Positions 1 to 64,000 of a stretch of 64,000 nt of DNA are shown piece by piece (the first letter of the stretch is position 1; each line of letters opens with the position of its first letter). Made by a program: the position numbers and the translations under genes. Source of the stretch: Trueperaceae bacterium. GTDB lineage: Bacteria; Deinococcota; Deinococci; Deinococcales; Trueperaceae. The notes beneath the pieces are model-generated. The model was not told the origin of the DNA. It saw only the letters and a program-made list of their open reading frames with translations, and searched no databases. The DNA lies in NCBI GenBank assembly GCA_023954415.1, contig JAMLIB010000001.1:390001-454000 (forward strand). Reading direction: 5' to 3'.

Positions 1-2
1 TC

Positions 3-314
3 CTCGACCGCGAGTTCGACCTGAACCACGGCGTCCGCTCCATCCCGGCGCGCTTCGGCGTGGCCGGCGCGCGCGCGTGGGCGGCCGCCCTGCACGGCCT
101 CGCGCTCGCCGCCCTTGCGGCGGTGCCGTTCGTCAGCGACCTCGGCTGGCCCTACTGGCTCGCTCTTACGGTCACCGCGCTCGTGCTCGCCTGGCAGCAC
201 CTCGCGCTGCGCAGCCGCACCGCGGGTGAGGTCCTGGCGGCCTTCAACGCCAACCTCGTCGTCGGTCTGCTCATGCTCGGCGGCATCGTCCTCGGGCTGG
301 TGGTGCCCGGCTGA
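3..314 (+). CDS. UbiA-family prenyltransferase, C-terminal part (5' truncated)
   Basis: The reading frame is open from the first bases of the window, so the N-terminus lies outside it. The first visible residues, DREFDLNHGVRSIPARFG, match the second Asp-rich loop of the UbiA superfamily (DxxxD, then HG.xSIP.RFG), which binds the magnesium-prenyl diphosphate. At least two hydrophobic segments follow. These integral membrane enzymes attach a prenyl chain to an aromatic acceptor such as 4-hydroxybenzoate or a naphthoate in quinone synthesis. The acceptor cannot be told from this fragment. The gene ends 60 bases before tRNA-Asp. Confidence 0.85.
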   Translation, partial: LDREFDLNHGVRSIPARFGVAGARAWAAALHGLALAALAAVPFVSDLGWPYWLALTVTALVLAWQHLALRSRTAGEVLAAFNANLVVGLLMLGGIVLGLVVPG

Positions 315-374
315 ACCGGTGGCGGCGGGCGGCCTTGACCGCGCCCCGACCCTCACGTACACTCGCCTTCGCGT

Positions 375-450
375 GGAGCCGTAGTGTAGCGGTTAGCATA
401 TCTGCCTGTCACGCAGAAGGTCGCGGGTTCAAATCCCGTCGGCTCCGCCA
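375..450 (+). tRNA. tRNA-Asp (GUC)
   Basis: This 76-base cloverleaf includes an encoded CCA end. The acceptor arms GGAGCCG and CGGCTCC pair perfectly, followed by discriminator G and CCA. The anticodon loop holds GTC at 408-410, and the T arm is GCGGG-TTCAAAT-CCCGT. The sequence follows the usual bacterial tRNA-Asp closely. It stands alone and is followed at once by a strong hairpin. Confidence 0.97.
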
Positions 451-458
451 AGCGAGCA

Positions 459-490
459 GCGCCCCGGCACTCGAGGGAGTGCCGGGGCGC
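459..490 (+). terminator. Rho-independent-type terminator after tRNA-Asp
   Basis: There is a perfect 14-bp stem (459-472 with 477-490) with a 4-base loop, starting 9 bases after the tRNA CCA and followed by a weakly T-rich CCTTCATT. It most likely ends the tRNA transcript. It also separates the tRNA from the leaderless start of the next gene. Confidence 0.85.
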
Positions 491-554
491 CCTTCATTGC
501 CGCACGGTGAAGGGGCAAGCACCTCACGAATCACGTGTCGCCGCCGGCACCTGG

Positions 555-560
555 TACCGT
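555..560 (+). promoter_or_regulatory. -10 hexamer TACCGT, leaderless start
   Basis: TACCGT lies 6 bases before the ATG at 567, which would put the transcription start at or next to the start codon. The same arrangement recurs throughout the window. Confidence 0.5.
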
Positions 561-566
561 CTAGGC

Positions 567-1226
567 ATGAGCAAGCTGCCCGTCTTCCCCTTGGACGTCG
601 TCGTCTTCCCAGGCATGACCGTCCCGCTGCACGCCCACGAGGAGCGCTACAAGCGCCTGGTCCGTGAGGTGCTCGCGCAGGAGGAGGAGCCCAAGCGCTT
701 CATCATCGTCTACTCGGACGCCGCCCCGGCCATCACGGATGTCGCGCCCCGCATGGCGCGTTACGGCACCGTGGTGCACGTACTCTCGGCCGAGGAGAAC
801 GTCGACGGCACCTTCGACCTGCTCGTGCACGGTCAAGAGCGCACGCGCGTCGAGGTCGACACCGTCGTCGAGGTCACGGAGCGCGGCGGCTCGAGCAGAC
901 CCCTCGGTTACGCCGAGGAGCGCCCCGCGCCCCTCTACCGGGGCGACCCGAACGAGGAGGCCATCGCGGCCTGGGACGCCCTCGACACCTTCCGGACCTA
1001 CGCCGGCACGCGTTTCGACGGCGACGCCGGCGAGGAGATAGACAAGCACGTTCCCGAAGACCCCTTCTACCAGGCGTCGTTCGTGTGTGCGAACATCCTC
1101 GTTCCCACGGCCGCCAAGCAGACGTTGCTCGAGGCCGAGTCCTTGCGCGAGCGCTTCGACCTGGCTCGCGGCATGATGCTCGAGCGTATGCAGCGTAGGG
1201 GGCGCGCCAAGCGGGGAAGGGCGTGA
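567..1226 (+). CDS. LON substrate-binding (peptidase S16 N-domain) family protein
   Basis: 219 residues. The opening SKLPVFPLDVVVFPGMTVPLHAHEERY is typical of the free-standing LON N-terminal domain: the PLFPL...FPG..LPL.IFE..Y pattern in a somewhat diverged form. No AAA+ or protease domain follows, so it is not Lon itself. Stand-alone members resemble the substrate-recognition domain of Lon and of cereblon, and their bacterial role is unclear. The ATG at 567 is preferred over an upstream GTG because the domain begins there and a TANNNT hexamer sits 6 bases upstream. The gene overlaps truD by 4 bases (GTGA), so translation is probably coupled. Confidence 0.85.
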   Translation: MSKLPVFPLDVVVFPGMTVPLHAHEERYKRLVREVLAQEEEPKRFIIVYSDAAPAITDVAPRMARYGTVVHVLSAEENVDGTFDLLVHGQERTRVEVDTVVEVTERGGSSRPLGYAEERPAPLYRGDPNEEAIAAWDALDTFRTYAGTRFDGDAGEEIDKHVPEDPFYQASFVCANILVPTAAKQTLLEAESLRERFDLARGMMLERMQRRGRAKRGRA

Positions 1227-2407
1227 CGGCCGCGGGCGAGCCGGTGGACAATGCGCGCGAGCCGCTCTCGGGGGCCGCCGTCGCGGCCGACGAGTCGGAG
1301 CGGGAGAGGTTCGCGTTCGACTGGGGCGACCTGCCCCTCGTCACCCCCGAGGTGCCGGGTAGCGGCGGCGTCATCCGCACGGCGCCCGAGGACTTCCGGG
1401 TGACCGAGCTGCCCGCCTACCTGCCGGAAGGGTCGGGGTCACACCGGTACCTGCTCATCGAGAAGCGGGACCTCACCACGCGCGACCTCGTGCAGGCGCT
1501 GCGGCGCGCCGGCGTCGAGCAGAGCTCCATCGGCGTCGCCGGCCTGAAGGACAAGGCCGCCGTCACCGTGCAGTGGCTGTCGCTGCCCAAGCGCTACGGC
1601 GAAGCGGTGAACGAGCTGCTCGCCCTGCCCGGCGTGCGTCTCCTCGAGGAGAGCTACCACCGCAACAAGCTCGGGATCGGGCATCTTCGCGGCAACCGGT
1701 TCGAGGTGACCGTCCAAGGGGTCGACGACGGCGCCGCCCTGCGCGCCGGCGCGGTCCTCGACCGGCTCGCAGCCAGCGGTTCCCCCAACTGGTTCGGGCC
1801 GCAGCGGTTCGGGCGGTTCGGTGGCAACGCCTACGACGGCCTGAGGGTAGTGCGGGGCGAGCGCGTGCCGGGCGGGCACTACCTTCAGCGCTTCTTCGTG
1901 GCGGCCCTGCAGTCGCTCCTGTTCAACGCCATGCTGGCCGAACGCGTGGAGCGCGGCTGGTACACGACCGTCGTGAACGGCGATTGGGCGCGCAAGCACG
2001 ACACGGGCGGCACGTTCCTCGTGACCGACGAGGCTGCGGAGGCCCCGCGCGCCGAGCGGCTGGAGATCAGCGCTACCCTGCCGTTGCACGGGCGCAAGGT
2101 GAAGCCGTCGGAAGGCGCGGCCGGCGCGGTCGAGAGCCTGGTGCTGGAGCGGTACGGGCTGCGCTGGGCCCAGTTCGGCTCGCGGCGTGGCGACAGGCGT
2201 TCTACGCGCGTCGTGCTCTCCGGCACGTCGGTCCGCCAGGTCGGCACGGCGCTCACCCTGACCTTCGACCTCCCCAAGGGCGCGTACGCCACCGCCGTGC
2301 TGAGAGAAGTGATGAAGGTCGACGTCGACGCCCCGTTCGAGGCTCCCATCGAGGCGGCCGGCGGCGGTGACGGCTTCGCCGCGGGCGATGGGGAGGATGC
2401 CGACTGA
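1223..2407 (+). CDS. truD: tRNA pseudouridine(13) synthase TruD
   Basis: 394 residues. The family motifs GLKDKAAVT, carrying the catalytic aspartate, and NWFGPQRFG are both present and correctly ordered. The enzyme isomerises uridine 13 of tRNA-Glu to pseudouridine. An acidic, Ala-rich N-terminal stretch of about 45 residues precedes the core, and a short Gly/Asp-rich tail follows it. The GTG start overlaps the stop of the LON-like gene as GTGA. Confidence 0.95.
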   Translation: MTAAGEPVDNAREPLSGAAVAADESERERFAFDWGDLPLVTPEVPGSGGVIRTAPEDFRVTELPAYLPEGSGSHRYLLIEKRDLTTRDLVQALRRAGVEQSSIGVAGLKDKAAVTVQWLSLPKRYGEAVNELLALPGVRLLEESYHRNKLGIGHLRGNRFEVTVQGVDDGAALRAGAVLDRLAASGSPNWFGPQRFGRFGGNAYDGLRVVRGERVPGGHYLQRFFVAALQSLLFNAMLAERVERGWYTTVVNGDWARKHDTGGTFLVTDEAAEAPRAERLEISATLPLHGRKVKPSEGAAGAVESLVLERYGLRWAQFGSRRGDRRSTRVVLSGTSVRQVGTALTLTFDLPKGAYATAVLREVMKVDVDAPFEAPIEAAGGGDGFAAGDGEDAD

Positions 2408-2475
2408 GCCGAAGCGCGCGACCGCCGGCGCGACCCGCCTACGCGACCGCCTGGGGGCGGCCGTTCCGCGCTCGC

Positions 2476-4947
2476 CTACGCCTGGTCGTCCGAACGCTTC
2501 GCCCTCGGCCCGACGCGGCGCAGTGCGAGCTCGAGCATGAACAGCGCGAGCGCGGCGCCGACGGGCCACTGCCAGACGGAACGCCGCACGGCGCCGAGCG
2601 CGGGCCGGTAGGTCTCGGGGTCGACGACCTGGCCGCCCGTCCGCTGGGCTACCTCGGCGAGCAGCACCGCCCCGTCGACGTCCGCGTACTCCGGGTCCGG
2701 CCCGGTCACGCGCGTACGGGCCACGAGCTCGTTGCCGACGGCCACTACCACGTCCGCACCGGCGTCGCCCCGCCACGGCACGGTGCCTTGGTACCGGCCG
2801 GGCGCGACCTGCTCGAGCGTCGTGCCGGCGGTACCGAAGCGGGCCTCCGCGCGCAGGTCGTTGAGGTAGACGCCGTCCCGGACCGCGTCGAGCGTGATGA
2901 TGACCGAGTTGCCTTGCCGCTCCGCCGTCGCGGTCATGCCGCCCGGGCGCGCTTGCAGCCAGCGGACCACTGTGGCCACAACGCCCGGCAGCTCGGGCCA
3001 GTCACCCAGCTGCCCAGCCCAGCCGTTGAGGTCGGTCGTGAGGGCGGCGCTGCGGCCTAGGCCAGACCGGTACGTGGCGAGGAGCGGCTCGTCCGACCTC
3101 CCTACGAGCAGGGGTTGGGCGTCGGACTTGAGGCTGGTGGCGACGTACGCCCCAACGTCCGGCAGGTCGGTGGGGAAGGCGTATAGCGGGTTCGGCCTGG
3201 CGCTCGGCGTGGTCGGCTCGTCGATCAGGAGCGCGCGCGTCGCCGTCAGTGCCTCGCTCGTGAAGATGCGGGGCAGGTTGCTGGCGTCGCGCGCGGCGTA
3301 GTAGCGCCCGCCGCCCGCCGCCGCTATCTGCGCGAGCCGCTGGAAGTCGGCCGCGTCGCCGATGGCTATGGTCGAGCTGGTGATCCCCGAGGCCAGCGCC
3401 TCGCTCGCCATGGCGGCGAAGTCCGTGCCTTCCGCCCCGAACGGGCCTTGGTCGTACAGCTGGCCGTCCGAGAGGATGATGACGTGCTTGACCGACGCCT
3501 CGACCCCCTTCAACGCGTCGAGCGCCTGGCGGTAGGCGGGCGCGAGGACGGTCCCGCCCCCCGTGTCGAGCGAGTAGATGCCTGCGGCCATCTCGCGCTT
3601 GCCCCGCTCCGTCGCCTGCCTGAGCTGGAAGACCCACCGCGTGCCCGGGCCGTCGGAGAACGCGATGAGGCCAAGCAGGTCCTGCTCGTAAGCCAGGTCC
3701 ACGACCTGCGCCGCCCCGTCCTTGGCCAGGTCGATCTTCGCCGGCCTCCCCGTCGCCATCGACTGCGACCGGTCGATCACCATCACCAACGCGACGAGCG
3801 GCAGGGAGACCTCGGTGCGCAGGTCCGTGGTCACGGGCAGGACATCCTCGACGGGCGTGCGGTACCACGCCCCGAAGCCGAACGAGTCCGGGCCGCCGGT
3901 CATGAGCAGGCCCCCGCCGTCCTTCACGTACTGGGCGAGCAGCGCTAGCTGGGTCTGGCTGAACTGGCCCGAAGAGCCGCGCACGACCACGGCGCTGTAG
4001 GCGAGGGGCAAGGTCAGGGCCTCCGGCCCGGCCTGGACCACGTCGAACCCCTGCAAGCGCAGGAGCGCGGCAGTCGCTGCGTCGTCGATGACCAGGACGG
4101 GGGGCCGGTTCTGGATCGAGACGACGGCCTCCGCCGAGTCGTTGGAGCGCGGCTGGTCGAACGGCACGAGGAGCTCGACCGCCACGGTGGCGGCGCCCGC
4201 GGCGGCGTTCGGCACCCCGAACGAGAACGTGAGTGCGCTCTCGCCCACCTCGAGCTCGACAGCCCGTTCGACGACCGTATCCCGGTCGACGGTGACGCGC
4301 ATGGTGGCGGACGTCCGCCTGTCCGAGCGCACGACGGCCGTGCCCTCGACGCGTTGGCCGGGCGCCGCGCGCTCGGGCAGGAGGAGCTCCGCTACCCGGA
4401 CGTCCTCCAACGGGGTCACGGGCAGGACGTCGACCGGGACTTGCGGGAGGGCGCTGAGCAGCGGCGCCGTTGGCGTGACGCCGTCGGACACGAGCAAGAC
4501 GCGCGTGGCGCCGTTCGCGACGGCGACCTGCAGCGCGCGGGCCAGGTCCGTCGCGTCCGTCCGCAGGGTGGCGGGTACCCTGGCGCCCAGGCCGTCCACC
4601 CGCGCCGCCTCGGCGGCGACGTACGTGTAGCGGACGTCGCCGAGGTTGCCCGTCAGGTCGAGTGCGCGCACCACGGTGAGGCCGGCTTCGCCGATGGAGT
4701 CGGAGACGTCGACGAGCACGCCAAGGTGCCCCCCGGGCGCGGTGAGCCACGGCTGGGCCAGCGCGATCACGCAGGCGCACATGGCCAAGGCGCGCAGCCA
4801 CCAACCGCGGCGGCGCCCTAGGTAGACGAACAGCACGAGCGGCACGGCCGCGAGCAGCAGCCAGGGGTGCGCGAAACGCAGGCCGTTCAGCTCCGACCCG
4901 AGCGTCGCGAACCCCGTTGCCAGCACCGTCCAAGGTAGAGCGTCCAT
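2476..4947 (-). CDS. Membrane protein with two VWA domains and a GATase-like middle
   Basis: 823 residues from the ATG at 4947. An N-terminal membrane stretch (about residues 28-65) is followed by a first VWA-like domain with the metal-site signature D80-x-S82-x-S84. A class I glutamine-amidotransferase-like segment (about 283-380) comes next, then a second VWA domain with D392-R-S394-Q-S396 and a GGTVLAPA loop. One more membrane helix lies near the C-terminus. I know this architecture from uncharacterised BatA-like proteins, where the amidotransferase fold usually lacks catalysis; I see no clear catalytic Cys here. It faces the kinase gene across a 159-bp divergent region. A TACCAT hexamer lies 12 bases upstream of the ATG. 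An in-frame extension further upstream is open but looks non-coding. Confidence 0.8.
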   Translation of the reverse strand: MDALPWTVLATGFATLGSELNGLRFAHPWLLLAAVPLVLFVYLGRRRGWWLRALAMCACVIALAQPWLTAPGGHLGVLVDVSDSIGEAGLTVVRALDLTGNLGDVRYTYVAAEAARVDGLGARVPATLRTDATDLARALQVAVANGATRVLLVSDGVTPTAPLLSALPQVPVDVLPVTPLEDVRVAELLLPERAAPGQRVEGTAVVRSDRRTSATMRVTVDRDTVVERAVELEVGESALTFSFGVPNAAAGAATVAVELLVPFDQPRSNDSAEAVVSIQNRPPVLVIDDAATAALLRLQGFDVVQAGPEALTLPLAYSAVVVRGSSGQFSQTQLALLAQYVKDGGGLLMTGGPDSFGFGAWYRTPVEDVLPVTTDLRTEVSLPLVALVMVIDRSQSMATGRPAKIDLAKDGAAQVVDLAYEQDLLGLIAFSDGPGTRWVFQLRQATERGKREMAAGIYSLDTGGGTVLAPAYRQALDALKGVEASVKHVIILSDGQLYDQGPFGAEGTDFAAMASEALASGITSSTIAIGDAADFQRLAQIAAAGGGRYYAARDASNLPRIFTSEALTATRALLIDEPTTPSARPNPLYAFPTDLPDVGAYVATSLKSDAQPLLVGRSDEPLLATYRSGLGRSAALTTDLNGWAGQLGDWPELPGVVATVVRWLQARPGGMTATAERQGNSVIITLDAVRDGVYLNDLRAEARFGTAGTTLEQVAPGRYQGTVPWRGDAGADVVVAVGNELVARTRVTGPDPEYADVDGAVLLAEVAQRTGGQVVDPETYRPALGAVRRSVWQWPVGAALALFMLELALRRVGPRAKRSDDQA

Positions 4948-5094
4948 TACCGTCCGGGCATGGTAGCAGGCGGGGGCGCGTCGCCACGGTAGCGACCCGG
5001 CGTTACGCCGAGCCCGACCGGGCCGTAGCCCGGTTTCCTTAATCGCTGGTTCATCGGGCGCCGTGCCGGCGACGGCGGTTCGGGTGGCCGCTGA

Positions 5095-5100
5095 TAAGAT
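5095..5100 (+). promoter_or_regulatory. -10 hexamer TAAGAT, leaderless start
   Basis: TAAGAT lies 6 bases before the GTG at 5107. It is the best support for that start codon of the histidine kinase gene. Confidence 0.55.
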
Positions 5101-5106
5101 GCTGGC

Positions 5107-6273
5107 GTGCCCGACCCTGCGCCCGCGGCGCCTTACGCTCTCATCGCCATGACATCCGAGGCCCGCGCCGCTGGGTTCCTCCCGGTCGTGGAGAGCGTCG
5201 GGCTGGTCGGCCAGGTGTTCACCGACGTTGAGCAGCTGCTGTACCACACGCGCGGGGCGAACGTGCCCGACGCGCTCCTGCTAGACCACGGCCTGACGGA
5301 GCGCGTGCCTTCCCTCGAGCTGGTGGCGCTGCTCAGGCGGCGCAAGGGGTTCGAGGACGTCCCGTTCCTGTACCTGGGCCCCGCCACCCCCGAGCTGCAG
5401 ACGCGGGTGCTCGAGGGCGGAGCCGACGCCTACATCACGTTGCCGACGCGCCCCGAGCTCGTCAAGGCGTACCTGGGCAGGCTGCTCGAGCGCCGCATGG
5501 CCGAGAGCGCCATTCGTAAGGCGTTCGAGGGCGCGAGGCGCTTCGAGCAGGCGTACAAGGAGAGCGAGCGGATGAAGGACGACCTCATCCACATGCTCGT
5601 GCACGACTTGAAGAGCCCGATCTCCAGCGTCATGGGCCTGCTCGAGCACAGCCTCGAGATGCTGCGCGGCCAAGGGGGGGACCACGACGTCGAGGAGCTC
5701 CTCAAGATGGCGCAGATCGAGTCCCATCACCTTCTCAACCTCGCTGCCAACATCCTCGACGTGCGCAGGATGAAGGAAGGGCACATGCCCTACCAGCCCG
5801 AGTCGATCGCGAGCCTCACGGAGCTCGCGAAGGCCGCGCTCGCCGACGTCAGCGGCGGCCCGCGCGACCGCAACTTCGGCTTCCTGGTGCGACCGGAGGC
5901 GGAACAGGTCTTCGGCGACCCGAAGCTGCTCAGGCGCATCCTGGCCAACCTGATGGCCAACGCCATCAAGCACACGCGCCGGGGCGGCTACATCGACTTC
6001 CGCGCGTGGAGCAAGGACGGCAACGTCGTCTTGAGCGTGAGAGACGACGGGGAGGGGATCCCGGAGAGCGACCAGAAGCGCATCTTCAACGCGTTCGAGC
6101 AGTCGCGCCACACGATCCACGACCGGTACGACACGGGCATGGGTCTTACCTTCTGCAAGCTGGCCGTCGAGAAGCACGGCGGGCGGATCTGGGTCGAGTC
6201 CAAGGTCGGTCGCGGCAGTACTTTCTACTTCACCCTCCCTGAGCGCGTGCCGACGGTGGTCGGCGGGGCGTGA
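5107..6273 (+). CDS. Sensor histidine kinase with N-terminal receiver-like domain
   Basis: 388 residues, no membrane segment. Residues 1-130 look like a response-regulator receiver (D60 in LLLDHG, then a late LP..PE.L segment), but the acidic pair expected after the first strand is missing. Then come a HisKA domain with phosphoacceptor H166 in HDLKSP and an HATPase_c domain with N285 in the N box, DDGEGIP (G1) and TGMGL (G2). So it should be a soluble kinase able to autophosphorylate on H166. No response regulator gene is next to it, so its partner is unknown. It overlaps rnhB by 4 bases. Confidence 0.9.
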   Translation: MPDPAPAAPYALIAMTSEARAAGFLPVVESVGLVGQVFTDVEQLLYHTRGANVPDALLLDHGLTERVPSLELVALLRRRKGFEDVPFLYLGPATPELQTRVLEGGADAYITLPTRPELVKAYLGRLLERRMAESAIRKAFEGARRFEQAYKESERMKDDLIHMLVHDLKSPISSVMGLLEHSLEMLRGQGGDHDVEELLKMAQIESHHLLNLAANILDVRRMKEGHMPYQPESIASLTELAKAALADVSGGPRDRNFGFLVRPEAEQVFGDPKLLRRILANLMANAIKHTRRGGYIDFRAWSKDGNVVLSVRDDGEGIPESDQKRIFNAFEQSRHTIHDRYDTGMGLTFCKLAVEKHGGRIWVESKVGRGSTFYFTLPERVPTVVGGA

Positions 6274-6908
6274 GCCGGCGGGCTCAGCCCGGCTGGGAAC
6301 TCGAGGAACGGCTCTGGTCGCAGGGGGCCCGGCTCGTCGCCGGAGTGGACGAGGCCGGCCGGGGCGCCCTCTGCGGGCCCGTGGTGGTCGCCGCCGTCGT
6401 CCTGGTGCGGGGCCGCGAGCACCCTTACCGCGACTCCAAGACGCTTGGCGCCAAGCGGCGTGAGGAGCTGGCCGCCCAGGTGCGCGCCGAGGCCGTCGCG
6501 TTCGCGGTGGCGTTCGCCGGCGCCCGCGAGGTGGACGAGGTGAACGTCCTGCAGGCCACCAAGCGTGCCGCCCTGCGCGCCGTCCAAGCGCTCCAGGTGG
6601 CGCCGGACGCCCTCGTGACCGACTACCTGACGCTTCCCACCCCGCTACCGACGGTGGCCGTCGCCTCTGCGGACGCCAGGAGCTACCAGGTGGCGGCCGC
6701 CAGCATCCTCGCCAAGACGGTCCGCGACGCCCACATGGTGGCCCTGGCCGGACGCTACCCGGGGTACGGGCTCGAGAAGCACAAGGGGTACGGCGTGAAG
6801 AGCCACCTCCTCGCGCTCGCGCGCCTCGGCCCGACCCCGGAGCATAGGTCGAGCTTCGCGCCCGTCGCGCAGCTCAGGCTCCTCGAAGGCCACGCTGCGC
6901 ATGGCTGA
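6270..6908 (+). CDS. rnhB: Ribonuclease HII
   Basis: 212 residues. D27-E28 in GVDEAGRG, a DSKTL motif, VTDY and the SILAKTVRD segment give the complete acidic active site of RNase HII. It cuts RNA in RNA-DNA hybrids and at single ribonucleotides in DNA. The start GTG overlaps the kinase stop (GTGA). Confidence 0.95.
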   Translation: MSRRAQPGWELEERLWSQGARLVAGVDEAGRGALCGPVVVAAVVLVRGREHPYRDSKTLGAKRREELAAQVRAEAVAFAVAFAGAREVDEVNVLQATKRAALRAVQALQVAPDALVTDYLTLPTPLPTVAVASADARSYQVAAASILAKTVRDAHMVALAGRYPGYGLEKHKGYGVKSHLLALARLGPTPEHRSSFAPVAQLRLLEGHAAHG

Positions 6909-7018
6909 CGCGTAGAATGGCGCAACCCCGACGGGCGCGCCACGCGGCCTGAGACCTCTTCGCGAGCTCCAGGCGCCGCCGCCCGGTCAGGCACGGGGTG
7001 CTCGAAGGAGCCTTCACC

Positions 7019-7816
7019 ATGCCGGAGTGCATCGGTATCAAGTTCGACAACGGCCCGAAGATCCACTACCTCGAGGCGCCGCCGAGCGCTCCGGCCATCG
7101 GCACGCGGTGCGTCGTCTCGACGCGGCGCGGCCTCGAGCTCGGCAGAGTGCGCACGGGCGTGCGCGAGGTCGCCAAGCCGCAGGGTCACTACGTCAGGGA
7201 CGCTCAGGAAGAGGACGTGCAGCGCTTCGACGAGCTGAACGTCAAGGCCGACGACCTCAAGTGGCTCCTCAAGGCGCGCGCCAGACAAGTCGACTCGGAC
7301 GTCAAGATCGTGGCGCTCGAGTTCAACATCGACGAGACCCTGCTCGTGGTCAGCTACACGAGCGAGCGGCAGGCGCCCCTGCGCGTGCTCGCCCAGGAGC
7401 TAGTCGCGCACACCGAGGCCCGCATCGAGTTCGCCAACGTCGGTCCGCGCGATCAGGCGCGGATGCTCGGCGCCCTCGGCGTGTGCGGCGACGGCACCTG
7501 CTCGAGCACGTGGCTGCAGAGCTTCAACGCCGTGAGCATCAGGATGGCTCGCGACCAGCAGCTTCCGCTCAACCCCGAGAAGATCAGCGGACCGTGCGGA
7601 CGGTTGATGTGTTGCCTCCAGTACGAGCACGACATGTACAAGGACCTGCTGGAGGGCCTGCCGCGCAAGGGCGCCAAGGCGTGCCACGACGGCAGCGGCA
7701 CCTGCGGCCGCGTCGTCAAGCTCAACCCGCTCAAGGGCACGGTGGAGTTACGCACCGACGAGGGCGGCTTCGGCGAGTTCCCGGCGAACGAGATCACGCG
7801 CATGCGCGGGGCCTGA
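7019..7816 (+). CDS. PSP1 domain protein (YaaT/RicT-like)
   Basis: 265 residues. The start is the ATG at 7019, with a clear GAAGGAG ribosome site at 7004-7010. The N-terminus gives the PSP1 pattern (GIKF, then a strand-rich segment). The C-terminal half has the Cys-rich core expected of YaaT/RicT: CGDGTC, then GPCGRLMCCLQYEH. In Bacillus, RicT belongs to a Cys-rich complex that affects RNA processing and carries Fe-S clusters. A similar role here is inferred. A TAGAAT hexamer at 6913-6918 could be its promoter. It converges on holB, often its neighbour elsewhere. Confidence 0.88.
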   Translation: MPECIGIKFDNGPKIHYLEAPPSAPAIGTRCVVSTRRGLELGRVRTGVREVAKPQGHYVRDAQEEDVQRFDELNVKADDLKWLLKARARQVDSDVKIVALEFNIDETLLVVSYTSERQAPLRVLAQELVAHTEARIEFANVGPRDQARMLGALGVCGDGTCSSTWLQSFNAVSIRMARDQQLPLNPEKISGPCGRLMCCLQYEHDMYKDLLEGLPRKGAKACHDGSGTCGRVVKLNPLKGTVELRTDEGGFGEFPANEITRMRGA

Positions 7817-7880
7817 TCAGAGAGACGACGCGGCGCTCCGGCCTGGCGCCCGCGGTCGACCGGACGGTATGGCGCGGCGC

Positions 7881-8897
7881 TCAGCGGCGGTCGAGGGTGA
7901 GCCGGCGCAGCTCCAAGGCCAGCACCGAGCAGGCGAGCGGCACCTGGGCGTAAGCGGCGATGGCGCGCTCGCACGCGTCGAGCGCGTCGAGCGCGGCCGC
8001 GTATTGTGCGGCCGGCAGCGAGCGGAGGGCCTCGCGCAGCCAACCGAGCGGCCCTGGCTCCTGGCCCGCTTCCATGCTCGCGGCCACGGCCTTCGCGAAC
8101 GCTTCCGCGGCCTGCATGGCCGTCAAGACGTCGCCCGGCAGGGCGGCGATGAGCTCCGAGCTGGCGCTCCTGGCGGCCGCGGTCGCGTCGGCGTCCTCTA
8201 GGGCGCGGAGGAGGGCTCCCGGCTGGCCGAGCCTGACCCCGGGGTGGCCGGACAGGTCGGCGGTCGCCACCGGCGCCCCGGTCTCGCCCAGACGAGCGAG
8301 CGCGTCATCGACCGCGGCGAAGCGCACCGTCACGCAGCGAGACGCCACCGTGGGGAGGAGCGCTTCCGGTCCCGGCGCCACGAGCACGATCAGCGCCCAG
8401 GGGGGAGGCTCCTCGAGGACCTTGAGGAACGCGTTGGCGGCGGAGGTGTTGAGGGCGTCGGCATGGTCGATCAGCCCCACGCGCGTTTGGTAGCGCGGGC
8501 GCGTCGTGAGCCACGGCGCGAGGGGCTCGGGGTCGCCGCCCTCGCGTGGGACGAGCTGATCGATCCGGATCTCGAGGTTGCGCTTGGCGCGGCCCGCTTC
8601 CGTCGTGGTCGCCGGGCCGACCTCCTTGAGGTCGGGATGCATGCCGGCCAGCGCCAGGCGGCAGCTCTCGCACTCGCCGCACGGGCGCGGGCCGGAGTCC
8701 GGCGCCGAGCAGTTCGAGAAGGCGCAGAGCCACCTGGCCGCCTGCCGCCTGCCGACGTGCTCCGGTCCCGCCAGCAGGAGGCTGCGCGGCCCGGCGCTCG
8801 AGCCGCGCAGCCTCCTGAGGACCGCCAGCGCCGCGTCCTGGCCGAAGGGGGCGAGGTCGGCGACGCCCCGCCGGCCGCCCTCGGGGGGCGTGCTCAC
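7881..8897 (-). CDS. holB: DNA polymerase III, delta' subunit
   Basis: 338 residues. The clamp-loader AAA+ fold is recognisable. The Walker A position reads GPEHVGRRQAA, so it is degenerate as in delta'. A four-Cys zinc module follows (CSAPDSGPRPCGECESC). Then come ALNTSAANAFLKVLEEPP and the ASRC motif, the sensor/arginine-finger segment typical of delta'. It helps load the beta clamp. The GTG start lacks a clear ribosome site. The gene lies 49 bases downstream of the metallophosphoesterase gene, so they probably share a transcript. Confidence 0.88.
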   Translation of the reverse strand: MSTPPEGGRRGVADLAPFGQDAALAVLRRLRGSSAGPRSLLLAGPEHVGRRQAARWLCAFSNCSAPDSGPRPCGECESCRLALAGMHPDLKEVGPATTTEAGRAKRNLEIRIDQLVPREGGDPEPLAPWLTTRPRYQTRVGLIDHADALNTSAANAFLKVLEEPPPWALIVLVAPGPEALLPTVASRCVTVRFAAVDDALARLGETGAPVATADLSGHPGVRLGQPGALLRALEDADATAAARSASSELIAALPGDVLTAMQAAEAFAKAVAASMEAGQEPGPLGWLREALRSLPAAQYAAALDALDACERAIAAYAQVPLACSVLALELRRLTLDRR

Positions 8898-8946
8898 CGC
8901 TCGCCGCCGGGCGGAAGGCGCGAGCCCACCCTTCCGGGGGGGAGTG

Positions 8947-9708
8947 TCACCTTCCCGCCTCGAGCCGGGAAGCCAGCACCTCCGGGTAACCGGCCGCGAT
9001 GACGTCGGCCTGGACGGACCGCACGTCGTAGGCGACGCGGTGGTGCATCAGCAGGCCGGCCCCGTGGTCGAAGATCACGTACGACGCCAACGGGATCTGG
9101 TCCCGCGGCTGCCCCACCGCGCCGGGGTTGGCGATGGTGCGCGCCAGCGGCGGGAGGCGGTAGGTGGAGCCGCCCGACTCCTTGAACGTGACGGTGCGCC
9201 AGAGCTCCTGCGGCCCCTTCGTGACGGTGGCGAACACCTTGGGCACATGCGTGTGGCCGACGAACAGGAGCTTCTCCGTCATGAGCCCGACGTTCGCCTG
9301 GGCCGCCGTGACGGTCGACAAGTAGTCCCACTGCTGGGCCAACGCGCCGTGCGCCGCCTCGAAGCCGTGCTGCGAGTGGCGCGGCACGAGGGCGCCGAGG
9401 AAGCGCAGCGAGTCGCCGCTCAGCGTGACGAGTTGACGTTCGAGGACGTTCATCACGACGCCGGCGGCCCAATGATCGCCTCGGTCGCCGTTGACCAGCT
9501 CGAGCAGGGCGGAGTCGTGGTTGCCAAGGATGCGCACGGCGGGGTCGAGCGCGATCAGGCGTTGAACGACCTCCTCGGCGTGCGGGTAGTAGCCGACGGC
9601 GTCGCCCAGGAACACGACCTGGTCGTAGCCCTGCTTCTTGGCGTGTGAGATCACGGCTTCCAGCGCCGGAAGGTTGGCGTGGACGTCGCTGAGCACCAGG
9701 TACCGCAT
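8947..9708 (-). CDS. Calcineurin-like metallophosphoesterase
   Basis: 253 residues from the ATG at 9708. The metal-binding motifs appear in order: SDVHANLPAL, GDAVGYYP, GNHDSALL, and GHTHVPKVF followed by NPGAVGQPRD. This fits the Metallophos_2 group of phosphodiesterases/phosphatases. The substrate is not predictable. A TATCGT hexamer (9716-9721) sits 7 bases before the ATG, so the transcript is probably leaderless. Confidence 0.87.
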   Translation of the reverse strand: MRYLVLSDVHANLPALEAVISHAKKQGYDQVVFLGDAVGYYPHAEEVVQRLIALDPAVRILGNHDSALLELVNGDRGDHWAAGVVMNVLERQLVTLSGDSLRFLGALVPRHSQHGFEAAHGALAQQWDYLSTVTAAQANVGLMTEKLLFVGHTHVPKVFATVTKGPQELWRTVTFKESGGSTYRLPPLARTIANPGAVGQPRDQIPLASYVIFDHGAGLLMHHRVAYDVRSVQADVIAAGYPEVLASRLEAGR

Positions 9709-9858
9709 GAGCGCAACGATACCAGGGCGCGTAGCCGCGCCAGACGGACGCCGCGTCCGTCTGGCCGGGTGCCGCGGGGCCGGCACGGGGCGTGCGGGGC
9801 GCGCCGACCCGGACGCCCCGTGCGGCCGCGGGGCCGGGGGAACCGGCGCGCCAGCGGC

Positions 9859-9864
9859 TATACT
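9859..9864 (+). promoter_or_regulatory. -10 hexamer TATACT, leaderless start
   Basis: TATACT ends 6 bases before the GTG at 9871. It is one of the closest matches to the -10 consensus in the window. Confidence 0.6.
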
Positions 9865-9870
9865 TGCAGC

Positions 9871-10995
9871 GTGCGCCAGCCACGTCGTCTCTACCCCTCG
9901 TTAAGACGGGGTGCCGTGCTGCTGGCATGCTTGTTCGCGTTGGCCCATGCGCAGGTCTCCGTGCCGACCTTCGGTACGCGGGGCGACGTTCCCGACTCGT
10001 TGGTGAGCGCTTTCATGCCCGCCTTCAGGTCCGCGGTCGGAGCGGCGACGGGCCTGGACGTGCGCAACGGCGAGTTGATCACCCCCGGCATCGCCGGGAG
10101 CCTGGAACCGGAGTTCGCCATGTTGATAGCGGAGCTCGACCAGGCGCGCTACGCGGTGAGCGGCGAGTTGGCACGCTCAAGCGCGGCGGCCGGCGACGCT
10201 TACGCCGTGAACATGATCGTCGTCGACTCGGAGCGCGACCGCGCCACCGACCTGATCAGCCTGCCTCTCGACCCGGACGACCTCCGTACGGCGATCACCC
10301 AGCTAGCGGCCACCGTCGCGACGTTCACGAGCGCACTGGTCGACCTCCAGAGAGGCGACGCGGGGCTGTTCGTCTCGAGCGAGCCGAGCGACGCCCAGGT
10401 GTTCCTCGACGGCGTCGCGCTCGGCAGGACCAGCCACCTCGACGTGGCCATGGTGGTGCCCGGCCGCTACCAACTCGAGGTGCGCAAGGAAGGCTTCCTC
10501 CCTGACGTCCGGATGGTCGAGCTGCGCTCGGCCGACACGGCGCTCGTCCACGTCGTCCTGACGCCCATCTCCGGCGGTAGCATCCAGGTCATCGCCAACC
10601 CGCGCGCCCACGTCTTCCTCGATGGTGTGGAGGTCGGCAGGAGCCCGCTCACGATCGCCGCCCTCCCCGGCACGCACCGGCTCACGCTCACCCGTGAAGG
10701 CTTCGTGGACGACCAGCTCGACGTGCTCGTGCGCAACTACCGCGTCACGCGCGTCGATCGCGAGCTGACGCCGGCGCTGGACCCGTTGGTCTTCTGGGAG
10801 GAGCGTCGCGAGGTGCTCGTCTACATAGACGGCGCGTTGCAGTCGGGCGCCTACGCGCAGGGAGTGAGGCCCGGCCTGCGCACCTTCGAGCTACGCGAGG
10901 CCCGCGAGTCGCGCACGTACCTGCGAGCGGTCCCCGAGCACGGCGTCTACCGGCTCGACCTCGTCACGGGCGAGCTGGTGCCGGTCGGCAACTGA
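9871..10995 (+). CDS. Exported protein with two PEGA repeats
   Basis: 374 residues. The N-terminal Arg-rich stretch plus hydrophobic core ending ALAHA is a signal peptide. Residues of about 20-165 form an unrecognised domain. Two PEGA units follow, each reading roughly VFLDGVxxGR...PGxxxLxxxxxGF. PEGA repeats are beta-strand modules common in bacterial surface and envelope proteins. The GTG start is fixed by the signal peptide and the TATACT 6 bases upstream. It converges on the next gene, with 23 bases between the two stops. Confidence 0.8.
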   Translation: MRQPRRLYPSLRRGAVLLACLFALAHAQVSVPTFGTRGDVPDSLVSAFMPAFRSAVGAATGLDVRNGELITPGIAGSLEPEFAMLIAELDQARYAVSGELARSSAAAGDAYAVNMIVVDSERDRATDLISLPLDPDDLRTAITQLAATVATFTSALVDLQRGDAGLFVSSEPSDAQVFLDGVALGRTSHLDVAMVVPGRYQLEVRKEGFLPDVRMVELRSADTALVHVVLTPISGGSIQVIANPRAHVFLDGVEVGRSPLTIAALPGTHRLTLTREGFVDDQLDVLVRNYRVTRVDRELTPALDPLVFWEERREVLVYIDGALQSGAYAQGVRPGLRTFELREARESRTYLRAVPEHGVYRLDLVTGELVPVGN

Positions 10996-11018
10996 CGCCG
11001 GCTGCCCGGGGTCCTGGG

Positions 11019-12002
11019 TCAGCGGCCGCTCGACAAGGGCATGCTCAACCCGACGGAGGCGGCGTACGCCGTACCGCTCGCTACCCTCACCGCCGAGCTC
11101 ACGCCCAGGTCGCTTCCGAGGTCGACGGCCAACTCCCACGTCCCGCCCGTGAACGCCGGCGCGCTCGCGGCGGCATGCACGCGCAAGGGGCGCAGGTCGA
11201 GGCGGAACGGCTCGTAGGCCGCGTCCAGGCTGACGCGAACAGGGCCCAGGTCCTCGACGAGGCTCGCCCGCCCGCCCACCGCGACGCCGGCTCGGGAGGC
11301 GCCTACGAGCGCCACGAAGGTCCAGTCGGGCGCGCGGCCCCGCGTGAGCGTCAGTCCGACCCCGCCGCCCGCGGAGGCCGTGCCGAGGCCGGGCGGCGCG
11401 TAGCCGAGCACCACGGCGAAGAGTTCGTCGTCCCCGAGCGCCCGCAGCCAGCGTAAGCGTGCCTCCCCCCGCAGCGCGACGCCGCCGGCCAGGTAGACCT
11501 CCGGGGCGACTTCCACCACCAGATCGCGGTTCGGTCGCCACGTGACCCCGGCCTGGACGCCGAAGGCCGCGCTCGCGAGGTCGGGGCGGTCCGAGGCGGT
11601 CAAGGCCTCCTGCCGGAGCAGCCGGTCGGGGCCGAACCCGGCCACGGCGAGGCGCACGGCTACCGGACCGAGAACGCCCCGCGCGCCCAGCCGACCTTCG
11701 GCGCTGCCGTCGGTCCGCAGTGCCCCCCACGCGTCGAATACGACGTTGCCTATGGGCCCGAAGGCGCGGCTCGTGCTCAAGGCGAGGCCGATCTGCGGGG
11801 CGCCGGCGTAGCGCACGTCGAGCGTCGCCGTCCCGCCCTCGACCCGCAGCGCTTCGAACCGGACGCCGAACGAGGCGCCGGCGGGCGCGGTGGCGGGGGA
11901 GAGCGCCCCCAGCCAGAACCTGACACCCTGGGCGCCGGCGGTCGTGCAGACCAGGGTGACGAGCGTGATCAGGACCAGACGCGGACCCAGGACGTTGCGC
12001 AT
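11019..12002 (-). CDS. Exported beta-rich protein, likely outer-membrane or surface
   Basis: 327 residues from the ATG at 12002. A signal peptide ends near TAGAQG. The rest is alternating short polar and hydrophobic strands with many Gly and Arg and almost no Lys or Cys, a pattern seen in outer-membrane beta-barrels. No named family is recognised. A TAGCGT hexamer lies 5 bases before this ATG, which favours it over the ATG at 12044. The position next to a PEGA protein fits an envelope role, but that is inference. Confidence 0.6.
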   Translation of the reverse strand: MRNVLGPRLVLITLVTLVCTTAGAQGVRFWLGALSPATAPAGASFGVRFEALRVEGGTATLDVRYAGAPQIGLALSTSRAFGPIGNVVFDAWGALRTDGSAEGRLGARGVLGPVAVRLAVAGFGPDRLLRQEALTASDRPDLASAAFGVQAGVTWRPNRDLVVEVAPEVYLAGGVALRGEARLRWLRALGDDELFAVVLGYAPPGLGTASAGGGVGLTLTRGRAPDWTFVALVGASRAGVAVGGRASLVEDLGPVRVSLDAAYEPFRLDLRPLRVHAAASAPAFTGGTWELAVDLGSDLGVSSAVRVASGTAYAASVGLSMPLSSGR

Positions 12003-12099
12003 GCCAGACGCTAACCCGTCCGCGGTCGCGGCGCGTCGTCGCAAGGTGGCGCCAGCGCGCCGCGAACGGCGCCGCAGGCGGACTTTACGGTCACGGTGT

Positions 12100-12105
12100 T
12101 ACACT
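12100..12105 (+). promoter_or_regulatory. Possible promoter -10 (TACACT) for glgP
   Basis: TACACT lies about 85 bases before the glucan phosphorylase ATG. Unlike most genes here, this one would have a leader of about 75 bases. No -35 hexamer is convincing. Confidence 0.4.
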
Positions 12106-12189
12106 GCCGTCCGCCCTAGCGGCCAGCGCGCCGACCTGGCGTGCCAGGCCGCCTGCGCCACACGTGACACGAAGCGAGCAACCCTGAAC

Positions 12190-14742
12190 ATGAACATCCT
12201 CGGTCGACTGACACTCCTTCCCAGACTGCCCGAACCGCTCGCGCGCCTCGAAGAGCTCGCGCACGACCTCTACTGGAGCTGGCGCTCCGACGCCAGGCGC
12301 GTCTTCCGCCGCCTTGACGTCGGCCTCTGGGAGGCATGCGGGCACAACCCCGTCGCCATGCTCCGCGACATCGCCCAGGAGCGCCTCGACGCCGCCGCCC
12401 TAGACCCGGACTTCCTGGCCGAGTACACGGCGGTCATGGCGCGCTACGACGCCTACCTCGCGAGCAAGAGCTGGTTCGACTCCACCGTTGCCGTCGGAGC
12501 CGGCAACGACCACCTCTACGCCTACCTCTGCGCCGAGTACGGTTGGAGCGAGGCGATCGCGCTCTACTCCGGCGGCCTCGGCGTGCTGGCCGGCGACCAC
12601 ACGAAGGCGGCCTCCGACCTGGGCGTGCCGTTGGTGGCGGTCGGCCTCTACTACCCGGAAGGTTACTTCCATCAGCGGGTCGGCCCTGACGGGCGGCAAG
12701 AAGCCGTCTACCAGCGCTCGAGCCCAGCCGCCCTCCCGTTCCGACCCGCGCTCGACGCGCTCGGACGGCGCGCCGCGATAACCGTCGAGATCTTCGGACG
12801 TCAAGTGCTCGTGCAGGCGTGGGAGGTGCGCGTCGGCAAGGTCCGCGTGCTCCTACTCGACGTGGACGTCGACGGCAACGACCCCGCCGACCGCAAGCTC
12901 CTCTACCGCCTGTACGGCGGCGACCAGCGGACCCGCGTGGCCCAGGAGATGATCCTCGGCATCGGCGGGGTGCGCATGCTGAGGGCGCTCGACGTGCGGC
13001 CGACCGCCTGGCACATGAACGAGGGGCACTCGGCGTTCTCCGTCCTGGAGCGGTGCCGCGAGCTCGTCGCGGGCGGCCTGCCGTTCCCGGCGGCACGCGC
13101 GAGCGTGGCGGCGGCGACCGTGTTCACCGTCCACACCCCCATCGCCGCCGGCAACGACGCCTTCGGCTTCGACCTCGTCGATCAGGGCTTCGGGCGGTTC
13201 TTCGAGGGCCTGGGGCTGACTCAGGCCCAGTTCAACGACCTGGGCGGCGCCGACCTCGGCTGGGGACCGGTCTTCAGCATGCCGGCCCTCGCCATCCGCT
13301 TCTCGTCCGGGCGCAACGGCGTCGCGGCCCTGCACGGCGACACGAGCAGGCACATCTGGTCGCGGCTCTGGGAAGGCGTACCGGTGGCCGAGGTCCCCAT
13401 CGGACACGTGACGAACGGCGTGCACATCGCTACCTGGACGTCCCCGGAGATCATCGACCTGATAGGCGACGTCGTCGGGCCCGACTGGCGCGAGCGCACG
13501 GACGACCCGGAAGCCTGGCGCGCCTTCGAGGCGGTGCCGGCCGCGACGCTCTGGCAGGTGAGGCGCCAGATGAAGGCGCGCAGCGTGCGCTTCCTACGCA
13601 GGCGCCTCCTCAGCCAACTGAGCCGCCACGAGGCGAGCCCGACGACGCTCCACGACACGAACACGCTCTTCGACCCGGACGCGCTGACGATCGGCTTCGC
13701 CCGCCGCTTCGCCAGCTACAAGCGCGCTACGTTGATCTTCTCCGACCTCGACCGCCTCGCGGCCATCATGACGAGCGTCGAGCGCCCCGTGCAGCTCGTG
13801 TTCGCCGGCAAGGCCCACCCGGCGGACGTCGAGGGCCAGCAGCTCATCGCGCGCATCCACAACCTCTCTCACGACCAGCGCTTCCAGGGCAGGGTCCTCT
13901 TCGTCGAGGACTACGACATGGCGATCGGGCGCGCGCTGACGCGGGGCGTCGACGTGTGGCTCAACAACCCCCGCCGTCCGCTCGAGGCGTCGGGCACGAG
14001 CGGCATGAAGGCCGCCATGAACGGCGTGCTGAACCTCTCCATCCTCGACGGCTGGTGGCCGGAAGGGTTCGACGGCACCAACGGCTGGGCCATCGGCACC
14101 GGCCGGACCTACCAGGACGACGCACGCTCCGACGCCGCCGACGCCGACGCGCTCTACGACCTCCTCGAGCGCGAGGTCGTCCCGCTCTACTACCAGCGCG
14201 ACGCCCAAGGCGTCCCTGACGCCTGGATGCGGCGGTCGGCCAAGGCGATCGCGACGATCTCGCCGCGCTTCAACGCCCAGCGCATGGTCCGCGAGTACGT
14301 CGAGAGCTATTACGTCCCCGCGAGCGAACGCGGCGCCGAGCTGAGCGCCCACGGTCATCGCAAGGCCATCGAGCTGGCCGAGTGGACCAGGCATGTGCGC
14401 GAGCTGTGGCCGCAGGTGCGGTTCACCGCCGGTCCGCTCGCCGAGGCGCCGCTCCGGATCGGCGACGAGGTGCAGCTCGGCGCGGAGCTGCACCTGGGCG
14501 GCCTCGCCGCCGACGACGTGGTAGTGGAGATCGTCTACAGCCGCGAAGGCGACGCTCTCGAGGAGCGGCTGGAGCTCGTCCGGATGGAGGCGCGGGGCGA
14601 CCGCGCGCCGGACGGCACCCAGGCGTACTCGGCGCGCTTCAGGCCGAAGCTCTCCGGGAGGCTCGTCTACGGCGCGCGCGTCGTGGCCACCAACCCGCTG
14701 CTCAGCTCGCCCTTCGACGCCCACGCCATCAAGTGGGCCTGA
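12190..14742 (+). CDS. glgP: Alpha-glucan (glycogen/maltodextrin) phosphorylase
   Basis: 850 residues. An N-terminal DUF3417 segment (about 1-110, with DLYWSWRSDA) marks the bacterial type of glucan phosphorylase known from Thermus and relatives. The PLP-binding lysine is K607 in EASGTSGMKAAMNG, and the phosphate-site segment FARRFASYKR is also present. It releases glucose-1-phosphate from storage glucan. The ATG at 12190 is chosen because the family match begins there; the open frame further upstream is non-coding in character. It converges on pgl, another sugar-phosphate enzyme. Confidence 0.93.
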   Translation: MNILGRLTLLPRLPEPLARLEELAHDLYWSWRSDARRVFRRLDVGLWEACGHNPVAMLRDIAQERLDAAALDPDFLAEYTAVMARYDAYLASKSWFDSTVAVGAGNDHLYAYLCAEYGWSEAIALYSGGLGVLAGDHTKAASDLGVPLVAVGLYYPEGYFHQRVGPDGRQEAVYQRSSPAALPFRPALDALGRRAAITVEIFGRQVLVQAWEVRVGKVRVLLLDVDVDGNDPADRKLLYRLYGGDQRTRVAQEMILGIGGVRMLRALDVRPTAWHMNEGHSAFSVLERCRELVAGGLPFPAARASVAAATVFTVHTPIAAGNDAFGFDLVDQGFGRFFEGLGLTQAQFNDLGGADLGWGPVFSMPALAIRFSSGRNGVAALHGDTSRHIWSRLWEGVPVAEVPIGHVTNGVHIATWTSPEIIDLIGDVVGPDWRERTDDPEAWRAFEAVPAATLWQVRRQMKARSVRFLRRRLLSQLSRHEASPTTLHDTNTLFDPDALTIGFARRFASYKRATLIFSDLDRLAAIMTSVERPVQLVFAGKAHPADVEGQQLIARIHNLSHDQRFQGRVLFVEDYDMAIGRALTRGVDVWLNNPRRPLEASGTSGMKAAMNGVLNLSILDGWWPEGFDGTNGWAIGTGRTYQDDARSDAADADALYDLLEREVVPLYYQRDAQGVPDAWMRRSAKAIATISPRFNAQRMVREYVESYYVPASERGAELSAHGHRKAIELAEWTRHVRELWPQVRFTAGPLAEAPLRIGDEVQLGAELHLGGLAADDVVVEIVYSREGDALEERLELVRMEARGDRAPDGTQAYSARFRPKLSGRLVYGARVVATNPLLSSPFDAHAIKWA

Positions 14743-14788
14743 CCGCTAGGTAGTCCGGACAGTTCGGAGCCGCCGGCGCAGCCGCGCT

Positions 14789-15526
14789 CTAGGCGAGGTC
14801 TACGTCCGTGACGACCACGAGCCGCTCCAACGCCGTCACGGCCATGGCGGGGTGGGCGTCGACCTCGAGCGCCGCTTCGGGCGACCAGGGCGGGCCTTCC
14901 CCGACGTCGGGCGCGCCGGCTCCGAACGTCGCCGCCACGGCGGCGGCCTTGCCGGCTCCTTGCACGAGGAAGACCACCAACCGGCTCCGGCTCAGCGTCC
15001 TGGCCCCCAGGCTGAGGCGCTCCGCGACCGCCGCGCCGCTCGGGGCCGTGGTGGCTAACGCGAAGCTCCCCGCGAGGGCGGCGCCCGTGCGAGGGAAGAG
15101 GCTCGCGGTGTGGCCGTCGTCGCCCAGGCCCAGGAGGGTGACGTCGAACACGGGCTCTGGGCCGAGGGCCGCCTCCAGCGCCCCCTGGTAGGCGGCCGCC
15201 GCCGCTTCGCCGCTCGGCAGCAGGGGCCAGAGGTGGACGTTCTCCTCCGGCACGCCCACGCGGTCGACGAGCGCCTCGAGCGCGGAGCGGGCGTTGCTGT
15301 TCGCGTCGGTGACGGGCACGCGCCGCTCGTCGCCCCACACGAAGTGGACGCGCTCCCAGGGCAGGTCTACCGCCGCGAGCCGGCGGTAGAGGGGTAGGGG
15401 CGTGGAGCCGCCGGCGAGGACCAGGCTGGCGCGCCCCCGCAGCGCGACGGCCCGTCGCAGGCCGTCCACGACGAGCGGCAAGGCCGCCGCCGTCACGTCT
15501 CGCGTATGCAGCAGCTCCGCGGTCAT
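14789..15526 (-). CDS. pgl: 6-phosphogluconolactonase
   Basis: 245 residues from the ATG at 15526. The motifs LVLAGGSTPLPLYRRL, VHFVWGDERRVP and LGLGDDGHTASLFP are diagnostic of the DevB/SOL family. The enzyme hydrolyses 6-phosphogluconolactone in the oxidative pentose phosphate pathway. TATACT (15532-15537) sits 5 bases before this ATG, which argues against upstream starts. Confidence 0.92.
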   Translation of the reverse strand: MTAELLHTRDVTAAALPLVVDGLRRAVALRGRASLVLAGGSTPLPLYRRLAAVDLPWERVHFVWGDERRVPVTDANSNARSALEALVDRVGVPEENVHLWPLLPSGEAAAAAYQGALEAALGPEPVFDVTLLGLGDDGHTASLFPRTGAALAGSFALATTAPSGAAVAERLSLGARTLSRSRLVVFLVQGAGKAAAVAATFGAGAPDVGEGPPWSPEAALEVDAHPAMAVTALERLVVVTDVDLA

Positions 15527-15531
15527 GCCGG

Positions 15532-15537
15532 AGTATA
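15532..15537 (-). promoter_or_regulatory. -10 hexamer TATACT for pgl, leaderless
   Basis: On the minus strand TATACT ends 5 bases before the pgl ATG. It fixes the start and predicts a leaderless transcript. Confidence 0.55.
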
Positions 15538-15649
15538 GCCAGGCGCCCGGTGGGCACGAAGCCGCCATGGGGGCGGCGGTCTCCAGAACCGTAGGACGCC
15601 GGCCGAGCGCGGTCGCCGACGCGCCCGGCCGTGGCGCGGCCCACCGCGT

Positions 15650-15655
15650 TACACT
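15650..15655 (+). promoter_or_regulatory. -10 hexamer TACACT, leaderless start
   Basis: TACACT ends 5 bases before the ATG at 15661 of the HD-domain gene. Confidence 0.55.
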
Positions 15656-15660
15656 CCCCC

Positions 15661-16245
15661 ATGGAACCGACACGTGAAGAGGCCCTCCGCCTCATGGAGG
15701 AGTGGACGCCGTCCGAGAGCCTGCGCAAGCACATGCTCGCCGTCGAGGCGGCCGTCAGCGCTTACGCGGACAAGTACGGCGAGCCGAGCGAGCCGTGGGC
15801 CATCGCCGCCTTGCTGCACGACTTCGACTACGAGCGCTACCCGGACGTGGGGGTCGACGGGCATCCGTTCGTGGGCGTCAGGGAGCTCGAGGCGAGGGGC
15901 TACCCCCGCCTGATCCTCGACGCCATCCTAGGGCACGCGGCCGACGTCACGGGCGTCAAGCGCGAGACGTTGCTCGCGAAGGTCCTCTTCGCGTGCGACG
16001 AGCTCACCGGCCTGATAACCGCGGCCGTGCTCGTGAGGCCGGACAAGGACATCGCCGGTCTCGGCCTCGCCAGCCTGAAGAAGAAGCTCAAGGACAAGGC
16101 GTTCGCCAGGGGCGTCAACCGCGACGACGTCCGCCAAGGCGCCGAGGAGCTCGGGACCGAGCTCGACGAGCACATGCAGTTCGTGCTCGGCGCCATGCAG
16201 GCGCGGGCGGCAGAGCTCGGGCTGGACGGCTCCCTGGCCGGCTGA
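15661..16245 (+). CDS. HD-domain hydrolase
   Basis: 194 residues. H24, H53-D54 (LLHDFDYE), H92 and D113 (ACDELTG) make a complete HD metal site in the short form with an HDFDYE signature. This class is widespread and acts on phosphate esters, with substrate unknown. The gene is monocistronic, and its last bases lie 21 bases from the lepB stop on the other strand. Confidence 0.82.
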   Translation: MEPTREEALRLMEEWTPSESLRKHMLAVEAAVSAYADKYGEPSEPWAIAALLHDFDYERYPDVGVDGHPFVGVRELEARGYPRLILDAILGHAADVTGVKRETLLAKVLFACDELTGLITAAVLVRPDKDIAGLGLASLKKKLKDKAFARGVNRDDVRQGAEELGTELDEHMQFVLGAMQARAAELGLDGSLAG

Positions 16246-16266
16246 GGCTCCACGCAGGCGGGCGCT

Positions 16267-16923
16267 TCAGCGGACGGCGGTCAGCGGCCAGCGCCACCCC
16301 TCGGGTTGGAACGGCGACCGGACGTGGGCGACGACGCGCCCTCGCAGGGCGGTGAGCCTCACGGGCCCGAACTGGCGTGAGTCGCGGCTGGCGAGGGGCA
16401 GCCGGTTGTCACCGAGGAGGAAGACCGACCCGACCGGCACGCCTACGCCCGGGTGGGAGGCGTGCCCTCCGCCGGAACCGACCAGCCAGGGCTCGGCGAG
16501 CGGCTCGCCGTCCACCTCGACGCGTCCGTCGACCAGGGCCACGACTTGGCCGCCGGCAGCCACCACGCGCTTGACGAGCAGGGGTCCGCCGGCGGGCGCG
16601 GGAGCGGCATCGCGACCGCTCCCCGGGTCGGGCACGACCACGACGGTGCCGGCCCTCGTCGCTTCCGGCAGGGCGCCGAGGCCCTCCAACAGGCGCGCCA
16701 ACGGCTCTCGCACGACGAGCACGACCTCGCCGTCACCGAGCGTCGGCTCCATGCTGACGCCGTGAACTCGCATCACCGTTGCGCCCCACTGAGTGAGCCC
16801 GAAGCCCAGGAGCAGCCCGAGCGCGACCGCGAGCAGGTAGCGGCCCTTCAAGCGCGCTTCTTGCGCCCAGGTCGAACGCGAGATCAACGTCGGTGATGAC
16901 GCGAGCAGGTAGCGGCCCTTCAA
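16267..16923 (-). CDS. lepB: Signal peptidase I
   Basis: A transmembrane helix is followed by the serine motif MRVHGVSMEPTL, the lysine motif LLVKRVVA, and GDNRLPLASRDSR, which together give the Ser/Lys dyad of signal peptidase I. It removes signal peptides from exported proteins. The start is ambiguous. A TTG at 16923 overlaps the patatin stop (TTGA) and gives 218 residues. A second TTG at 16851, in an exact duplicate of that junction, gives 194 residues with S33 and K94 as the dyad. The shorter form has the normal N-terminus directly before the membrane helix. Confidence 0.88.
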   Translation of the reverse strand: MKGRYLLASSPTLISRSTWAQEARLKGRYLLAVALGLLLGFGLTQWGATVMRVHGVSMEPTLGDGEVVLVVREPLARLLEGLGALPEATRAGTVVVVPDPGSGRDAAPAPAGGPLLVKRVVAAGGQVVALVDGRVEVDGEPLAEPWLVGSGGGHASHPGVGVPVGSVFLLGDNRLPLASRDSRQFGPVRLTALRGRVVAHVRSPFQPEGWRWPLTAVR

Positions 16924-16936
16924 GCGCGCTTCTTGC
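16828..16936. repeat. 37-bp direct repeat at the patatin/lepB junction
   Basis: The 37 bases at 16828-16864 recur exactly at 16900-16936, separated by 35 unrelated bases. Each copy carries the end of patatin (KKRA plus stop) and the first codons of lepB (L/M-KGRYLLA), so the stop/start junction itself is duplicated. The net insert of 72 bases (24 codons) leaves lepB in frame. Confidence 0.9.
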
Positions 16937-17903
16937 CGCCCCTACCGATCACCCTGGCCAACGTGGTCTTGGCTACGGACGCCACGCTCGACTCGACCGC
17001 TTCGGGAGGCGCGTCGAGGGCCGGGGGCTCGACCGCCTGGCCCTGGCCGATCTCGGCGCGCACGCCTTGCCAGCCGCCGGCGGCCGCGAGCGCCAGCTCG
17101 GCGGCTCGCTCGCCCTCCCACACGATCTCCTCGAAGCTCGTGAACGACTCGATGCGGTGTTGCGGCATGGGGATGCGGATGCGCAGGTCGGCCGGGTGGA
17201 TCGTGGCGTTGATGTCGACCAGGATCGACTGCTGGATGTCCGAGGCGCGGAAGAGCATCTGGGCCATGGGGTTGCGCCGCTCCAGCTTGACGGTGGCCAC
17301 CATCCGCTCCCACCAGCTCCCCTCCTCCTCGATGGTCGTGTACACGGACTGCCTCGGCGGCGTCACGTCGGACGCGATGACGCGGTTGGCGCCGAGCCAA
17401 CCTGCGGCGTTGATGGGCAGGTTGTTGATGATGCCGCCGTCGGCGAGCGTGCGGCCGGCGATGTGCACCGGCTCGAACGCGCCCGGGAAGGAGGCGGAAG
17501 CGCGCACGGCGCTCACCAGGTCGCCCTCCGTCATCACGACCTCCTCGCCTGACTCGATGTCCGTCGCCACCACCGCCAGCGGCAGCTTCAGCTCCTCGAA
17601 GGTGGCGGGCAGGCGTTCGGCGAGGAAGCCTGCCAGGCGATCGCCTTTCATCAGGCCGGTCTTGAGGGACAGGTCGACGACGTCGGTCCAGTCCGTGACC
17701 GTGGCCAGCTCGTAGAGGTCCTCGGCGGAGGCGCCGCTGGCGTAGAGCGCCCCGAGGATCGCCCCCATCGACGTGCCGGCCACCACGTCGAACTTCGCGC
17801 CCGCGCGCTCCAGGACCCGCAGCACCCCGATGTGCGCGAAGCCGCGCGCGCCACCGCCAGACAGAACGAGCCCAACACAGATATGACGTCCAGCACGCTC
17901 CAT
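16920..17903 (-). CDS. Patatin-like phospholipase (RssA/NTE type)
   Basis: 327 residues. The oxyanion loop SGGGARGFAHIGVL, the nucleophile motif GTSMG and the DGGIINN aspartate complete the Ser-Asp dyad of the patatin family. It should act as a lipid acyl hydrolase on the cytoplasmic side. The C-terminal 80 residues are variable. The start ATG at 17903 is backed by TAGGAT (17910-17915) 6 bases upstream. It overlaps lepB (TTGA), so the two are probably co-translated. Confidence 0.9.
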   Translation of the reverse strand: MERAGRHICVGLVLSGGGARGFAHIGVLRVLERAGAKFDVVAGTSMGAILGALYASGASAEDLYELATVTDWTDVVDLSLKTGLMKGDRLAGFLAERLPATFEELKLPLAVVATDIESGEEVVMTEGDLVSAVRASASFPGAFEPVHIAGRTLADGGIINNLPINAAGWLGANRVIASDVTPPRQSVYTTIEEEGSWWERMVATVKLERRNPMAQMLFRASDIQQSILVDINATIHPADLRIRIPMPQHRIESFTSFEEIVWEGERAAELALAAAGGWQGVRAEIGQGQAVEPPALDAPPEAVESSVASVAKTTLARVIGRGGKKRA

Positions 17904-17923
17904 ATCGCGATCCTAGCATGCGT

Positions 17924-17941
17924 CGTACGGCGCGCCGTACG
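17924..17941. promoter_or_regulatory. 18-bp perfect palindrome upstream of patatin
   Basis: CGTACGGCGCGCCGTACG reads identically on both strands. It lies about 20 bases upstream of the patatin ATG, just behind its TAGGAT hexamer, where a repressor or activator could bind. Function is inferred from position only. Confidence 0.4.
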
Positions 17942-17953
17942 CAGATGAGCGGC

Positions 17954-18069
<116 letters not shown>

Positions 18070-18124
18070 CTCGAGGACGAGGTCGCGCCGGGGGGCCAAA
18101 GCCTCGCGCCGCGCCGCCGCCGGG

Positions 18125-19417
18125 TCAGTTGCCGCTGCTCTCCTGCTGGGGCTGGGCCACGACCTGCAGGGTCACGGCGACCGTGCGGGTCTCGCCGTTC
18201 CGCCAGACCTCGAGCGTCATCTCGTCGCCGGCCTTGGCGCCGATGAGCAGCTTCTGCAGGTCGGAGGGCTGCTCGATGCGCGTGCCGTTGGCGGAGAGGA
18301 TCACGTCGCCGCCCGCCGGGTAGCTGCTGTTGCCGATGGTCGCCTGGAAGGCGGGTCCCTCGATACCAGCGGCCTCGGCGGGCCCGCCATCGGCCACGTT
18401 GATGACCATGAGGCCATGATCGGGCAGCCGCAGGACCTTACGGGCCTCGGCCGGGATGGCGGTCACGGCGCCCACCTCGATGCCTATGCGCGGGCGGTTG
18501 ACGATGTCGAGGTTCTGAGCGTACACGCCGACGAGGCCGCCTTCGCGCATGAGCGGGAGCGCCTCGATCAGCAGCTCGCTCGGCACGGCGAAGCCGATGC
18601 CGATGTTGCCGGCGCTGCCGCTACTCGTCATGCCCGGCACGATCATCGTGTTCACGCCGACGAGCCGGCCGGCGGAGTCGAGCAGCGGACCGCCCGAGTT
18701 GCCCGGGTTGATCGCGGCGTCCGTCTGCACCATCGGGATCTCGATCTGGCCGATGGAGGGCAGCTCGCGGCCGATGGCGGAGACGATCCCCTGGGACACG
18801 CTCGACTGCAGGCCGAAGGGGTTGCCGATGGCGATGACCTTCTGACCCACACGCACGGTGGTGCTGTCGGCGAGCTCGAGGGGCCTGGCGGCCGCGGGCA
18901 TCTTGCCGCCGTCGACGAGCCTGAGGAGAGCGAGGTCGTAATCGGGGTCGGCGCCGACGACCTCGGCGTCGTACTCGTCGTCGACGTCGGGGAAGACGAC
19001 CTTGATGGTCGCGCCTTCCACCTTCTCGACGCCGTTACTCGTGAGGGCGTTCTCGACGACGTGATAGTTCGTCACGATCTCGTTCTCGCCCACCACGAAG
19101 CCGGAGCCGCTGCTCTGCTGCACCTGGGGCTGCTGGGGGAAGAGCTGCTGCGGGAACAGCTGCCTGAACTGCTGGGGGAGACCCTGCAGTGGGTCTTGCA
19201 CGACGCGGCTGCCGCGCACCTCGACGTTGATGGCGACGACGCTCGGCCCCCACTGCGTGACGATGTCGACGGTGTTCTGTTCGTCCTGAAGGAGCGCCGA
19301 GGTCTCCTGCGCCGGGCTCGTCTGGGCGACGGCGGGCTTGCCTGGCAGCCAGACGGCGGCCAAAGCCAGCAGCAGGAGCAGGGTACCGAGGACGCTGAGC
19401 GAACGGTTTCTGGGCAC
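18125..19417 (-). CDS. HtrA/DegP-type periplasmic serine protease
   Basis: 430 residues. A signal peptide or anchor (about 6-31, ending AVAQ) precedes a Gln-rich segment at about 75-102. The trypsin-like domain carries H119 (TNYHVV), D161 (DYDLALL) and S241 (GNSGGPLL). One C-terminal PDZ domain spans about 330-415. It should degrade or hold misfolded envelope proteins. The GTG start has a good GGAGGA ribosome site at 19423-19428. Its end lies only about 55 bases from the suspicious poly-C block, but the protein looks complete. Confidence 0.92.
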   Translation of the reverse strand: MPRNRSLSVLGTLLLLLALAAVWLPGKPAVAQTSPAQETSALLQDEQNTVDIVTQWGPSVVAINVEVRGSRVVQDPLQGLPQQFRQLFPQQLFPQQPQVQQSSGSGFVVGENEIVTNYHVVENALTSNGVEKVEGATIKVVFPDVDDEYDAEVVGADPDYDLALLRLVDGGKMPAAARPLELADSTTVRVGQKVIAIGNPFGLQSSVSQGIVSAIGRELPSIGQIEIPMVQTDAAINPGNSGGPLLDSAGRLVGVNTMIVPGMTSSGSAGNIGIGFAVPSELLIEALPLMREGGLVGVYAQNLDIVNRPRIGIEVGAVTAIPAEARKVLRLPDHGLMVINVADGGPAEAAGIEGPAFQATIGNSSYPAGGDVILSANGTRIEQPSDLQKLLIGAKAGDEMTLEVWRNGETRTVAVTLQVVAQPQQESSGN

Positions 19418-19497
19418 TGCAATCCTCCAATTAGCTCTCAGATGGGTCGGGAGCTCGGGAAGAGGCGCGCTCTGGCGCCTCCCTCACGTGCTGGAGG

Positions 19498-20487
19498 CTA
19501 ACGCCGCGGGGTGAAGCGACGCGTAGATGAGAATGAGGTTCGTGAAACCGAGGCGGCTCTCGCCAGCCTGTCGACGCCGATGACGATGACCAGCCCCGCG
19601 GCTACGAGCGCGCTCATGAGGAGGGCCGCCCCGGCGTCGCCGGTCGCCCACGGCCAGGTCGCCGCCCCGGCGCCGTCGGCGTACGGCCACACCTTGCGCA
19701 GGCTCCCGAGCATGAAGCCGGTGAGGAGGGCGAGGGTGGCGTCGTGGAAGCGCCCCAGGAGGTAGGTGAGGAAGCGGGCGAAGGAGAGGAGGCCCACGGC
19801 GGCTCCGAGCGCGATCGGGACGATGACGGCGAGGTCGAGGTTGGCCAAGGCCGTGAGCGCCAGCTCGTACTTCTCGAGCAGTACGAGGATGAAGGCGCCC
19901 GAGATGCCGGGCAGCACCGTGGCGCAGATGGCGAGGAAGCCAGAGAGGAAGAGGAAGGCGGGTCCCGAGGGGGTCTCGACCGGCGTCAGGCCGACGATCA
20001 CGAACCCCAGTGCCGTGCCAAGCACGAGCAGGAGGGCGACCGGCACGTTCCACCGGCGCACGTTGCGCCCGATGATGATGACCGACGCGGCGACGAGGCC
20101 GGTGAAGAAGGCCATCAGGTAGCCGGGGTGGCGCTCGAGCAGGTAGGCGACCACCCTCGAGAGTAGGACGATGGCCGTGCCGATGCCCGCCGCGAGGAGG
20201 AACAGGAAGCCGCCGTGCATGGCCGCGAACGCCTCCTTGAAGCGGCCGCGCAGGAGGGGGCGCAGGAAGTCGCCTTTGGTCAGGGCGCCGATGCTCTCGA
20301 GCAGACCGCCGTACACGCCTACGATCAGGGCGATGGTGCCGCCGCTCACGCCGGGGATGAGGTCGCAGCTCCCCATCAACAGGCCCTTGCAGTACAGGAG
20401 GGCCGCTTCCGCGAAGCTCTTCGGGGCGTGGCTACCGTCCCCGAAGCCAAGGCCATGACGCTCGGTGGTTGCGCTCGGCTCGGACAC
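19498..20487 (-). CDS. DUF368 membrane protein (PopT-like undecaprenyl phosphate carrier)
   Basis: 329 residues, with about eight hydrophobic segments. The family signatures LIPGVSGGTIALI and CATVLPGISGAFILV are both clear. DUF368 proteins (PopT) have been identified as transporters that recycle undecaprenyl phosphate across the membrane for wall synthesis. The GTG start at 20487 lies 7 bases after TAACAT (20495-20500); longer starts upstream look non-coding. Confidence 0.88.
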   Translation of the reverse strand: MSEPSATTERHGLGFGDGSHAPKSFAEAALLYCKGLLMGSCDLIPGVSGGTIALIVGVYGGLLESIGALTKGDFLRPLLRGRFKEAFAAMHGGFLFLLAAGIGTAIVLLSRVVAYLLERHPGYLMAFFTGLVAASVIIIGRNVRRWNVPVALLLVLGTALGFVIVGLTPVETPSGPAFLFLSGFLAICATVLPGISGAFILVLLEKYELALTALANLDLAVIVPIALGAAVGLLSFARFLTYLLGRFHDATLALLTGFMLGSLRKVWPYADGAGAATWPWATGDAGAALLMSALVAAGLVIVIGVDRLARAASVSRTSFSSTRRFTPRR

Positions 20488-20609
20488 GGCGCGGATGTTA
20501 TCACGCGCCCGAGCGCACGACCGAGGTGGCCCCCCGGTCCTCATGAAGGCCGGCAGGGCGGGCCGCCGGTCCCGGGGGCCATGCGTTACTCTGGAGGTCG
20601 GAGCCACGG

Positions 20610-20891
20610 ATGAGCGATTCACAAGTGTTGGCACGGTTGGCAGAGACGCTGGAGGGGCTGGGCCTGGAGAAGGGGAGTCTCGAGGACCTGGCGTCCAACC
20701 TCCTCTGGCGCATCGGCAGGTTGGCGGACGACGGCCCCGTGACGGTGCGCGTCGGCCTGGCATCGAGCGCCGACTCCTTCCAGGACCTGCAACGCCTGCG
20801 CGGCGCTACCGACGCCGAGGTCGAGGCGGCCGCGCTGGACGGCACGCTCAGGGTCGAGTGGGTCGGCCAGCGCTTGAAGGGCGAGAGGTGA
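20610..20891 (+). CDS. DUF3248 family small protein
   Basis: 93 residues, soluble, acidic at the N-terminus, with an alpha helix followed by strands (DGPVTVRVGLAS). From memory it matches DUF3248, a small family found in Thermus and Deinococcus. No function is known to me. It overlaps the next gene by 4 bases (GTGA), and that pairing supports a joint role. Confidence 0.65.
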   Translation: MSDSQVLARLAETLEGLGLEKGSLEDLASNLLWRIGRLADDGPVTVRVGLASSADSFQDLQRLRGATDAEVEAAALDGTLRVEWVGQRLKGER

Positions 20892-21466
20892 CCGCCGACA
20901 CGTCGGAGGAGGCCCACAGTCCAGGTCCTGGCGGGCGCCGACTACTGAGGCTCGAACGCGAGGTCTCGTTCCGTTTGCGCGTACCGCTAGCCCCCGACGC
21001 GGCCCGCGCCTTCGTGCAAGACGTGCCCGCCTCGCTAGCGCACGCCGACTTCCTTGCCGGGGTGCGTCTCCGTCCGGGCGATCCGCCGACGCTCGAGGCG
21101 CGTTTGCCGGTCAACGCCGCCGTCTTCGGGGTGCGGGACGTCCCTTTCGCCAGCGCCGTCGGTCTGACGGCTTCGGGGGCGACACTGACCCCGGCGGGGC
21201 CGGTCGACCATGACCGCGCCTGGGCCGAGGTGGGCGGCGAGGCCCGCGTCGAGCCGGTCGAGGGTGGTAGCCGCCTCGACTACGCGCTCAGGCTCACGGT
21301 GTTCCTGGTCATGCCGAGCGCGGAGCGCTGGGGTACCCAGGCGCTCCTGAAGATGGTCGAGCTCACGGCGGCGAGCGTTCTGCGCAAGGTGGGCGAGCGC
21401 TTCCCGCGGGCCGTGGAGGCGGCGGCAGAAGAGGCGGCGCGCGCCGCGGCGGTTGCGCCTTCCTAG
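20888..21466 (+). CDS. DUF3809-like protein
   Basis: 192 residues. It begins with strands (EREVSFRLRVPLAPDAARAFVQD) and ends with a long Ala-rich helix. The pattern, with a final ...ERWGTQALLKMVE segment, suggests a START/SRPBCC-like fold. From memory it fits DUF3809, known from Deinococcus. The start is the GTG that overlaps the DUF3248 stop. Function is unknown; a lipid or hydrophobic-ligand cavity is only a guess from the fold. Confidence 0.6.
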   Translation: MTADTSEEAHSPGPGGRRLLRLEREVSFRLRVPLAPDAARAFVQDVPASLAHADFLAGVRLRPGDPPTLEARLPVNAAVFGVRDVPFASAVGLTASGATLTPAGPVDHDRAWAEVGGEARVEPVEGGSRLDYALRLTVFLVMPSAERWGTQALLKMVELTAASVLRKVGERFPRAVEAAAEEAARAAAVAPS

Positions 21467-21526
21467 ACCGCGATCACTGTCGCCGCGCGGCCTGCCGCCA
21501 AGCGCGCGTACCGGTGGGGAAGACCG

Positions 21527-22906
21527 TTACTTTCCGACGCAGAAGCGCGAGAAGATGCTCGCGAGCGTCTCGTCGCCGATGCCGTCGCGCCCCGTGATGC
21601 CGGCCAGCGCGCGCATCGCCTCCTGCAGGTCGAGCGCCGCCAGCTCGTACCAGCCGCCCCGCGCCTGGGCGCCCGCGCGTTCGACGGACTCCAAGGCCGC
21701 CGTGATGGCCGCCACGTGCCGTTCGTTCCCCAGCCAGACCTCCGCGCCAGCGGCGGAGCCCAGCAGCGCTGCGACCACGGCGGCCTCCAGCTCGCGCAGA
21801 CCCTCGCCCGTCAGCGCCGACACCCGCACCGGCGTCTCGGTGCCCAGCGGCAGCCGCAGCTCGGCGTCCTCCCATGCACCGCCCAGGTCGGTCTTCGTGA
21901 CGACCACGAGCGTGCGCCCCTTGCCGAGCTCCGCGCGGGCCGCCTCGTCGAGCTGCTCGCTCAAGCTCTCCGAGCCGTCGAGGAGCAGGAGCCTGAGGTC
22001 GGCCTGCTCGGCGATGCGCTTGGCGAGCGTCACGCCCGACGCCTCGATGTCGTCTTCCGCCTGCCGGATGCCGGCCGTGTCGATGGCCGTCACCGGCACG
22101 CCGCCAAGCGTCAGGGGCGCCTCGAGGTAGTCACGGGTCGTGCCCGGCGTGGCGCTCACCAGCGAGCGCTCGTAGCCGAGGAGGGCGTTGAGGAGGCTCG
22201 ACTTCCCCACGTTCGGCCGCCCCACGAGCGCCAGCCTGGCGCCCACGCGGCTCAGCCTGCCGGCCTCGGCAGTGGCGAGCAGCCGCCGCAACTCGAGCGC
22301 CGCGCGCGCGACGGGCTCCGCGAGCGCCTGCTCCGGCACGCCATCGTCCGGGTAGTCGAACGCGGCCTGCACGGCGGCGTAAGCCTCGAGGATGTCCGAC
22401 TGCACCGTGCCGAGGCGTTCGCCCAGGGCCCCGCTGAGGCCGAAGCCCGCGTTGCGCAAGGAGGCGTCGGTCTGCGCCTCGACCACGTCCATGACGCTCT
22501 CCGCCTGCAGCAGGTCGATGCGGCCGGCGAGGTAGGCGCGCAACGTGAACTCGCCGGGTCCGGCGAGCCGCGCGCCGCTACGCAAGCAGGCGTCGAGCGT
22601 GGCCCGCAGCGCCGCCGGCCCACCGTGCGTCTGAAGCTCGACGACGTCCTGGCCCGTGTAGGAGCGCGGCGCCCTGAAGGTCAGGAGCAGGGCCTCGTCG
22701 ACGCGCCGGCCGCCGTCCACGACATGGCCGTACACGACCCGGCCGGGCTTCGTCGCGCTCGGCCGCGAGCCGTTGCCGGGAACGAAGACCGCGTCGGCCA
22801 AGGCGTAGGCACTCGGTCCGGAGACCCGCACCACGCCGACCGCCCCCATGCCGGGGGCCGTCGCGATGGCGGCGATGGTGTCGTCACTCGGTGGGAGGTT
22901 GGCCAT
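21527..22906 (-). CDS. mnmE: tRNA uridine-5-carboxymethylaminomethyl GTPase MnmE
   Basis: 459 residues. The N-terminal tetrahydrofolate-binding domain opens DTIAAIATAPGMGAVGVVRVSG and includes SYTGQDVVELQTHGG. The G domain has GRPNVGKS, TPGTTRD, DTAG and TKTD. The protein ends FCVGK, a close variant of the usual FCIGK whose Cys is needed for tRNA modification. With MnmG it modifies U34 in tRNAs. No mnmG is in the window. The ATG lacks an obvious ribosome site or TANNNT hexamer. Confidence 0.95.
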   Translation of the reverse strand: MANLPPSDDTIAAIATAPGMGAVGVVRVSGPSAYALADAVFVPGNGSRPSATKPGRVVYGHVVDGGRRVDEALLLTFRAPRSYTGQDVVELQTHGGPAALRATLDACLRSGARLAGPGEFTLRAYLAGRIDLLQAESVMDVVEAQTDASLRNAGFGLSGALGERLGTVQSDILEAYAAVQAAFDYPDDGVPEQALAEPVARAALELRRLLATAEAGRLSRVGARLALVGRPNVGKSSLLNALLGYERSLVSATPGTTRDYLEAPLTLGGVPVTAIDTAGIRQAEDDIEASGVTLAKRIAEQADLRLLLLDGSESLSEQLDEAARAELGKGRTLVVVTKTDLGGAWEDAELRLPLGTETPVRVSALTGEGLRELEAAVVAALLGSAAGAEVWLGNERHVAAITAALESVERAGAQARGGWYELAALDLQEAMRALAGITGRDGIGDETLASIFSRFCVGK

Positions 22907-22972
22907 CCCCCAATGCTCGCATCCCAGGGGCCGCGCCGGCGTAACGCCGCGCCGCGCGCCGCTCGCGACTGA

Positions 22973-22978
22973 TAAAAT
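22973..22978 (+). promoter_or_regulatory. -10 hexamer TAAAAT for the PAP2-truA run
   Basis: TAAAAT lies about 43 bases before the GTG at 23021, leaving a leader of about 35 bases with a GGAGG ribosome site at 23012-23016. This gene therefore starts in the conventional way, unlike many neighbours. Confidence 0.5.
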
Positions 22979-23020
22979 CGCGCTCTAGTCGCGCGAACCG
23001 CCACGCGCCCCGGAGGCCAA

Positions 23021-23899
23021 GTGGACACCATCATCGCCCTGCAACGACTCGCGTCGCCTGCCCTCGACAGGGTGATGCTCCTCGTCACCGACATCTGCTC
23101 CCAAGAAGCGTTCACGGTCCTGCTGGTCCTCGCGTTCCTGGCGGTCGACGCGACTTTCGGGCGGCGCCTCGGCATCGTGTTCCTGACGGGCGCCTACCTC
23201 AACGACGTGATCAAGACCCTCGTCGACGCCCCGAGGCCGTTTCAGACGCGGCCGGACGTGCTGCGTCCCGGGGCGGCCGACACGGCGCCGGGCAGTTCGT
23301 TCCCTTCCGGTCACACGCAGTCGGCCGCCATCTTCTGGACGCTGGCGGCCTCGCAGTTCAAGCGGGCGTGGTTCTGGCTACTGGCCGCCCTGATCGTGGC
23401 CGCCGTCGCACTGTCGCGCGTCTACCTCGGCGTTCACTACCCCCGCGACATCCTCGGCGGCCTGGCCGTCGGCCTGCTCGTCGTTACCGTCGCCCAGTTC
23501 GCCCGGCGCCTGGCGTTCACGCCCGGCAAGGCCGCCGTCGTCGCGCTCGGGCTCCTCGTGCCGCTCGTCGTCCACCTGCTCTTCACCACGGAGGCCTCGC
23601 ACGTCTTCCTCGCGGTCGCCTCGGCCTTCATCGTCGGCCCCGAGCTCGTGACGCACCGCGCCGGCGGGGGCGTTGTCACACGCCTCGCCATGGGCGTCGT
23701 GGGGGTGGTGCTCGTGGCGGCAGTGCTCGGCGCCACCTCGTCCCTCATGCCCGAGGAGCTGAGGCACGCGCCGTTGCCGGGCTACCTGCGTTACCTCGTC
23801 ATCGGCCTCACCGGCACCGTCCTCGCGCCCCTCGTGTGCCGCTGGGCGCGGTTGAGCGGCGGACCGGTCGTCGCGACCGGCGGCGCCAGGCGCGCCTGA
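23021..23899 (+). CDS. PAP2-family membrane phosphatase
   Basis: 292 residues with several membrane helices. All three motifs of the family are present: KTLVDAPRP, PSGHTQ and SRVYLGVHYPRD. Likely substrates are lipid phosphates such as undecaprenyl diphosphate or phosphatidic acid, but the exact one cannot be told. An extra C-terminal stretch of about 120 residues with more hydrophobic segments goes beyond the minimal PAP2 core. The truA start follows one base after the stop. Confidence 0.9.
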   Translation: MDTIIALQRLASPALDRVMLLVTDICSQEAFTVLLVLAFLAVDATFGRRLGIVFLTGAYLNDVIKTLVDAPRPFQTRPDVLRPGAADTAPGSSFPSGHTQSAAIFWTLAASQFKRAWFWLLAALIVAAVALSRVYLGVHYPRDILGGLAVGLLVVTVAQFARRLAFTPGKAAVVALGLLVPLVVHLLFTTEASHVFLAVASAFIVGPELVTHRAGGGVVTRLAMGVVGVVLVAAVLGATSSLMPEELRHAPLPGYLRYLVIGLTGTVLAPLVCRWARLSGGPVVATGGARRA

Positions 23900-23900
23900 C

Positions 23901-24737
23901 GTGCCGGCAGGACGCGCCGAGCCGCCCTCGCCGAGCGCGGCCGACCAGAGGCGCCTGCGCCTGACCCTCGAGTTCGACGGCACGGCCTTCCTCGGCTGGC
24001 AGCGTCAGGCGGGCGGCGAGCGCACCGTCCAGGCCACCGTGGAGGGCGCGTTCGCCGCCCTGCCGGGCGAGCACTCGAGCGTGCTGGCGGCGGGTCGCAC
24101 GGACGCCGGCGTCCACGCCCTCGCCATGGTCGCCCACGTCGACACGACGTGGACCCAACCCAACGAGAAGCTGCGCCTCGCCCTCAACGCCCACCTGCCG
24201 CCCGACGTCAAGGTCGTTCGCGTGGCGGACGCAGCGCCCGACTTCCAGGCGCAGTTCCACTGCCTCTACCGCCGCTACCTCTACCGCATGCGCGTGATGC
24301 GCGACGACCCGCGCGGCATCGCCATCCAGCGCGAACGCGTGCTCGCCGTCCACCGGCACGTCGACTTGGGCGCCATGGCCGCGGCCACGCGCCACCTGCT
24401 CGGCACCCACGACTTCTCGACGTTCGCCACCCAGGAGACCAGGTCGACCGTGCGCACCGTGCACCTCTGCGAGCTGCGCCTCGAGCGCGGCGAGGTGCGC
24501 CTGCACATCGCCGCGGACGGCTTCCTGCGCAACATGGTCCGCACCATCGTCGGAACGCTCCTGTGGGTGGGGAAGGGGAAGCTGGCGCCGTCAGACATGC
24601 CCGCGCTGCTGGCCGCGCGCGACCGCCGGCGCGCGGGCCACAACGTCGGCCCGCAGGGCCTCTACTTCGCCGAGGCCGGCTACGCGCCGTGGGACCCGGT
24701 CGCCTCCGAGCGCGCGGTGCGCGACCTGGTCGTCTGA
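23901..24737 (+). CDS. truA: tRNA pseudouridine(38-40) synthase TruA
   Basis: 278 residues. The catalytic motif AGRTDAGVHA, the opening LEFDGTAFLGWQRQ and the late FLRNMVRTIVGTL identify TruA, which modifies positions 38-40 in the anticodon stem. The GTG at 23901 adds about 20 residues before the core and directly follows the PAP2 stop. Confidence 0.95.
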   Translation: MPAGRAEPPSPSAADQRRLRLTLEFDGTAFLGWQRQAGGERTVQATVEGAFAALPGEHSSVLAAGRTDAGVHALAMVAHVDTTWTQPNEKLRLALNAHLPPDVKVVRVADAAPDFQAQFHCLYRRYLYRMRVMRDDPRGIAIQRERVLAVHRHVDLGAMAAATRHLLGTHDFSTFATQETRSTVRTVHLCELRLERGEVRLHIAADGFLRNMVRTIVGTLLWVGKGKLAPSDMPALLAARDRRRAGHNVGPQGLYFAEAGYAPWDPVASERAVRDLVV

Positions 24738-24748
24738 GACGGCTTACG

Positions 24749-24754
24749 TATACT
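24749..24754 (+). promoter_or_regulatory. -10 hexamer TATACT, leaderless start
   Basis: TATACT ends 6 bases before the ATG at 24761, between truA and the DUF1999 gene. It would give the DUF1999 and HMA-like pair its own leaderless transcript. Confidence 0.6.
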
Positions 24755-24760
24755 CGGGGC

Positions 24761-25267
24761 ATGAGCATCAGCATCAGGCCGCTCGTCGCAGGGGACCTAG
24801 AGCGACTGGCCGAGTTGGACGGCGCCTACTCCTCCAGGCACGGCCTCGAGCGGGCCGTCAACCTCGCCGCCTTGCGGTTCTTCGAGCGCAGCGGCCATTC
24901 GTTCGTCGCCGAGGTCGGCGACGCTGCCGTCGTGGACTCGGCGGCCACCGACTCTACGGCCGGTGCCGAGCTCGCGGGCTTCCTCCTGGCGCAGGCCGTC
25001 TGGACGGGGGAGCGCCCCACGGTTCACGCCCATCGCCTCGCCGCGCATGAGGATGCGACGGCGGAGGCGCGCGCCGCTCTTGCCGGGGCGCTGGTCAAGA
25101 GCGCCTACGACGCGGGGGTCTACGACCTCGTCTTCCGCACGCCGCGGACCGACGACGCCTTGCGGACGGCGCTGCTCGGCGAGGGGTACCTGGAGGACGA
25201 CCACGTGACCTTGACGCTCGTGCTCGGGACCCGCGCGGCCGCGTGGGCGGAGGGCAGGCGTGGCTGA
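24761..25267 (+). CDS. DUF1999 family protein (GNAT-like)
   Basis: 168 residues. The segments ALRFFERSGHSFVAE, GFLLAQAVW and VKSAYDAGVYD match, from memory, a structurally solved Thermus protein of the DUF1999 family, which adopts an acetyltransferase-like fold. No substrate is known. The ATG is fixed by the upstream TATACT. It overlaps the next gene by 8 bases (GTGGCTGA). Confidence 0.7.
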   Translation: MSISIRPLVAGDLERLAELDGAYSSRHGLERAVNLAALRFFERSGHSFVAEVGDAAVVDSAATDSTAGAELAGFLLAQAVWTGERPTVHAHRLAAHEDATAEARAALAGALVKSAYDAGVYDLVFRTPRTDDALRTALLGEGYLEDDHVTLTLVLGTRAAAWAEGRRG

Positions 25268-25481
25268 CGCCACGGCCAGGGTCCTGATGGGCGTCCGGGG
25301 CATGGACACGCCGGAGGCGCGCGAGCGCGTCATGGCGACTCTGCGGTTCGTGCCGGGGGTGATGGAGGTCACGCCCGGCGATGCCGGTCGAGTCGCGGTG
25401 GAGTACGACGCGGGCGAGATCACGGCCATGGACCTGATCCGGGCGCTGAGGAAGATCGGCTTCCTGGCCGGCATGGAGTGA
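25260..25481 (+). CDS. Small HMA-like (ferredoxin-fold) protein without the CxxC metal site
   Basis: 73 residues. The order VLMGVRGMDTPEARERVMATLRFVPGVMEV ... GRVAVEYD ... DLIRALRKIGF matches the beta-alpha-beta-beta-alpha-beta pattern of heavy-metal-associated domains. The loop that normally carries MxCxxC reads GMDTPEA, with no cysteine anywhere in the protein, so classical copper or zinc binding is unlikely. Confidence 0.6.
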   Translation: MADATARVLMGVRGMDTPEARERVMATLRFVPGVMEVTPGDAGRVAVEYDAGEITAMDLIRALRKIGFLAGME

Positions 25482-25531
25482 TGGCCGTCGTTCGCGCCGG
25501 TCGCGATCAACGGGAAGCACGACGGCTCCCT

Positions 25532-25537
25532 TACAAT
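25532..25537 (+). promoter_or_regulatory. Possible -10 (TACAAT) for the Asp23-fakA pair
   Basis: TACAAT lies about 55 bases before the ATG at 25593. It is a good -10 match with a short leader. No clear -35 is seen. Confidence 0.45.
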
Positions 25538-25592
25538 GCGGAACGTAACGCGCGTGGCAGCCGGCGCCCTTGAGCGCCAGGAAGGTTGAGGC

Positions 25593-26153
25593 ATGGACGA
25601 CGAGACCGAACACGCCGCCGACGCCGCGACCGGGCGGCCGGCCGACGAGACCTCACCGGCCCCGGCCGAAGGCCCGCTAGAGGCGGGTCAACAGGCGGTG
25701 GGCGCGAGCAAGAAGAAGGCGTCCGCCAAGGGCGTCACGGGCATCCTCGGCACGTTCGCCAAGCCGAAGTCCGAGGCGCGCGGGAAGTCCAAGGCGGCCA
25801 AGTCCGCACCCCGAGCCGTGGACCAGGTCCGCGTGTCGGACGGCGCGCTCGCAAGCATCATCGGCCTGTCGGCTCACGAGGTGCCAGGGGTCGTCGGCAT
25901 GGCGCCGGCGAGCTTCTCGGAGGGCATCAGACGCATCCTCGGCGCCAGTCAGGTCGACGAGGGCGTCGTCGTCGAGCACCCCAACGGCGGTGACCGCGCC
26001 GACGTCGAGCTGCACGTCGTCGTCGCCTACGGCGTGAACATCCCCGTCGTGGCCGACTCGGTCCGCGAGCGCGTGCGCTACGCCGCCGAGCACCTGGCCG
26101 GCATCCGCCTCGACCAGGTGCGCGTGAAGGTCGTCGGTGTCAGCCGTGGCTGA
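25593..26153 (+). CDS. Asp23/Gls24 family protein (YloU-like) with basic N-terminal tail
   Basis: 186 residues. The C-terminal 110 residues are the Asp23 domain (ALASIIGLSAHEVPGVVGM ... VELHVVVAYGVNIPVVADSVRERVRYAAEHLAG). The first 75 residues are low-complexity, acidic at first and then rich in Lys and Ala (SKKKASAKG, AKPKSEARGKSKAAKS), unlike the plain YloU of Bacillus. It sits before the FakA-like gene as yloU precedes yloV in Firmicutes. Asp23 proteins are linked to the cell envelope; the role here is inferred. Confidence 0.85.
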   Translation: MDDETEHAADAATGRPADETSPAPAEGPLEAGQQAVGASKKKASAKGVTGILGTFAKPKSEARGKSKAAKSAPRAVDQVRVSDGALASIIGLSAHEVPGVVGMAPASFSEGIRRILGASQVDEGVVVEHPNGGDRADVELHVVVAYGVNIPVVADSVRERVRYAAEHLAGIRLDQVRVKVVGVSRG

Positions 26154-27771
26154 GCGCGCGCCGGTCACCGCATGGTCCGCCCAGGACGTCGCGCGCGCCT
26201 TCGTGTTCGCCACTGAGTGGCTCGGCGTGCACGTCGACGAGGTGAACGCCCTCAACGTCTACCCCGTGCCGGACGGCGACACGGGCACGAACATGCACCT
26301 CACGCTGCAGTCCGTGCGGCGGCAGCTCACCGAGCAGGACCACGAGCGCATGGAGCAGGTGGCGCGCGCCTTGTCTTACGGCTCGCTCCTCGGCGCCCGC
26401 GGCAACTCCGGCGTCATCCTCTCGCAGGTCCTCAAGGGCTTCGCCGACTCCATCAAGGTCCGTGACGACGTGGACGCGACCGCCCTCGTCGACGCGCTCC
26501 TGTCCGGCTCCGAGGCGGCCTACGCCGCAGTCATGAAGCCCGTCGAGGGGACGCTACTGACGGTCGTGCGCGAGTCCGCCGAGGCGGGGGAGAAGTCCCT
26601 CCTGGCCGCCCACGCGCGTCCCGGCGTGAACGGCGTGGCGCCGGAAGGCGTCCTGCGCGAGGTCCTCGCCGCGGGCAGACGCTCGCTCGAGCGGACCCCG
26701 GAGCTGCTTCCAATCCTCAAGCAGGCCGGCGTGGTCGACGCCGGCGGCCTCGGTTACGTTCACCTGCTCGACGGCCTGCTCGCCTACTTCGACGGCCGCG
26801 ACCTGCCGCCTCCCCCCAAGATCGAGCGCCGCGCGCAGGAGCAGTTCGAGGAGGAGGCGTTCGGTTTCTGCACGGAGTTCCTCCTGGCCGACGTCACGGC
26901 CCCGACGAGCGCCATCCGCGAGCTCGTCGCGCCGTTCGGCGACTCGCTCCTCGTCGTGGGAGCGGAAGGGTTCGTCAAGGGCCACATCCATACCGAGGAG
27001 CCGGAGAAGCTGCTCGCCGCTGTCGCGCGCTACGGGCGCATGGTGCGTTCCAAGGTCGAGGACATGAGCGAGCAGCACTCCGAGATCCTCGCCGACGTGG
27101 ACGCTGCGAAGGCCGAGGCGCCGGCCAGCGCCGCCGTCGCGGTAGCCAACGGTTACGGCATCACGAAGGCCTTCCGCAGTCTGGGAGTGCGGGTGGTGGG
27201 CGGCGGCCAGACGGACAACCCGTCCGTCGAGGACATCGCCGACGCCGTGCGCAGCGTGGGGGCCGAGAGCGTCATCGTCATGCCGAACAACAAGAACATC
27301 ATCATGGCTGCCGAGCGCGTCGCCGAGCTGGTGCTAGAGAAGCACGTGCGCGTCCTGCCGACGCGCACGATCGGTCAGGGCCTCGCCGCCGCCGTGCTCT
27401 TCCAGGAGGCGGTCGACGCCGACACCCTCTACGAGGAGATGCGCTCGGCTGCGGACGGAGCGCTCACGCTCGAGGTGACCCGTGCGAGCCGCGACGCCGA
27501 CATCGACGGCGTGAGCGTGCGCGTCGGGGACGCGATAGGGCTGGCCGACGGGGTGCTGCTCGTGGCGGAGAGCGACGCGGACGCCTGCTTGCTCGCGCTG
27601 CTGGAAGCCCGCGCCGCGGATTACGGCGTCGCTACCCTGTTCCACTCCACCGAGGCCGCCGAGCGCGTCGCGCGGCTCGTCGAGCGGATCGCGGCGGCGC
27701 ACCCGGACCTGGAGCTCGAGGTGCATGCCGGCGGGCCCGACCTGTACGCCTACGTGATGGTGCTCGAGTGA
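26137..27771 (+). CDS. DAK2-domain fatty acid kinase subunit (FakA/YloV-like)
   Basis: 544 residues. The N-terminal DhaL-type nucleotide site NVYPVPDGDTGTNM and ARGNSGVILSQ are intact (about residues 1-210). The middle and C-terminal domains contain CTEFLL, VKGHIHTEEPE and VIVMPNNKNIIMAAE, as in YloV/FakA. FakA phosphorylates fatty acids bound by a FakB (DegV) partner; none is in the window. The GTG at 26137 has GAAGG 6 bases upstream and overlaps the Asp23 gene by 17 bases; a GTG at 26146 is the alternative. Confidence 0.9.
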   Translation: MSAVAERAPVTAWSAQDVARAFVFATEWLGVHVDEVNALNVYPVPDGDTGTNMHLTLQSVRRQLTEQDHERMEQVARALSYGSLLGARGNSGVILSQVLKGFADSIKVRDDVDATALVDALLSGSEAAYAAVMKPVEGTLLTVVRESAEAGEKSLLAAHARPGVNGVAPEGVLREVLAAGRRSLERTPELLPILKQAGVVDAGGLGYVHLLDGLLAYFDGRDLPPPPKIERRAQEQFEEEAFGFCTEFLLADVTAPTSAIRELVAPFGDSLLVVGAEGFVKGHIHTEEPEKLLAAVARYGRMVRSKVEDMSEQHSEILADVDAAKAEAPASAAVAVANGYGITKAFRSLGVRVVGGGQTDNPSVEDIADAVRSVGAESVIVMPNNKNIIMAAERVAELVLEKHVRVLPTRTIGQGLAAAVLFQEAVDADTLYEEMRSAADGALTLEVTRASRDADIDGVSVRVGDAIGLADGVLLVAESDADACLLALLEARAADYGVATLFHSTEAAERVARLVERIAAAHPDLELEVHAGGPDLYAYVMVLE

Positions 27772-27870
27772 GCGCGCGGCTGCGGGCGAGCGTTCACGGG
27801 CCGGCACGAAGATGGGTGCTTCATTAAGGGCCGCGAGGCCGCTGCCCACGTCGTTCACCGAGTCGCGCCT

Positions 27871-27876
27871 TAGAGT
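27871..27876 (+). promoter_or_regulatory. -10 hexamer TAGAGT for the lipoprotein gene
   Basis: TAGAGT lies 32 bases before the ATG at 27909. A strong AAGGAGG ribosome site (27895-27901) lies 7 bases before that ATG. This is a conventional leadered start. Confidence 0.5.
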
Positions 27877-27908
27877 GCGCGCTAGGACTTTCGGAAGGAG
27901 GCCTCTTC

Positions 27909-28745
27909 ATGAAGCGTTTCAAATCGACCGGCGTGGCGTTGGCCGCCGTCGCTTTCCTGCTCTCGGCCTGCAAGATCACCGTCACTCCCGGCCCGCCGCC
28001 GGCCGACTACACGGTCAGCGCGAACGCCAGCCCGGGGACTCCGGTGTGGAGCGGCAGGGTCGCGGCCGGCCAGTGGCTCAACTTCATGCTCACGGTGCCC
28101 GCCGGCGTGAGCGGCTCCAGTGACGTCGTCTACATCGAGCTCAACCAGGACCTCGACCTCGAACTGCGCAACCCGACCAACTACGACATCGTCGCCAGCA
28201 GCTCCAGCGCGCGCTACTACGCTCCCGAGCGCGGTGGCCTCGTCATCACGGCCGCCGACGACATCGGTGCCCAGGCCATCACGGACACGGTCAGCTGCCG
28301 CGGCAGCTGCGTGATCATCCCGGCCGGCGGCTCGTCGGCCTACTACGCCCGCGTAGTCAACACGGGCGCGAGCGCCTCCGACGTGAGCCTGTACTTCTTC
28401 GGCGAGGCCGAGATGGATGAGTCCGAGACCAACGACTCCATCGCCACCGCCACCCTGTTCGACGTGGACAGCGCCACGGGCGACCGCGGCGCGATCGAGC
28501 TCATGTACGACAAGGACTACTGGCGCGCCTCGGCCTCCGGCTCCATCGAGTTCATCACGTCCGCCGGCAACCCGGTCGACCTACGCCTCGAGGTCGTGAA
28601 CGGCGCCGGCCAACGGCTCCTCGGGCCCATCGGCAACGGCGGCACGGTGAGCGTCATCACGGGCGACTACCTGCTCGTCTACTCGGCGTCCAACCGCGCC
28701 GGGGCCCCGGCCGCGAGCCAGTACACGCTTCTGGGCGGCCTCTGA
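27909..28745 (+). CDS. Putative lipoprotein, beta-sandwich-like
   Basis: 278 residues. The signal peptide ends in a lipobox, FLLSAC, with Cys at residue 21. The mature part is rich in Ser, Gly and Asp and predicted strands. Its second half (ESETNDSIATATLFDV ... DKDYWRASASGSIEFIT) resembles the bacterial pre-peptidase C-terminal (PPC) beta-sandwich. Two cysteines at about 125-130 (VSCRGSC) could form a disulfide. Function is unknown. It has the strongest ribosome site in the window. Confidence 0.7.
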   Translation: MKRFKSTGVALAAVAFLLSACKITVTPGPPPADYTVSANASPGTPVWSGRVAAGQWLNFMLTVPAGVSGSSDVVYIELNQDLDLELRNPTNYDIVASSSSARYYAPERGGLVITAADDIGAQAITDTVSCRGSCVIIPAGGSSAYYARVVNTGASASDVSLYFFGEAEMDESETNDSIATATLFDVDSATGDRGAIELMYDKDYWRASASGSIEFITSAGNPVDLRLEVVNGAGQRLLGPIGNGGTVSVITGDYLLVYSASNRAGAPAASQYTLLGGL

Positions 28746-28829
28746 GCCAGCCGGCCGGCCGGCGGGTCGTCGGCTAGAGCCGCCTCGAAGCCCGCACCGG
28801 GCCTCTCACCACCTCCACGCATGGGCCGG

Positions 28830-28835
28830 TACACT
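28830..28835 (+). promoter_or_regulatory. -10 hexamer TACACT, leaderless start
   Basis: TACACT ends 6 bases before the ATG at 28842. It supports that ATG over the one 21 bases upstream at 28821. Confidence 0.55.
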
Positions 28836-28841
28836 CGACCC

Positions 28842-29774
28842 ATGCGTTCTCGTTTCCCGTGGGCGGTCCTGGCCCTGGCGACCCTCGTCTTGCCGCTGGC
28901 CACCGCGGCGTTCGCCCAGATCTGTCAGGCCGAGTTGGCCGCCGACTTCGACGGGGCCTCGCTGAGCCGGCCCCCCACGGGCCTCGACGCCGCCGTGGCG
29001 TTGCGCCGCGCCGTCGAGCTCGTCGAGCCTGCGCTGCCGCCCTTGCAGTACGACGAGCCGGTGCCGGTGGACCCCGGCTCCCCCGGCTACGGGAGCGTCA
29101 AGTACCTCGTCGAGCGCGAGCTGCTGCCCCGGAGTTGGGCGGAAGGCGAGCTGACGGGCGAGACCTGGGCGGCCATGCTTGGCGGCTTCCTCGCCTGGTA
29201 CGAGGTGTCCCCCGGCCGGTACGACGCCCCCGCCGACGTCGCCGAGCTGCTCGCCGACATGGGCGAGGCGCTCGCCCGCGTGTCAAGGGCGATCAGGCCG
29301 GCCGCGCTGCTGGCTACGGACCAGTCCGACGGTCGCCGCACGTCGTTCTGGGCGATCATCTGGAACTGGACGGTCTACCCACGCCTGCTCGTGGTGCGCC
29401 CGGACCCGGATGCCGGCACGCGCCCCAACGACGCGCTCGCCGCGCTCTCCAACTGCGCCGTGCGCGTCTCAGCCTACATCTCGGCGCCGGAGGAGACGGC
29501 CAAGAGCTTGTTCATCACGCACAACAGCTCGCGCATGTACGTCGTCGCGAGCCAACCGGGCAAGAACGGCTTCTGGCCTTACGCCGTCGCCCCCGGTGAG
29601 GAGCTGTCCGCGTTCGCGTTCGACCTCCCCGACCTGAGCGGGGTGCGGGTGTACGCGGCGGTCTTCGACGGCCCGGAGGTAGGCTTCGGGACGCTCCTCG
29701 GCCTGCTGTGGCGGGTGCGCACCAACGTAGCCCCGACCGCGTTGATGGGCTACCTGAGCACGCCGAGCCGTTAG
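28842..29774 (+). CDS. Exported protein of unknown function
   Basis: 310 residues. A clean signal peptide (about 1-26, ending TAAFAQ) is followed by a soluble protein with no motif I can name. Residues of about 45-125 may include an SLH-like segment (AVALRRAVELVEP, GYGSVKYLVERELLP), but the match is too weak to claim. The start is set by the signal peptide and TACACT. Its stop overlaps the pyrF stop on the other strand within four bases (29771-29774). Confidence 0.55.
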   Translation: MRSRFPWAVLALATLVLPLATAAFAQICQAELAADFDGASLSRPPTGLDAAVALRRAVELVEPALPPLQYDEPVPVDPGSPGYGSVKYLVERELLPRSWAEGELTGETWAAMLGGFLAWYEVSPGRYDAPADVAELLADMGEALARVSRAIRPAALLATDQSDGRRTSFWAIIWNWTVYPRLLVVRPDPDAGTRPNDALAALSNCAVRVSAYISAPEETAKSLFITHNSSRMYVVASQPGKNGFWPYAVAPGEELSAFAFDLPDLSGVRVYAAVFDGPEVGFGTLLGLLWRVRTNVAPTALMGYLSTPSR

Positions 29775-30702
29775 CTCCTGGCCGCCAGCGCCTCTTCCAG
29801 GTCTCCGCGCATGCTCGCGGCGGCGGAGCGTGCCGCGGCGCCGACCTCCCTCAGGGTCGCGGCCGAGGCCGCTCCGGCGGGGTACGTGATGCTCCTGGCC
29901 GCGTTGACGACGGCGCCCCAGCCGTTGGCGTCGAAAGCGTGGGTGGCATCGGCGGCGCTCCCGCCCTGGGCCCCGTAACCGGGAACGAGGAACAGGCTCG
30001 CTGGCAGCTTGCCGCGCAGCTCCGAGCTCGCGGCCGGCTGGGTGGCTCCGACGACGGCGCCGAGCGAGGTGTAACCCCACGCATCGCGCGGCAGGGCCGC
30101 GGCGCGCTCGTTCAGCGCGTTCGCCAACCGGAGGTAGAGCGGCTCGCCCGCGGCGGAGGGCGCTTCCTGGAGGTCGGCGCTGCCGGGGTTGGACGTGCGC
30201 ACGAGCACGAAGAGGCCGCGCCCATGCTTCTGCGCGGCCGCGATGAACGGCTCGAGCGTGTCTAGGCCCAGGTACGGGTTGACGGTCAGGGCGTCCGCCG
30301 CCAGGTCGCCTTCGGTCAGGTAGGCGTTCGCGTAGGCCTCGGCGGTCGAGCCGATGTCGCCGCGCTTGGCGTCAAGGATCACGGGGAGGTCGAGGCTGCG
30401 CGCGTGGTGCATGACGGTGGCGAGCGCCTCGAGCCCGGGCAGCCCGAGCGCCTCGAAGAACGCCGACTGCGGCTTGCAGCACGCCACGAGGTCATGCGCC
30501 GCGTCGAGCACGGCTACGAGGTAGTCGGCGACGGCCTTCGCCGTCTCGCGGGCGCCGGCCTTGCCCGCTGTCAGCGGATGGGCGTCCGGGCGCGGGTCCA
30601 AGCCGAGGCAGACGACGGAGCGCGCCGCCGCGGCCCGGGCGTGGAGGTGCTCGCTGAACGTGTCGACGCGCCGGGGCGCCGCCAGGGTGGCGGAGGAGGC
30701 GT

Positions 30703-30706
<4 letters not shown>
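29771..30706 (-). CDS. pyrF: Orotidine-5'-phosphate decarboxylase, probable CTG start
   Basis: 311 residues when read from a CTG at 30706. The active-site motif DAKRGDIG and the opening VCLGLDPRP identify the longer PyrF form, which decarboxylates OMP to UMP. The first ATG/GTG/TTG in frame is a TTG inside CLGLDPRP, too late for the family, which needs the upstream TFSEHL..RAAARSVV. The only upstream candidate with context is CTG. It overlaps the secA stop as CTGA and lies 7 bases after AGGAGG (30714-30719). Confidence 0.88.
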
Positions 30707-33534
<2,828 letters not shown>

Positions 33535-33874
33535 CTCGTCAAGGACCTTTCCGCGCAGGCGCCTGGACGCTCACCTTGGGGGAGCCCAGGGGTGCTTACC
33601 GCCTGGCGCGCTTCGAAGCCAACGGCTGCTGGCCGGCGCGCCCGCTGCGGAGTCAACAGGGCACTCTAGCACGCGACCCGGCGCGTCCCTTGCAGCATGT
33701 GGAACGTCAACGAGCGGCTTCGAGCCGGTCGGTGCCGAGGGGCCGCGGCCGACCGTCGGGGCGCGCCCAGGTGTCGCGGCGCCTCGGGCGCAACGGCGCC
33801 CAGCCGCAACGGTGCCCCAGCCGCAACGGTGCCTCGGGCGCAACGGCGCCCCCGGGGGCGCCGCGTCTACGGCC
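33535..33874. other. Intergenic region between secA and rsmD
   Basis: 340 bases without a convincing gene. It holds the likely secA promoter hexamer TAGAGT (33663-33668, minus strand), a leader of about 120 bases for secA, and a cluster of short GC-rich repeats at 33781-33850. Open frames crossing it are Arg/Gly/Ala-rich and look non-coding. Confidence 0.6.
33781..33850. repeat. Short tandem-like GC-rich repeats
   Basis: The 20-base unit at 33781-33800 recurs exactly at 33831-33850. Between them a related unit CAGCCGCAACGGTGCC occurs twice (33801-33816 and 33818-33833). All units share a CGCAACGG core at 16-17-base spacing. They lie between the end of rsmD and the secA promoter. Confidence 0.75.
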
Positions 33875-34417
33875 TCAAGCCGGCACTCTGACGAGCGTCA
33901 GCGTGTTGGTGCCGTACTGCTTCCGCCGCACGTCCGCGCCCGCGAGGGGGGCGGGGAGCGTTGGCGAGGCCATCTCGCTCGGGTGTTGGAACACGTACAG
34001 GCCGCTCGGGCCGACGGCGCCGGAGGCCAGGAGCGCCGCGAAGATCGTCAGCAGGTCGTCAGGGTACGGGGGGGCGGCGACGAGGACGTCGAACTCGCCC
34101 GGGTGGGCCTGCGCGTACGCCACCGCGTCGCCGACGAGCACCTCGACTCCCAGCCCGAGATCCCGGGCGTTGTCGCGGATGACGGCCGCCGCCGAGCGTG
34201 ACAGGTCGACACAGACGGCGTCCCACCCTCGGCTCGCCGCCTCGAGGCCCATGGCGCCGCTGCCCGCGTAGAGGTCCAGGAACCGTCCGCGGGGCTCGAA
34301 GGCGATGATGTCGAAGAGCGCCTCGCGCAGGCGCGACGGGCTGGGCCGCGTCCCGCGCGGCGGCACCTTCAGCACCCTGCCTTTCGCGCTGCCTGCCAGT
34401 ATGCGCGGGCTAGCCAT
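33875..34417 (-). CDS. rsmD: 16S rRNA (guanine-966-N2)-methyltransferase, RsmD family
   Basis: 180 residues from the ATG at 34417. RPSPSRLREALFDII and DLYAGSGAMGLEAASRG are diagnostic of RsmD, which methylates G966 in 16S rRNA. The catalytic motif, normally DPPY/NPPY, reads AAPPYPDD, so its first acidic/amide residue is Ala. TATGCT (34425-34430) lies 7 bases before this ATG and supports it over the ATG at 34429. Confidence 0.85.
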   Translation of the reverse strand: MASPRILAGSAKGRVLKVPPRGTRPSPSRLREALFDIIAFEPRGRFLDLYAGSGAMGLEAASRGWDAVCVDLSRSAAAVIRDNARDLGLGVEVLVGDAVAYAQAHPGEFDVLVAAPPYPDDLLTIFAALLASGAVGPSGLYVFQHPSEMASPTLPAPLAGADVRRKQYGTNTLTLVRVPA

Positions 34418-34564
34418 GCCCACGAGCATAACCGCGCCGGCGGGCCGGCCGCGCCCGTGACCTTGAGCCGCCTCACGGCCTGGCCGGACCCTCGGGCCAC
34501 GGACCCGTTCGTTGGTCGCCTCACCGGCGACAGGCCCGTCTGTGACGCTGGCGGCGAGGCACGC

Positions 34565-34570
34565 TAGACT
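34565..34570 (+). promoter_or_regulatory. -10 hexamer TAGACT, leaderless start
   Basis: TAGACT ends 8 bases before the GTG at 34579 of the double-GNAT gene. Confidence 0.45.
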
Positions 34571-34578
34571 GGGTCCTC

Positions 34579-35469
34579 GTGATTCGCAACCTCGAGCCCG
34601 ACGAACTCGTGTGGTTCATGGGCCGCGCCCTCGCTTTCGTGGGGCACGCCGATCCGCACGGGCTCGCCGTGCGCCTCAACGCGCGCCTGAAGGACCCGGT
34701 GGCCGACGCCGCGCGCTGCTACGTCAACTCCCGGCCCGGCTCGGAGCCGAGCGCCGGCTTGTTCGTCGAGGTGCGCGCCAAGGGGGCCGGCGCGCGTACG
34801 GCGACCATCACGAGCGTGTGGCATGCCGGCGACCCGGCGGCGCTCGTGGCGCTGATCGAGCACGTGATCGGCCGCGAGGCGCCGGAGGCGGTGACGGTGC
34901 CACTCCACCTGCTCGGCTCCGCCACGGCGCGCGCCCTCGAGGACCTGCTCGCGCCGCTCGGCTTCGAGCGCGACGAGGTGCGCCGCATGCGCTTCGAGCT
35001 CACGGAGGTCCCGCCCCTCGGGCGGCCGCTCGTCCTCGAGGCTTGGCAGCCCGACAGCGAGGCGGGCTTCCGTGAGCTGTTCGAGGCGTGCGAGGGCGGG
35101 CGCGTCGGCGACGCCAGGTGGTCGTACATGAAGCGCCAGGCCGGGGCGTTCCAGCCGGACCTCTGGTTCGTGGCGCGTGACGGGCTCGACCAGGACCCGG
35201 TCGGCTACGCGTTCACCGGCGCCACGAGTCAGGAGCTCGACGCGAGCTACGAGCTGACGGCCGTCGGAGTGCTCAGGAGCCACCGGGGCGACAGCGAGAT
35301 GCTCAGGCGGCTGGTGGTCAGCACCTTGCGCGAGCTGGCGGGGAGGAGCCCGGTCGGTAACGTGCACACGACCCAGGGCTCGGCCGACCCCAAGCTCGGC
35401 GTCATCCTCGCCTCGCTCGGCTTCACGGCCTTGGAGAAGACGCCGCTGTTGGTGCGGTTGCCGCGCTGA
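34579..35469 (+). CDS. GNAT-family protein with two acetyltransferase-like halves
   Basis: 296 residues. The C-terminal half has the GNAT core with TAVGVLRSHRGDSEMLRRLVVSTL, then the late NVHTTQGSADPKLGVILASLGF. The N-terminal half looks like a second, degenerate copy (LLGSATARALEDLLAPLGFERD). Double GNATs include mycothiol synthase, but there is no specific evidence for that here. The substrate is unknown. Confidence 0.7.
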   Translation: MIRNLEPDELVWFMGRALAFVGHADPHGLAVRLNARLKDPVADAARCYVNSRPGSEPSAGLFVEVRAKGAGARTATITSVWHAGDPAALVALIEHVIGREAPEAVTVPLHLLGSATARALEDLLAPLGFERDEVRRMRFELTEVPPLGRPLVLEAWQPDSEAGFRELFEACEGGRVGDARWSYMKRQAGAFQPDLWFVARDGLDQDPVGYAFTGATSQELDASYELTAVGVLRSHRGDSEMLRRLVVSTLRELAGRSPVGNVHTTQGSADPKLGVILASLGFTALEKTPLLVRLPR

Positions 35470-35512
35470 TCGCCCGCCCCACGCCCACGGCGGGGCATGG
35501 CTCGGGGGTGCG

Positions 35513-36019
35513 TCAGGGCCTCCCGCGATGAGCGGGCAGGTAGCGCTCCCAGATCGGGTCTATGTCGGGCATGACCCCGTAGGCGCTCGAGAACATGAAG
35601 CGCGGCGCGTACGGCTTGCGCAGCAGGCGCAGCCCAGCCTCCTCGGGCGTCCGGTCGCGCTTCTTGGCGTTGCAGGCCTTGCAGCAGGCCACGACGTTCT
35701 CCCAGGTCGTCCCGCCGCCCCGGCTCCGCGGCATCACGTGGTCGAGCGTCAGGTCGAACGTATGGCGTGAGCAGTACTGGCAGGTGTGGTCGTCGCGGCG
35801 GAAGACGTTCTTGCGGTTGAACGCCACGCGCTGCCTGAACGGTCCGCGCACGAAGCGGTGCAGCTTGACCACGCTAGGCACGGGGAAGAGGGCGTTGGGG
35901 GAGCGCAGGAAGTAGCCGGAGTCCTCGACCCGCTCGACCACGTCGTGCATCAGGAGCGTCACCGCGCGCTTCACGGAGCAGACGTGCAGGGGTTCGAAAG
36001 AGGCGTTCAGGATGAGCAC
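35513..36019 (-). CDS. HNH endonuclease family protein
   Basis: 168 residues. Two CxxC pairs (CQYC, CKAC) flank the HNH core LTLDHVMPRSRGG...WENVVACCKACN. This stand-alone form, opening with LILNASFEPLHV, is common on bacterial chromosomes; its target is unclear. The first canonical start is the GTG at 36019, just before the conserved LILNAS. The frame is open upstream without any ATG/GTG/TTG. The only good hexamer, TATACT at 36169-36174, lies about 150 bases upstream, so the leader is long. Confidence 0.85.
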   Translation of the reverse strand: MLILNASFEPLHVCSVKRAVTLLMHDVVERVEDSGYFLRSPNALFPVPSVVKLHRFVRGPFRQRVAFNRKNVFRRDDHTCQYCSRHTFDLTLDHVMPRSRGGGTTWENVVACCKACNAKKRDRTPEEAGLRLLRKPYAPRFMFSSAYGVMPDIDPIWERYLPAHRGRP

Positions 36020-36168
36020 CCGCGCCCCGTTCAGGTTCTCGAGTGGGCGAACCGCACCCTCGGACGCTTCGGCTCGCGGCTCGCGAGCCTCGGTGGCCGG
36101 TGCCGTTACGGTGGTACTGGTGTCGGCTTCGGTAGCGGTCCGGCCTCCATCGTGCAGCGTTGCGCGAG

Positions 36169-36174
36169 AGTATA
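36169..36174 (-). promoter_or_regulatory. -10 hexamer TATACT upstream of the HNH gene
   Basis: TATACT on the minus strand lies 149 bases before the HNH GTG. A short frame ATG...TAA (14 codons, from 36150) falls within the leader. Either the leader is long or the true protein start has been missed. Confidence 0.4.
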
Positions 36175-36201
36175 GCAGGTGCCGGCTGGCCGGCGCGCCG
36201 G

Positions 36202-37401
<1,200 letters not shown>

Positions 37402-37420
37402 GCGCGCGAGCCCAGGATCG

Positions 37421-37435
37421 TGTGTAAGTTACACA
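37421..37435. promoter_or_regulatory. 15-bp palindrome TGTGTAAGTTACACA, candidate operator
   Basis: Two perfect 7-bp arms around one central base, 20 bases upstream of the ddl ATG in an unusually AT-rich patch. The size and symmetry fit a dimeric regulator, perhaps GntR-like. No regulator gene lies nearby. Confidence 0.45.
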
Positions 37436-37511
37436 TGCTTAGTAGCGTACTGCGTCGCCTCATGCGAAGCAAGGTGTTGCTGAGCGTGGAGGCGACGCGA
37501 GGGTCGGGCGC

Positions 37512-38303
37512 TCACGCTCGCCAGCGTGGCTCGCGCCGCTCTAGGAAGGCGCGCACTCCCTCGGCGAGCTCCTCGCCCGTCCTGGCCGCGACGTTGATGG
37601 CGACGGCCAGCCGCAGCCCCTCCTCGAGGGGACGGCCCGGCGCCTCGAGGAGCAGCCGCTTCGTGAGCGCGAGCGAGCCGGGCGCGTTGCGGGCGAGCTC
37701 CGCCGCCTTGGCGCACGCCGACTCGAGGACCTCGTCGTCGGCGACCACGGTGTTGACGATGCCCATGCGCTCGGCCTCCTCGGCCCCGACGAGGCGCGCA
37801 CTGAGGAGCAGGTCGCGGGCGTGCTTCTCGCCCACCTGGCGCACGAGCAGCACGCCGACGAGCGCGGCCACGAAGCCGATGCGCGCTTCCGTGTAGCCGA
37901 GCGTAGCGCCCCGCCCCATCACCGCGAGGTCGCAGGCGCTCACGAGCCCGGCCCCGCCGGCCACCGCGGGGCCGTTGACGGCCGCGATCACCGGCTTCGC
38001 GAGGGTGAGCAGCCGTAGGTAGAGCTCTGCCAACTCCTCGGAGTCGCGCCTATGCTTCGCCTCGTCGTACGCGAGGGTGCCCTCCAACTCGGCCAGGTCG
38101 AGGCCGGCGCAGAACGCCTTGCCCGCTCCCGTCAGCACGACCGCTCGCACGGCTGCGTCGCTCTCCGCCCACGCCAGGGCGGCGGTGAGGTCGGTTCGCA
38201 AGGCGCGCGAGAGCGCGTTCCGGCGCTCCGGGCGGTCGAGGGTGAGCACCGCCACCGCGTCGCGCACCTCGCGCGCCACGGTCGACGGCTCGGGGGCGGT
38301 CAT
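37512..38303 (-). CDS. Enoyl-CoA hydratase/isomerase family protein
   Basis: 263 residues. The crotonase fold is clear: RPERRNALSRAL, the oxyanion segment GAGKAFCAGLDLAEL and NGPAVAGGAGLVSACDLAV. Catalytic Glu positions lie around YTEARIGFV. It probably hydrates enoyl-CoA in fatty acid or related acyl-CoA breakdown. TATCAT (38309-38314) sits 5 bases before the ATG. Confidence 0.88.
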   Translation of the reverse strand: MTAPEPSTVAREVRDAVAVLTLDRPERRNALSRALRTDLTAALAWAESDAAVRAVVLTGAGKAFCAGLDLAELEGTLAYDEAKHRRDSEELAELYLRLLTLAKPVIAAVNGPAVAGGAGLVSACDLAVMGRGATLGYTEARIGFVAALVGVLLVRQVGEKHARDLLLSARLVGAEEAERMGIVNTVVADDEVLESACAKAAELARNAPGSLALTKRLLLEAPGRPLEEGLRLAVAINVAARTGEELAEGVRAFLERREPRWRA

Positions 38304-38381
38304 GCCGGATGATACCGGTAGCGGCCGACCTGCGAACTAACCGACTGCGCGCTGCTCGCGGCGCCGGGTACGCTGGGCAGC

Positions 38382-39284
38382 GTGAAGGCCCGCTCTTTCG
38401 CCACGCTCCTCGCTGCCGTGTTGGCCGGCGCCGCGCTGCTCGCGGCCTGCGCCCCGGGCGCCGCCGTCCTCTCACCGCCGACGTTCAAGCTGAACGCCGC
38501 CGATTCTGGCTTCGTCCGCATCGACCCTCCCGGCGTGGGTGACGGCTCCGCGCTCTTCCGCCTGGCGCTCACCGTCGAGAACCCGAACCCGGTCGGCGTG
38601 CGCCTCGCCGGCCTCGACGGCGACCTGTACCTGAGGGATGCGCGGGCGGCGGCCTCCTCGTTCCGTGGAGGCATCGATCTCCCTGCCCGCGCCAGCGCGC
38701 CGCTCGTGCTCGACGTCAAGGTGCCCCTCGGCGCCGCCCCGGCCCTGCTCGACGTGATCGCCAACTTCGTCGCCGGCAACCCCGTCCAGTACCGCTTCGA
38801 CGCTGCCGTCACCATCGACGTCCTCGGCGCCCCGCAACGGTTCCCGACCTTCACCGTGGCTCGGGGCGAGCTGTCCAGGCCGGCCGGCCTGGCGGCGCCG
38901 CAGTTGGCCCTCACGGGCTCGGAGCTGCGCTTCGAGGCGATCGACCGGGTGAGGCTGAGCTTGCGAGGCGAGTTGACGAACCCCGGCCTCATCGGCTACC
39001 TCGCCGAGGTGCCGCAGGCCACGCTCTCCGTGGGCGGCGCGACGGCCGCTACCGTCGCGCTCGCGCCCGTCCAGGTGCCGGGCGGTGGCACCGTGCCCGT
39101 AGCCATCGAGTTCACGTTCGCCCCCCTCACGCTCGGCGCGGCCATCGCGGCGCAGGTCCAGGCCGCCTCGGTGGGCGTGGGCGGGCTCAGCCTACAAGTG
39201 AACGGCGCGTGGCGCCTCGACGCGCCCGGCATAGCGACCACGACCTTGGGCGCGACCACCATCCTGCGCGACGCGTTGCGTTAA
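38382..39284 (+). CDS. LEA14-like (water-stress/hypersensitive domain) lipoprotein
   Basis: 300 residues. The signal peptide has a lipobox, LLAAC (Cys about residue 23). Two LEA14-type immunoglobulin-like domains follow, each with a VENPNPVGVRLAGL/ELTNPGLIGYLAEV strand pair. Such domains occur in desiccation-related proteins and in bacterial envelope lipoproteins. The GTG start is 7 bases after TACGCT (38369-38374). Confidence 0.75.
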   Translation: MKARSFATLLAAVLAGAALLAACAPGAAVLSPPTFKLNAADSGFVRIDPPGVGDGSALFRLALTVENPNPVGVRLAGLDGDLYLRDARAAASSFRGGIDLPARASAPLVLDVKVPLGAAPALLDVIANFVAGNPVQYRFDAAVTIDVLGAPQRFPTFTVARGELSRPAGLAAPQLALTGSELRFEAIDRVRLSLRGELTNPGLIGYLAEVPQATLSVGGATAATVALAPVQVPGGGTVPVAIEFTFAPLTLGAAIAAQVQAASVGVGGLSLQVNGAWRLDAPGIATTTLGATTILRDALR

Positions 39285-39408
39285 CGACGCAGTGCGCGAC
39301 GCTCGAGCGCGCCGGCGCCCGACGTGACGCGGCGAGCGCGCCGGCCGCCGCCGCGCGTCGCGGCCGACGGCCCGCCCGGCGTCCGCGGCTCTGCGCGACC
39401 GGGGCGGT

Positions 39409-41637
39409 TCACTCGTGCTCGCCAGAGCGGCGCGCTCCGAAGCGCGGCAGCCACCAGTTCGACCTGCCCGCCAGCGTCATCACCGACGGGACGAGGGCGA
39501 GCCTGACGAGCGTCGCGTCGAGGATCACCGCCACGCTCAGGCCGAGCCCCAGGGTGCGGATCAGCTCGACGTGCGAGAAGATGAGCAGGGCGAACACCGT
39601 CACCATGACGGCGGCGGCGCTCGTGATGACGCCGCCAGTAGTCGAGATGGCGGTGGCGACCGCGTCGTGGTCCGACATGCCCCGTTCGTGCGCCTCGTGG
39701 ATGCGCGCCACCATGAAGACCTCGTAGTCCATGCTCAGCCCGAAGACGATGGCGAAGATGAACAGCGGGGCGGACGTGTCGACGTAGCCCAGGACCTCGC
39801 CCAGCCCGAACAGGCGGTAGAGGATCCCGTCCTGGTGGACGAGCGTCATGACCCCGAACGCGGCGCAGACGGTGAGGGCGTTGAGCAGCACGGCCTTGAT
39901 GGGGATGAGGAGCGACTTGAAGGCCATGCCGAGGAGGAACGCCGTGGTGAGGGCCACGAGCGCGAGCGCGAGCGGGAAGTAGGCGTACAGCGCGTGCGTC
40001 CACTCGGTCCCCTGCACGTACACCCCGCCGATCGCGCCTCGCAGGCCCAGCTCGGAGAGTGCGGCCTCGATCCCCTCGTAGACCTGCGCCCCCTGCGCCG
40101 GCGTGAGCGCCCCGACGGGAACGAGCTTGGCGAGGGCGTAGCGGCCGTCGCCCGACACCGTCGCCCGGGCGAGCGGCGCGATCTCGCTCGCCAGCGCGAG
40201 CTCGGCGGTCGCGTAGTACTGGTAGAGGAAGAGCTTCGGGATGCTCTCGAGCGCCATGGGCGACGAGACGCCGGCCACGTGCTCGAGCTCGCGCAGCCGC
40301 TGCGTGAGGAGCGAGACCTTGCGCACGTTCTCGGGCCGGTAGAAGCCCTCCGGGCCGAAGTCGACGACGACGTCGAACGGGTTCAGCAGTCCCTCGAGCC
40401 CGAGCCCCTCGAGCGCGTTCAGGGTGCGCCGGGCGTCGGTGCTCGATGTCAGGCCGCGGGCGCCCGGGTCGGCCACCTGCATCCTGAGCCCCGGTAGCGA
40501 GAGGCCGACGAGCACCAGCACGCCCGTCACGAACCAGAAGCGCGGACGCCGCATGATGCGCGTGGCCTGGCCCCGCCAGAACGCGCGGCTGCGCAGCCCG
40601 GGCTCGCGCTTCGTCACGCGCAGCCAGTTCACGCGGTGCCCGAGGAGCGCGAGCGTGGCGGGCACCGCCGTGATCGCGACGAGGACGCTGACGAACAGCA
40701 CGACCATGGCCCCGACCCCGATGGAGCGGATGAACGCGACGGGCGGCACGAGGAGCGCCATGAGCCCGACTATCACGGTGAGGCCGCTGAACGCCACGGC
40801 CTTGCCGGCCGTCTCGGCCGTGCGCGCGGCGGCCTTGCGCGCGTCGAACGTGCTGCGCAACTCCTCCCTGAAGCGGTTGACGATGAGCAGCGCGTAGTCG
40901 ATGCCGGTCGCCAGCCCGAGCATCGTGACGATGGTCTCGGTGAACACGGCGAACTCGATCTGCTGGCCTACGAAGTACAGCAGGCCCAACGACGTGACGA
41001 TCGTCGTGACGGCGCTGAGGAGCGGCAGCACGGACGCCACGACCGCCCCGAACGCCACCACGAGGATGAGGAGGGAGATGGGCAGGCCGAACACCTCGGC
41101 CCGGCGGGCGTCGCGCTCGCTCACCTGCTCGAGCTCGACGACGGTCGCCGGGCCGCCGGAGAGGTCGAAGCGCAGCGCCCCGACGCTGTCGAGGGCAGCG
41201 CGCACGGCCTCGGTGACGCGCTTGCCCTCGGTCAGGCCGGAGGCGTCGAGTCCGACGAGGAGCACCGAGAGGTCGTTCGCCTCGTCGAGCAGGTCGAGGC
41301 CGCTCGCGGTGCGGTAGTCGCGCACGGAGGTCGTTCCCGGGATGCGCAGGAGGCGCGTCTTCACGTCGTCGAGGGCCTCGGCGTACTCGGGGCTTCCCGC
41401 CCTCACGCTCACGCCGTGCGCGACGGCCACGAGCGTCACTTCCTCGCCGCCCTGGAACGCCGTGGCGAGCAGGGTCTGGACCGCGGCCGCGGTGCCATCG
41501 CGGGGTGCCTCCGGCTGCGCGTTCAACACGTCGCCGACCCGCGAGGCGAACGGCAGCGACACGGCGCTCACCACGAACCACGCGCCCAACACCCAACGTG
41601 GGTAACGAGCTACGAGTCCGGCGAGTGCCCTGAACAT
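39409..41637 (-). CDS. MMPL/RND-family exporter
   Basis: 742 residues with the two-fold RND layout: one N-terminal helix, a large outer loop (about 35-185), a block of helices with GLATGIDYALLIVNRFREEL, then a second loop and a second block with FGLSMDYEVFMVARIHEAHERG. MMPL proteins export lipids and are the usual carriers of mycobacterial and hopanoid-type lipids. It starts 10 bases after the ABC ATPase stop. As the last gene of the lipid operon it is a candidate exporter of the lipid product; that is inference. Confidence 0.9.
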   Translation of the reverse strand: MFRALAGLVARYPRWVLGAWFVVSAVSLPFASRVGDVLNAQPEAPRDGTAAAVQTLLATAFQGGEEVTLVAVAHGVSVRAGSPEYAEALDDVKTRLLRIPGTTSVRDYRTASGLDLLDEANDLSVLLVGLDASGLTEGKRVTEAVRAALDSVGALRFDLSGGPATVVELEQVSERDARRAEVFGLPISLLILVVAFGAVVASVLPLLSAVTTIVTSLGLLYFVGQQIEFAVFTETIVTMLGLATGIDYALLIVNRFREELRSTFDARKAAARTAETAGKAVAFSGLTVIVGLMALLVPPVAFIRSIGVGAMVVLFVSVLVAITAVPATLALLGHRVNWLRVTKREPGLRSRAFWRGQATRIMRRPRFWFVTGVLVLVGLSLPGLRMQVADPGARGLTSSTDARRTLNALEGLGLEGLLNPFDVVVDFGPEGFYRPENVRKVSLLTQRLRELEHVAGVSSPMALESIPKLFLYQYYATAELALASEIAPLARATVSGDGRYALAKLVPVGALTPAQGAQVYEGIEAALSELGLRGAIGGVYVQGTEWTHALYAYFPLALALVALTTAFLLGMAFKSLLIPIKAVLLNALTVCAAFGVMTLVHQDGILYRLFGLGEVLGYVDTSAPLFIFAIVFGLSMDYEVFMVARIHEAHERGMSDHDAVATAISTTGGVITSAAAVMVTVFALLIFSHVELIRTLGLGLSVAVILDATLVRLALVPSVMTLAGRSNWWLPRFGARRSGEHE

Positions 41638-41647
41638 GTCCGGACGC

Positions 41648-42385
41648 TCAGCTGGCCAGGAACATGTCGATCGCTTGACGGACCTCGGTGCCCTTGGCGC
41701 TCACGTCCCCGGCCACGCGGCCGTCGCGCAAGAAGACGATGCGGTCCGCGACCGTGGCGGCGGCCGGGTCGTGCGTGACCATCACGACGGTCCAGCCGGA
41801 CTCGTCCACCCCGCGCCGGAGGAGGGCGAGGACCTCGGCGCCGGTCTTCGTGTCGAGGTTGCCGGTCGGCTCGTCGGCCAGGACCACGGCCGGGTCGTTG
41901 ATGAGCGCGCGCGCGAGGGCGACCCGCTGACGTTGACCGCCGGACAGCTGCCGTGGCCGGTGGTCGAGGCGGTCCTCGATGCCGAGCAGGGCGGTGAGGC
42001 CGGGGAGCTTGGCGCGGGCCTCGGCGAGGCGCCCCGCCACCTCGGCGGGGAGGAGGATGTTCTCCCGGGCGCTCAAGGACGGGATGAGCTCGAACGACTG
42101 GAAGATGAAGCCCAGGTGGTCGCGGCGCATGGCCGTCAGCTCGTCGTCGGATAGCCCGGCCGTCTTCCGCCCCGCCACCTCCACCGCGCCGGAGTCGGGT
42201 TGGTCGAGGAGTCCGAGCATGTGCAGCAGCGTGGTCTTGCCGCTCCCGCTCGGGCCCATGACGGCCACGAACTCGCCGACGGCGACCTCGAGGGTGACCC
42301 CTGCCAGCGCCGGGATGGTCTCGTCGCCCAGGTGGTAGGTCTTGCGCAGGTCGCGGGCCGAGATCGAGAAGGGTCGTTCAGACAT
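41648..42385 (-). CDS. ABC transporter ATP-binding protein (LolD/MacB type)
   Basis: 245 residues from the ATG at 42385. GPSGSGKTTLLHMLG (Walker A), the Q-loop segment FIFQSFELIPSLSARENI, LSGGQRQRVALARAL and VVLADEPTGNLDT match the LolD/MacB/FtsE group. It overlaps the permease gene by 8 bases (ATGTCTGA) and should power that permease. Confidence 0.93.
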   Translation of the reverse strand: MSERPFSISARDLRKTYHLGDETIPALAGVTLEVAVGEFVAVMGPSGSGKTTLLHMLGLLDQPDSGAVEVAGRKTAGLSDDELTAMRRDHLGFIFQSFELIPSLSARENILLPAEVAGRLAEARAKLPGLTALLGIEDRLDHRPRQLSGGQRQRVALARALINDPAVVLADEPTGNLDTKTGAEVLALLRRGVDESGWTVVMVTHDPAAATVADRIVFLRDGRVAGDVSAKGTEVRQAIDMFLAS

Positions 42386-44984
42386 GCTCACTCCAGGAGG
42401 CGAAGGCTTTCGTCGGTGCCATGCGGGCCGCCCGCCGGGCAGGGAAGAGCGACGCGACGAGCCCGACGACCGGCGACGCCAGCAGGGCAAGCAGCACCAG
42501 GTGCCACGGCAGCCGCGTCTGCAGCACGAAGCCCGTCAGGGCGCCCGCGCCGTTCGTGATCACGTTGGCGAGGAGCAGGCCGAAGCCGACGCCGATCACG
42601 GCGCCGATGGCCGTCACGATCACGCCTTCCGCCGTCACGAGCGCCCGCACCCCGCCCCGCGTCAAGCCGATGGTGCGCAGCACGGCGATCTCGTGGCCCT
42701 TGTTGACGAGGTTCATGCCCAACGTGTTGGCTACGCCGAGCGCCGCCACGAGCACGGCGATGGCGAGGAGGATGCGCGTCGTGGCGAACGCCTGGCTCGT
42801 AACGGCGAGGATGTGCTGGCGGTAGTCGGCGTTGAGGGTGACGTCGAGGGCCAGCTCCGGGAAGGCCGCGATGAGCCGTTCGCGTACCGCCGCCTGCGTG
42901 TCGCCCGGGAGGACGGTGACGATGTAGAGGTTGGGGTTGCCGCCCCCGAACCGCTCGATGCTCCCGATGCTGCCGATGACGGCCTCGCCCCCGCCCGTGA
43001 AGTCGACGACCACGCCGCCCACCGGGAACGCCTCGAAGCCGTCCGAGGTCCGCAGCTCCACGCTGTCGCCGCGCCCGATGCCGTAGCGGTCGCGCATGGT
43101 GTTGGCCACTAGCATCTGGCCGGCGACGAGCGCGCGGTAGCCCGCCTCGTCGTCGCCCTGACCGGGCAGGTACTGGAAGCGCCCGAAGCCGCCCCGCGGG
43201 TTGAAGCGCTCGGGGTCCACGAGCACGAGCGCGACGGAGCGCCCGCGACTGTCGGCCGCCGGTCCTTGACCAGCGCTCGCCGGCCCTTGGTCATCGGCCA
43301 GCTCCCTGAACCGCACGGCCGTGATCTTGACGCCGCTCACGACGTCGACGCCGGGTACCGCGCCGGCCCGCGCGCCGAAGTCGTCCGGGAACGTGACGGG
43401 GGTCGTCACGAACAGGTCGCCGACGACGGTCGTGTCGATCCAGTCCGAGATGGCGCGGTTGGTGCTCGCCACCATGCTCCCGACGCCGATCACGAGGCCC
43501 GTGCCGACCACGACGGTGCCGATCGCCACGCCGTTGCGACCGGCGTTGCGCTGGGCCGCGTCCGCGCCGAGCCGGCCCGGGGCGCCGAGGAGCCTGGTAA
43601 GCGGGCCCCTCGCCATGCGGCTGACGGTCGGCAGCAGGGCGGGCGCGGTGAGCGAGACGCCTACGAAGAAGAGCCCGAGCGCCGCGGTAGTGGCGTAGAG
43701 GGCGGCGGTGCCGGGCCACGGCAGGAGGGCCGCGACCACGCCGAGCCCGGTCGCGAGCAGGCCGAGCGACAGCGTGCTCCGCGCCACGGGGCCGGCGGTC
43801 GCCTGGAGCGAGGCTATCGGCGACGCCTTGCCCGCGTTCAGCGCGGGGACGACGCCGGCCACGAGCGCCGCCGCCACGCCGAGGACGCTCGCCACCACCA
43901 CGTTCTTGACGGGGATCACGAGCGTCCTGAACTCGTAACCGAGGGTGGCGGCGTTCACGTACGTCATGAGGTAGGAGAGCGCGATGCCGAGCAGGACGCC
44001 GGCCACTACGCCAAGGCCGGCGAGCACCACCGCCTCGTAGACGGCGAGCCGCCTGATGCCGCCGCGCGTCATGCAGATGGTGCGTAGTAGCGCGTACTCG
44101 CCGCCCCGTTCGACCACGGTCGCCATGAGGCTGTTGTAGGCGAGGAACGCGCCGAGGGCGAGGAGCGTGGCGGCCAGTACGCTCAGCCCCGACTGCAACG
44201 TCTGGACGATGCCGAACGTGAAGTCACCGGTCGTGGCTGGCAGGGTGACGGTGTAGTCGTCCCCGACGACGGCGGCGAGCCTGAGCCTCGTGGCGTCGAC
44301 CTGGTCGGCGCTGACGGCCTCAACCTCCAGGTTCGAGACGCGCCCTTCCAGGCGGAGCACACGTTGGAGGTCGGCCAGGTGCATGATGCCCACGCGGCCC
44401 CCGTTGGTGCTCGCTACCCCGACGGCGTCGTCCAGGAGCCCGGTCACGGTGAGCTCTGCTGGCCCGCCCGAGGTGGTGAACGCCACGGAGTCGCCGACCG
44501 CGATCCCCCGCGAGCGCGCGAAGCCGTCCGCGATGGCGATGCCGAGCGACCCGGGGGCGGGCAGCGTGCCGCCGTCGAGGCTCGCTGGCAGGTCGTCAGG
44601 GTGTTCCGTGAGGCGGCCCTGGATCTGGAAGCCGCTGTCGATGCCCGGGATGACCGAACGGTCCACGACGCGCTCCGACCGGACCGGTTCCGCGCGCGTC
44701 TGGAGCACGGGGTAGGCGGTCCTGACGCCTGCCGTTGCCCTGACGGCGGCGAGGAGCGGTTCCTCATCGAAGACCGCCCGGCCTCCCGGACCGGGCGTAA
44801 CGACGAGGTCGGCCTTGCCGGCCGCCGCTTGTAGCGCGCTGCGCAGGTTCGCCTCGACGTTGGCCCCGACGGAGAGGGTCGTGAGCACCGCGGCGATGCC
44901 GAGTCCGATGCCAAGGGTGGTGGCGAGTGCGCGCCAGGGGTGTCTGAAGAGGTTGCGCAGCGCCATGCGCCAGAGCGTACTCAC
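42378..44984 (-). CDS. ABC transporter permease, large FtsX/MacB type
   Basis: 868 residues. A first helix (about 18-40) is followed by an outer MacB-like domain, an FtsX block (helices about 265-400), a central pair of helices, a second outer domain and a second FtsX block with the motif HEIAVLRTIGLTRGGVRAL near the end. FtsX-type systems move lipids or lipoproteins, or signal, rather than import nutrients. The GTG start overlaps the glycosyltransferase stop (GTGA). Confidence 0.88.
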   Translation of the reverse strand: MSTLWRMALRNLFRHPWRALATTLGIGLGIAAVLTTLSVGANVEANLRSALQAAAGKADLVVTPGPGGRAVFDEEPLLAAVRATAGVRTAYPVLQTRAEPVRSERVVDRSVIPGIDSGFQIQGRLTEHPDDLPASLDGGTLPAPGSLGIAIADGFARSRGIAVGDSVAFTTSGGPAELTVTGLLDDAVGVASTNGGRVGIMHLADLQRVLRLEGRVSNLEVEAVSADQVDATRLRLAAVVGDDYTVTLPATTGDFTFGIVQTLQSGLSVLAATLLALGAFLAYNSLMATVVERGGEYALLRTICMTRGGIRRLAVYEAVVLAGLGVVAGVLLGIALSYLMTYVNAATLGYEFRTLVIPVKNVVVASVLGVAAALVAGVVPALNAGKASPIASLQATAGPVARSTLSLGLLATGLGVVAALLPWPGTAALYATTAALGLFFVGVSLTAPALLPTVSRMARGPLTRLLGAPGRLGADAAQRNAGRNGVAIGTVVVGTGLVIGVGSMVASTNRAISDWIDTTVVGDLFVTTPVTFPDDFGARAGAVPGVDVVSGVKITAVRFRELADDQGPASAGQGPAADSRGRSVALVLVDPERFNPRGGFGRFQYLPGQGDDEAGYRALVAGQMLVANTMRDRYGIGRGDSVELRTSDGFEAFPVGGVVVDFTGGGEAVIGSIGSIERFGGGNPNLYIVTVLPGDTQAAVRERLIAAFPELALDVTLNADYRQHILAVTSQAFATTRILLAIAVLVAALGVANTLGMNLVNKGHEIAVLRTIGLTRGGVRALVTAEGVIVTAIGAVIGVGFGLLLANVITNGAGALTGFVLQTRLPWHLVLLALLASPVVGLVASLFPARRAARMAPTKAFASWSEHV

Positions 44985-46213
44985 GTGGGCCAGTGTACTG
45001 GTACGGCCCGGCGGTCTCGAGCGGCGGCGAGGGTCGCCTTGCTCACGCTCTCGAAGCGGCCCAGTGCGGTCGAGTCCGCGGGGGGGAGCGTCTCGCCGCG
45101 CGCCAGCGCGCCGATGAGCGCGGCTGAGCGCGACGTCATGCCCGGGAAGTCGAGGGCGGCGGCCGTGCGAGCCGCCTCGGCGAGGCGCTCCGGGGCGTCG
45201 TGCCAGGTCGCCGCCGCCAGGCCTACCTCGCCGACCTTCGTCAAGCCGCCGAGCCCATGCGCTTCGAGGAACCGCACCACCGCCAGCTCGTTCAGGCCGG
45301 CGTAGGCCGTCACGAGAACGGGCCTGCCGACGGCCAACGCCTCCATCGTGCTGGCCGGCCCGGCCTTGCCAACGACGATGTCGGCTGCGGCAAGGAGCGT
45401 GGCCATCCTGTCCGTGAAGCCGAACACCGTTAGGCCCGTGCGCGCCTCGCTCAAGGCCTCCAGCCGCGACCGCAACTCAACGTTCCGCCCGGCCACGGCC
45501 AGCACGGCCACGCCGCTCGCGAGCAGGCGCTCCACCATGGCCACCGCCTCGCCCGCGACGCCCTCCGCCCCCAACGACAGTAGGCAGGTGAAGCCCGGGG
45601 CGAGGCCGAGCTCGGCGCGCGCGGCGCCGCGCGCGCTCGGATGGAGGAAGGCCTGCCTGACCGGATAGCCCACGACCCGCAGCCTGTCCTCGTGCACGCC
45701 CAGGCGCGCGAGGTCGGCCGCCGCCGCCAGGCTGGGTGCCAGCACCAGCTCCGAACGTGGCTCCGACCACAGCGCGCTGGCGTCGAACGGCTCGGTCGCG
45801 AAGACGACGACGGGCGTCCGGAGCCCGTACCGGCGGCGCGCCGCTGCGAAGACCGTCGCGAGCCAGCCGTGGTTCGCGACCACGAGGTCCGGGGCGAGCT
45901 CGTTCAGCTCCTTGGCGATGCTTCTCGCGAACGAGTCGAGGAGCGCGCCCTGCGAGGCGCGCGTCACGGCGGGCGTCAGGTCCATGACCTTCTGCCCCCA
46001 CCTGACGAGCCGCGGTTGGGCGAGCAGGGCCTTCCACTGCGCTTTGTGGCGCCGGTCGAGCCCGGCGGCGCCGAACTCGGCCATGACGTCGCTTACGCGG
46101 GTCTCGAACTCGCCCGCGTGGTCGGCGTGCAGCGCCTCGGAGAGGGCCGTCGCCGTGGCGACGTGCCCGCCGCCGGCCGCGATGGTGGCGAAGAAGACGC
46201 TGCGTCGCCTCAC
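44981..46213 (-). CDS. Glycosyltransferase, MGDG-synthase-like
   Basis: 410 residues. The start FATIAAGGGHVATATALSEALHADH is the hallmark of the MGDG-synthase/MurG-like GT family, followed by an acceptor-side VANHGWLATVF and a nucleotide-sugar segment ADIVVGKAGPASTMEALAVGRPVLV. Members put a sugar on a lipid at the inner face of the membrane. In this operon the acceptor may be the product of the SPT/acyltransferase pair. The GTG start overlaps the reductase stop by 4 bases. Confidence 0.87.
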   Translation of the reverse strand: MRRRSVFFATIAAGGGHVATATALSEALHADHAGEFETRVSDVMAEFGAAGLDRRHKAQWKALLAQPRLVRWGQKVMDLTPAVTRASQGALLDSFARSIAKELNELAPDLVVANHGWLATVFAAARRRYGLRTPVVVFATEPFDASALWSEPRSELVLAPSLAAAADLARLGVHEDRLRVVGYPVRQAFLHPSARGAARAELGLAPGFTCLLSLGAEGVAGEAVAMVERLLASGVAVLAVAGRNVELRSRLEALSEARTGLTVFGFTDRMATLLAAADIVVGKAGPASTMEALAVGRPVLVTAYAGLNELAVVRFLEAHGLGGLTKVGEVGLAAATWHDAPERLAEAARTAAALDFPGMTSRSAALIGALARGETLPPADSTALGRFESVSKATLAAARDRRAVPVHWPT

Positions 46214-47268
46214 CGCTTGTGTCCCGCTTGGCCGGGGCGTTGGCGTTTGCCGCCGCTCGGCGCCGCGCCCGGCGCGGCGCCGAGGGCGCCTCCCAAGGCG
46301 GCGACGCTCCTGGCGATACCCTCGCGCCAGGTGTAGCGCGGCGCGTACCCGAGCTCCTCCACGGCGTGGCGCAAGGAGAAGTGGACGTCGTTCAGCATCA
46401 GCCCGGCCCGGTAGCTGGTCACGGGCGGCTCGGTGCGTGGGAAGAGGGTCGACCAGGTCGCCTCGACGCCCGTGGCGAGCGCGCGCGTCGGCCTACCCGG
46501 GAGCCGCAGGCGAGGAGAGCCTCCGCCGACGGCCTCCGCGATGGCGTCGAAGAGCTCCCGCCAGCTCGGCATGCCGTTGTCGGCGAGCACGTACACGTGG
46601 CGGGCGGCGGCGGGGGCGTGGAGGGCGAGCACCACCCCCTGGGCGAAGTTGGGCGCGTAGGCCGTGTTGATGACCGTGGCGCCGCGGCGCACGAGCGGCA
46701 GCGTGCCGGTCAGGATGGCGTTGGCTACCCTCCCGAACGTGGCGTCGCGCTCGCCGAACGGCCAGAGGCCCGGGCGCACGACGACGCCCTCGAGCCGCTT
46801 CTCGCCGAGCACGAGGTCCTCGGCGAGGATCTTCGAGTAGGCGTAGGCGTTGCGCACGTTGTCGCGCGGCTGCGTGCGGGGGTCGGCGTTCCTGAACCCC
46901 GAGTAGCGGTGGACCGCGACGCTCGACACGAACACGAAGCGCGAGCACCGCGCGCCTGCCGCCTCGTGCAGCAGCGCCCTCGTGCCGACCACGTTGGTGC
47001 GGTAGAAGGCGTCCCACGGACCCCAGTCGGCCACGCGGGCGGCGGCGTGGACGACGGCGTCGACGCCCTCGCAGACCCCGCGCACACTCGCCTCGTCGGT
47101 GAGGTCGGCTCGCGTCACCTCGAGGCGCTCGTCGCCCATGAGGTGGGCGAGGTTGGCGTCCGAGCCCCAGGGGGTGACGAGAGCGCGAACGGCGTCCCCG
47201 TTGGCGAGCAGGGCCTCGCTGACGTGACTCCCCAGGAAGCCGTGGGCTCCGGTGACGAGTACCTTCAT
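46210..47268 (-). CDS. NAD(P)-dependent epimerase/reductase (extended SDR)
   Basis: 352 residues. The Rossmann motif GAHGFLGSHV, a VVHAAARV segment and the active-site YAYSK mark an extended short-chain dehydrogenase of the 3-beta-HSD group. In Caulobacter an enzyme of this type (CerR) makes the reduction step of bacterial ceramide synthesis; the same role is proposed here from context. TACCGT (47276-47281) sits 7 bases before the ATG, so part of the operon may also have its own promoter. The C-terminal 20 residues are basic and low-complexity. Confidence 0.85.
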   Translation of the reverse strand: MKVLVTGAHGFLGSHVSEALLANGDAVRALVTPWGSDANLAHLMGDERLEVTRADLTDEASVRGVCEGVDAVVHAAARVADWGPWDAFYRTNVVGTRALLHEAAGARCSRFVFVSSVAVHRYSGFRNADPRTQPRDNVRNAYAYSKILAEDLVLGEKRLEGVVVRPGLWPFGERDATFGRVANAILTGTLPLVRRGATVINTAYAPNFAQGVVLALHAPAAARHVYVLADNGMPSWRELFDAIAEAVGGGSPRLRLPGRPTRALATGVEATWSTLFPRTEPPVTSYRAGLMLNDVHFSLRHAVEELGYAPRYTWREGIARSVAALGGALGAAPGAAPSGGKRQRPGQAGHKR

Positions 47269-47293
47269 CGCCTCGACGGTATCAGGTAGCGGG

Positions 47294-48043
47294 TCAGTTG
47301 AGCAGGTGTCCGGCGCGCGCGAGGACCGCCACGTCGAGCGAGAGGCCTATGACCAGGTGCAGCAGGGCGGGGTAGAGGACGGACCGCGAGCGCACGGCCA
47401 GCACCGCGAAGAGGAGCGAGGCGGGGGCGGCCGCAAGCACCTCGACGACGGGCTTGCCGAGGTGCACGAGCGTCGCCATCACGACGCTCAACCACACGGC
47501 CGCCGCCGGCGAGGCCGCGCGCGTGGCGACGTCGAGCACGAAGCCCCGATAGAAGGCCTCGAACGAGAGGTAGTAGCAGGCGTAGGCGACGAGCCAGATG
47601 GCCATGGTGGCGAGGCTGCGGCCCGCCCACGGACCTGGCCAGGGGTAGGTGGTCGCTAGGCCGGGGTCGGAGCTCGCGAACGCCATCAGCACCGCGGCGC
47701 CGACGGCGAGCGGGACCGCGGCGGCGAGCCCGAAGCGCCAGTCGCCGAGGCGCAGCCCGGCCCACTCGAGGCGGCCTATCAGCGCGCGGTAGAGGACGGC
47801 GGGGACGGCCAGGAGGAGCACGACGGACCAAGCGACGCTGCTCAGGGCCGTCACCGGGTCCTGCGGCGCGAGGCGCAGGAGGGTAGGCCCCGGGGTGGCC
47901 AGGTACCAGAAGGCGGCCTGGAGACCGAGCGAGGCGAACAGCAAGAACCAGTACTTGGCGCGCTCCCCGCGCGGCGCCAGCTCGCCGAGGTCGGCCAGCA
48001 CGAGCCGCAGGGCGCCGCCACGGCCGGTCCCGGGGCCGCTCAC
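47294..48043 (-). CDS. CPBP (CAAX-protease-like) membrane protein, first Glu missing
   Basis: 249 residues with about seven hydrophobic segments. The first motif reads YYLSFEAFYRGFVLD: the EExxxR pattern is present but the first Glu is Phe. The second (VMATLVHLGKP) has the His. The protein therefore has the CPBP fold but may not be an active protease. GTG at 48043 overlaps the upstream stop (GTGA) and has AAGGAG upstream. It lies inside the lipid operon. Confidence 0.72.
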   Translation of the reverse strand: MSGPGTGRGGALRLVLADLGELAPRGERAKYWFLLFASLGLQAAFWYLATPGPTLLRLAPQDPVTALSSVAWSVVLLLAVPAVLYRALIGRLEWAGLRLGDWRFGLAAAVPLAVGAAVLMAFASSDPGLATTYPWPGPWAGRSLATMAIWLVAYACYYLSFEAFYRGFVLDVATRAASPAAAVWLSVVMATLVHLGKPVVEVLAAAPASLLFAVLAVRSRSVLYPALLHLVIGLSLDVAVLARAGHLLN

Positions 48044-49149
48044 AACTCCTTCTGCACCAGCCGGTACGTCTTGTAGCGCTTCCCTCCGACCGCCTCGATG
48101 GCCCGGTTGATGGCGTGGTTGTCCTCCAGGGTCCAGCCGCACTCGCCCTCTTCGATGCCGACCGCCTTGGAGCGACGCACGACCTCGTCGATGAGCACCA
48201 GGTCGAAGCCGCGGTTGCGGTGCTCGGGCAGCACGCCGAGGATCATGAGCCGGGCGCGGTTCACGATCCGCTTGCGCCGGAGCAGCGGGAGGATCCCGGT
48301 GATGAGACGACCGTCGAAACGCGCCAGGACCTGGTTGAGGTCCGGGACGGCGATGCACACGGCGACCGGCTCGCCCTTGTACTCGAGGAACAGCGCCATC
48401 TCCGGATCGACGATCATCTTGAGGTCGTTGGCCAGGTGTTCGATCTCGGAGTTCGTGAAGGGGACGTTGCCCCAGTTCTTCTCCCAGGCCGCGTGGTGGA
48501 TGCGCTGGAGGACCTTCACTTCCTGGTGGATGCGCTTCATGTCGGCCGTCCTGATCACCGGCCGGTACCGCTCGCGCGCCCGGTCGACGAGGCGCTTGAC
48601 GCGCTCGGGGACCCGGCCCTCGTTGACGAGGTGGAAGGCGTACAGGTCCTTGACCTTGGCGTAGCCGGCGGCCGTCGCCCAGGCGAGGTACTTGGCGGGG
48701 CTCTGCGGCATCATCACGTAGGGCAGCTCGTCGAAGGCGTCGAGCTGGAAGCCGGCGCCGTCGTTCATCGTCGGGTTGACCGGCCCGCGCAGCGCGCGCC
48801 TGCCCAAGCTACGCGCCTCCGCCTCCACCGCGGCGAACAGCGCCGCGGCCACCGCCTCGTTCTCGGCCTCGAAGAAGCCGAAGAAGGCGAGGTCGTCCTC
48901 CGGGTGGGTCTCGTTGTGGAGGTCGTCGTCGAGCAGCGCGATGCGGCCGACGACCTTGCCGCCTTCGCGCGCCAGGTAGAGGGTGGCGCGCGCGTGCTCG
49001 AAGAACGGGTTCTTCTTGGGGTCGAGGAGCTCGAACTGGGAGACACGCAGCGGCGCCACCCACGTGGGGTCCGACGCGTACTTCCGGTAGGGGTAGAGGA
49101 CGAACTCCTTGAACGCTCGGCGACCGCTGACGCGCTCGACGTTGACCAT
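48040..49149 (-). CDS. GNAT-fold N-acyltransferase, bacterial ceramide synthase-like
   Basis: 369 residues. The segment GPVNPTMNDGAGFQLDAF, then ELPYVMMPQSPAKYLAWAT and YAKVKDLYAFHL, has the shape I recall for the large GNAT-like family of bCerS (GP..x.N.E.G.L.DGFD.PP..M.YNP.YY ... GF.K.KDL.AY). A typical GNAT core follows (LMILGVLPEHRNRGFDLVLI). In Caulobacter bCerS N-acylates the long-chain base. The gene lies 7 bases after the SPT-like gene and overlaps the CPBP gene by 4. If it is not bCerS it is still an N-acyltransferase-like protein. Confidence 0.72.
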   Translation of the reverse strand: MVNVERVSGRRAFKEFVLYPYRKYASDPTWVAPLRVSQFELLDPKKNPFFEHARATLYLAREGGKVVGRIALLDDDLHNETHPEDDLAFFGFFEAENEAVAAALFAAVEAEARSLGRRALRGPVNPTMNDGAGFQLDAFDELPYVMMPQSPAKYLAWATAAGYAKVKDLYAFHLVNEGRVPERVKRLVDRARERYRPVIRTADMKRIHQEVKVLQRIHHAAWEKNWGNVPFTNSEIEHLANDLKMIVDPEMALFLEYKGEPVAVCIAVPDLNQVLARFDGRLITGILPLLRRKRIVNRARLMILGVLPEHRNRGFDLVLIDEVVRRSKAVGIEEGECGWTLEDNHAINRAIEAVGGKRYKTYRLVQKEL

Positions 49150-49156
49150 GCGCGCT

Positions 49157-50404
49157 CTAGATGACGCCGAAACGCCTGCCGACCTCCGCGAATGCGTGCA
49201 GGAGGCGGTCGAGGTGCTCGGGCTCGTGGTTGGCGTTGACGCTCGTGCGGATGATGGACCTGCCAGGGGCCACGCCTGGTGGCAGGGCGGGCGTCGTGAA
49301 GACGCCTAGTTCCCAGAGCGCCTTCCAGAACGCCATGGCGAGCTCGTCCGGCCCGATCAGGACGGGCACGATCGGGGTCTGCGACCCGAGGGTGTCGAAC
49401 CCGAGCGCGTTCATGCCGTCCCGCAGGTGCTTCACGTTGCGCCAGAGCTTGTCGAGGTGCTCCGGTTCCGACTCGATGATGTCGAGGGCCTCGAGGGCGG
49501 CGGCCATCTGCATGGCCGGCAGGGCCGCGGTGAAGATGAAGGGCCTGGCATGGTGCTTGACGTAGTTCACCACCGCGCGGTCGCCGGCCATGAAGCCGCC
49601 CACGCTGGCGAACGACTTGGAGAAGGTGCCGACGATGACATCGACCTCGTGCTCGAGCCCGAAATGCTCGCCCGTGCCGCGGCCGTGCTTGCCGAGGACG
49701 CCGCTGGCGTGGGCGTCGTCGACGATAAGGCGCGCACCGTAACGCTTCTTCAGCCTCACGATGCCCGGCAGGTCGGCGATATGGCCGCTCATCGAGAACA
49801 CGCCGTCCGTGACGATGATCCTGCCGCCCGGCTTGCCGGCGTCCGCCTCGAGCATGCGCTCCAGGTCGGCCAGGTCGCCGTGCTCGTACTTGCGCAAAGT
49901 AGCGTAGGAGAGGCGCGCGGCGTCGTAGAGCGAGGCGTGGTTCTCCCGGTCGTAGTAGAGGATGTCGTGCCTGCCGGCGAGCGCGGAGACGACGGAGAGG
50001 CAGCCGAGGAAGCCGGCACTGAACGTCAGGACGGCTTCGCGCTGGAAGAAGAGGGCGAGGCGGCGCTCGAGCTCCTCGTGCAGCGTCAGGGTGCCCGTCA
50101 GGAAGCGCGAGCCCGTGCAGCTCGTGCCGAAGTCGTCTAGGGCGCGCCTGGCCGCCTCCTTGAGGCGCGGGTCCTGGGTCAGCCCCAGGTAGTCGTTCGA
50201 GCCCGTGATGACCATCTCCCGGCCCGCGACCGTGACCGTGCCGCCGTGCTGCGAGGCGATGGCCTTGAAGTACGGGTGCATGCCCATGCTCACGGCCTCG
50301 TCCGCCCTGCGGAACTGGAGGGCCTTCGTGAACGCGTCCTGCGCCTTGGCTACCGGCGCCCTGTCACTTCCGCTGGGCATGACCTCTGACAAAATCTCCT
50401 CCAT
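49157..50404 (-). CDS. Alpha-oxoamine synthase, serine palmitoyltransferase-like
   Basis: 415 residues from the ATG at 50404. The PLP fold-type I family is clear (SNDYLGLTQDPRL, TGSRFLTGTLTLHEELE). The pattern points to SPT rather than KBL or BioF: GVFSMSGHIADLP, DDAHASGVLGKHGRGTGEHFGL, and GTFSKSFASVGGF with the PLP lysine. SPT condenses serine with an acyl thioester into 3-ketosphinganine. It is the first gene of the eight-gene run. TAGGAT (50425-50430) lies 20 bases upstream. The long open frame further upstream looks non-coding. Confidence 0.85.
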   Translation of the reverse strand: MEEILSEVMPSGSDRAPVAKAQDAFTKALQFRRADEAVSMGMHPYFKAIASQHGGTVTVAGREMVITGSNDYLGLTQDPRLKEAARRALDDFGTSCTGSRFLTGTLTLHEELERRLALFFQREAVLTFSAGFLGCLSVVSALAGRHDILYYDRENHASLYDAARLSYATLRKYEHGDLADLERMLEADAGKPGGRIIVTDGVFSMSGHIADLPGIVRLKKRYGARLIVDDAHASGVLGKHGRGTGEHFGLEHEVDVIVGTFSKSFASVGGFMAGDRAVVNYVKHHARPFIFTAALPAMQMAAALEALDIIESEPEHLDKLWRNVKHLRDGMNALGFDTLGSQTPIVPVLIGPDELAMAFWKALWELGVFTTPALPPGVAPGRSIIRTSVNANHEPEHLDRLLHAFAEVGRRFGVI

Positions 50405-50626
50405 TTTGCTTCTCGCTTCGGCCGATCCTAGCACCCCTGGGGATAGCAGGCTAGCCACGCGGGCGCGCGCGACGGCCGGGGCCTCCAGCGCGGCCCGCCC
50501 ACCCCGCTTGCGTGCCGGGTCGCGCCGCTCGCGCGCCGCCCACGCCGACCGGGCTCGGACGACGGCGGGAAGGCGGCGCCAGCCGATGTGAGAGGCGCGA
50601 CACGACGGCGGACGGGGCCGCGCTGA

Positions 50627-50632
50627 TAGAAT
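50627..50632 (+). promoter_or_regulatory. -10 hexamer TAGAAT, leaderless start
   Basis: TAGAAT ends 6 bases before the GTG at 50639 and fixes the start of the rightward GNAT gene. It faces the leftward SPT-like promoter across the divergent region. Confidence 0.55.
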
Positions 50633-50638
50633 CCCCTG

Positions 50639-51244
50639 GTGCCCCGACGCGGCGACGCGCATCACGTTCGGCGCTTCGGACAGCGGCGTGACGACAGCGC
50701 TCTGACCCAAGAGGTGACCGGCTTGCTTCCGACTCTCTCCCCGGTGCGTACGCGCGCCGCCTCGGCCGCCGACGCGGCCACCATCCAGGAGCTGTACCAG
50801 GCGACCCCGGGCTACTTCGAGGTCATCTCGATCCCGGTGCCTACCGTCGACGAGGTCCGCACCGACCTTGCCACCGCCTCGAACGACCCACGCCGGCACG
50901 TCGAGATCGTGCTCGTCGAGCCCGAGAGCGCAGGCGCGGGGGCGGGCATCGACCCCGTTACGGGAGCGGCCGTGGTCGGCTACCTCGACTACAAGCTCGA
51001 CTACCCGGAGGCGGGGGACGCCACCGTCAACCTGATGCTCGTGCGAGGCGACATGCAGAGTCACGGCATCGGTCGCGCATGCGCCCTCGACCTGGAAGGG
51101 CGCCTCAAGGGGCGCAGCCGGCGGCTGCTCGCGAGCATCTACGGGGAGAACCCGCGCGCCAAGGCGTTCTGGGAGAGCCTCGGTTACCGCTTCGCCATCG
51201 ACGCCCGCCCGCTCCTCGAGTGGTACGCGAAGCGGCTAGCGTGA
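50639..51244 (+). CDS. GNAT-family N-acetyltransferase
   Basis: 201 residues. The core begins VRTRAASAADAATIQELY and has the acetyl-CoA loop (LMLVRGDMQSHGIGRACALDLE) and a late NPRAKAFWESLGYRF. The substrate is not predictable. A basic stretch of about 35 residues precedes the core; the TAGAAT 6 bases before this GTG is the reason to include it. Confidence 0.82.
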   Translation: MPRRGDAHHVRRFGQRRDDSALTQEVTGLLPTLSPVRTRAASAADAATIQELYQATPGYFEVISIPVPTVDEVRTDLATASNDPRRHVEIVLVEPESAGAGAGIDPVTGAAVVGYLDYKLDYPEAGDATVNLMLVRGDMQSHGIGRACALDLEGRLKGRSRRLLASIYGENPRAKAFWESLGYRFAIDARPLLEWYAKRLA

Positions 51245-51272
51245 GCCGGTGTCCCGTCGTGAGGATGGTCCT

Positions 51273-52196
51273 ATGAGCGACCGGGTCCTCGACGTCGTGA
51301 GCGTTTCGCTCGGCTCGGTGAAGCGCGACACGGACCAGGAGGTCGAGGTGCTCGGCAGGCGCGTGCGCCTCAGGCGCGTCGGCACGGGCGGCGATCTCGC
51401 GGCGGCGCGCGCCATGATCGCGGAGCTCGACGGCAAGGTCGACGCCATCGGGCTGGGCGGCATCGACCTCTACTTCGCCGTCAAGGACAAGCGCTACTAC
51501 GTGCGCGACGCGTTGCGCCTGGCGCGCGCCGCCACGCTCACGCCCGTGGTCTGCGGCGCCGGCCTCAAGAACACGTTGGAGCGTATGAGCATCAGGGCGC
51601 TCGCCTCTACGCTCGCCTGGCCCGGCAGGCGCGTCCTGATGGTGTCCGCCGTCGACCGCTTCGGCATGGCCGAGGAGCTGGCGCGCCAGGGCGCGGACGT
51701 CTTCTACGGCGACGTCGTGTTCGCGCTCGGCCTGCCCGTGCCCGTCCGCACGCTAGGGGGTCTGGTGCGCCTCGCCAACGTGCTGGCGCCCATCGTCGTG
51801 CAGGTGCCCTTCAAGTGGCTGTACCCGACCGGGAGCGCTCAGGAGAAGGAGCCGGACGAGCGCAAGTTCGCCCGCTATTACGACTGGGCCGAGGTCCTGG
51901 CCGGCGACTGGCACTTCATCAAGCGTTATGCCCCGGCCTCGCTCGCCGGCAAGGTCGTGCTGACGAACACGACGACCTCCGATGACGTGGAGTTCCTCCG
52001 GCTCAGGGGGGCGAGCAAGCTGATCACGACCACGCCGCGCTTCGGTGGACGGAGCGTCGGCACGAACCTGCTCGAGGCGACCTTCGTCGCCATGGAGGGC
52101 GCCAAGGGCGAGCTGACGCCGGAGCGCTACGCCGAGCTCGTCACGGCCGCCCGCCTCGAGCCGACCGTCATCGACCTGCGGGCCGGGGCGGGCTAG
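51273..52196 (+). CDS. Conserved Deinococcota protein (often called quinate 5-dehydrogenase)
   Basis: 307 residues from the ATG at 51273, with GAGGA 8 bases upstream. Recognisable segments are IGLGGIDLYFAVKDKRYYVRDA, VVCGAGLKNTLER and VLTNTTTSDDVEFLRLRGA. From memory, homologues in Thermus and Deinococcus carry the name quinate 5-dehydrogenase. I see no normal GxGxxG dinucleotide motif, so the enzyme name is doubtful. It starts 28 bases after the GNAT stop, probably on the same transcript. Confidence 0.55.
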   Translation: MSDRVLDVVSVSLGSVKRDTDQEVEVLGRRVRLRRVGTGGDLAAARAMIAELDGKVDAIGLGGIDLYFAVKDKRYYVRDALRLARAATLTPVVCGAGLKNTLERMSIRALASTLAWPGRRVLMVSAVDRFGMAEELARQGADVFYGDVVFALGLPVPVRTLGGLVRLANVLAPIVVQVPFKWLYPTGSAQEKEPDERKFARYYDWAEVLAGDWHFIKRYAPASLAGKVVLTNTTTSDDVEFLRLRGASKLITTTPRFGGRSVGTNLLEATFVAMEGAKGELTPERYAELVTAARLEPTVIDLRAGAG

Positions 52197-52264
52197 GCCG
52201 TCGCCCCGGGGGCCTGGGCGGCCTAGCGGACCCGGCGGTCGCTAGGCCCTTACGGCCCGGGTGG

Positions 52265-52270
52265 TAAGCT
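52265..52270 (+). promoter_or_regulatory. Possible promoter -10 (TAAGCT) for the efp operon
   Basis: TAAGCT lies about 90 bases before the efp ATG, leaving a leader of about 80 bases. Confidence 0.35.
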
Positions 52271-52357
52271 TGAGCCGTCTTGAGCCCTGCTACCGCGCGG
52301 TCGGGAGCTCGCGAGATCGAGCCGCCCCGCGGCGCAAGCGCGTCGGAGGATTACTAG

Positions 52358-52915
52358 ATGATCAGCGTGACTGACCTGAGGAACGGCACCAAGGTCGAGA
52401 TGGACGGCGGCCTCTGGGAATGCGTCGACTACCAACACCAGAAGATCGGCCGCGGCGGCGCCAAGATGGTGGCCAAGTTCCGCAACCTGGAGACGGGCTC
52501 CATCGTCGAGCGCTCGTTCAACGCCACCGAGAAGCTGCAGGACATCTTCATCGAGTACCGCCAGATGAGCTTCCTCTACGGCGACGGCGACGAGTACACG
52601 TTCATGGACCTCGAGACGTTCGAGCAGCCCATCCTCACCAAGGGCCAGATCGGCGACGGCTCCCGCTTCCTCAAGGAGAACACCGAGGTCACGGTCGACT
52701 ACTACGGCGGCAAGCCGCTCAAGGTCACCCTGCCGAACGTCGTCGAGCTGACGATCGTCGAGACGGACCCCGGCGTGCGCGGCGACACGGTCTCGGGCGG
52801 CTCCAAGCCGGCCAAGCTCGAGTCCGGCGCGGTGGTCAACGTCCCCCTCTTCATCGAACAGGGCGAGGTCATCAGGGTAGACACCCGCTCCGGTGACTAC
52901 CTGGGCAGGGCCTGA
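52358..52915 (+). CDS. efp: Elongation factor P
   Basis: 185 residues. The three-domain EF-P is complete (ISVTDLRNG start, [12 protein letters not shown] centre, [23 protein letters not shown] end). It rescues ribosomes stalled at proline runs. The tip loop reads KIGRGGA, with Arg at position 32 where E. coli has modifiable Lys34, and Ile in place of the usual Pro before the Gly. GGAGGA (52345-52350) is 7 bases before the ATG. It heads the efp-acc-nusB-folD run. Confidence 0.96.
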
Positions 52916-52916
52916 C

Positions 52917-53405
<489 letters not shown>

Positions 53406-53413
53406 GTGCGCCC

Positions 53414-54760
53414 GTGAGCGCGATGTTCCGCAAGATCCTCATCGCCAACCGGGGCGAGATCGCGTTGCGCATCCTGCGGGCGGCCCGCGAGCTCGGGGTA
53501 CAGACGGTGGTCGCCTACTCCAAGGCCGACGAGAACTCGCTGCCCGTGCTGCTGGCCGACGAGTCCATCTGCATCGGGCCCGCCCCGGCGCCCGAGAGCT
53601 ACCTCAACGTCCGCAACCTGCTGGCGGCCGCCCTCGTGAGCGGCGCCGAGGCCATCCATCCCGGCTACGGCTTCCTGGCCGAGAACGCGGAGTTCGCCGC
53701 CATGTGCGAGGAGCACGGCCTCACCTTCATCGGTCCGAGGCCCGAGAGCATCTCCCGCATCGGCGACAAGGCGTCCGCGCGCGCGCTGGCCGTCGAGGCC
53801 GGCGTGCCCATCACCCCTGGCAGCGGACCGCTCCCCGACCTGCCCGCCGCCACGCGCTTCGCCGACGAGATCGGCTTCCCCCTCATCCTCAAGGCTTCCG
53901 CCGGCGGGGGCGGCCGCGGCATGCGCGTCGTGCACAACCACTCCGACCTCGAGCGTCAGTTCTACAACGCTCAGGAGGAGGCGCGCGCCGCCTTCGGCAA
54001 CCCCGAGCTCTACATGGAGAAGTACCTCGAGGAGCCCAAGCACATCGAGATCCAGGTGTTCGGCGACGGCGAGGGGAACGTCGTGCACCTCTTCGAGCGC
54101 GACTGCTCCATCCAGCGCCGCTACCAGAAGGTGCTCGAGGAAGGCCCGAGCACGCTCGCGCCCGAGCTCAGGGCCAGCATCGCCGAGTCGGCCGTGCGCC
54201 TCGCCAAGTACATCGACTACCGCGGCGCCGGCACGTGCGAGTTCCTCGTCGACAAGAGCGGCGGCTACTACTTCTCCGAGATGAACACGCGCATCCAGGT
54301 CGAGCACCCCGTCACGGAGATGATCACCCAGACGGACCTGGTACAGGAGCAGTTGCGCGTGGCCGCCGGGCTCGGCATGGCGTTGAAACAGTCCGAGCTC
54401 GCCGTGCGGGGCCACGCCATCGAGCTGCGCGTCAACGCGGAGGACCCGGATCACGACTTCAGGCCGAGCGCGGGCGTGATAACCGACGTGCACTGGCCGG
54501 GAGGCCCCGGCGTCCGCGTCGACTCGCACGTGTACGCCGGCTACCGCATACCCCCCAACTACGACAGCCTGATCGCCAAGATCATCGCCTGGGCGCCGAG
54601 CCGCGAGGAGGCCATCGCCCGGATGGAGCGGGCACTCAAGGAGACCGTCGTGGAGGGCGTCAAGACGACCATCCCGTTCCACCTCAAGGTCCTCGGCAAC
54701 GCCTTCTTCAGGCGCGGCGACGTGTACACGAACTTCATCGCCCGTAGGATGAGCTCATGA
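53414..54760 (+). CDS. accC: Acetyl-CoA carboxylase biotin carboxylase subunit
   Basis: 448 residues. The opening MFRKILIANRGEIALRIL, the ATP-grasp glycine loop KASAGGGGRGMRVV, the catalytic segment FSEMNTRIQVEHPVTEM and a C-terminal NVAEDP-like segment (RVNAEDPDHDFRP) are intact. It carboxylates the biotin on AccB with bicarbonate and ATP. The start may instead be the ATG at 53423, which gives the usual MFRK N-terminus. Its stop overlaps the Asp23 start as ATGA. Confidence 0.96.
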   Translation: MSAMFRKILIANRGEIALRILRAARELGVQTVVAYSKADENSLPVLLADESICIGPAPAPESYLNVRNLLAAALVSGAEAIHPGYGFLAENAEFAAMCEEHGLTFIGPRPESISRIGDKASARALAVEAGVPITPGSGPLPDLPAATRFADEIGFPLILKASAGGGGRGMRVVHNHSDLERQFYNAQEEARAAFGNPELYMEKYLEEPKHIEIQVFGDGEGNVVHLFERDCSIQRRYQKVLEEGPSTLAPELRASIAESAVRLAKYIDYRGAGTCEFLVDKSGGYYFSEMNTRIQVEHPVTEMITQTDLVQEQLRVAAGLGMALKQSELAVRGHAIELRVNAEDPDHDFRPSAGVITDVHWPGGPGVRVDSHVYAGYRIPPNYDSLIAKIIAWAPSREEAIARMERALKETVVEGVKTTIPFHLKVLGNAFFRRGDVYTNFIARRMSS

Positions 54761-55188
54761 CGGAAGGACCCGATCTTGCCATCGCGGGCGACGTGCTCCT
54801 CAACATCGCCCAACTGGCGCTCGAGCAAGTTGAAGGGGTGCGCCCAACGCAGCCGCCCTCCAGCGTCAGCGACCTCCTGGGCGGCAGGCGCGCCCGCGGG
54901 ATCGCCATCGAACGGGACGGGGAGGACGTCTGGGTCGACCTGACGCTTGCCGTCGAGTACGGGGTCGAGATCCCGAAGGCCGCGAGGGCCGCGCAGCAGG
55001 CCGTGCGCGAAGGCATGACCTCCATGACGGGCTTGAACGTCCGGAGCGTGAACGTCGCGGTCGAGGCGGTCGAGCTGGCCGCCGCGGCGTCGCCCTCGGC
55101 ACCCGGCGGCTCGGGTGGGCAGGCGCCGGGTCAGGACCCGTGGGAGCTCGAGGCGACGCGCGAGGGCGGGCCGGCAGCTAGTGAGTAG
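54757..55188 (+). CDS. Asp23/Gls24 family protein (YqhY-like)
   Basis: 143 residues. The Asp23 pattern spans about residues 5-108 (IAGDVLLNIAQLALEQVEGV ... VWVDLTLAVEYGVEIPKAARAAQQAVREGMTSM). The Gly/Pro-rich tail is not conserved. It is the second Asp23 protein in the window and sits between accC and nusB exactly as yqhY does in Bacillus, where it has been linked to control of acetyl-CoA carboxylase. It overlaps accC by 4 and nusB by 8 bases. Confidence 0.87.
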   Translation: MTEGPDLAIAGDVLLNIAQLALEQVEGVRPTQPPSSVSDLLGGRRARGIAIERDGEDVWVDLTLAVEYGVEIPKAARAAQQAVREGMTSMTGLNVRSVNVAVEAVELAAAASPSAPGGSGGQAPGQDPWELEATREGGPAASE

Positions 55189-55756
55189 ACAACGTGCGCG
55201 GGAGCTCGCGTTCCGCACCCTCTTCCAGTCGGAACGCGGGGCGGAGCCGCTCCTGGAAGTATGGCGCAACGTGCGTATCGAGGTGGCGGAGGAGGCTGCG
55301 GAGTCGCCTGAGGACGCCGTCTACGGCGGCGCGCTCGGGTTGGACGACCTGGCGTTCGCCGAGGGGTTGCTGCAGGCCTTCGCCGAGCACCGCGAGGAGC
55401 TCGACGCGCGGCTGGCCGCGGCTATCACCGGCTGGTCGTTCGGCCAGATGGCCCAGACCGACCTGAACGTCCTGCGTATCGCCAGCACGGAGATGAGCTA
55501 CGGCTCCGAGCCGCCCGAGGTGGCCATCGAGATGGCCGTACGGCTCGCCAAGAAGTTCGGTGGCGACGAGTCCGGGAGGTTCGTCAACGGCGTGCTCGCG
55601 AAGCTGATCAGGCAGGACGGGACGCGCGCCGGCGCGGACGCAGCCGGTGGAGCCACCGCCGGCGGGGCGGCGGCGGACCGCGGCGCGGCTGCTCCGGCCG
55701 CCACCCAGGACGCCGCTCGCCAGAGCGCGGAAGCAGGGGATGACGGCAGCGCCTGA
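55181..55756 (+). CDS. nusB: Transcription antitermination factor NusB
   Basis: 191 residues from the GTG at 55181. The all-helical NusB pattern is present: SRQRARELAFRTLFQSE, WSFGQMAQTDLNVLRIASTEM, then EVAIEMAVRLAKKFGGDESGRFVNGVLAKL. NusB with NusE binds boxA RNA in rRNA operons. An Ala/Gly-rich tail of about 45 residues after the core is unusual. It overlaps folD by 17 bases. Confidence 0.94.
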   Translation: MSRQRARELAFRTLFQSERGAEPLLEVWRNVRIEVAEEAAESPEDAVYGGALGLDDLAFAEGLLQAFAEHREELDARLAAAITGWSFGQMAQTDLNVLRIASTEMSYGSEPPEVAIEMAVRLAKKFGGDESGRFVNGVLAKLIRQDGTRAGADAAGGATAGGAAADRGAAAPAATQDAARQSAEAGDDGSA

Positions 55757-56588
55757 GGCGGTGCGGCTCGACGGCAAGGTCGTCTCCGCGGCGGCGGTGG
55801 CGGACCTGCAAGCCGCAGTCGCCGGCCTGGCCTACCGGCCGCAGCTCGTCTTCGTGCGAGTAGGCGAGGACCCCGCCAGCGCCTACTACGTCCGCTCCAA
55901 GGAGAAGCTGGCCGCCAAGGTCGGGGTGCGCTCGCGGACGGTCGTGCTCCCTGAAGGGACCGGGGCGGAGGCGCTCCTCGCGCTGGTCGCGGAGCTGAAC
56001 GCGGACGATGACGTCGACGGCATCCTCGTCCAGCTCCCCGTTCCCGGCGTCGACCCCACCCGCGTGCTCGCCGCGATCGACCCGGCCAAGGACGTCGACG
56101 GGCTCAACCCCGTCAACGTGGGGCGCCTCTGGTCCGGGGGCGACGCGCTCGTGCCGGCCACCCCGCTCGGCGTGTTGGCCCTCCTCGACCATTACGCCGT
56201 GCCGTTGGCTGGCAAGCGGGCGGTGGTCGTCGGCCGCTCCAACCTCGTCGGCAAGCCGCTCGCCGCCTTGCTGCTGCAGCGCGACGCCACCGTGACGATC
56301 GCCCACTCCCGCACGCGCGACCTCGGCGCTCTCACGCGGGAAGCGGACGTACTCGTAGCGGCCGTCGGGAGGCCGCGCCTGATAACGCCAGATATGGTCA
56401 AGCCGGGCAGCGCCGTCCTCGACGTCGGCCTGACGCGTGAGGACGGCGCCATCGTGGGCGACGTGCATCCGGGCGTCGCCGGCGTCGCCGGCCACCTGAC
56501 GCCCATGCCGGGGGGAACGGGGCTCATGACCGTCGTCATGGTCATAGCGAACACGCTCACGGCCGCCAGGCGGCGGCGGGGCGCATGA
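55740..56588 (+). CDS. folD: Methylenetetrahydrofolate dehydrogenase/cyclohydrolase FolD
   Basis: 282 residues from the ATG at 55740. The folate-site motif YYVRSKEKLA with its Tyr and Lys pair, DGILVQLPVPG, and the nucleotide motif VVGRSNLVGKPLAALLL are all present, as is the closing TPMPGGTGLMTVVMVIANT. It interconverts one-carbon folates. ATGA overlap with the next gene. Confidence 0.96.
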   Translation: MTAAPEAVRLDGKVVSAAAVADLQAAVAGLAYRPQLVFVRVGEDPASAYYVRSKEKLAAKVGVRSRTVVLPEGTGAEALLALVAELNADDDVDGILVQLPVPGVDPTRVLAAIDPAKDVDGLNPVNVGRLWSGGDALVPATPLGVLALLDHYAVPLAGKRAVVVGRSNLVGKPLAALLLQRDATVTIAHSRTRDLGALTREADVLVAAVGRPRLITPDMVKPGSAVLDVGLTREDGAIVGDVHPGVAGVAGHLTPMPGGTGLMTVVMVIANTLTAARRRRGA

Positions 56589-57028
56589 GCGGGGTCATCG
56601 GGAACCTGGCACTCTGGTCGGCCGTGGTGGCGACCGTCGTCGCGCAGGTCCTCAAGGTCGCCCTCGTCTTGATAACGGAGCGGCGCTTCGCCCCGGAACG
56701 GCTCCTGGATACCGGCGGCATGCCTTCTTCGCACACGGCTTCCGTCACGGCTCTCGCGACGAGCATCGGCCTGCTCTACGGCTGGGGTAGCCCGACGTTC
56801 GCGATAGCCGCCGTGTTCGGCTCCATCGTGATGTACGACGCCACGGGCATCCGCAGGGCCGCCGGTCAGCAGGCCGAGGCCATCAACGAGCTCGTGAAGG
56901 AGCTCGCGCACCTGTTCGACGCCGGCTTCCAGCCGAAGGCCCTCAAGACCCTCCTGGGCCATACCTACCCTCAGGTGTTCGCCGGCGCCGTCCTCGGCAT
57001 CCTGACGGCGGTCCTGATCGTTCTCTGA
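56585..57028 (+). CDS. DUF212 (divergent PAP2) membrane protein, YuiD-like
   Basis: 147 residues with about four hydrophobic segments. DTGGMPSSHTASVTALATSIGLLYG keeps the PSSH part of the PAP2 site, and GSIVMYDATGIRRAAGQQAEAIN is the family signature. Such proteins are presumed lipid-phosphate or membrane-linked phosphatases, but activity is unproven. It is the last gene of the rightward efp run. Confidence 0.87.
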   Translation: MSGVIGNLALWSAVVATVVAQVLKVALVLITERRFAPERLLDTGGMPSSHTASVTALATSIGLLYGWGSPTFAIAAVFGSIVMYDATGIRRAAGQQAEAINELVKELAHLFDAGFQPKALKTLLGHTYPQVFAGAVLGILTAVLIVL

Positions 57029-57080
57029 GGGCGCGGGCCGGCACCCGCCGTCGAGGCGGCCGGGGCGATCAGCACGCCGC

Positions 57081-57884
57081 TCAGACCGACCTGCGCATCG
57101 TCCGCGCCACGACGGCGCAGCGCACGCCCGCGGCGCCACTGTCCAGCAGCGCCTTGCTGGCCGACTCCAGGGTGGCGCCTGTCGTGAGGACGTCGTCCAC
57201 GAGCAACACACTCCGGTTCGGGAGGTAGCGCGCCTCCAACGCGCCGGTCAGCAGCGCGGCGCGTTCCGACCGGCCCCGCGCCGAGAGCTTCGCTGTGGCG
57301 CGTACGCGGCGCAGGGCGCGCACGCGGCGCACGCCTAGGTGGGCGGCTACGGCGGCTGCCAGGAGCTCCGCCTGATCGAAGCCCCTTTCCCGAGCGCGCG
57401 CGGCGGTCGTGGGCACGTGCGCGATCAGGTCGATGGCGCCGGCGCCGGAGCACCAACCGGCCCGGGCGACCCGAACGGCGAGCAGCTCGCCCAGGAAACC
57501 GGCCAGCCGCCGGGCGCCCCGGTACTTGAGGGCGTGCACGAGCCGCAGCCACGTGCCGGCGTAAGGCCCGAGCCAGACGACGTCGCCCGGCTTCTCGGTC
57601 TGCGCCGCCGTGGCCGCAAGCAACAGCGCGCGGCACGGGCCGCACACGCCGGGCGCGCCGGCGGGTCTCACGCCGCAGGCAGGGCAGGGAGCGAGGCCGG
57701 CGAGCAGGGCGGCGACGGCGGTCAGGAGGCTGACAGGCGGCTCCGATCGGGTGGCTGGCGCTGCCTCGTCGTTGGTCGGGCGAGCCTCGCCCGGCGCGCC
57801 CTGGTCGTTGACGCCGGAGCGCTCGCCCGACCCGCCACGAGCGACCCGTTCCACGCGTGACGAGCCGGCGCGTTCGCGGGTCAT
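57081..57884 (-). CDS. ComF-family phosphoribosyltransferase-like protein
   Basis: 267 residues. A zinc-type cluster (CPACG...CGPC) is followed by the PRTase fold with VLLVDDVLTTGATL as the PRPP loop. ComF proteins are needed for DNA uptake in competent bacteria, and Deinococcota are often naturally competent; no other com gene is in the window. The N-terminal 45 residues are low-complexity, yet the ATG at 57884 is supported by TAGAGT (57891-57896) 6 bases upstream. Confidence 0.85.
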   Translation of the reverse strand: MTRERAGSSRVERVARGGSGERSGVNDQGAPGEARPTNDEAAPATRSEPPVSLLTAVAALLAGLAPCPACGVRPAGAPGVCGPCRALLLAATAAQTEKPGDVVWLGPYAGTWLRLVHALKYRGARRLAGFLGELLAVRVARAGWCSGAGAIDLIAHVPTTAARARERGFDQAELLAAAVAAHLGVRRVRALRRVRATAKLSARGRSERAALLTGALEARYLPNRSVLLVDDVLTTGATLESASKALLDSGAAGVRCAVVARTMRRSV

Positions 57885-58084
57885 GGAACGACTCTAGCCG
57901 CTCGTCCGCGCCGCCGTGGCCCCCTCTAGGCACGTGCCGGGTCGAACGCATCCGCCTTTCGGGCGCGGCCACACCGGTCCGGCTGGGCGTGGCCCGTGCT
58001 AGAGGCCGCCCAGCGAGTCCGGTTGGCGCGACGGGCCGAGGCAGCGTGCCGGCCCCGCGCCCAGGGCCGCGTGTAACAGGCCTG

Positions 58085-59110
58085 TCAAGCCGCCCTTGCC
58101 ACCAGGCTCGCGAGCAGCTCCTCGACGGCCCGCGCGGCGTCCTGGTCGGGGAGGGTACTCAGCCAAGCGCTTATCCCGGCCAGGCCAGCGGCCGAGCGCG
58201 CCTCCGCGGCGGCCTGGGCGTAGGCGACGGAACCGGCCTCGAGGAGCGCCGCCAGCACCTCGGCCATCTCGGCCGGCGTCTTCTCGGCCCGCGGGCGCGC
58301 TAGGAGCGCCACCACGCGCTCGCGCCGCTCGCTCGGCGCGGTGCGAAGGAAGTGCGCCAATATCAGGGTGCGCTTGCCCTCGTACAGGTCGCCGGCATGC
58401 TCCTTGCCGTAGGCGGGAGAGGCGCTCAGGTTGAGGACGTCGTCGCGGATCTGGAACGCGACCCCCAGGTCGATGGCGTGCTCCTCGAGGCCGGGCGGCG
58501 GCACGGCGGCGGCACAGGCCGCGCCCAGCGCCAGCGGCGACGCCACGGTGTAGTAGGCGGTCTTGAGCGTGACCATGCGCAGGTACTCGGCCTCGCTCAC
58601 GTCGAACCTGCCGGCCTCGACCCAGGCGAGGTCGAGATGCTGGCCGGCCGCGGTGGCGAGCAGCATGCGCGTGAACTCGGCCAGCGCCCTCCTGCGGTCG
58701 AGGGGTGGGCCGTCGCCGAGCCGCGAGAGGTGGCGCCACATGAGCATGTGCATGGCGTCGCCGACGTTGAGCGCCACGCTCATGCCCACCTGACGGTGCA
58801 GGGCCGGCCCGCCGCGGCGCTCCTCGGAGCCGTCCTCGATGTCGTCGTGCACCAGCACCCAGTCCTGGAACAGCTCCAGGGCCTCGGCGAGCACCAAGGC
58901 CGAGACGTCGTCGTGGGCGCCGTGCGCCCGGGCGGTCAGGACCAGCAGCTGCCCGCGTAGGGTCTTCCCCCGCCGCTTGGGGTAGTCGTGCAGCAGCTCC
59001 TCGAAGCGCCTCAGCTCCGCGTCTACGCGCCCTTCCCGGTCGGCCCCGGGGACCGGGAAGCCGGAGAGCGCGTCCAGGACGCCTTGGCGGATGGTGTCGG
59101 CGAGGGTCAC
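58085..59110 (-). CDS. Polyprenyl diphosphate synthase (short/medium chain)
   Basis: 341 residues. The first Asp-rich motif is HDDIEDGSEERRG. The second reads FQIRDDVLN, with Asn for the last Asp. A Trp five residues before the first motif favours a short product such as GGPP or FPP. Such an enzyme would feed carotenoids and other isoprenoids; which one is inference. The GTG start lies 7 bases after TATACT (59118-59123), so the transcript is probably leaderless. Confidence 0.88.
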   Translation of the reverse strand: MTLADTIRQGVLDALSGFPVPGADREGRVDAELRRFEELLHDYPKRRGKTLRGQLLVLTARAHGAHDDVSALVLAEALELFQDWVLVHDDIEDGSEERRGGPALHRQVGMSVALNVGDAMHMLMWRHLSRLGDGPPLDRRRALAEFTRMLLATAAGQHLDLAWVEAGRFDVSEAEYLRMVTLKTAYYTVASPLALGAACAAAVPPPGLEEHAIDLGVAFQIRDDVLNLSASPAYGKEHAGDLYEGKRTLILAHFLRTAPSERRERVVALLARPRAEKTPAEMAEVLAALLEAGSVAYAQAAAEARSAAGLAGISAWLSTLPDQDAARAVEELLASLVARAA

Positions 59111-59117
59111 GCAACCG

Positions 59118-59123
59118 AGTATA
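59118..59123 (-). promoter_or_regulatory. -10 hexamer TATACT for the prenyl synthase, leaderless
   Basis: On the minus strand TATACT ends 7 bases before the GTG at 59110. It lies between this gene and the opp terminator. Confidence 0.55.
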
Positions 59124-59180
59124 TGGTGTCGCGCGGAAGGCGCGGACCGGTAGGCGCCGGCCGAGCGGTCCGCGCGAAAG

Positions 59181-59220
59181 CGTCGGGGCCGAGGTCGCGA
59201 AGAGCGCCTCGGCCCCGACG
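59181..59220 (-). terminator. Hairpin terminator at the end of the opp operon
   Basis: A perfect 14-bp stem pairs 59181-59194 with 59207-59220 around a 12-base loop that can itself pair three more bases. On the minus strand a short CTTT follows. It separates the opp operon from the prenyl synthase promoter. Confidence 0.75.
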
Positions 59221-59231
59221 GGCATGGTGGG

Positions 59232-59396
59232 CTAGCGGAGCACGGCGGTCAGTAGCCAGGTGGCCACCAGCATGACGACCACGAACAGCACTACGTACGG
59301 CAGAGAAGCGGCGTAGCTGGCGAGGATCAGCCGGAGCAACTCGCGGGGCGGGACGCGCCTCGCGTTGCCGCTCCGACCGTCGCGCTCGCCAGCCAC
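59232..59396 (-). CDS. 54-residue single-helix membrane protein at the end of opp
   Basis: GTG to TAG, 54 residues. A basic N-terminus (GERDGRSGNARRVPPREL) leads into one long hydrophobic helix (about residues 26-52, PYVVLFVVVMLVATWLLTAV). GGAGG lies just upstream of the GTG, and the start is 11 bases after the oppF stop. The amphipathic PRELLRLILASYAAS segment before the helix could lie on the membrane surface. No family is recognised. Ribosome site, spacing, composition and following terminator argue that it is real. Confidence 0.65.
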   Translation of the reverse strand: MAGERDGRSGNARRVPPRELLRLILASYAASLPYVVLFVVVMLVATWLLTAVLR

Positions 59397-59406
59397 GCCA
59401 CCTCCC

Positions 59407-61424
<2,018 letters not shown>

Positions 61425-61593
61425 CTGTGCGCACGCTCCTCCAGTTTGGATTGGCACGCCGAGCCGCTTGGGCTACAGCACGCATACGGGATACCGAGCC
61501 AGGCGGGCTGAATAGTGCGCAGCGCGCCCTGCAAGATATGCCTGATGCTTGTGGAAATATGCCAGCGGTGCTCGCGGCCGAGCAGCGAGGGGG

Positions 61594-62886
61594 CTACCTG
61601 CGCTTCTTAGGGTCGAAGGCGTCCCTAAGACCATCGCCTAACAGGTTCCAGCATAACACTGCGAAGAGGATGGGTATACCGGGTATCAGTAGCCACGGCA
61701 CGAACTGGATGCTTATGCCCCTGGCCGTCGCGTCCCGCAGGAGCAGCCCCCAACTCGCCGTGTCGACCTCGCTCGGCCCGAGGCCGAGGAACGACAAGCC
61801 GGTCTCGGCCAGGATGAAGCCGGGGATCGAGAGCGTGAGGTCTACGATGACGTAGCTCGCCGTGCTCGGCAGGAGGTGGCGCCACAGGATGCGCGACTCG
61901 CCGGCGCCCAAGGCCTTGGCTGCCGCGGCGTAGTCGAGCTCCCTCGTGGAGAGGATGAGGCTCCTGATGACCCTGGCGAGGCCGCCCCAGCCGACGAAGC
62001 CGAGCACGATGACCGTGAGCAGGAACGTTTGCGCCGACGTCATCTGAAGGCCGAACGCCTTGGCGAGAGGGTTGTTCGGGTCCCTGAGCAGCGACGCGAG
62101 CACGATGAGCAAGAAGAGCCCCGGTATGGCCGCGAACACCTCGACGAGGCGCATGATGATGTCGTCGACGAGGCCGCCGTAGAAACCGGCGATCCCGCCA
62201 AGGAGCAGGCCGAGGAAGAACGCCACCCAGACCGCGAGGATGCCGATGGTCAGGCTCACCTGACCGCCGTAGAGCACGCGCGAGAAGAGGTCCTTGCCAA
62301 GGTTGTTCGTGCCCCAGAGGAACACCCTGGCCGGGTCGTCGACGCCGAACAGGTGCAGGTCGGACTTGAAGAGCCCGAGGATCTTGTACGACTGCGACGG
62401 GCGGTGAACGAAGAACTTTATCGGGTAACGGACGTCCGTGTCCTCCTCGTACACGCGCTGGCGCGTGACGGGGTCACGGGTCTCGACCACGTCGTAGACG
62501 AACGGTCGGGTGAGCCTGCCCGTGTCGGGGTCGGTCCAGTGGATCTGCGTGGGCGGCCTGAAGGCGGCGGACGGGCTGCGGCGGTACTCGTTGATGCCGT
62601 AAGGGGCGAGGAAGCCGGCGAAGATCGCCGACAGGTACATGATCAGCAGGATCCAACCGCCGATCAGGGCGGCCTTGTGGCGACGGAACTGCTCCCAGAC
62701 GATACGGCCCTGGGACTTGCCTTCCTGCGTGAGGATCGGGCCGGCGCCGCGCTCGAACTCTACCGAGTCGTTCGGCGCGGACCCGAGCGGAGCCTGTGGC
62801 GTGGCGGTCGCCGGCCCGGTGAGGGGGGCATCGGCCGCGCTTTCGGTGCCGGGCGGCGTGTTAAGGAGGTCGTCTCTATCGGTCAC
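61594..62886 (-). CDS. oppC: Oligopeptide ABC transporter permease OppC
   Basis: 430 residues, longer than the usual 290-340. The extra length is a 70-residue Pro/Ala-rich cytoplasmic tail before the first helix and a loop of about 100 residues (about 108-205) between helix 1 and the conserved GTNNLGKDLFSRVLYGGQVSL. Six helices and the EAA-like coupling segment (AAAAKALGAGESRILWRHLLP) are normal. Nine bases separate it from oppB. The GTG at 62886 is the first start. Confidence 0.92.
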   Translation of the reverse strand: MTDRDDLLNTPPGTESAADAPLTGPATATPQAPLGSAPNDSVEFERGAGPILTQEGKSQGRIVWEQFRRHKAALIGGWILLIMYLSAIFAGFLAPYGINEYRRSPSAAFRPPTQIHWTDPDTGRLTRPFVYDVVETRDPVTRQRVYEEDTDVRYPIKFFVHRPSQSYKILGLFKSDLHLFGVDDPARVFLWGTNNLGKDLFSRVLYGGQVSLTIGILAVWVAFFLGLLLGGIAGFYGGLVDDIIMRLVEVFAAIPGLFLLIVLASLLRDPNNPLAKAFGLQMTSAQTFLLTVIVLGFVGWGGLARVIRSLILSTRELDYAAAAKALGAGESRILWRHLLPSTASYVIVDLTLSIPGFILAETGLSFLGLGPSEVDTASWGLLLRDATARGISIQFVPWLLIPGIPILFAVLCWNLLGDGLRDAFDPKKRR

Positions 62887-62895
62887 GCTGCGGCC

Positions 62896-63897
62896 TCAGT
62901 TGTACCTGATGCGCGGATCGACCGCGGCGAGAAGGAGGTCTGAGACCAGGTTGCCGACCATGAGGAGCAGGGTGGTGATCACGAGTAGGCCGAGGACGAC
63001 GTAGATGTCCTGCGACTGCAGTGCCGTAAGGAACGTGGGGGTGATGCCCGGCCACGACATGACGACCTCGACGAGCCCGGCGCCGCCGACGAGGCTCGGC
63101 AGCAGGTTGCCGATGCCGGCGACGAACGGGATGATGGCCGGCCGCAGGGCGTGCTTGTAGGTCACCTTCCCGTGACCGACGCCCTTAGCGCGCGCCGTCC
63201 TGATGAAGTCGGACCCGAGGTACTCGATCATCTGTGCCCTGAGCACGCGCGTGAAGCCTGCCATGCCCGACGTGGCGACCACGAGCGACGGGATGAACAT
63301 GTGCCACATGACGTCCCAGAACTGCCCCCACGCGTTAAAGCTCAGGTAGTTGCTGCTCGTCATGCCGGCGACGGGGAAGATCAGCTGGTTGAAGCCGAAC
63401 CACTCCTTGGTCAGCGTCCTCACCAGGAACAGGGTGAGGATTATCACCTGGGCAAGGAAGAAGTTGGGCGTGGCGAGACCGAGGTACGAGATCAGGCTCA
63501 CCGCCTGATCGCCGAACGAGTACTGTCTCACCGCCGAGTAGACGCCCGCCGGGATGGATACGAGCCAGAGCAAGATGATGGAGAGGATGGCGAGGTACAT
63601 GCTGTTGCGCATGGGCCGCGCGATACGCTGCCAGACGGGCTGGTTGGAGACGAAGGACTGGCCGAGGTTGCCCATCATCAGGTTCTTCATCCAGTTCACG
63701 TACTGGACGTAGACGGGTTTGTCCAACCCGAACTCCGCACGCATGCGCTGGATGGTCTCGGGCCTGACGTTCGGCTCGAGCTCCTTGGCCTTGAAGAAGT
63801 CTCCCGGCACGAGCTGGCTGATGAGGAACATCAGCATCGTCGCGCCGATGAACGTCGGGAGCAGCTGGAACAGGCGTTTGACGATATAGACGAACAT
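62896..63897 (-). CDS. oppB: Oligopeptide ABC transporter permease OppB
   Basis: 333 residues, complete. The start YIVKRLFQLLPTFIGATMLMFLI, six helices and the coupling loop with RTARAKGVGHGKVTYKHALRP identify OppB/DppB. It forms the channel with OppC. The substrate-binding protein, usually just upstream, lies beyond the window edge. Confidence 0.94.
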   Translation of the reverse strand: MFVYIVKRLFQLLPTFIGATMLMFLISQLVPGDFFKAKELEPNVRPETIQRMRAEFGLDKPVYVQYVNWMKNLMMGNLGQSFVSNQPVWQRIARPMRNSMYLAILSIILLWLVSIPAGVYSAVRQYSFGDQAVSLISYLGLATPNFFLAQVIILTLFLVRTLTKEWFGFNQLIFPVAGMTSSNYLSFNAWGQFWDVMWHMFIPSLVVATSGMAGFTRVLRAQMIEYLGSDFIRTARAKGVGHGKVTYKHALRPAIIPFVAGIGNLLPSLVGGAGLVEVVMSWPGITPTFLTALQSQDIYVVLGLLVITTLLLMVGNLVSDLLLAAVDPRIRYN

Positions 63898-63908
63898 CGG
63901 TCATGCCC

Positions 63909-63943
63909 CCCGGCCGACGCCGGCCGGGCCGGCGTCGGCCGGG
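63909..63943. terminator. 17-bp near-perfect palindromic hairpin upstream of oppB
   Basis: 63909-63925 pairs with 63927-63943 around a single central G. It lies 11 bases upstream of the oppB ATG. This looks like the partial terminator often found between a binding-protein gene and its transporter genes, lowering expression of the latter. No T-run is visible. Confidence 0.65.
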
Positions 63944-64000
63944 CGCGCCTCGGCGACGTTGACGTCGAGCATAAGTCTCAAGATAGGTCGTTACTGGGAG

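Follow-up and report, generated by a model that had tools for sequence, protein, structure and literature searches.

A candidate glycosphingolipid operon of Trueperaceae, its MMPL transporter and an independently retained FtsX-type ABC pair

We propose, with confidence that is about evenly balanced, that an eight-gene operon of a Trueperaceae bacterium makes, and probably exports, a glycosylated sphingolipid by way of an MMPL transporter, and that the FtsX-type ABC pair encoded in the same operon is a general extractor of lipids or lipoproteins. Of the two pumps, we regard MMPL as the more likely to export the sphingolipid. The window (the whole stretch of 64,000 nucleotides that was analysed) belongs to a genome of 3.2 Mb in 30 contigs, 96% complete; gene content, intact motifs, conserved gene order, and presence or absence were read directly from this genome and its relatives, and folds from structure prediction.

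All eight genes lie on the minus strand and lack internal stops, Pfam confirms the family of each, and the permease, ATPase, and MMPL genes are the sixth to eighth; the last line below describes a neighbor outside the operon.

49157-50404, minus strand: SPT-like alpha-oxoamine synthase, 415 aa, first gene of the operon (PF00155; PLP-Lys motif TFSKS)
48040-49149, minus strand: GNAT-fold acyltransferase, 369 aa, candidate bacterial ceramide synthase (bCerS-like; weak PF00583 match)
47294-48043, minus strand: CPBP (Rce1-like) intramembrane protein, 249 aa, GTG start (PF02517; motif EAFYR)
46210-47268, minus strand: extended SDR, candidate ketoceramide reductase (CerR-like; PF01370/3Beta_HSD)
44981-46213, minus strand: GT28 lipid glycosyltransferase of MGDG-synthase type, 410 aa (Pfam; plant MGD1 in the PDB)
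42378-44984, minus strand: duplicated FtsX/MacB permease, 868 aa, 10 predicted TM helices (PF02687 and MacB_PCD)
41648-42385, minus strand: ABC ATPase of LolD/MacB/YbbA type, 245 aa (ABC_tran, 110 bits)
39409-41637, minus strand: MMPL-family RND transporter with an MmpL3-like fold, 742 aa (PF03176, 240 bits)
38382-39284, plus strand: LEA2-domain protein with a lipobox-like signal (LAAC), convergent with the operon

From the first gene to the last, the junctions are a 7-base gap (SPT-like to GNAT), a 4-base overlap (GNAT and CPBP), a 25-base gap (CPBP to SDR), two 4-base overlaps (SDR and GT28, GT28 and permease), an 8-base overlap (permease and ATPase), and a 10-base gap (ATPase to MMPL). An earlier note on this DNA had placed the permease, ATPase, and MMPL genes right after a lipid glycosyltransferase; the last three junctions reproduce its geometry base for base, and Pfam agrees with the families it gave to the four genes. 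Promoter and terminator scans returned little above chance. Because about nine genera share the synteny of the block, at identities of roughly 40 to 98%, its arrangement is not a chance one. The LEA2-domain gene adjoins the ATPase-FtsX pair whether an SPT-like gene is present or absent, and its product may act with the ABC pump as a periplasmic partner. A D-Ala-D-Ala ligase gene of the window contains 5.6 in-frame copies of a 12-base unit (positions 36993-37059), and the resulting NLQA repeats are perhaps a variable linker.

The first five genes resemble a bacterial pathway for ceramide synthesis and glycosylation. The combination of SPT, GNAT, and SDR fits the three-gene ceramide pathway of Caulobacter, the GNAT protein being the candidate bCerS, and the GT28 protein matches plant MGD1 in the PDB at 3.7e-26. 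Assignment of the first enzyme relied on a tree, since an identity of 44% to a Kbl/BioF enzyme and 41% to SPT made sequence identity useless for telling the two apart. The SPT-like protein groups with S. multivorum SPT and the GNAT-linked SPTs from other phyla (support 94/88), separately from Kbl/BioF and from CFAT (cysteate acyltransferase); S. multivorum SPT is also its best PDB match, and SPT (CFB type) its best NCBIfam model at 428 bits against a cut-off of 640, although it scores under every NCBIfam SPT cut-off. When the GNAT alignment was scanned against genome contigs, 80 loci were returned, from Myxococcus, Gemmatimonadota, Ignavibacteria, Acidobacteria, Zixibacteria, and others. SPT lay near GNAT in 50 of the 80, in many phyla and nearly always directly adjacent, and an SDR lay near SPT-GNAT in 26 loci of other phyla; neither MMPL nor this FtsX family was found near GNAT in any of the 80. 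The biosynthetic core is therefore general, and the pump neighbors are a local addition.

That the lipid is not a ceramide at all, and is instead the product of another alpha-oxoamine synthase such as a long-chain 1,2-diol or sulfonolipid glycolipid, strikes us as quite improbable. It would accommodate the NCBIfam scores below cut-off, the peaks consistent with 1,2-diols reported for T. radiovictrix (PMC3072082), and genome G022, which has GNAT, GT28, and MMPL genes with no SPT-like gene; but the tree puts the SPT-like protein with the solved SPT and the GNAT-linked SPTs rather than with CFAT or Kbl/BioF, and families f3 and f4, assumed to include the diol-making kin of Thermus, have only matches of Kbl/BioF level (about 36 to 46%).

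Several variants of the biosynthetic genes were seen among the loci. A UDP-galactopyranose mutase gene is part of the block in G017 and G019 and is found beside GT28 in G012 (L041:10076-11185, L034:8629-9726, L083:1-255), which suggests a galactofuranosyl lipid in these three genomes. In family f5, SPT (56-62%) and GNAT (39-42%) are found at separate places (L098, L099, L100, L101; L046-L049) in genomes that have no FtsX ortholog. Genus g16, where SPT and GNAT are gone, has kept beside FtsX a diverged GT28, accompanied in G020 by an SDR, that looks like a relic of the block (L073:11754-13897, L081:11393-11902). In Aminicenantes and one Acidobacteriota MAG, the surroundings of a GNAT homologue include NusB and an ABC ATPase and no SPT (L120, L125, L127, L136, L146, L183).

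The earlier note had proposed to check whether the three transport genes always travel with the SPT-like gene; the ABC pair does not. An FtsX ortholog is present in 18 of 21 Trueperaceae species with SPT and in 15 of 16 without it (p = 0.6), so the pair shows no association with SPT. In SPT-negative species it sits in a fixed frame, SecA-RsmD-HNH-Ddl-LEA2-ATPase-FtsX-Dus followed by EFP, AccB, AccC, NusB, and FolD, pieced together from G018, G020, G043, G045, G046, G051, G011, and G023 (loci L072, L073, L110, L071, L080, L081, L088, and L109), each contig showing part only; the pair occupies this same site wherever a contig shows it, mostly with no adjoining MMPL gene. In most SPT-positive species the block lies between FtsX and the EFP side, and LEA2 and the ATPase flank the MMPL gene. 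The pair is retained near the block in about nine genera, and in about seven FtsX, ATPase, and MMPL are contiguous; in G021 the MMPL gene is about 160 kb away. Family f2 has FtsX orthologs, beside PlsY in two genomes, and no SPT ortholog. The SPT and FtsX trees are broadly alike, and the SPT-negative groups look like losses. These data suggest that the ABC pair is an older gene pair of the family, retained when the lipid genes were lost; arrival of the pair together with the sphingolipid genes is not supported, and the root of the trees is uncertain, as the f2 sequences are placed within their SPT-positive part.

This distribution bears directly on the proposal that the ABC pair extracts the glycosphingolipid and passes it to MMPL, or the reverse, as a single dedicated system, which we regard as unlikely. 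Co-transcription geometry in the window's species, the contiguity of the three genes in about seven genera, and the handling of lipids by both fold types (PMC12646458, PMC11352979) all speak for such a route, and a function shared by pair and block would fit their closeness. Set against these are i) the presence of the pair in 15 of 16 SPT-negative species, and its fixed site; ii) G016, a 100% complete genome with the SPT block and MMPL and no FtsX ortholog, and G008, which has the block and the ABC pair and no MMPL; iii) the f5 genomes, with SPT and no FtsX ortholog; and iv) the opposite-strand genes that divide block from ABC pair in G001, G002, and G004. Thus, of what the earlier note had read into this locus, the lipid context and the operon hold, and the one two-step route for both pumps is not supported, nor is an obligatory order of ABC first and MMPL second. 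Occurrence apart from the biosynthetic genes, which the note had named as evidence against its own reading, is what we find for the ABC pair and do not clearly find for MMPL, and no resistance or efflux regulators were seen beside the genes.

Nor does the 4-base overlap of GT28 and permease carry much weight as a sign of joint function. In most relatives a PF03706 gene (LPG_synthase_TM, flippase-like) adjoins GT28 or FtsX (for example L031:10082-11131, L040:10088-11092, L043:8518-9564, and L035:11392-12420). In G001, G002, and G004, which belong to the same genus as the window, this gene and an opposite-strand GT4 gene separate GT28 from FtsX, joined in G001 and G004 by a long SDR gene. The window's species group (G000, G003, and G005) has no PF03706 ortholog, only paralogs at 29% identity or less, and the tight GT28-FtsX join is limited to these three genomes and is not the family pattern. 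Because sister species have intervening genes, the overlap is best read as derived by loss within the species group and the co-transcription as recent, and we reject it as evidence of joint function for GT28 and FtsX. An operon join can therefore mislead: no link in the window's species is tighter than that between glycosyltransferase and permease, and none is more recent or less conserved.

The MMPL gene is another matter, being found with SPT more often than not, as the earlier note would lead one to expect. Across 39 Trueperaceae species it is present in 15 of 22 with SPT and 3 of 17 without (Fisher p = 0.003), and in the better genomes only, in 13 of 15 and 3 of 11 (p = 0.004); shared ancestry inflates these species-level p values, and since species are not independent, the count by genus (11 of 14 and 1 of 3; p = 0.19, not significant) is the safer one and the association only suggestive. 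Comparison with relatives thus suggests that MMPL and the lipid genes tend to go together: in genus g7, for instance, both SPT and MMPL occur only in G050. MMPL is absent from SPT-positive G008 and G013 and from all of genus g11 (4 of 7 SPT-positive); its absence from G003 probably reflects a contig that ends inside FtsX. Conversely, MMPL occurs without SPT in G006 and G022, and in G041 SPT is probably absent for assembly reasons. The MMPL gene of G022 lies beside GT28, PF03706, GT4, and a GNAT gene, with the ABC pair elsewhere, and MMPL may thus be tied to the glycosylation step no less than to SPT. In genus g2, GNAT, GT4, and PF03706 are found together, G022 adding GT28 and MMPL (L051:3953-11811, L050:7794-11331), and no SPT-like gene was found in the g2 genomes at the threshold used. 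The MMPL orthologs of Trueperaceae form one clade, apart from those of f4 and f5.

MMPL and FtsX are broad families, and it might be argued that neither pump moves the sphingolipid, both being generic efflux or envelope-maintenance pumps that adjoin the block by chance. Several genomes do have SPT without MMPL or without the ABC pair, and SPT in other phyla has neither pump nearby. We nevertheless think this improbable, given the species-level association of MMPL with SPT, the linkage of MMPL to GT28 and PF03706 even where SPT is missing (G022), the lack of any efflux regulator seen nearby, and the fact that MmpL3 and HpnN are lipid carriers.

We therefore return to MMPL as the likelier exporter, in an inferred scheme that covers all substrates, the transport direction, and any division of labor. 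The SPT-like enzyme would condense serine with an acyl thioester, the GNAT enzyme would N-acylate the product, the SDR would reduce it, and GT28, working on the cytoplasmic side, would attach a sugar. The flippase-like PF03706 protein that most relatives have, lost in the window's species group, could turn the lipid over, and MMPL, proton-driven and MmpL3-like, would carry it from the outer face of the inner membrane toward the outer membrane. The FtsX/ATPase pair would be a mechanotransmission ABC system of YbbAP/LolCDE/MacB type (Type VII), kept independently of the sphingolipid genes, most likely extracting a more general envelope lipid or lipoprotein and sharing the operon here by position. 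That glycosphingolipids of Trueperaceae are exported through an MMPL (RND) pump, in most species with the aid of a PF03706 flippase, we put forward tentatively.

The ATPase has intact Walker A, LSGGQ, Walker B, and GNLD motifs, and an AlphaFold2 model of the permease (pLDDT 80) shows 10 TM helices, with TM1 and TM7 each followed by a periplasmic domain. Its best Foldseek match is YbbAP (9ge6; TM 0.57/0.61, 15% identity), followed by LolE, BceAB, and MacB; in profile searches YbbP is matched in one segment only (E 1.3e-4), behind MacB and LolF/LolCE. Since fold and topology are YbbP-like and the profile is nearer MacB/LolF, the pair is a Type VII system that is YbbP-like by architecture rather than by established YbbAP orthology. 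The YbbAP-TesA system of E. coli likewise has 10 TM helices, periplasmic domains between TM1-2 and TM7-8, and a separate ATPase; the window's permease, however, shows no whole-length sequence homology to YbbP, and no TesA-type gene lies beside the window's ABC pair. In the SPT-negative frames LEA, ATPase, FtsX, and Dus are contiguous, and most leave no space for an extra gene such as TesA. LolC and LolE are 4-TM permeases that work with LolD and deliver to LolA, whereas the window's permease is a single 10-TM protein; LolA (PF03548) was not found in 11 genomes of the order, and we rejected the permease as the cell's sole LolCE, since further permeases with an FtsX domain, of about 400 aa or more, are encoded in G000. 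The heterocyst glycolipid exporter DevBCA is also a MacB-type ABC system linked to glycolipid export, but the window's ATPase scores 203 bits against a DevA family cut-off of 295.8, its permease is duplicated with 10 TM helices, and the operon has no gene for a MacA-like adaptor.

MMPL shares with MmpL3 (the trehalose monomycolate exporter) and HpnN (the hopanoid transporter) its MMPL domains, RND fold, lipid context, and an Asp-Tyr proton relay in both halves, the MmpL-type pairs D247-Y248 and D637-Y638 being intact and invariant in 21 homologues. Its predicted model superposes on MmpL3 at TM 0.82/0.85 and on HpnN at 0.68, but identity in the MmpL3 fold match is 24% and the NCBIfam scores are far below the curated cut-offs (MmpL3, 259 against 1400; HpnN, 49 against 752).

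For the operon as a whole, a close parallel is Caulobacter, where Spt, bCerS, and CerR are accompanied by second copies LptC2/F2/G2 and the potential flippase CC_1166 (PMC11324152, PMC11087976). There SPT, N-acyltransferase, and reductase are encoded together with candidate transport genes, as their candidate counterparts are in the window; in the window, however, the transport candidates are MMPL and a YbbAP-like ABC pair (with PF03706 in relatives) rather than Lpt copies, the headgroup enzyme is a GT28, and the block has no noticeable gene for an acyl carrier protein. LptF/G copy number is uninformative as a sphingolipid marker, there being three in all 11 genomes, SPT-positive and SPT-negative alike. 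Papers of 2024 state that the transporters or flippases moving bacterial sphingolipids have not been identified (PMC11087976; PMC11324152), and a literature search for ceramide with MMPL found no paper. Sphingolipid enzymes joined to an MMPL gene, and in relatives to a flippase-like protein, thus provide named, testable transport candidates; if the reading is right, they would be the first candidate answer in this phylum to how bacterial sphingolipids reach the outer membrane, by an MMPL and PF03706 route different from the Lpt-like path proposed for Caulobacter.
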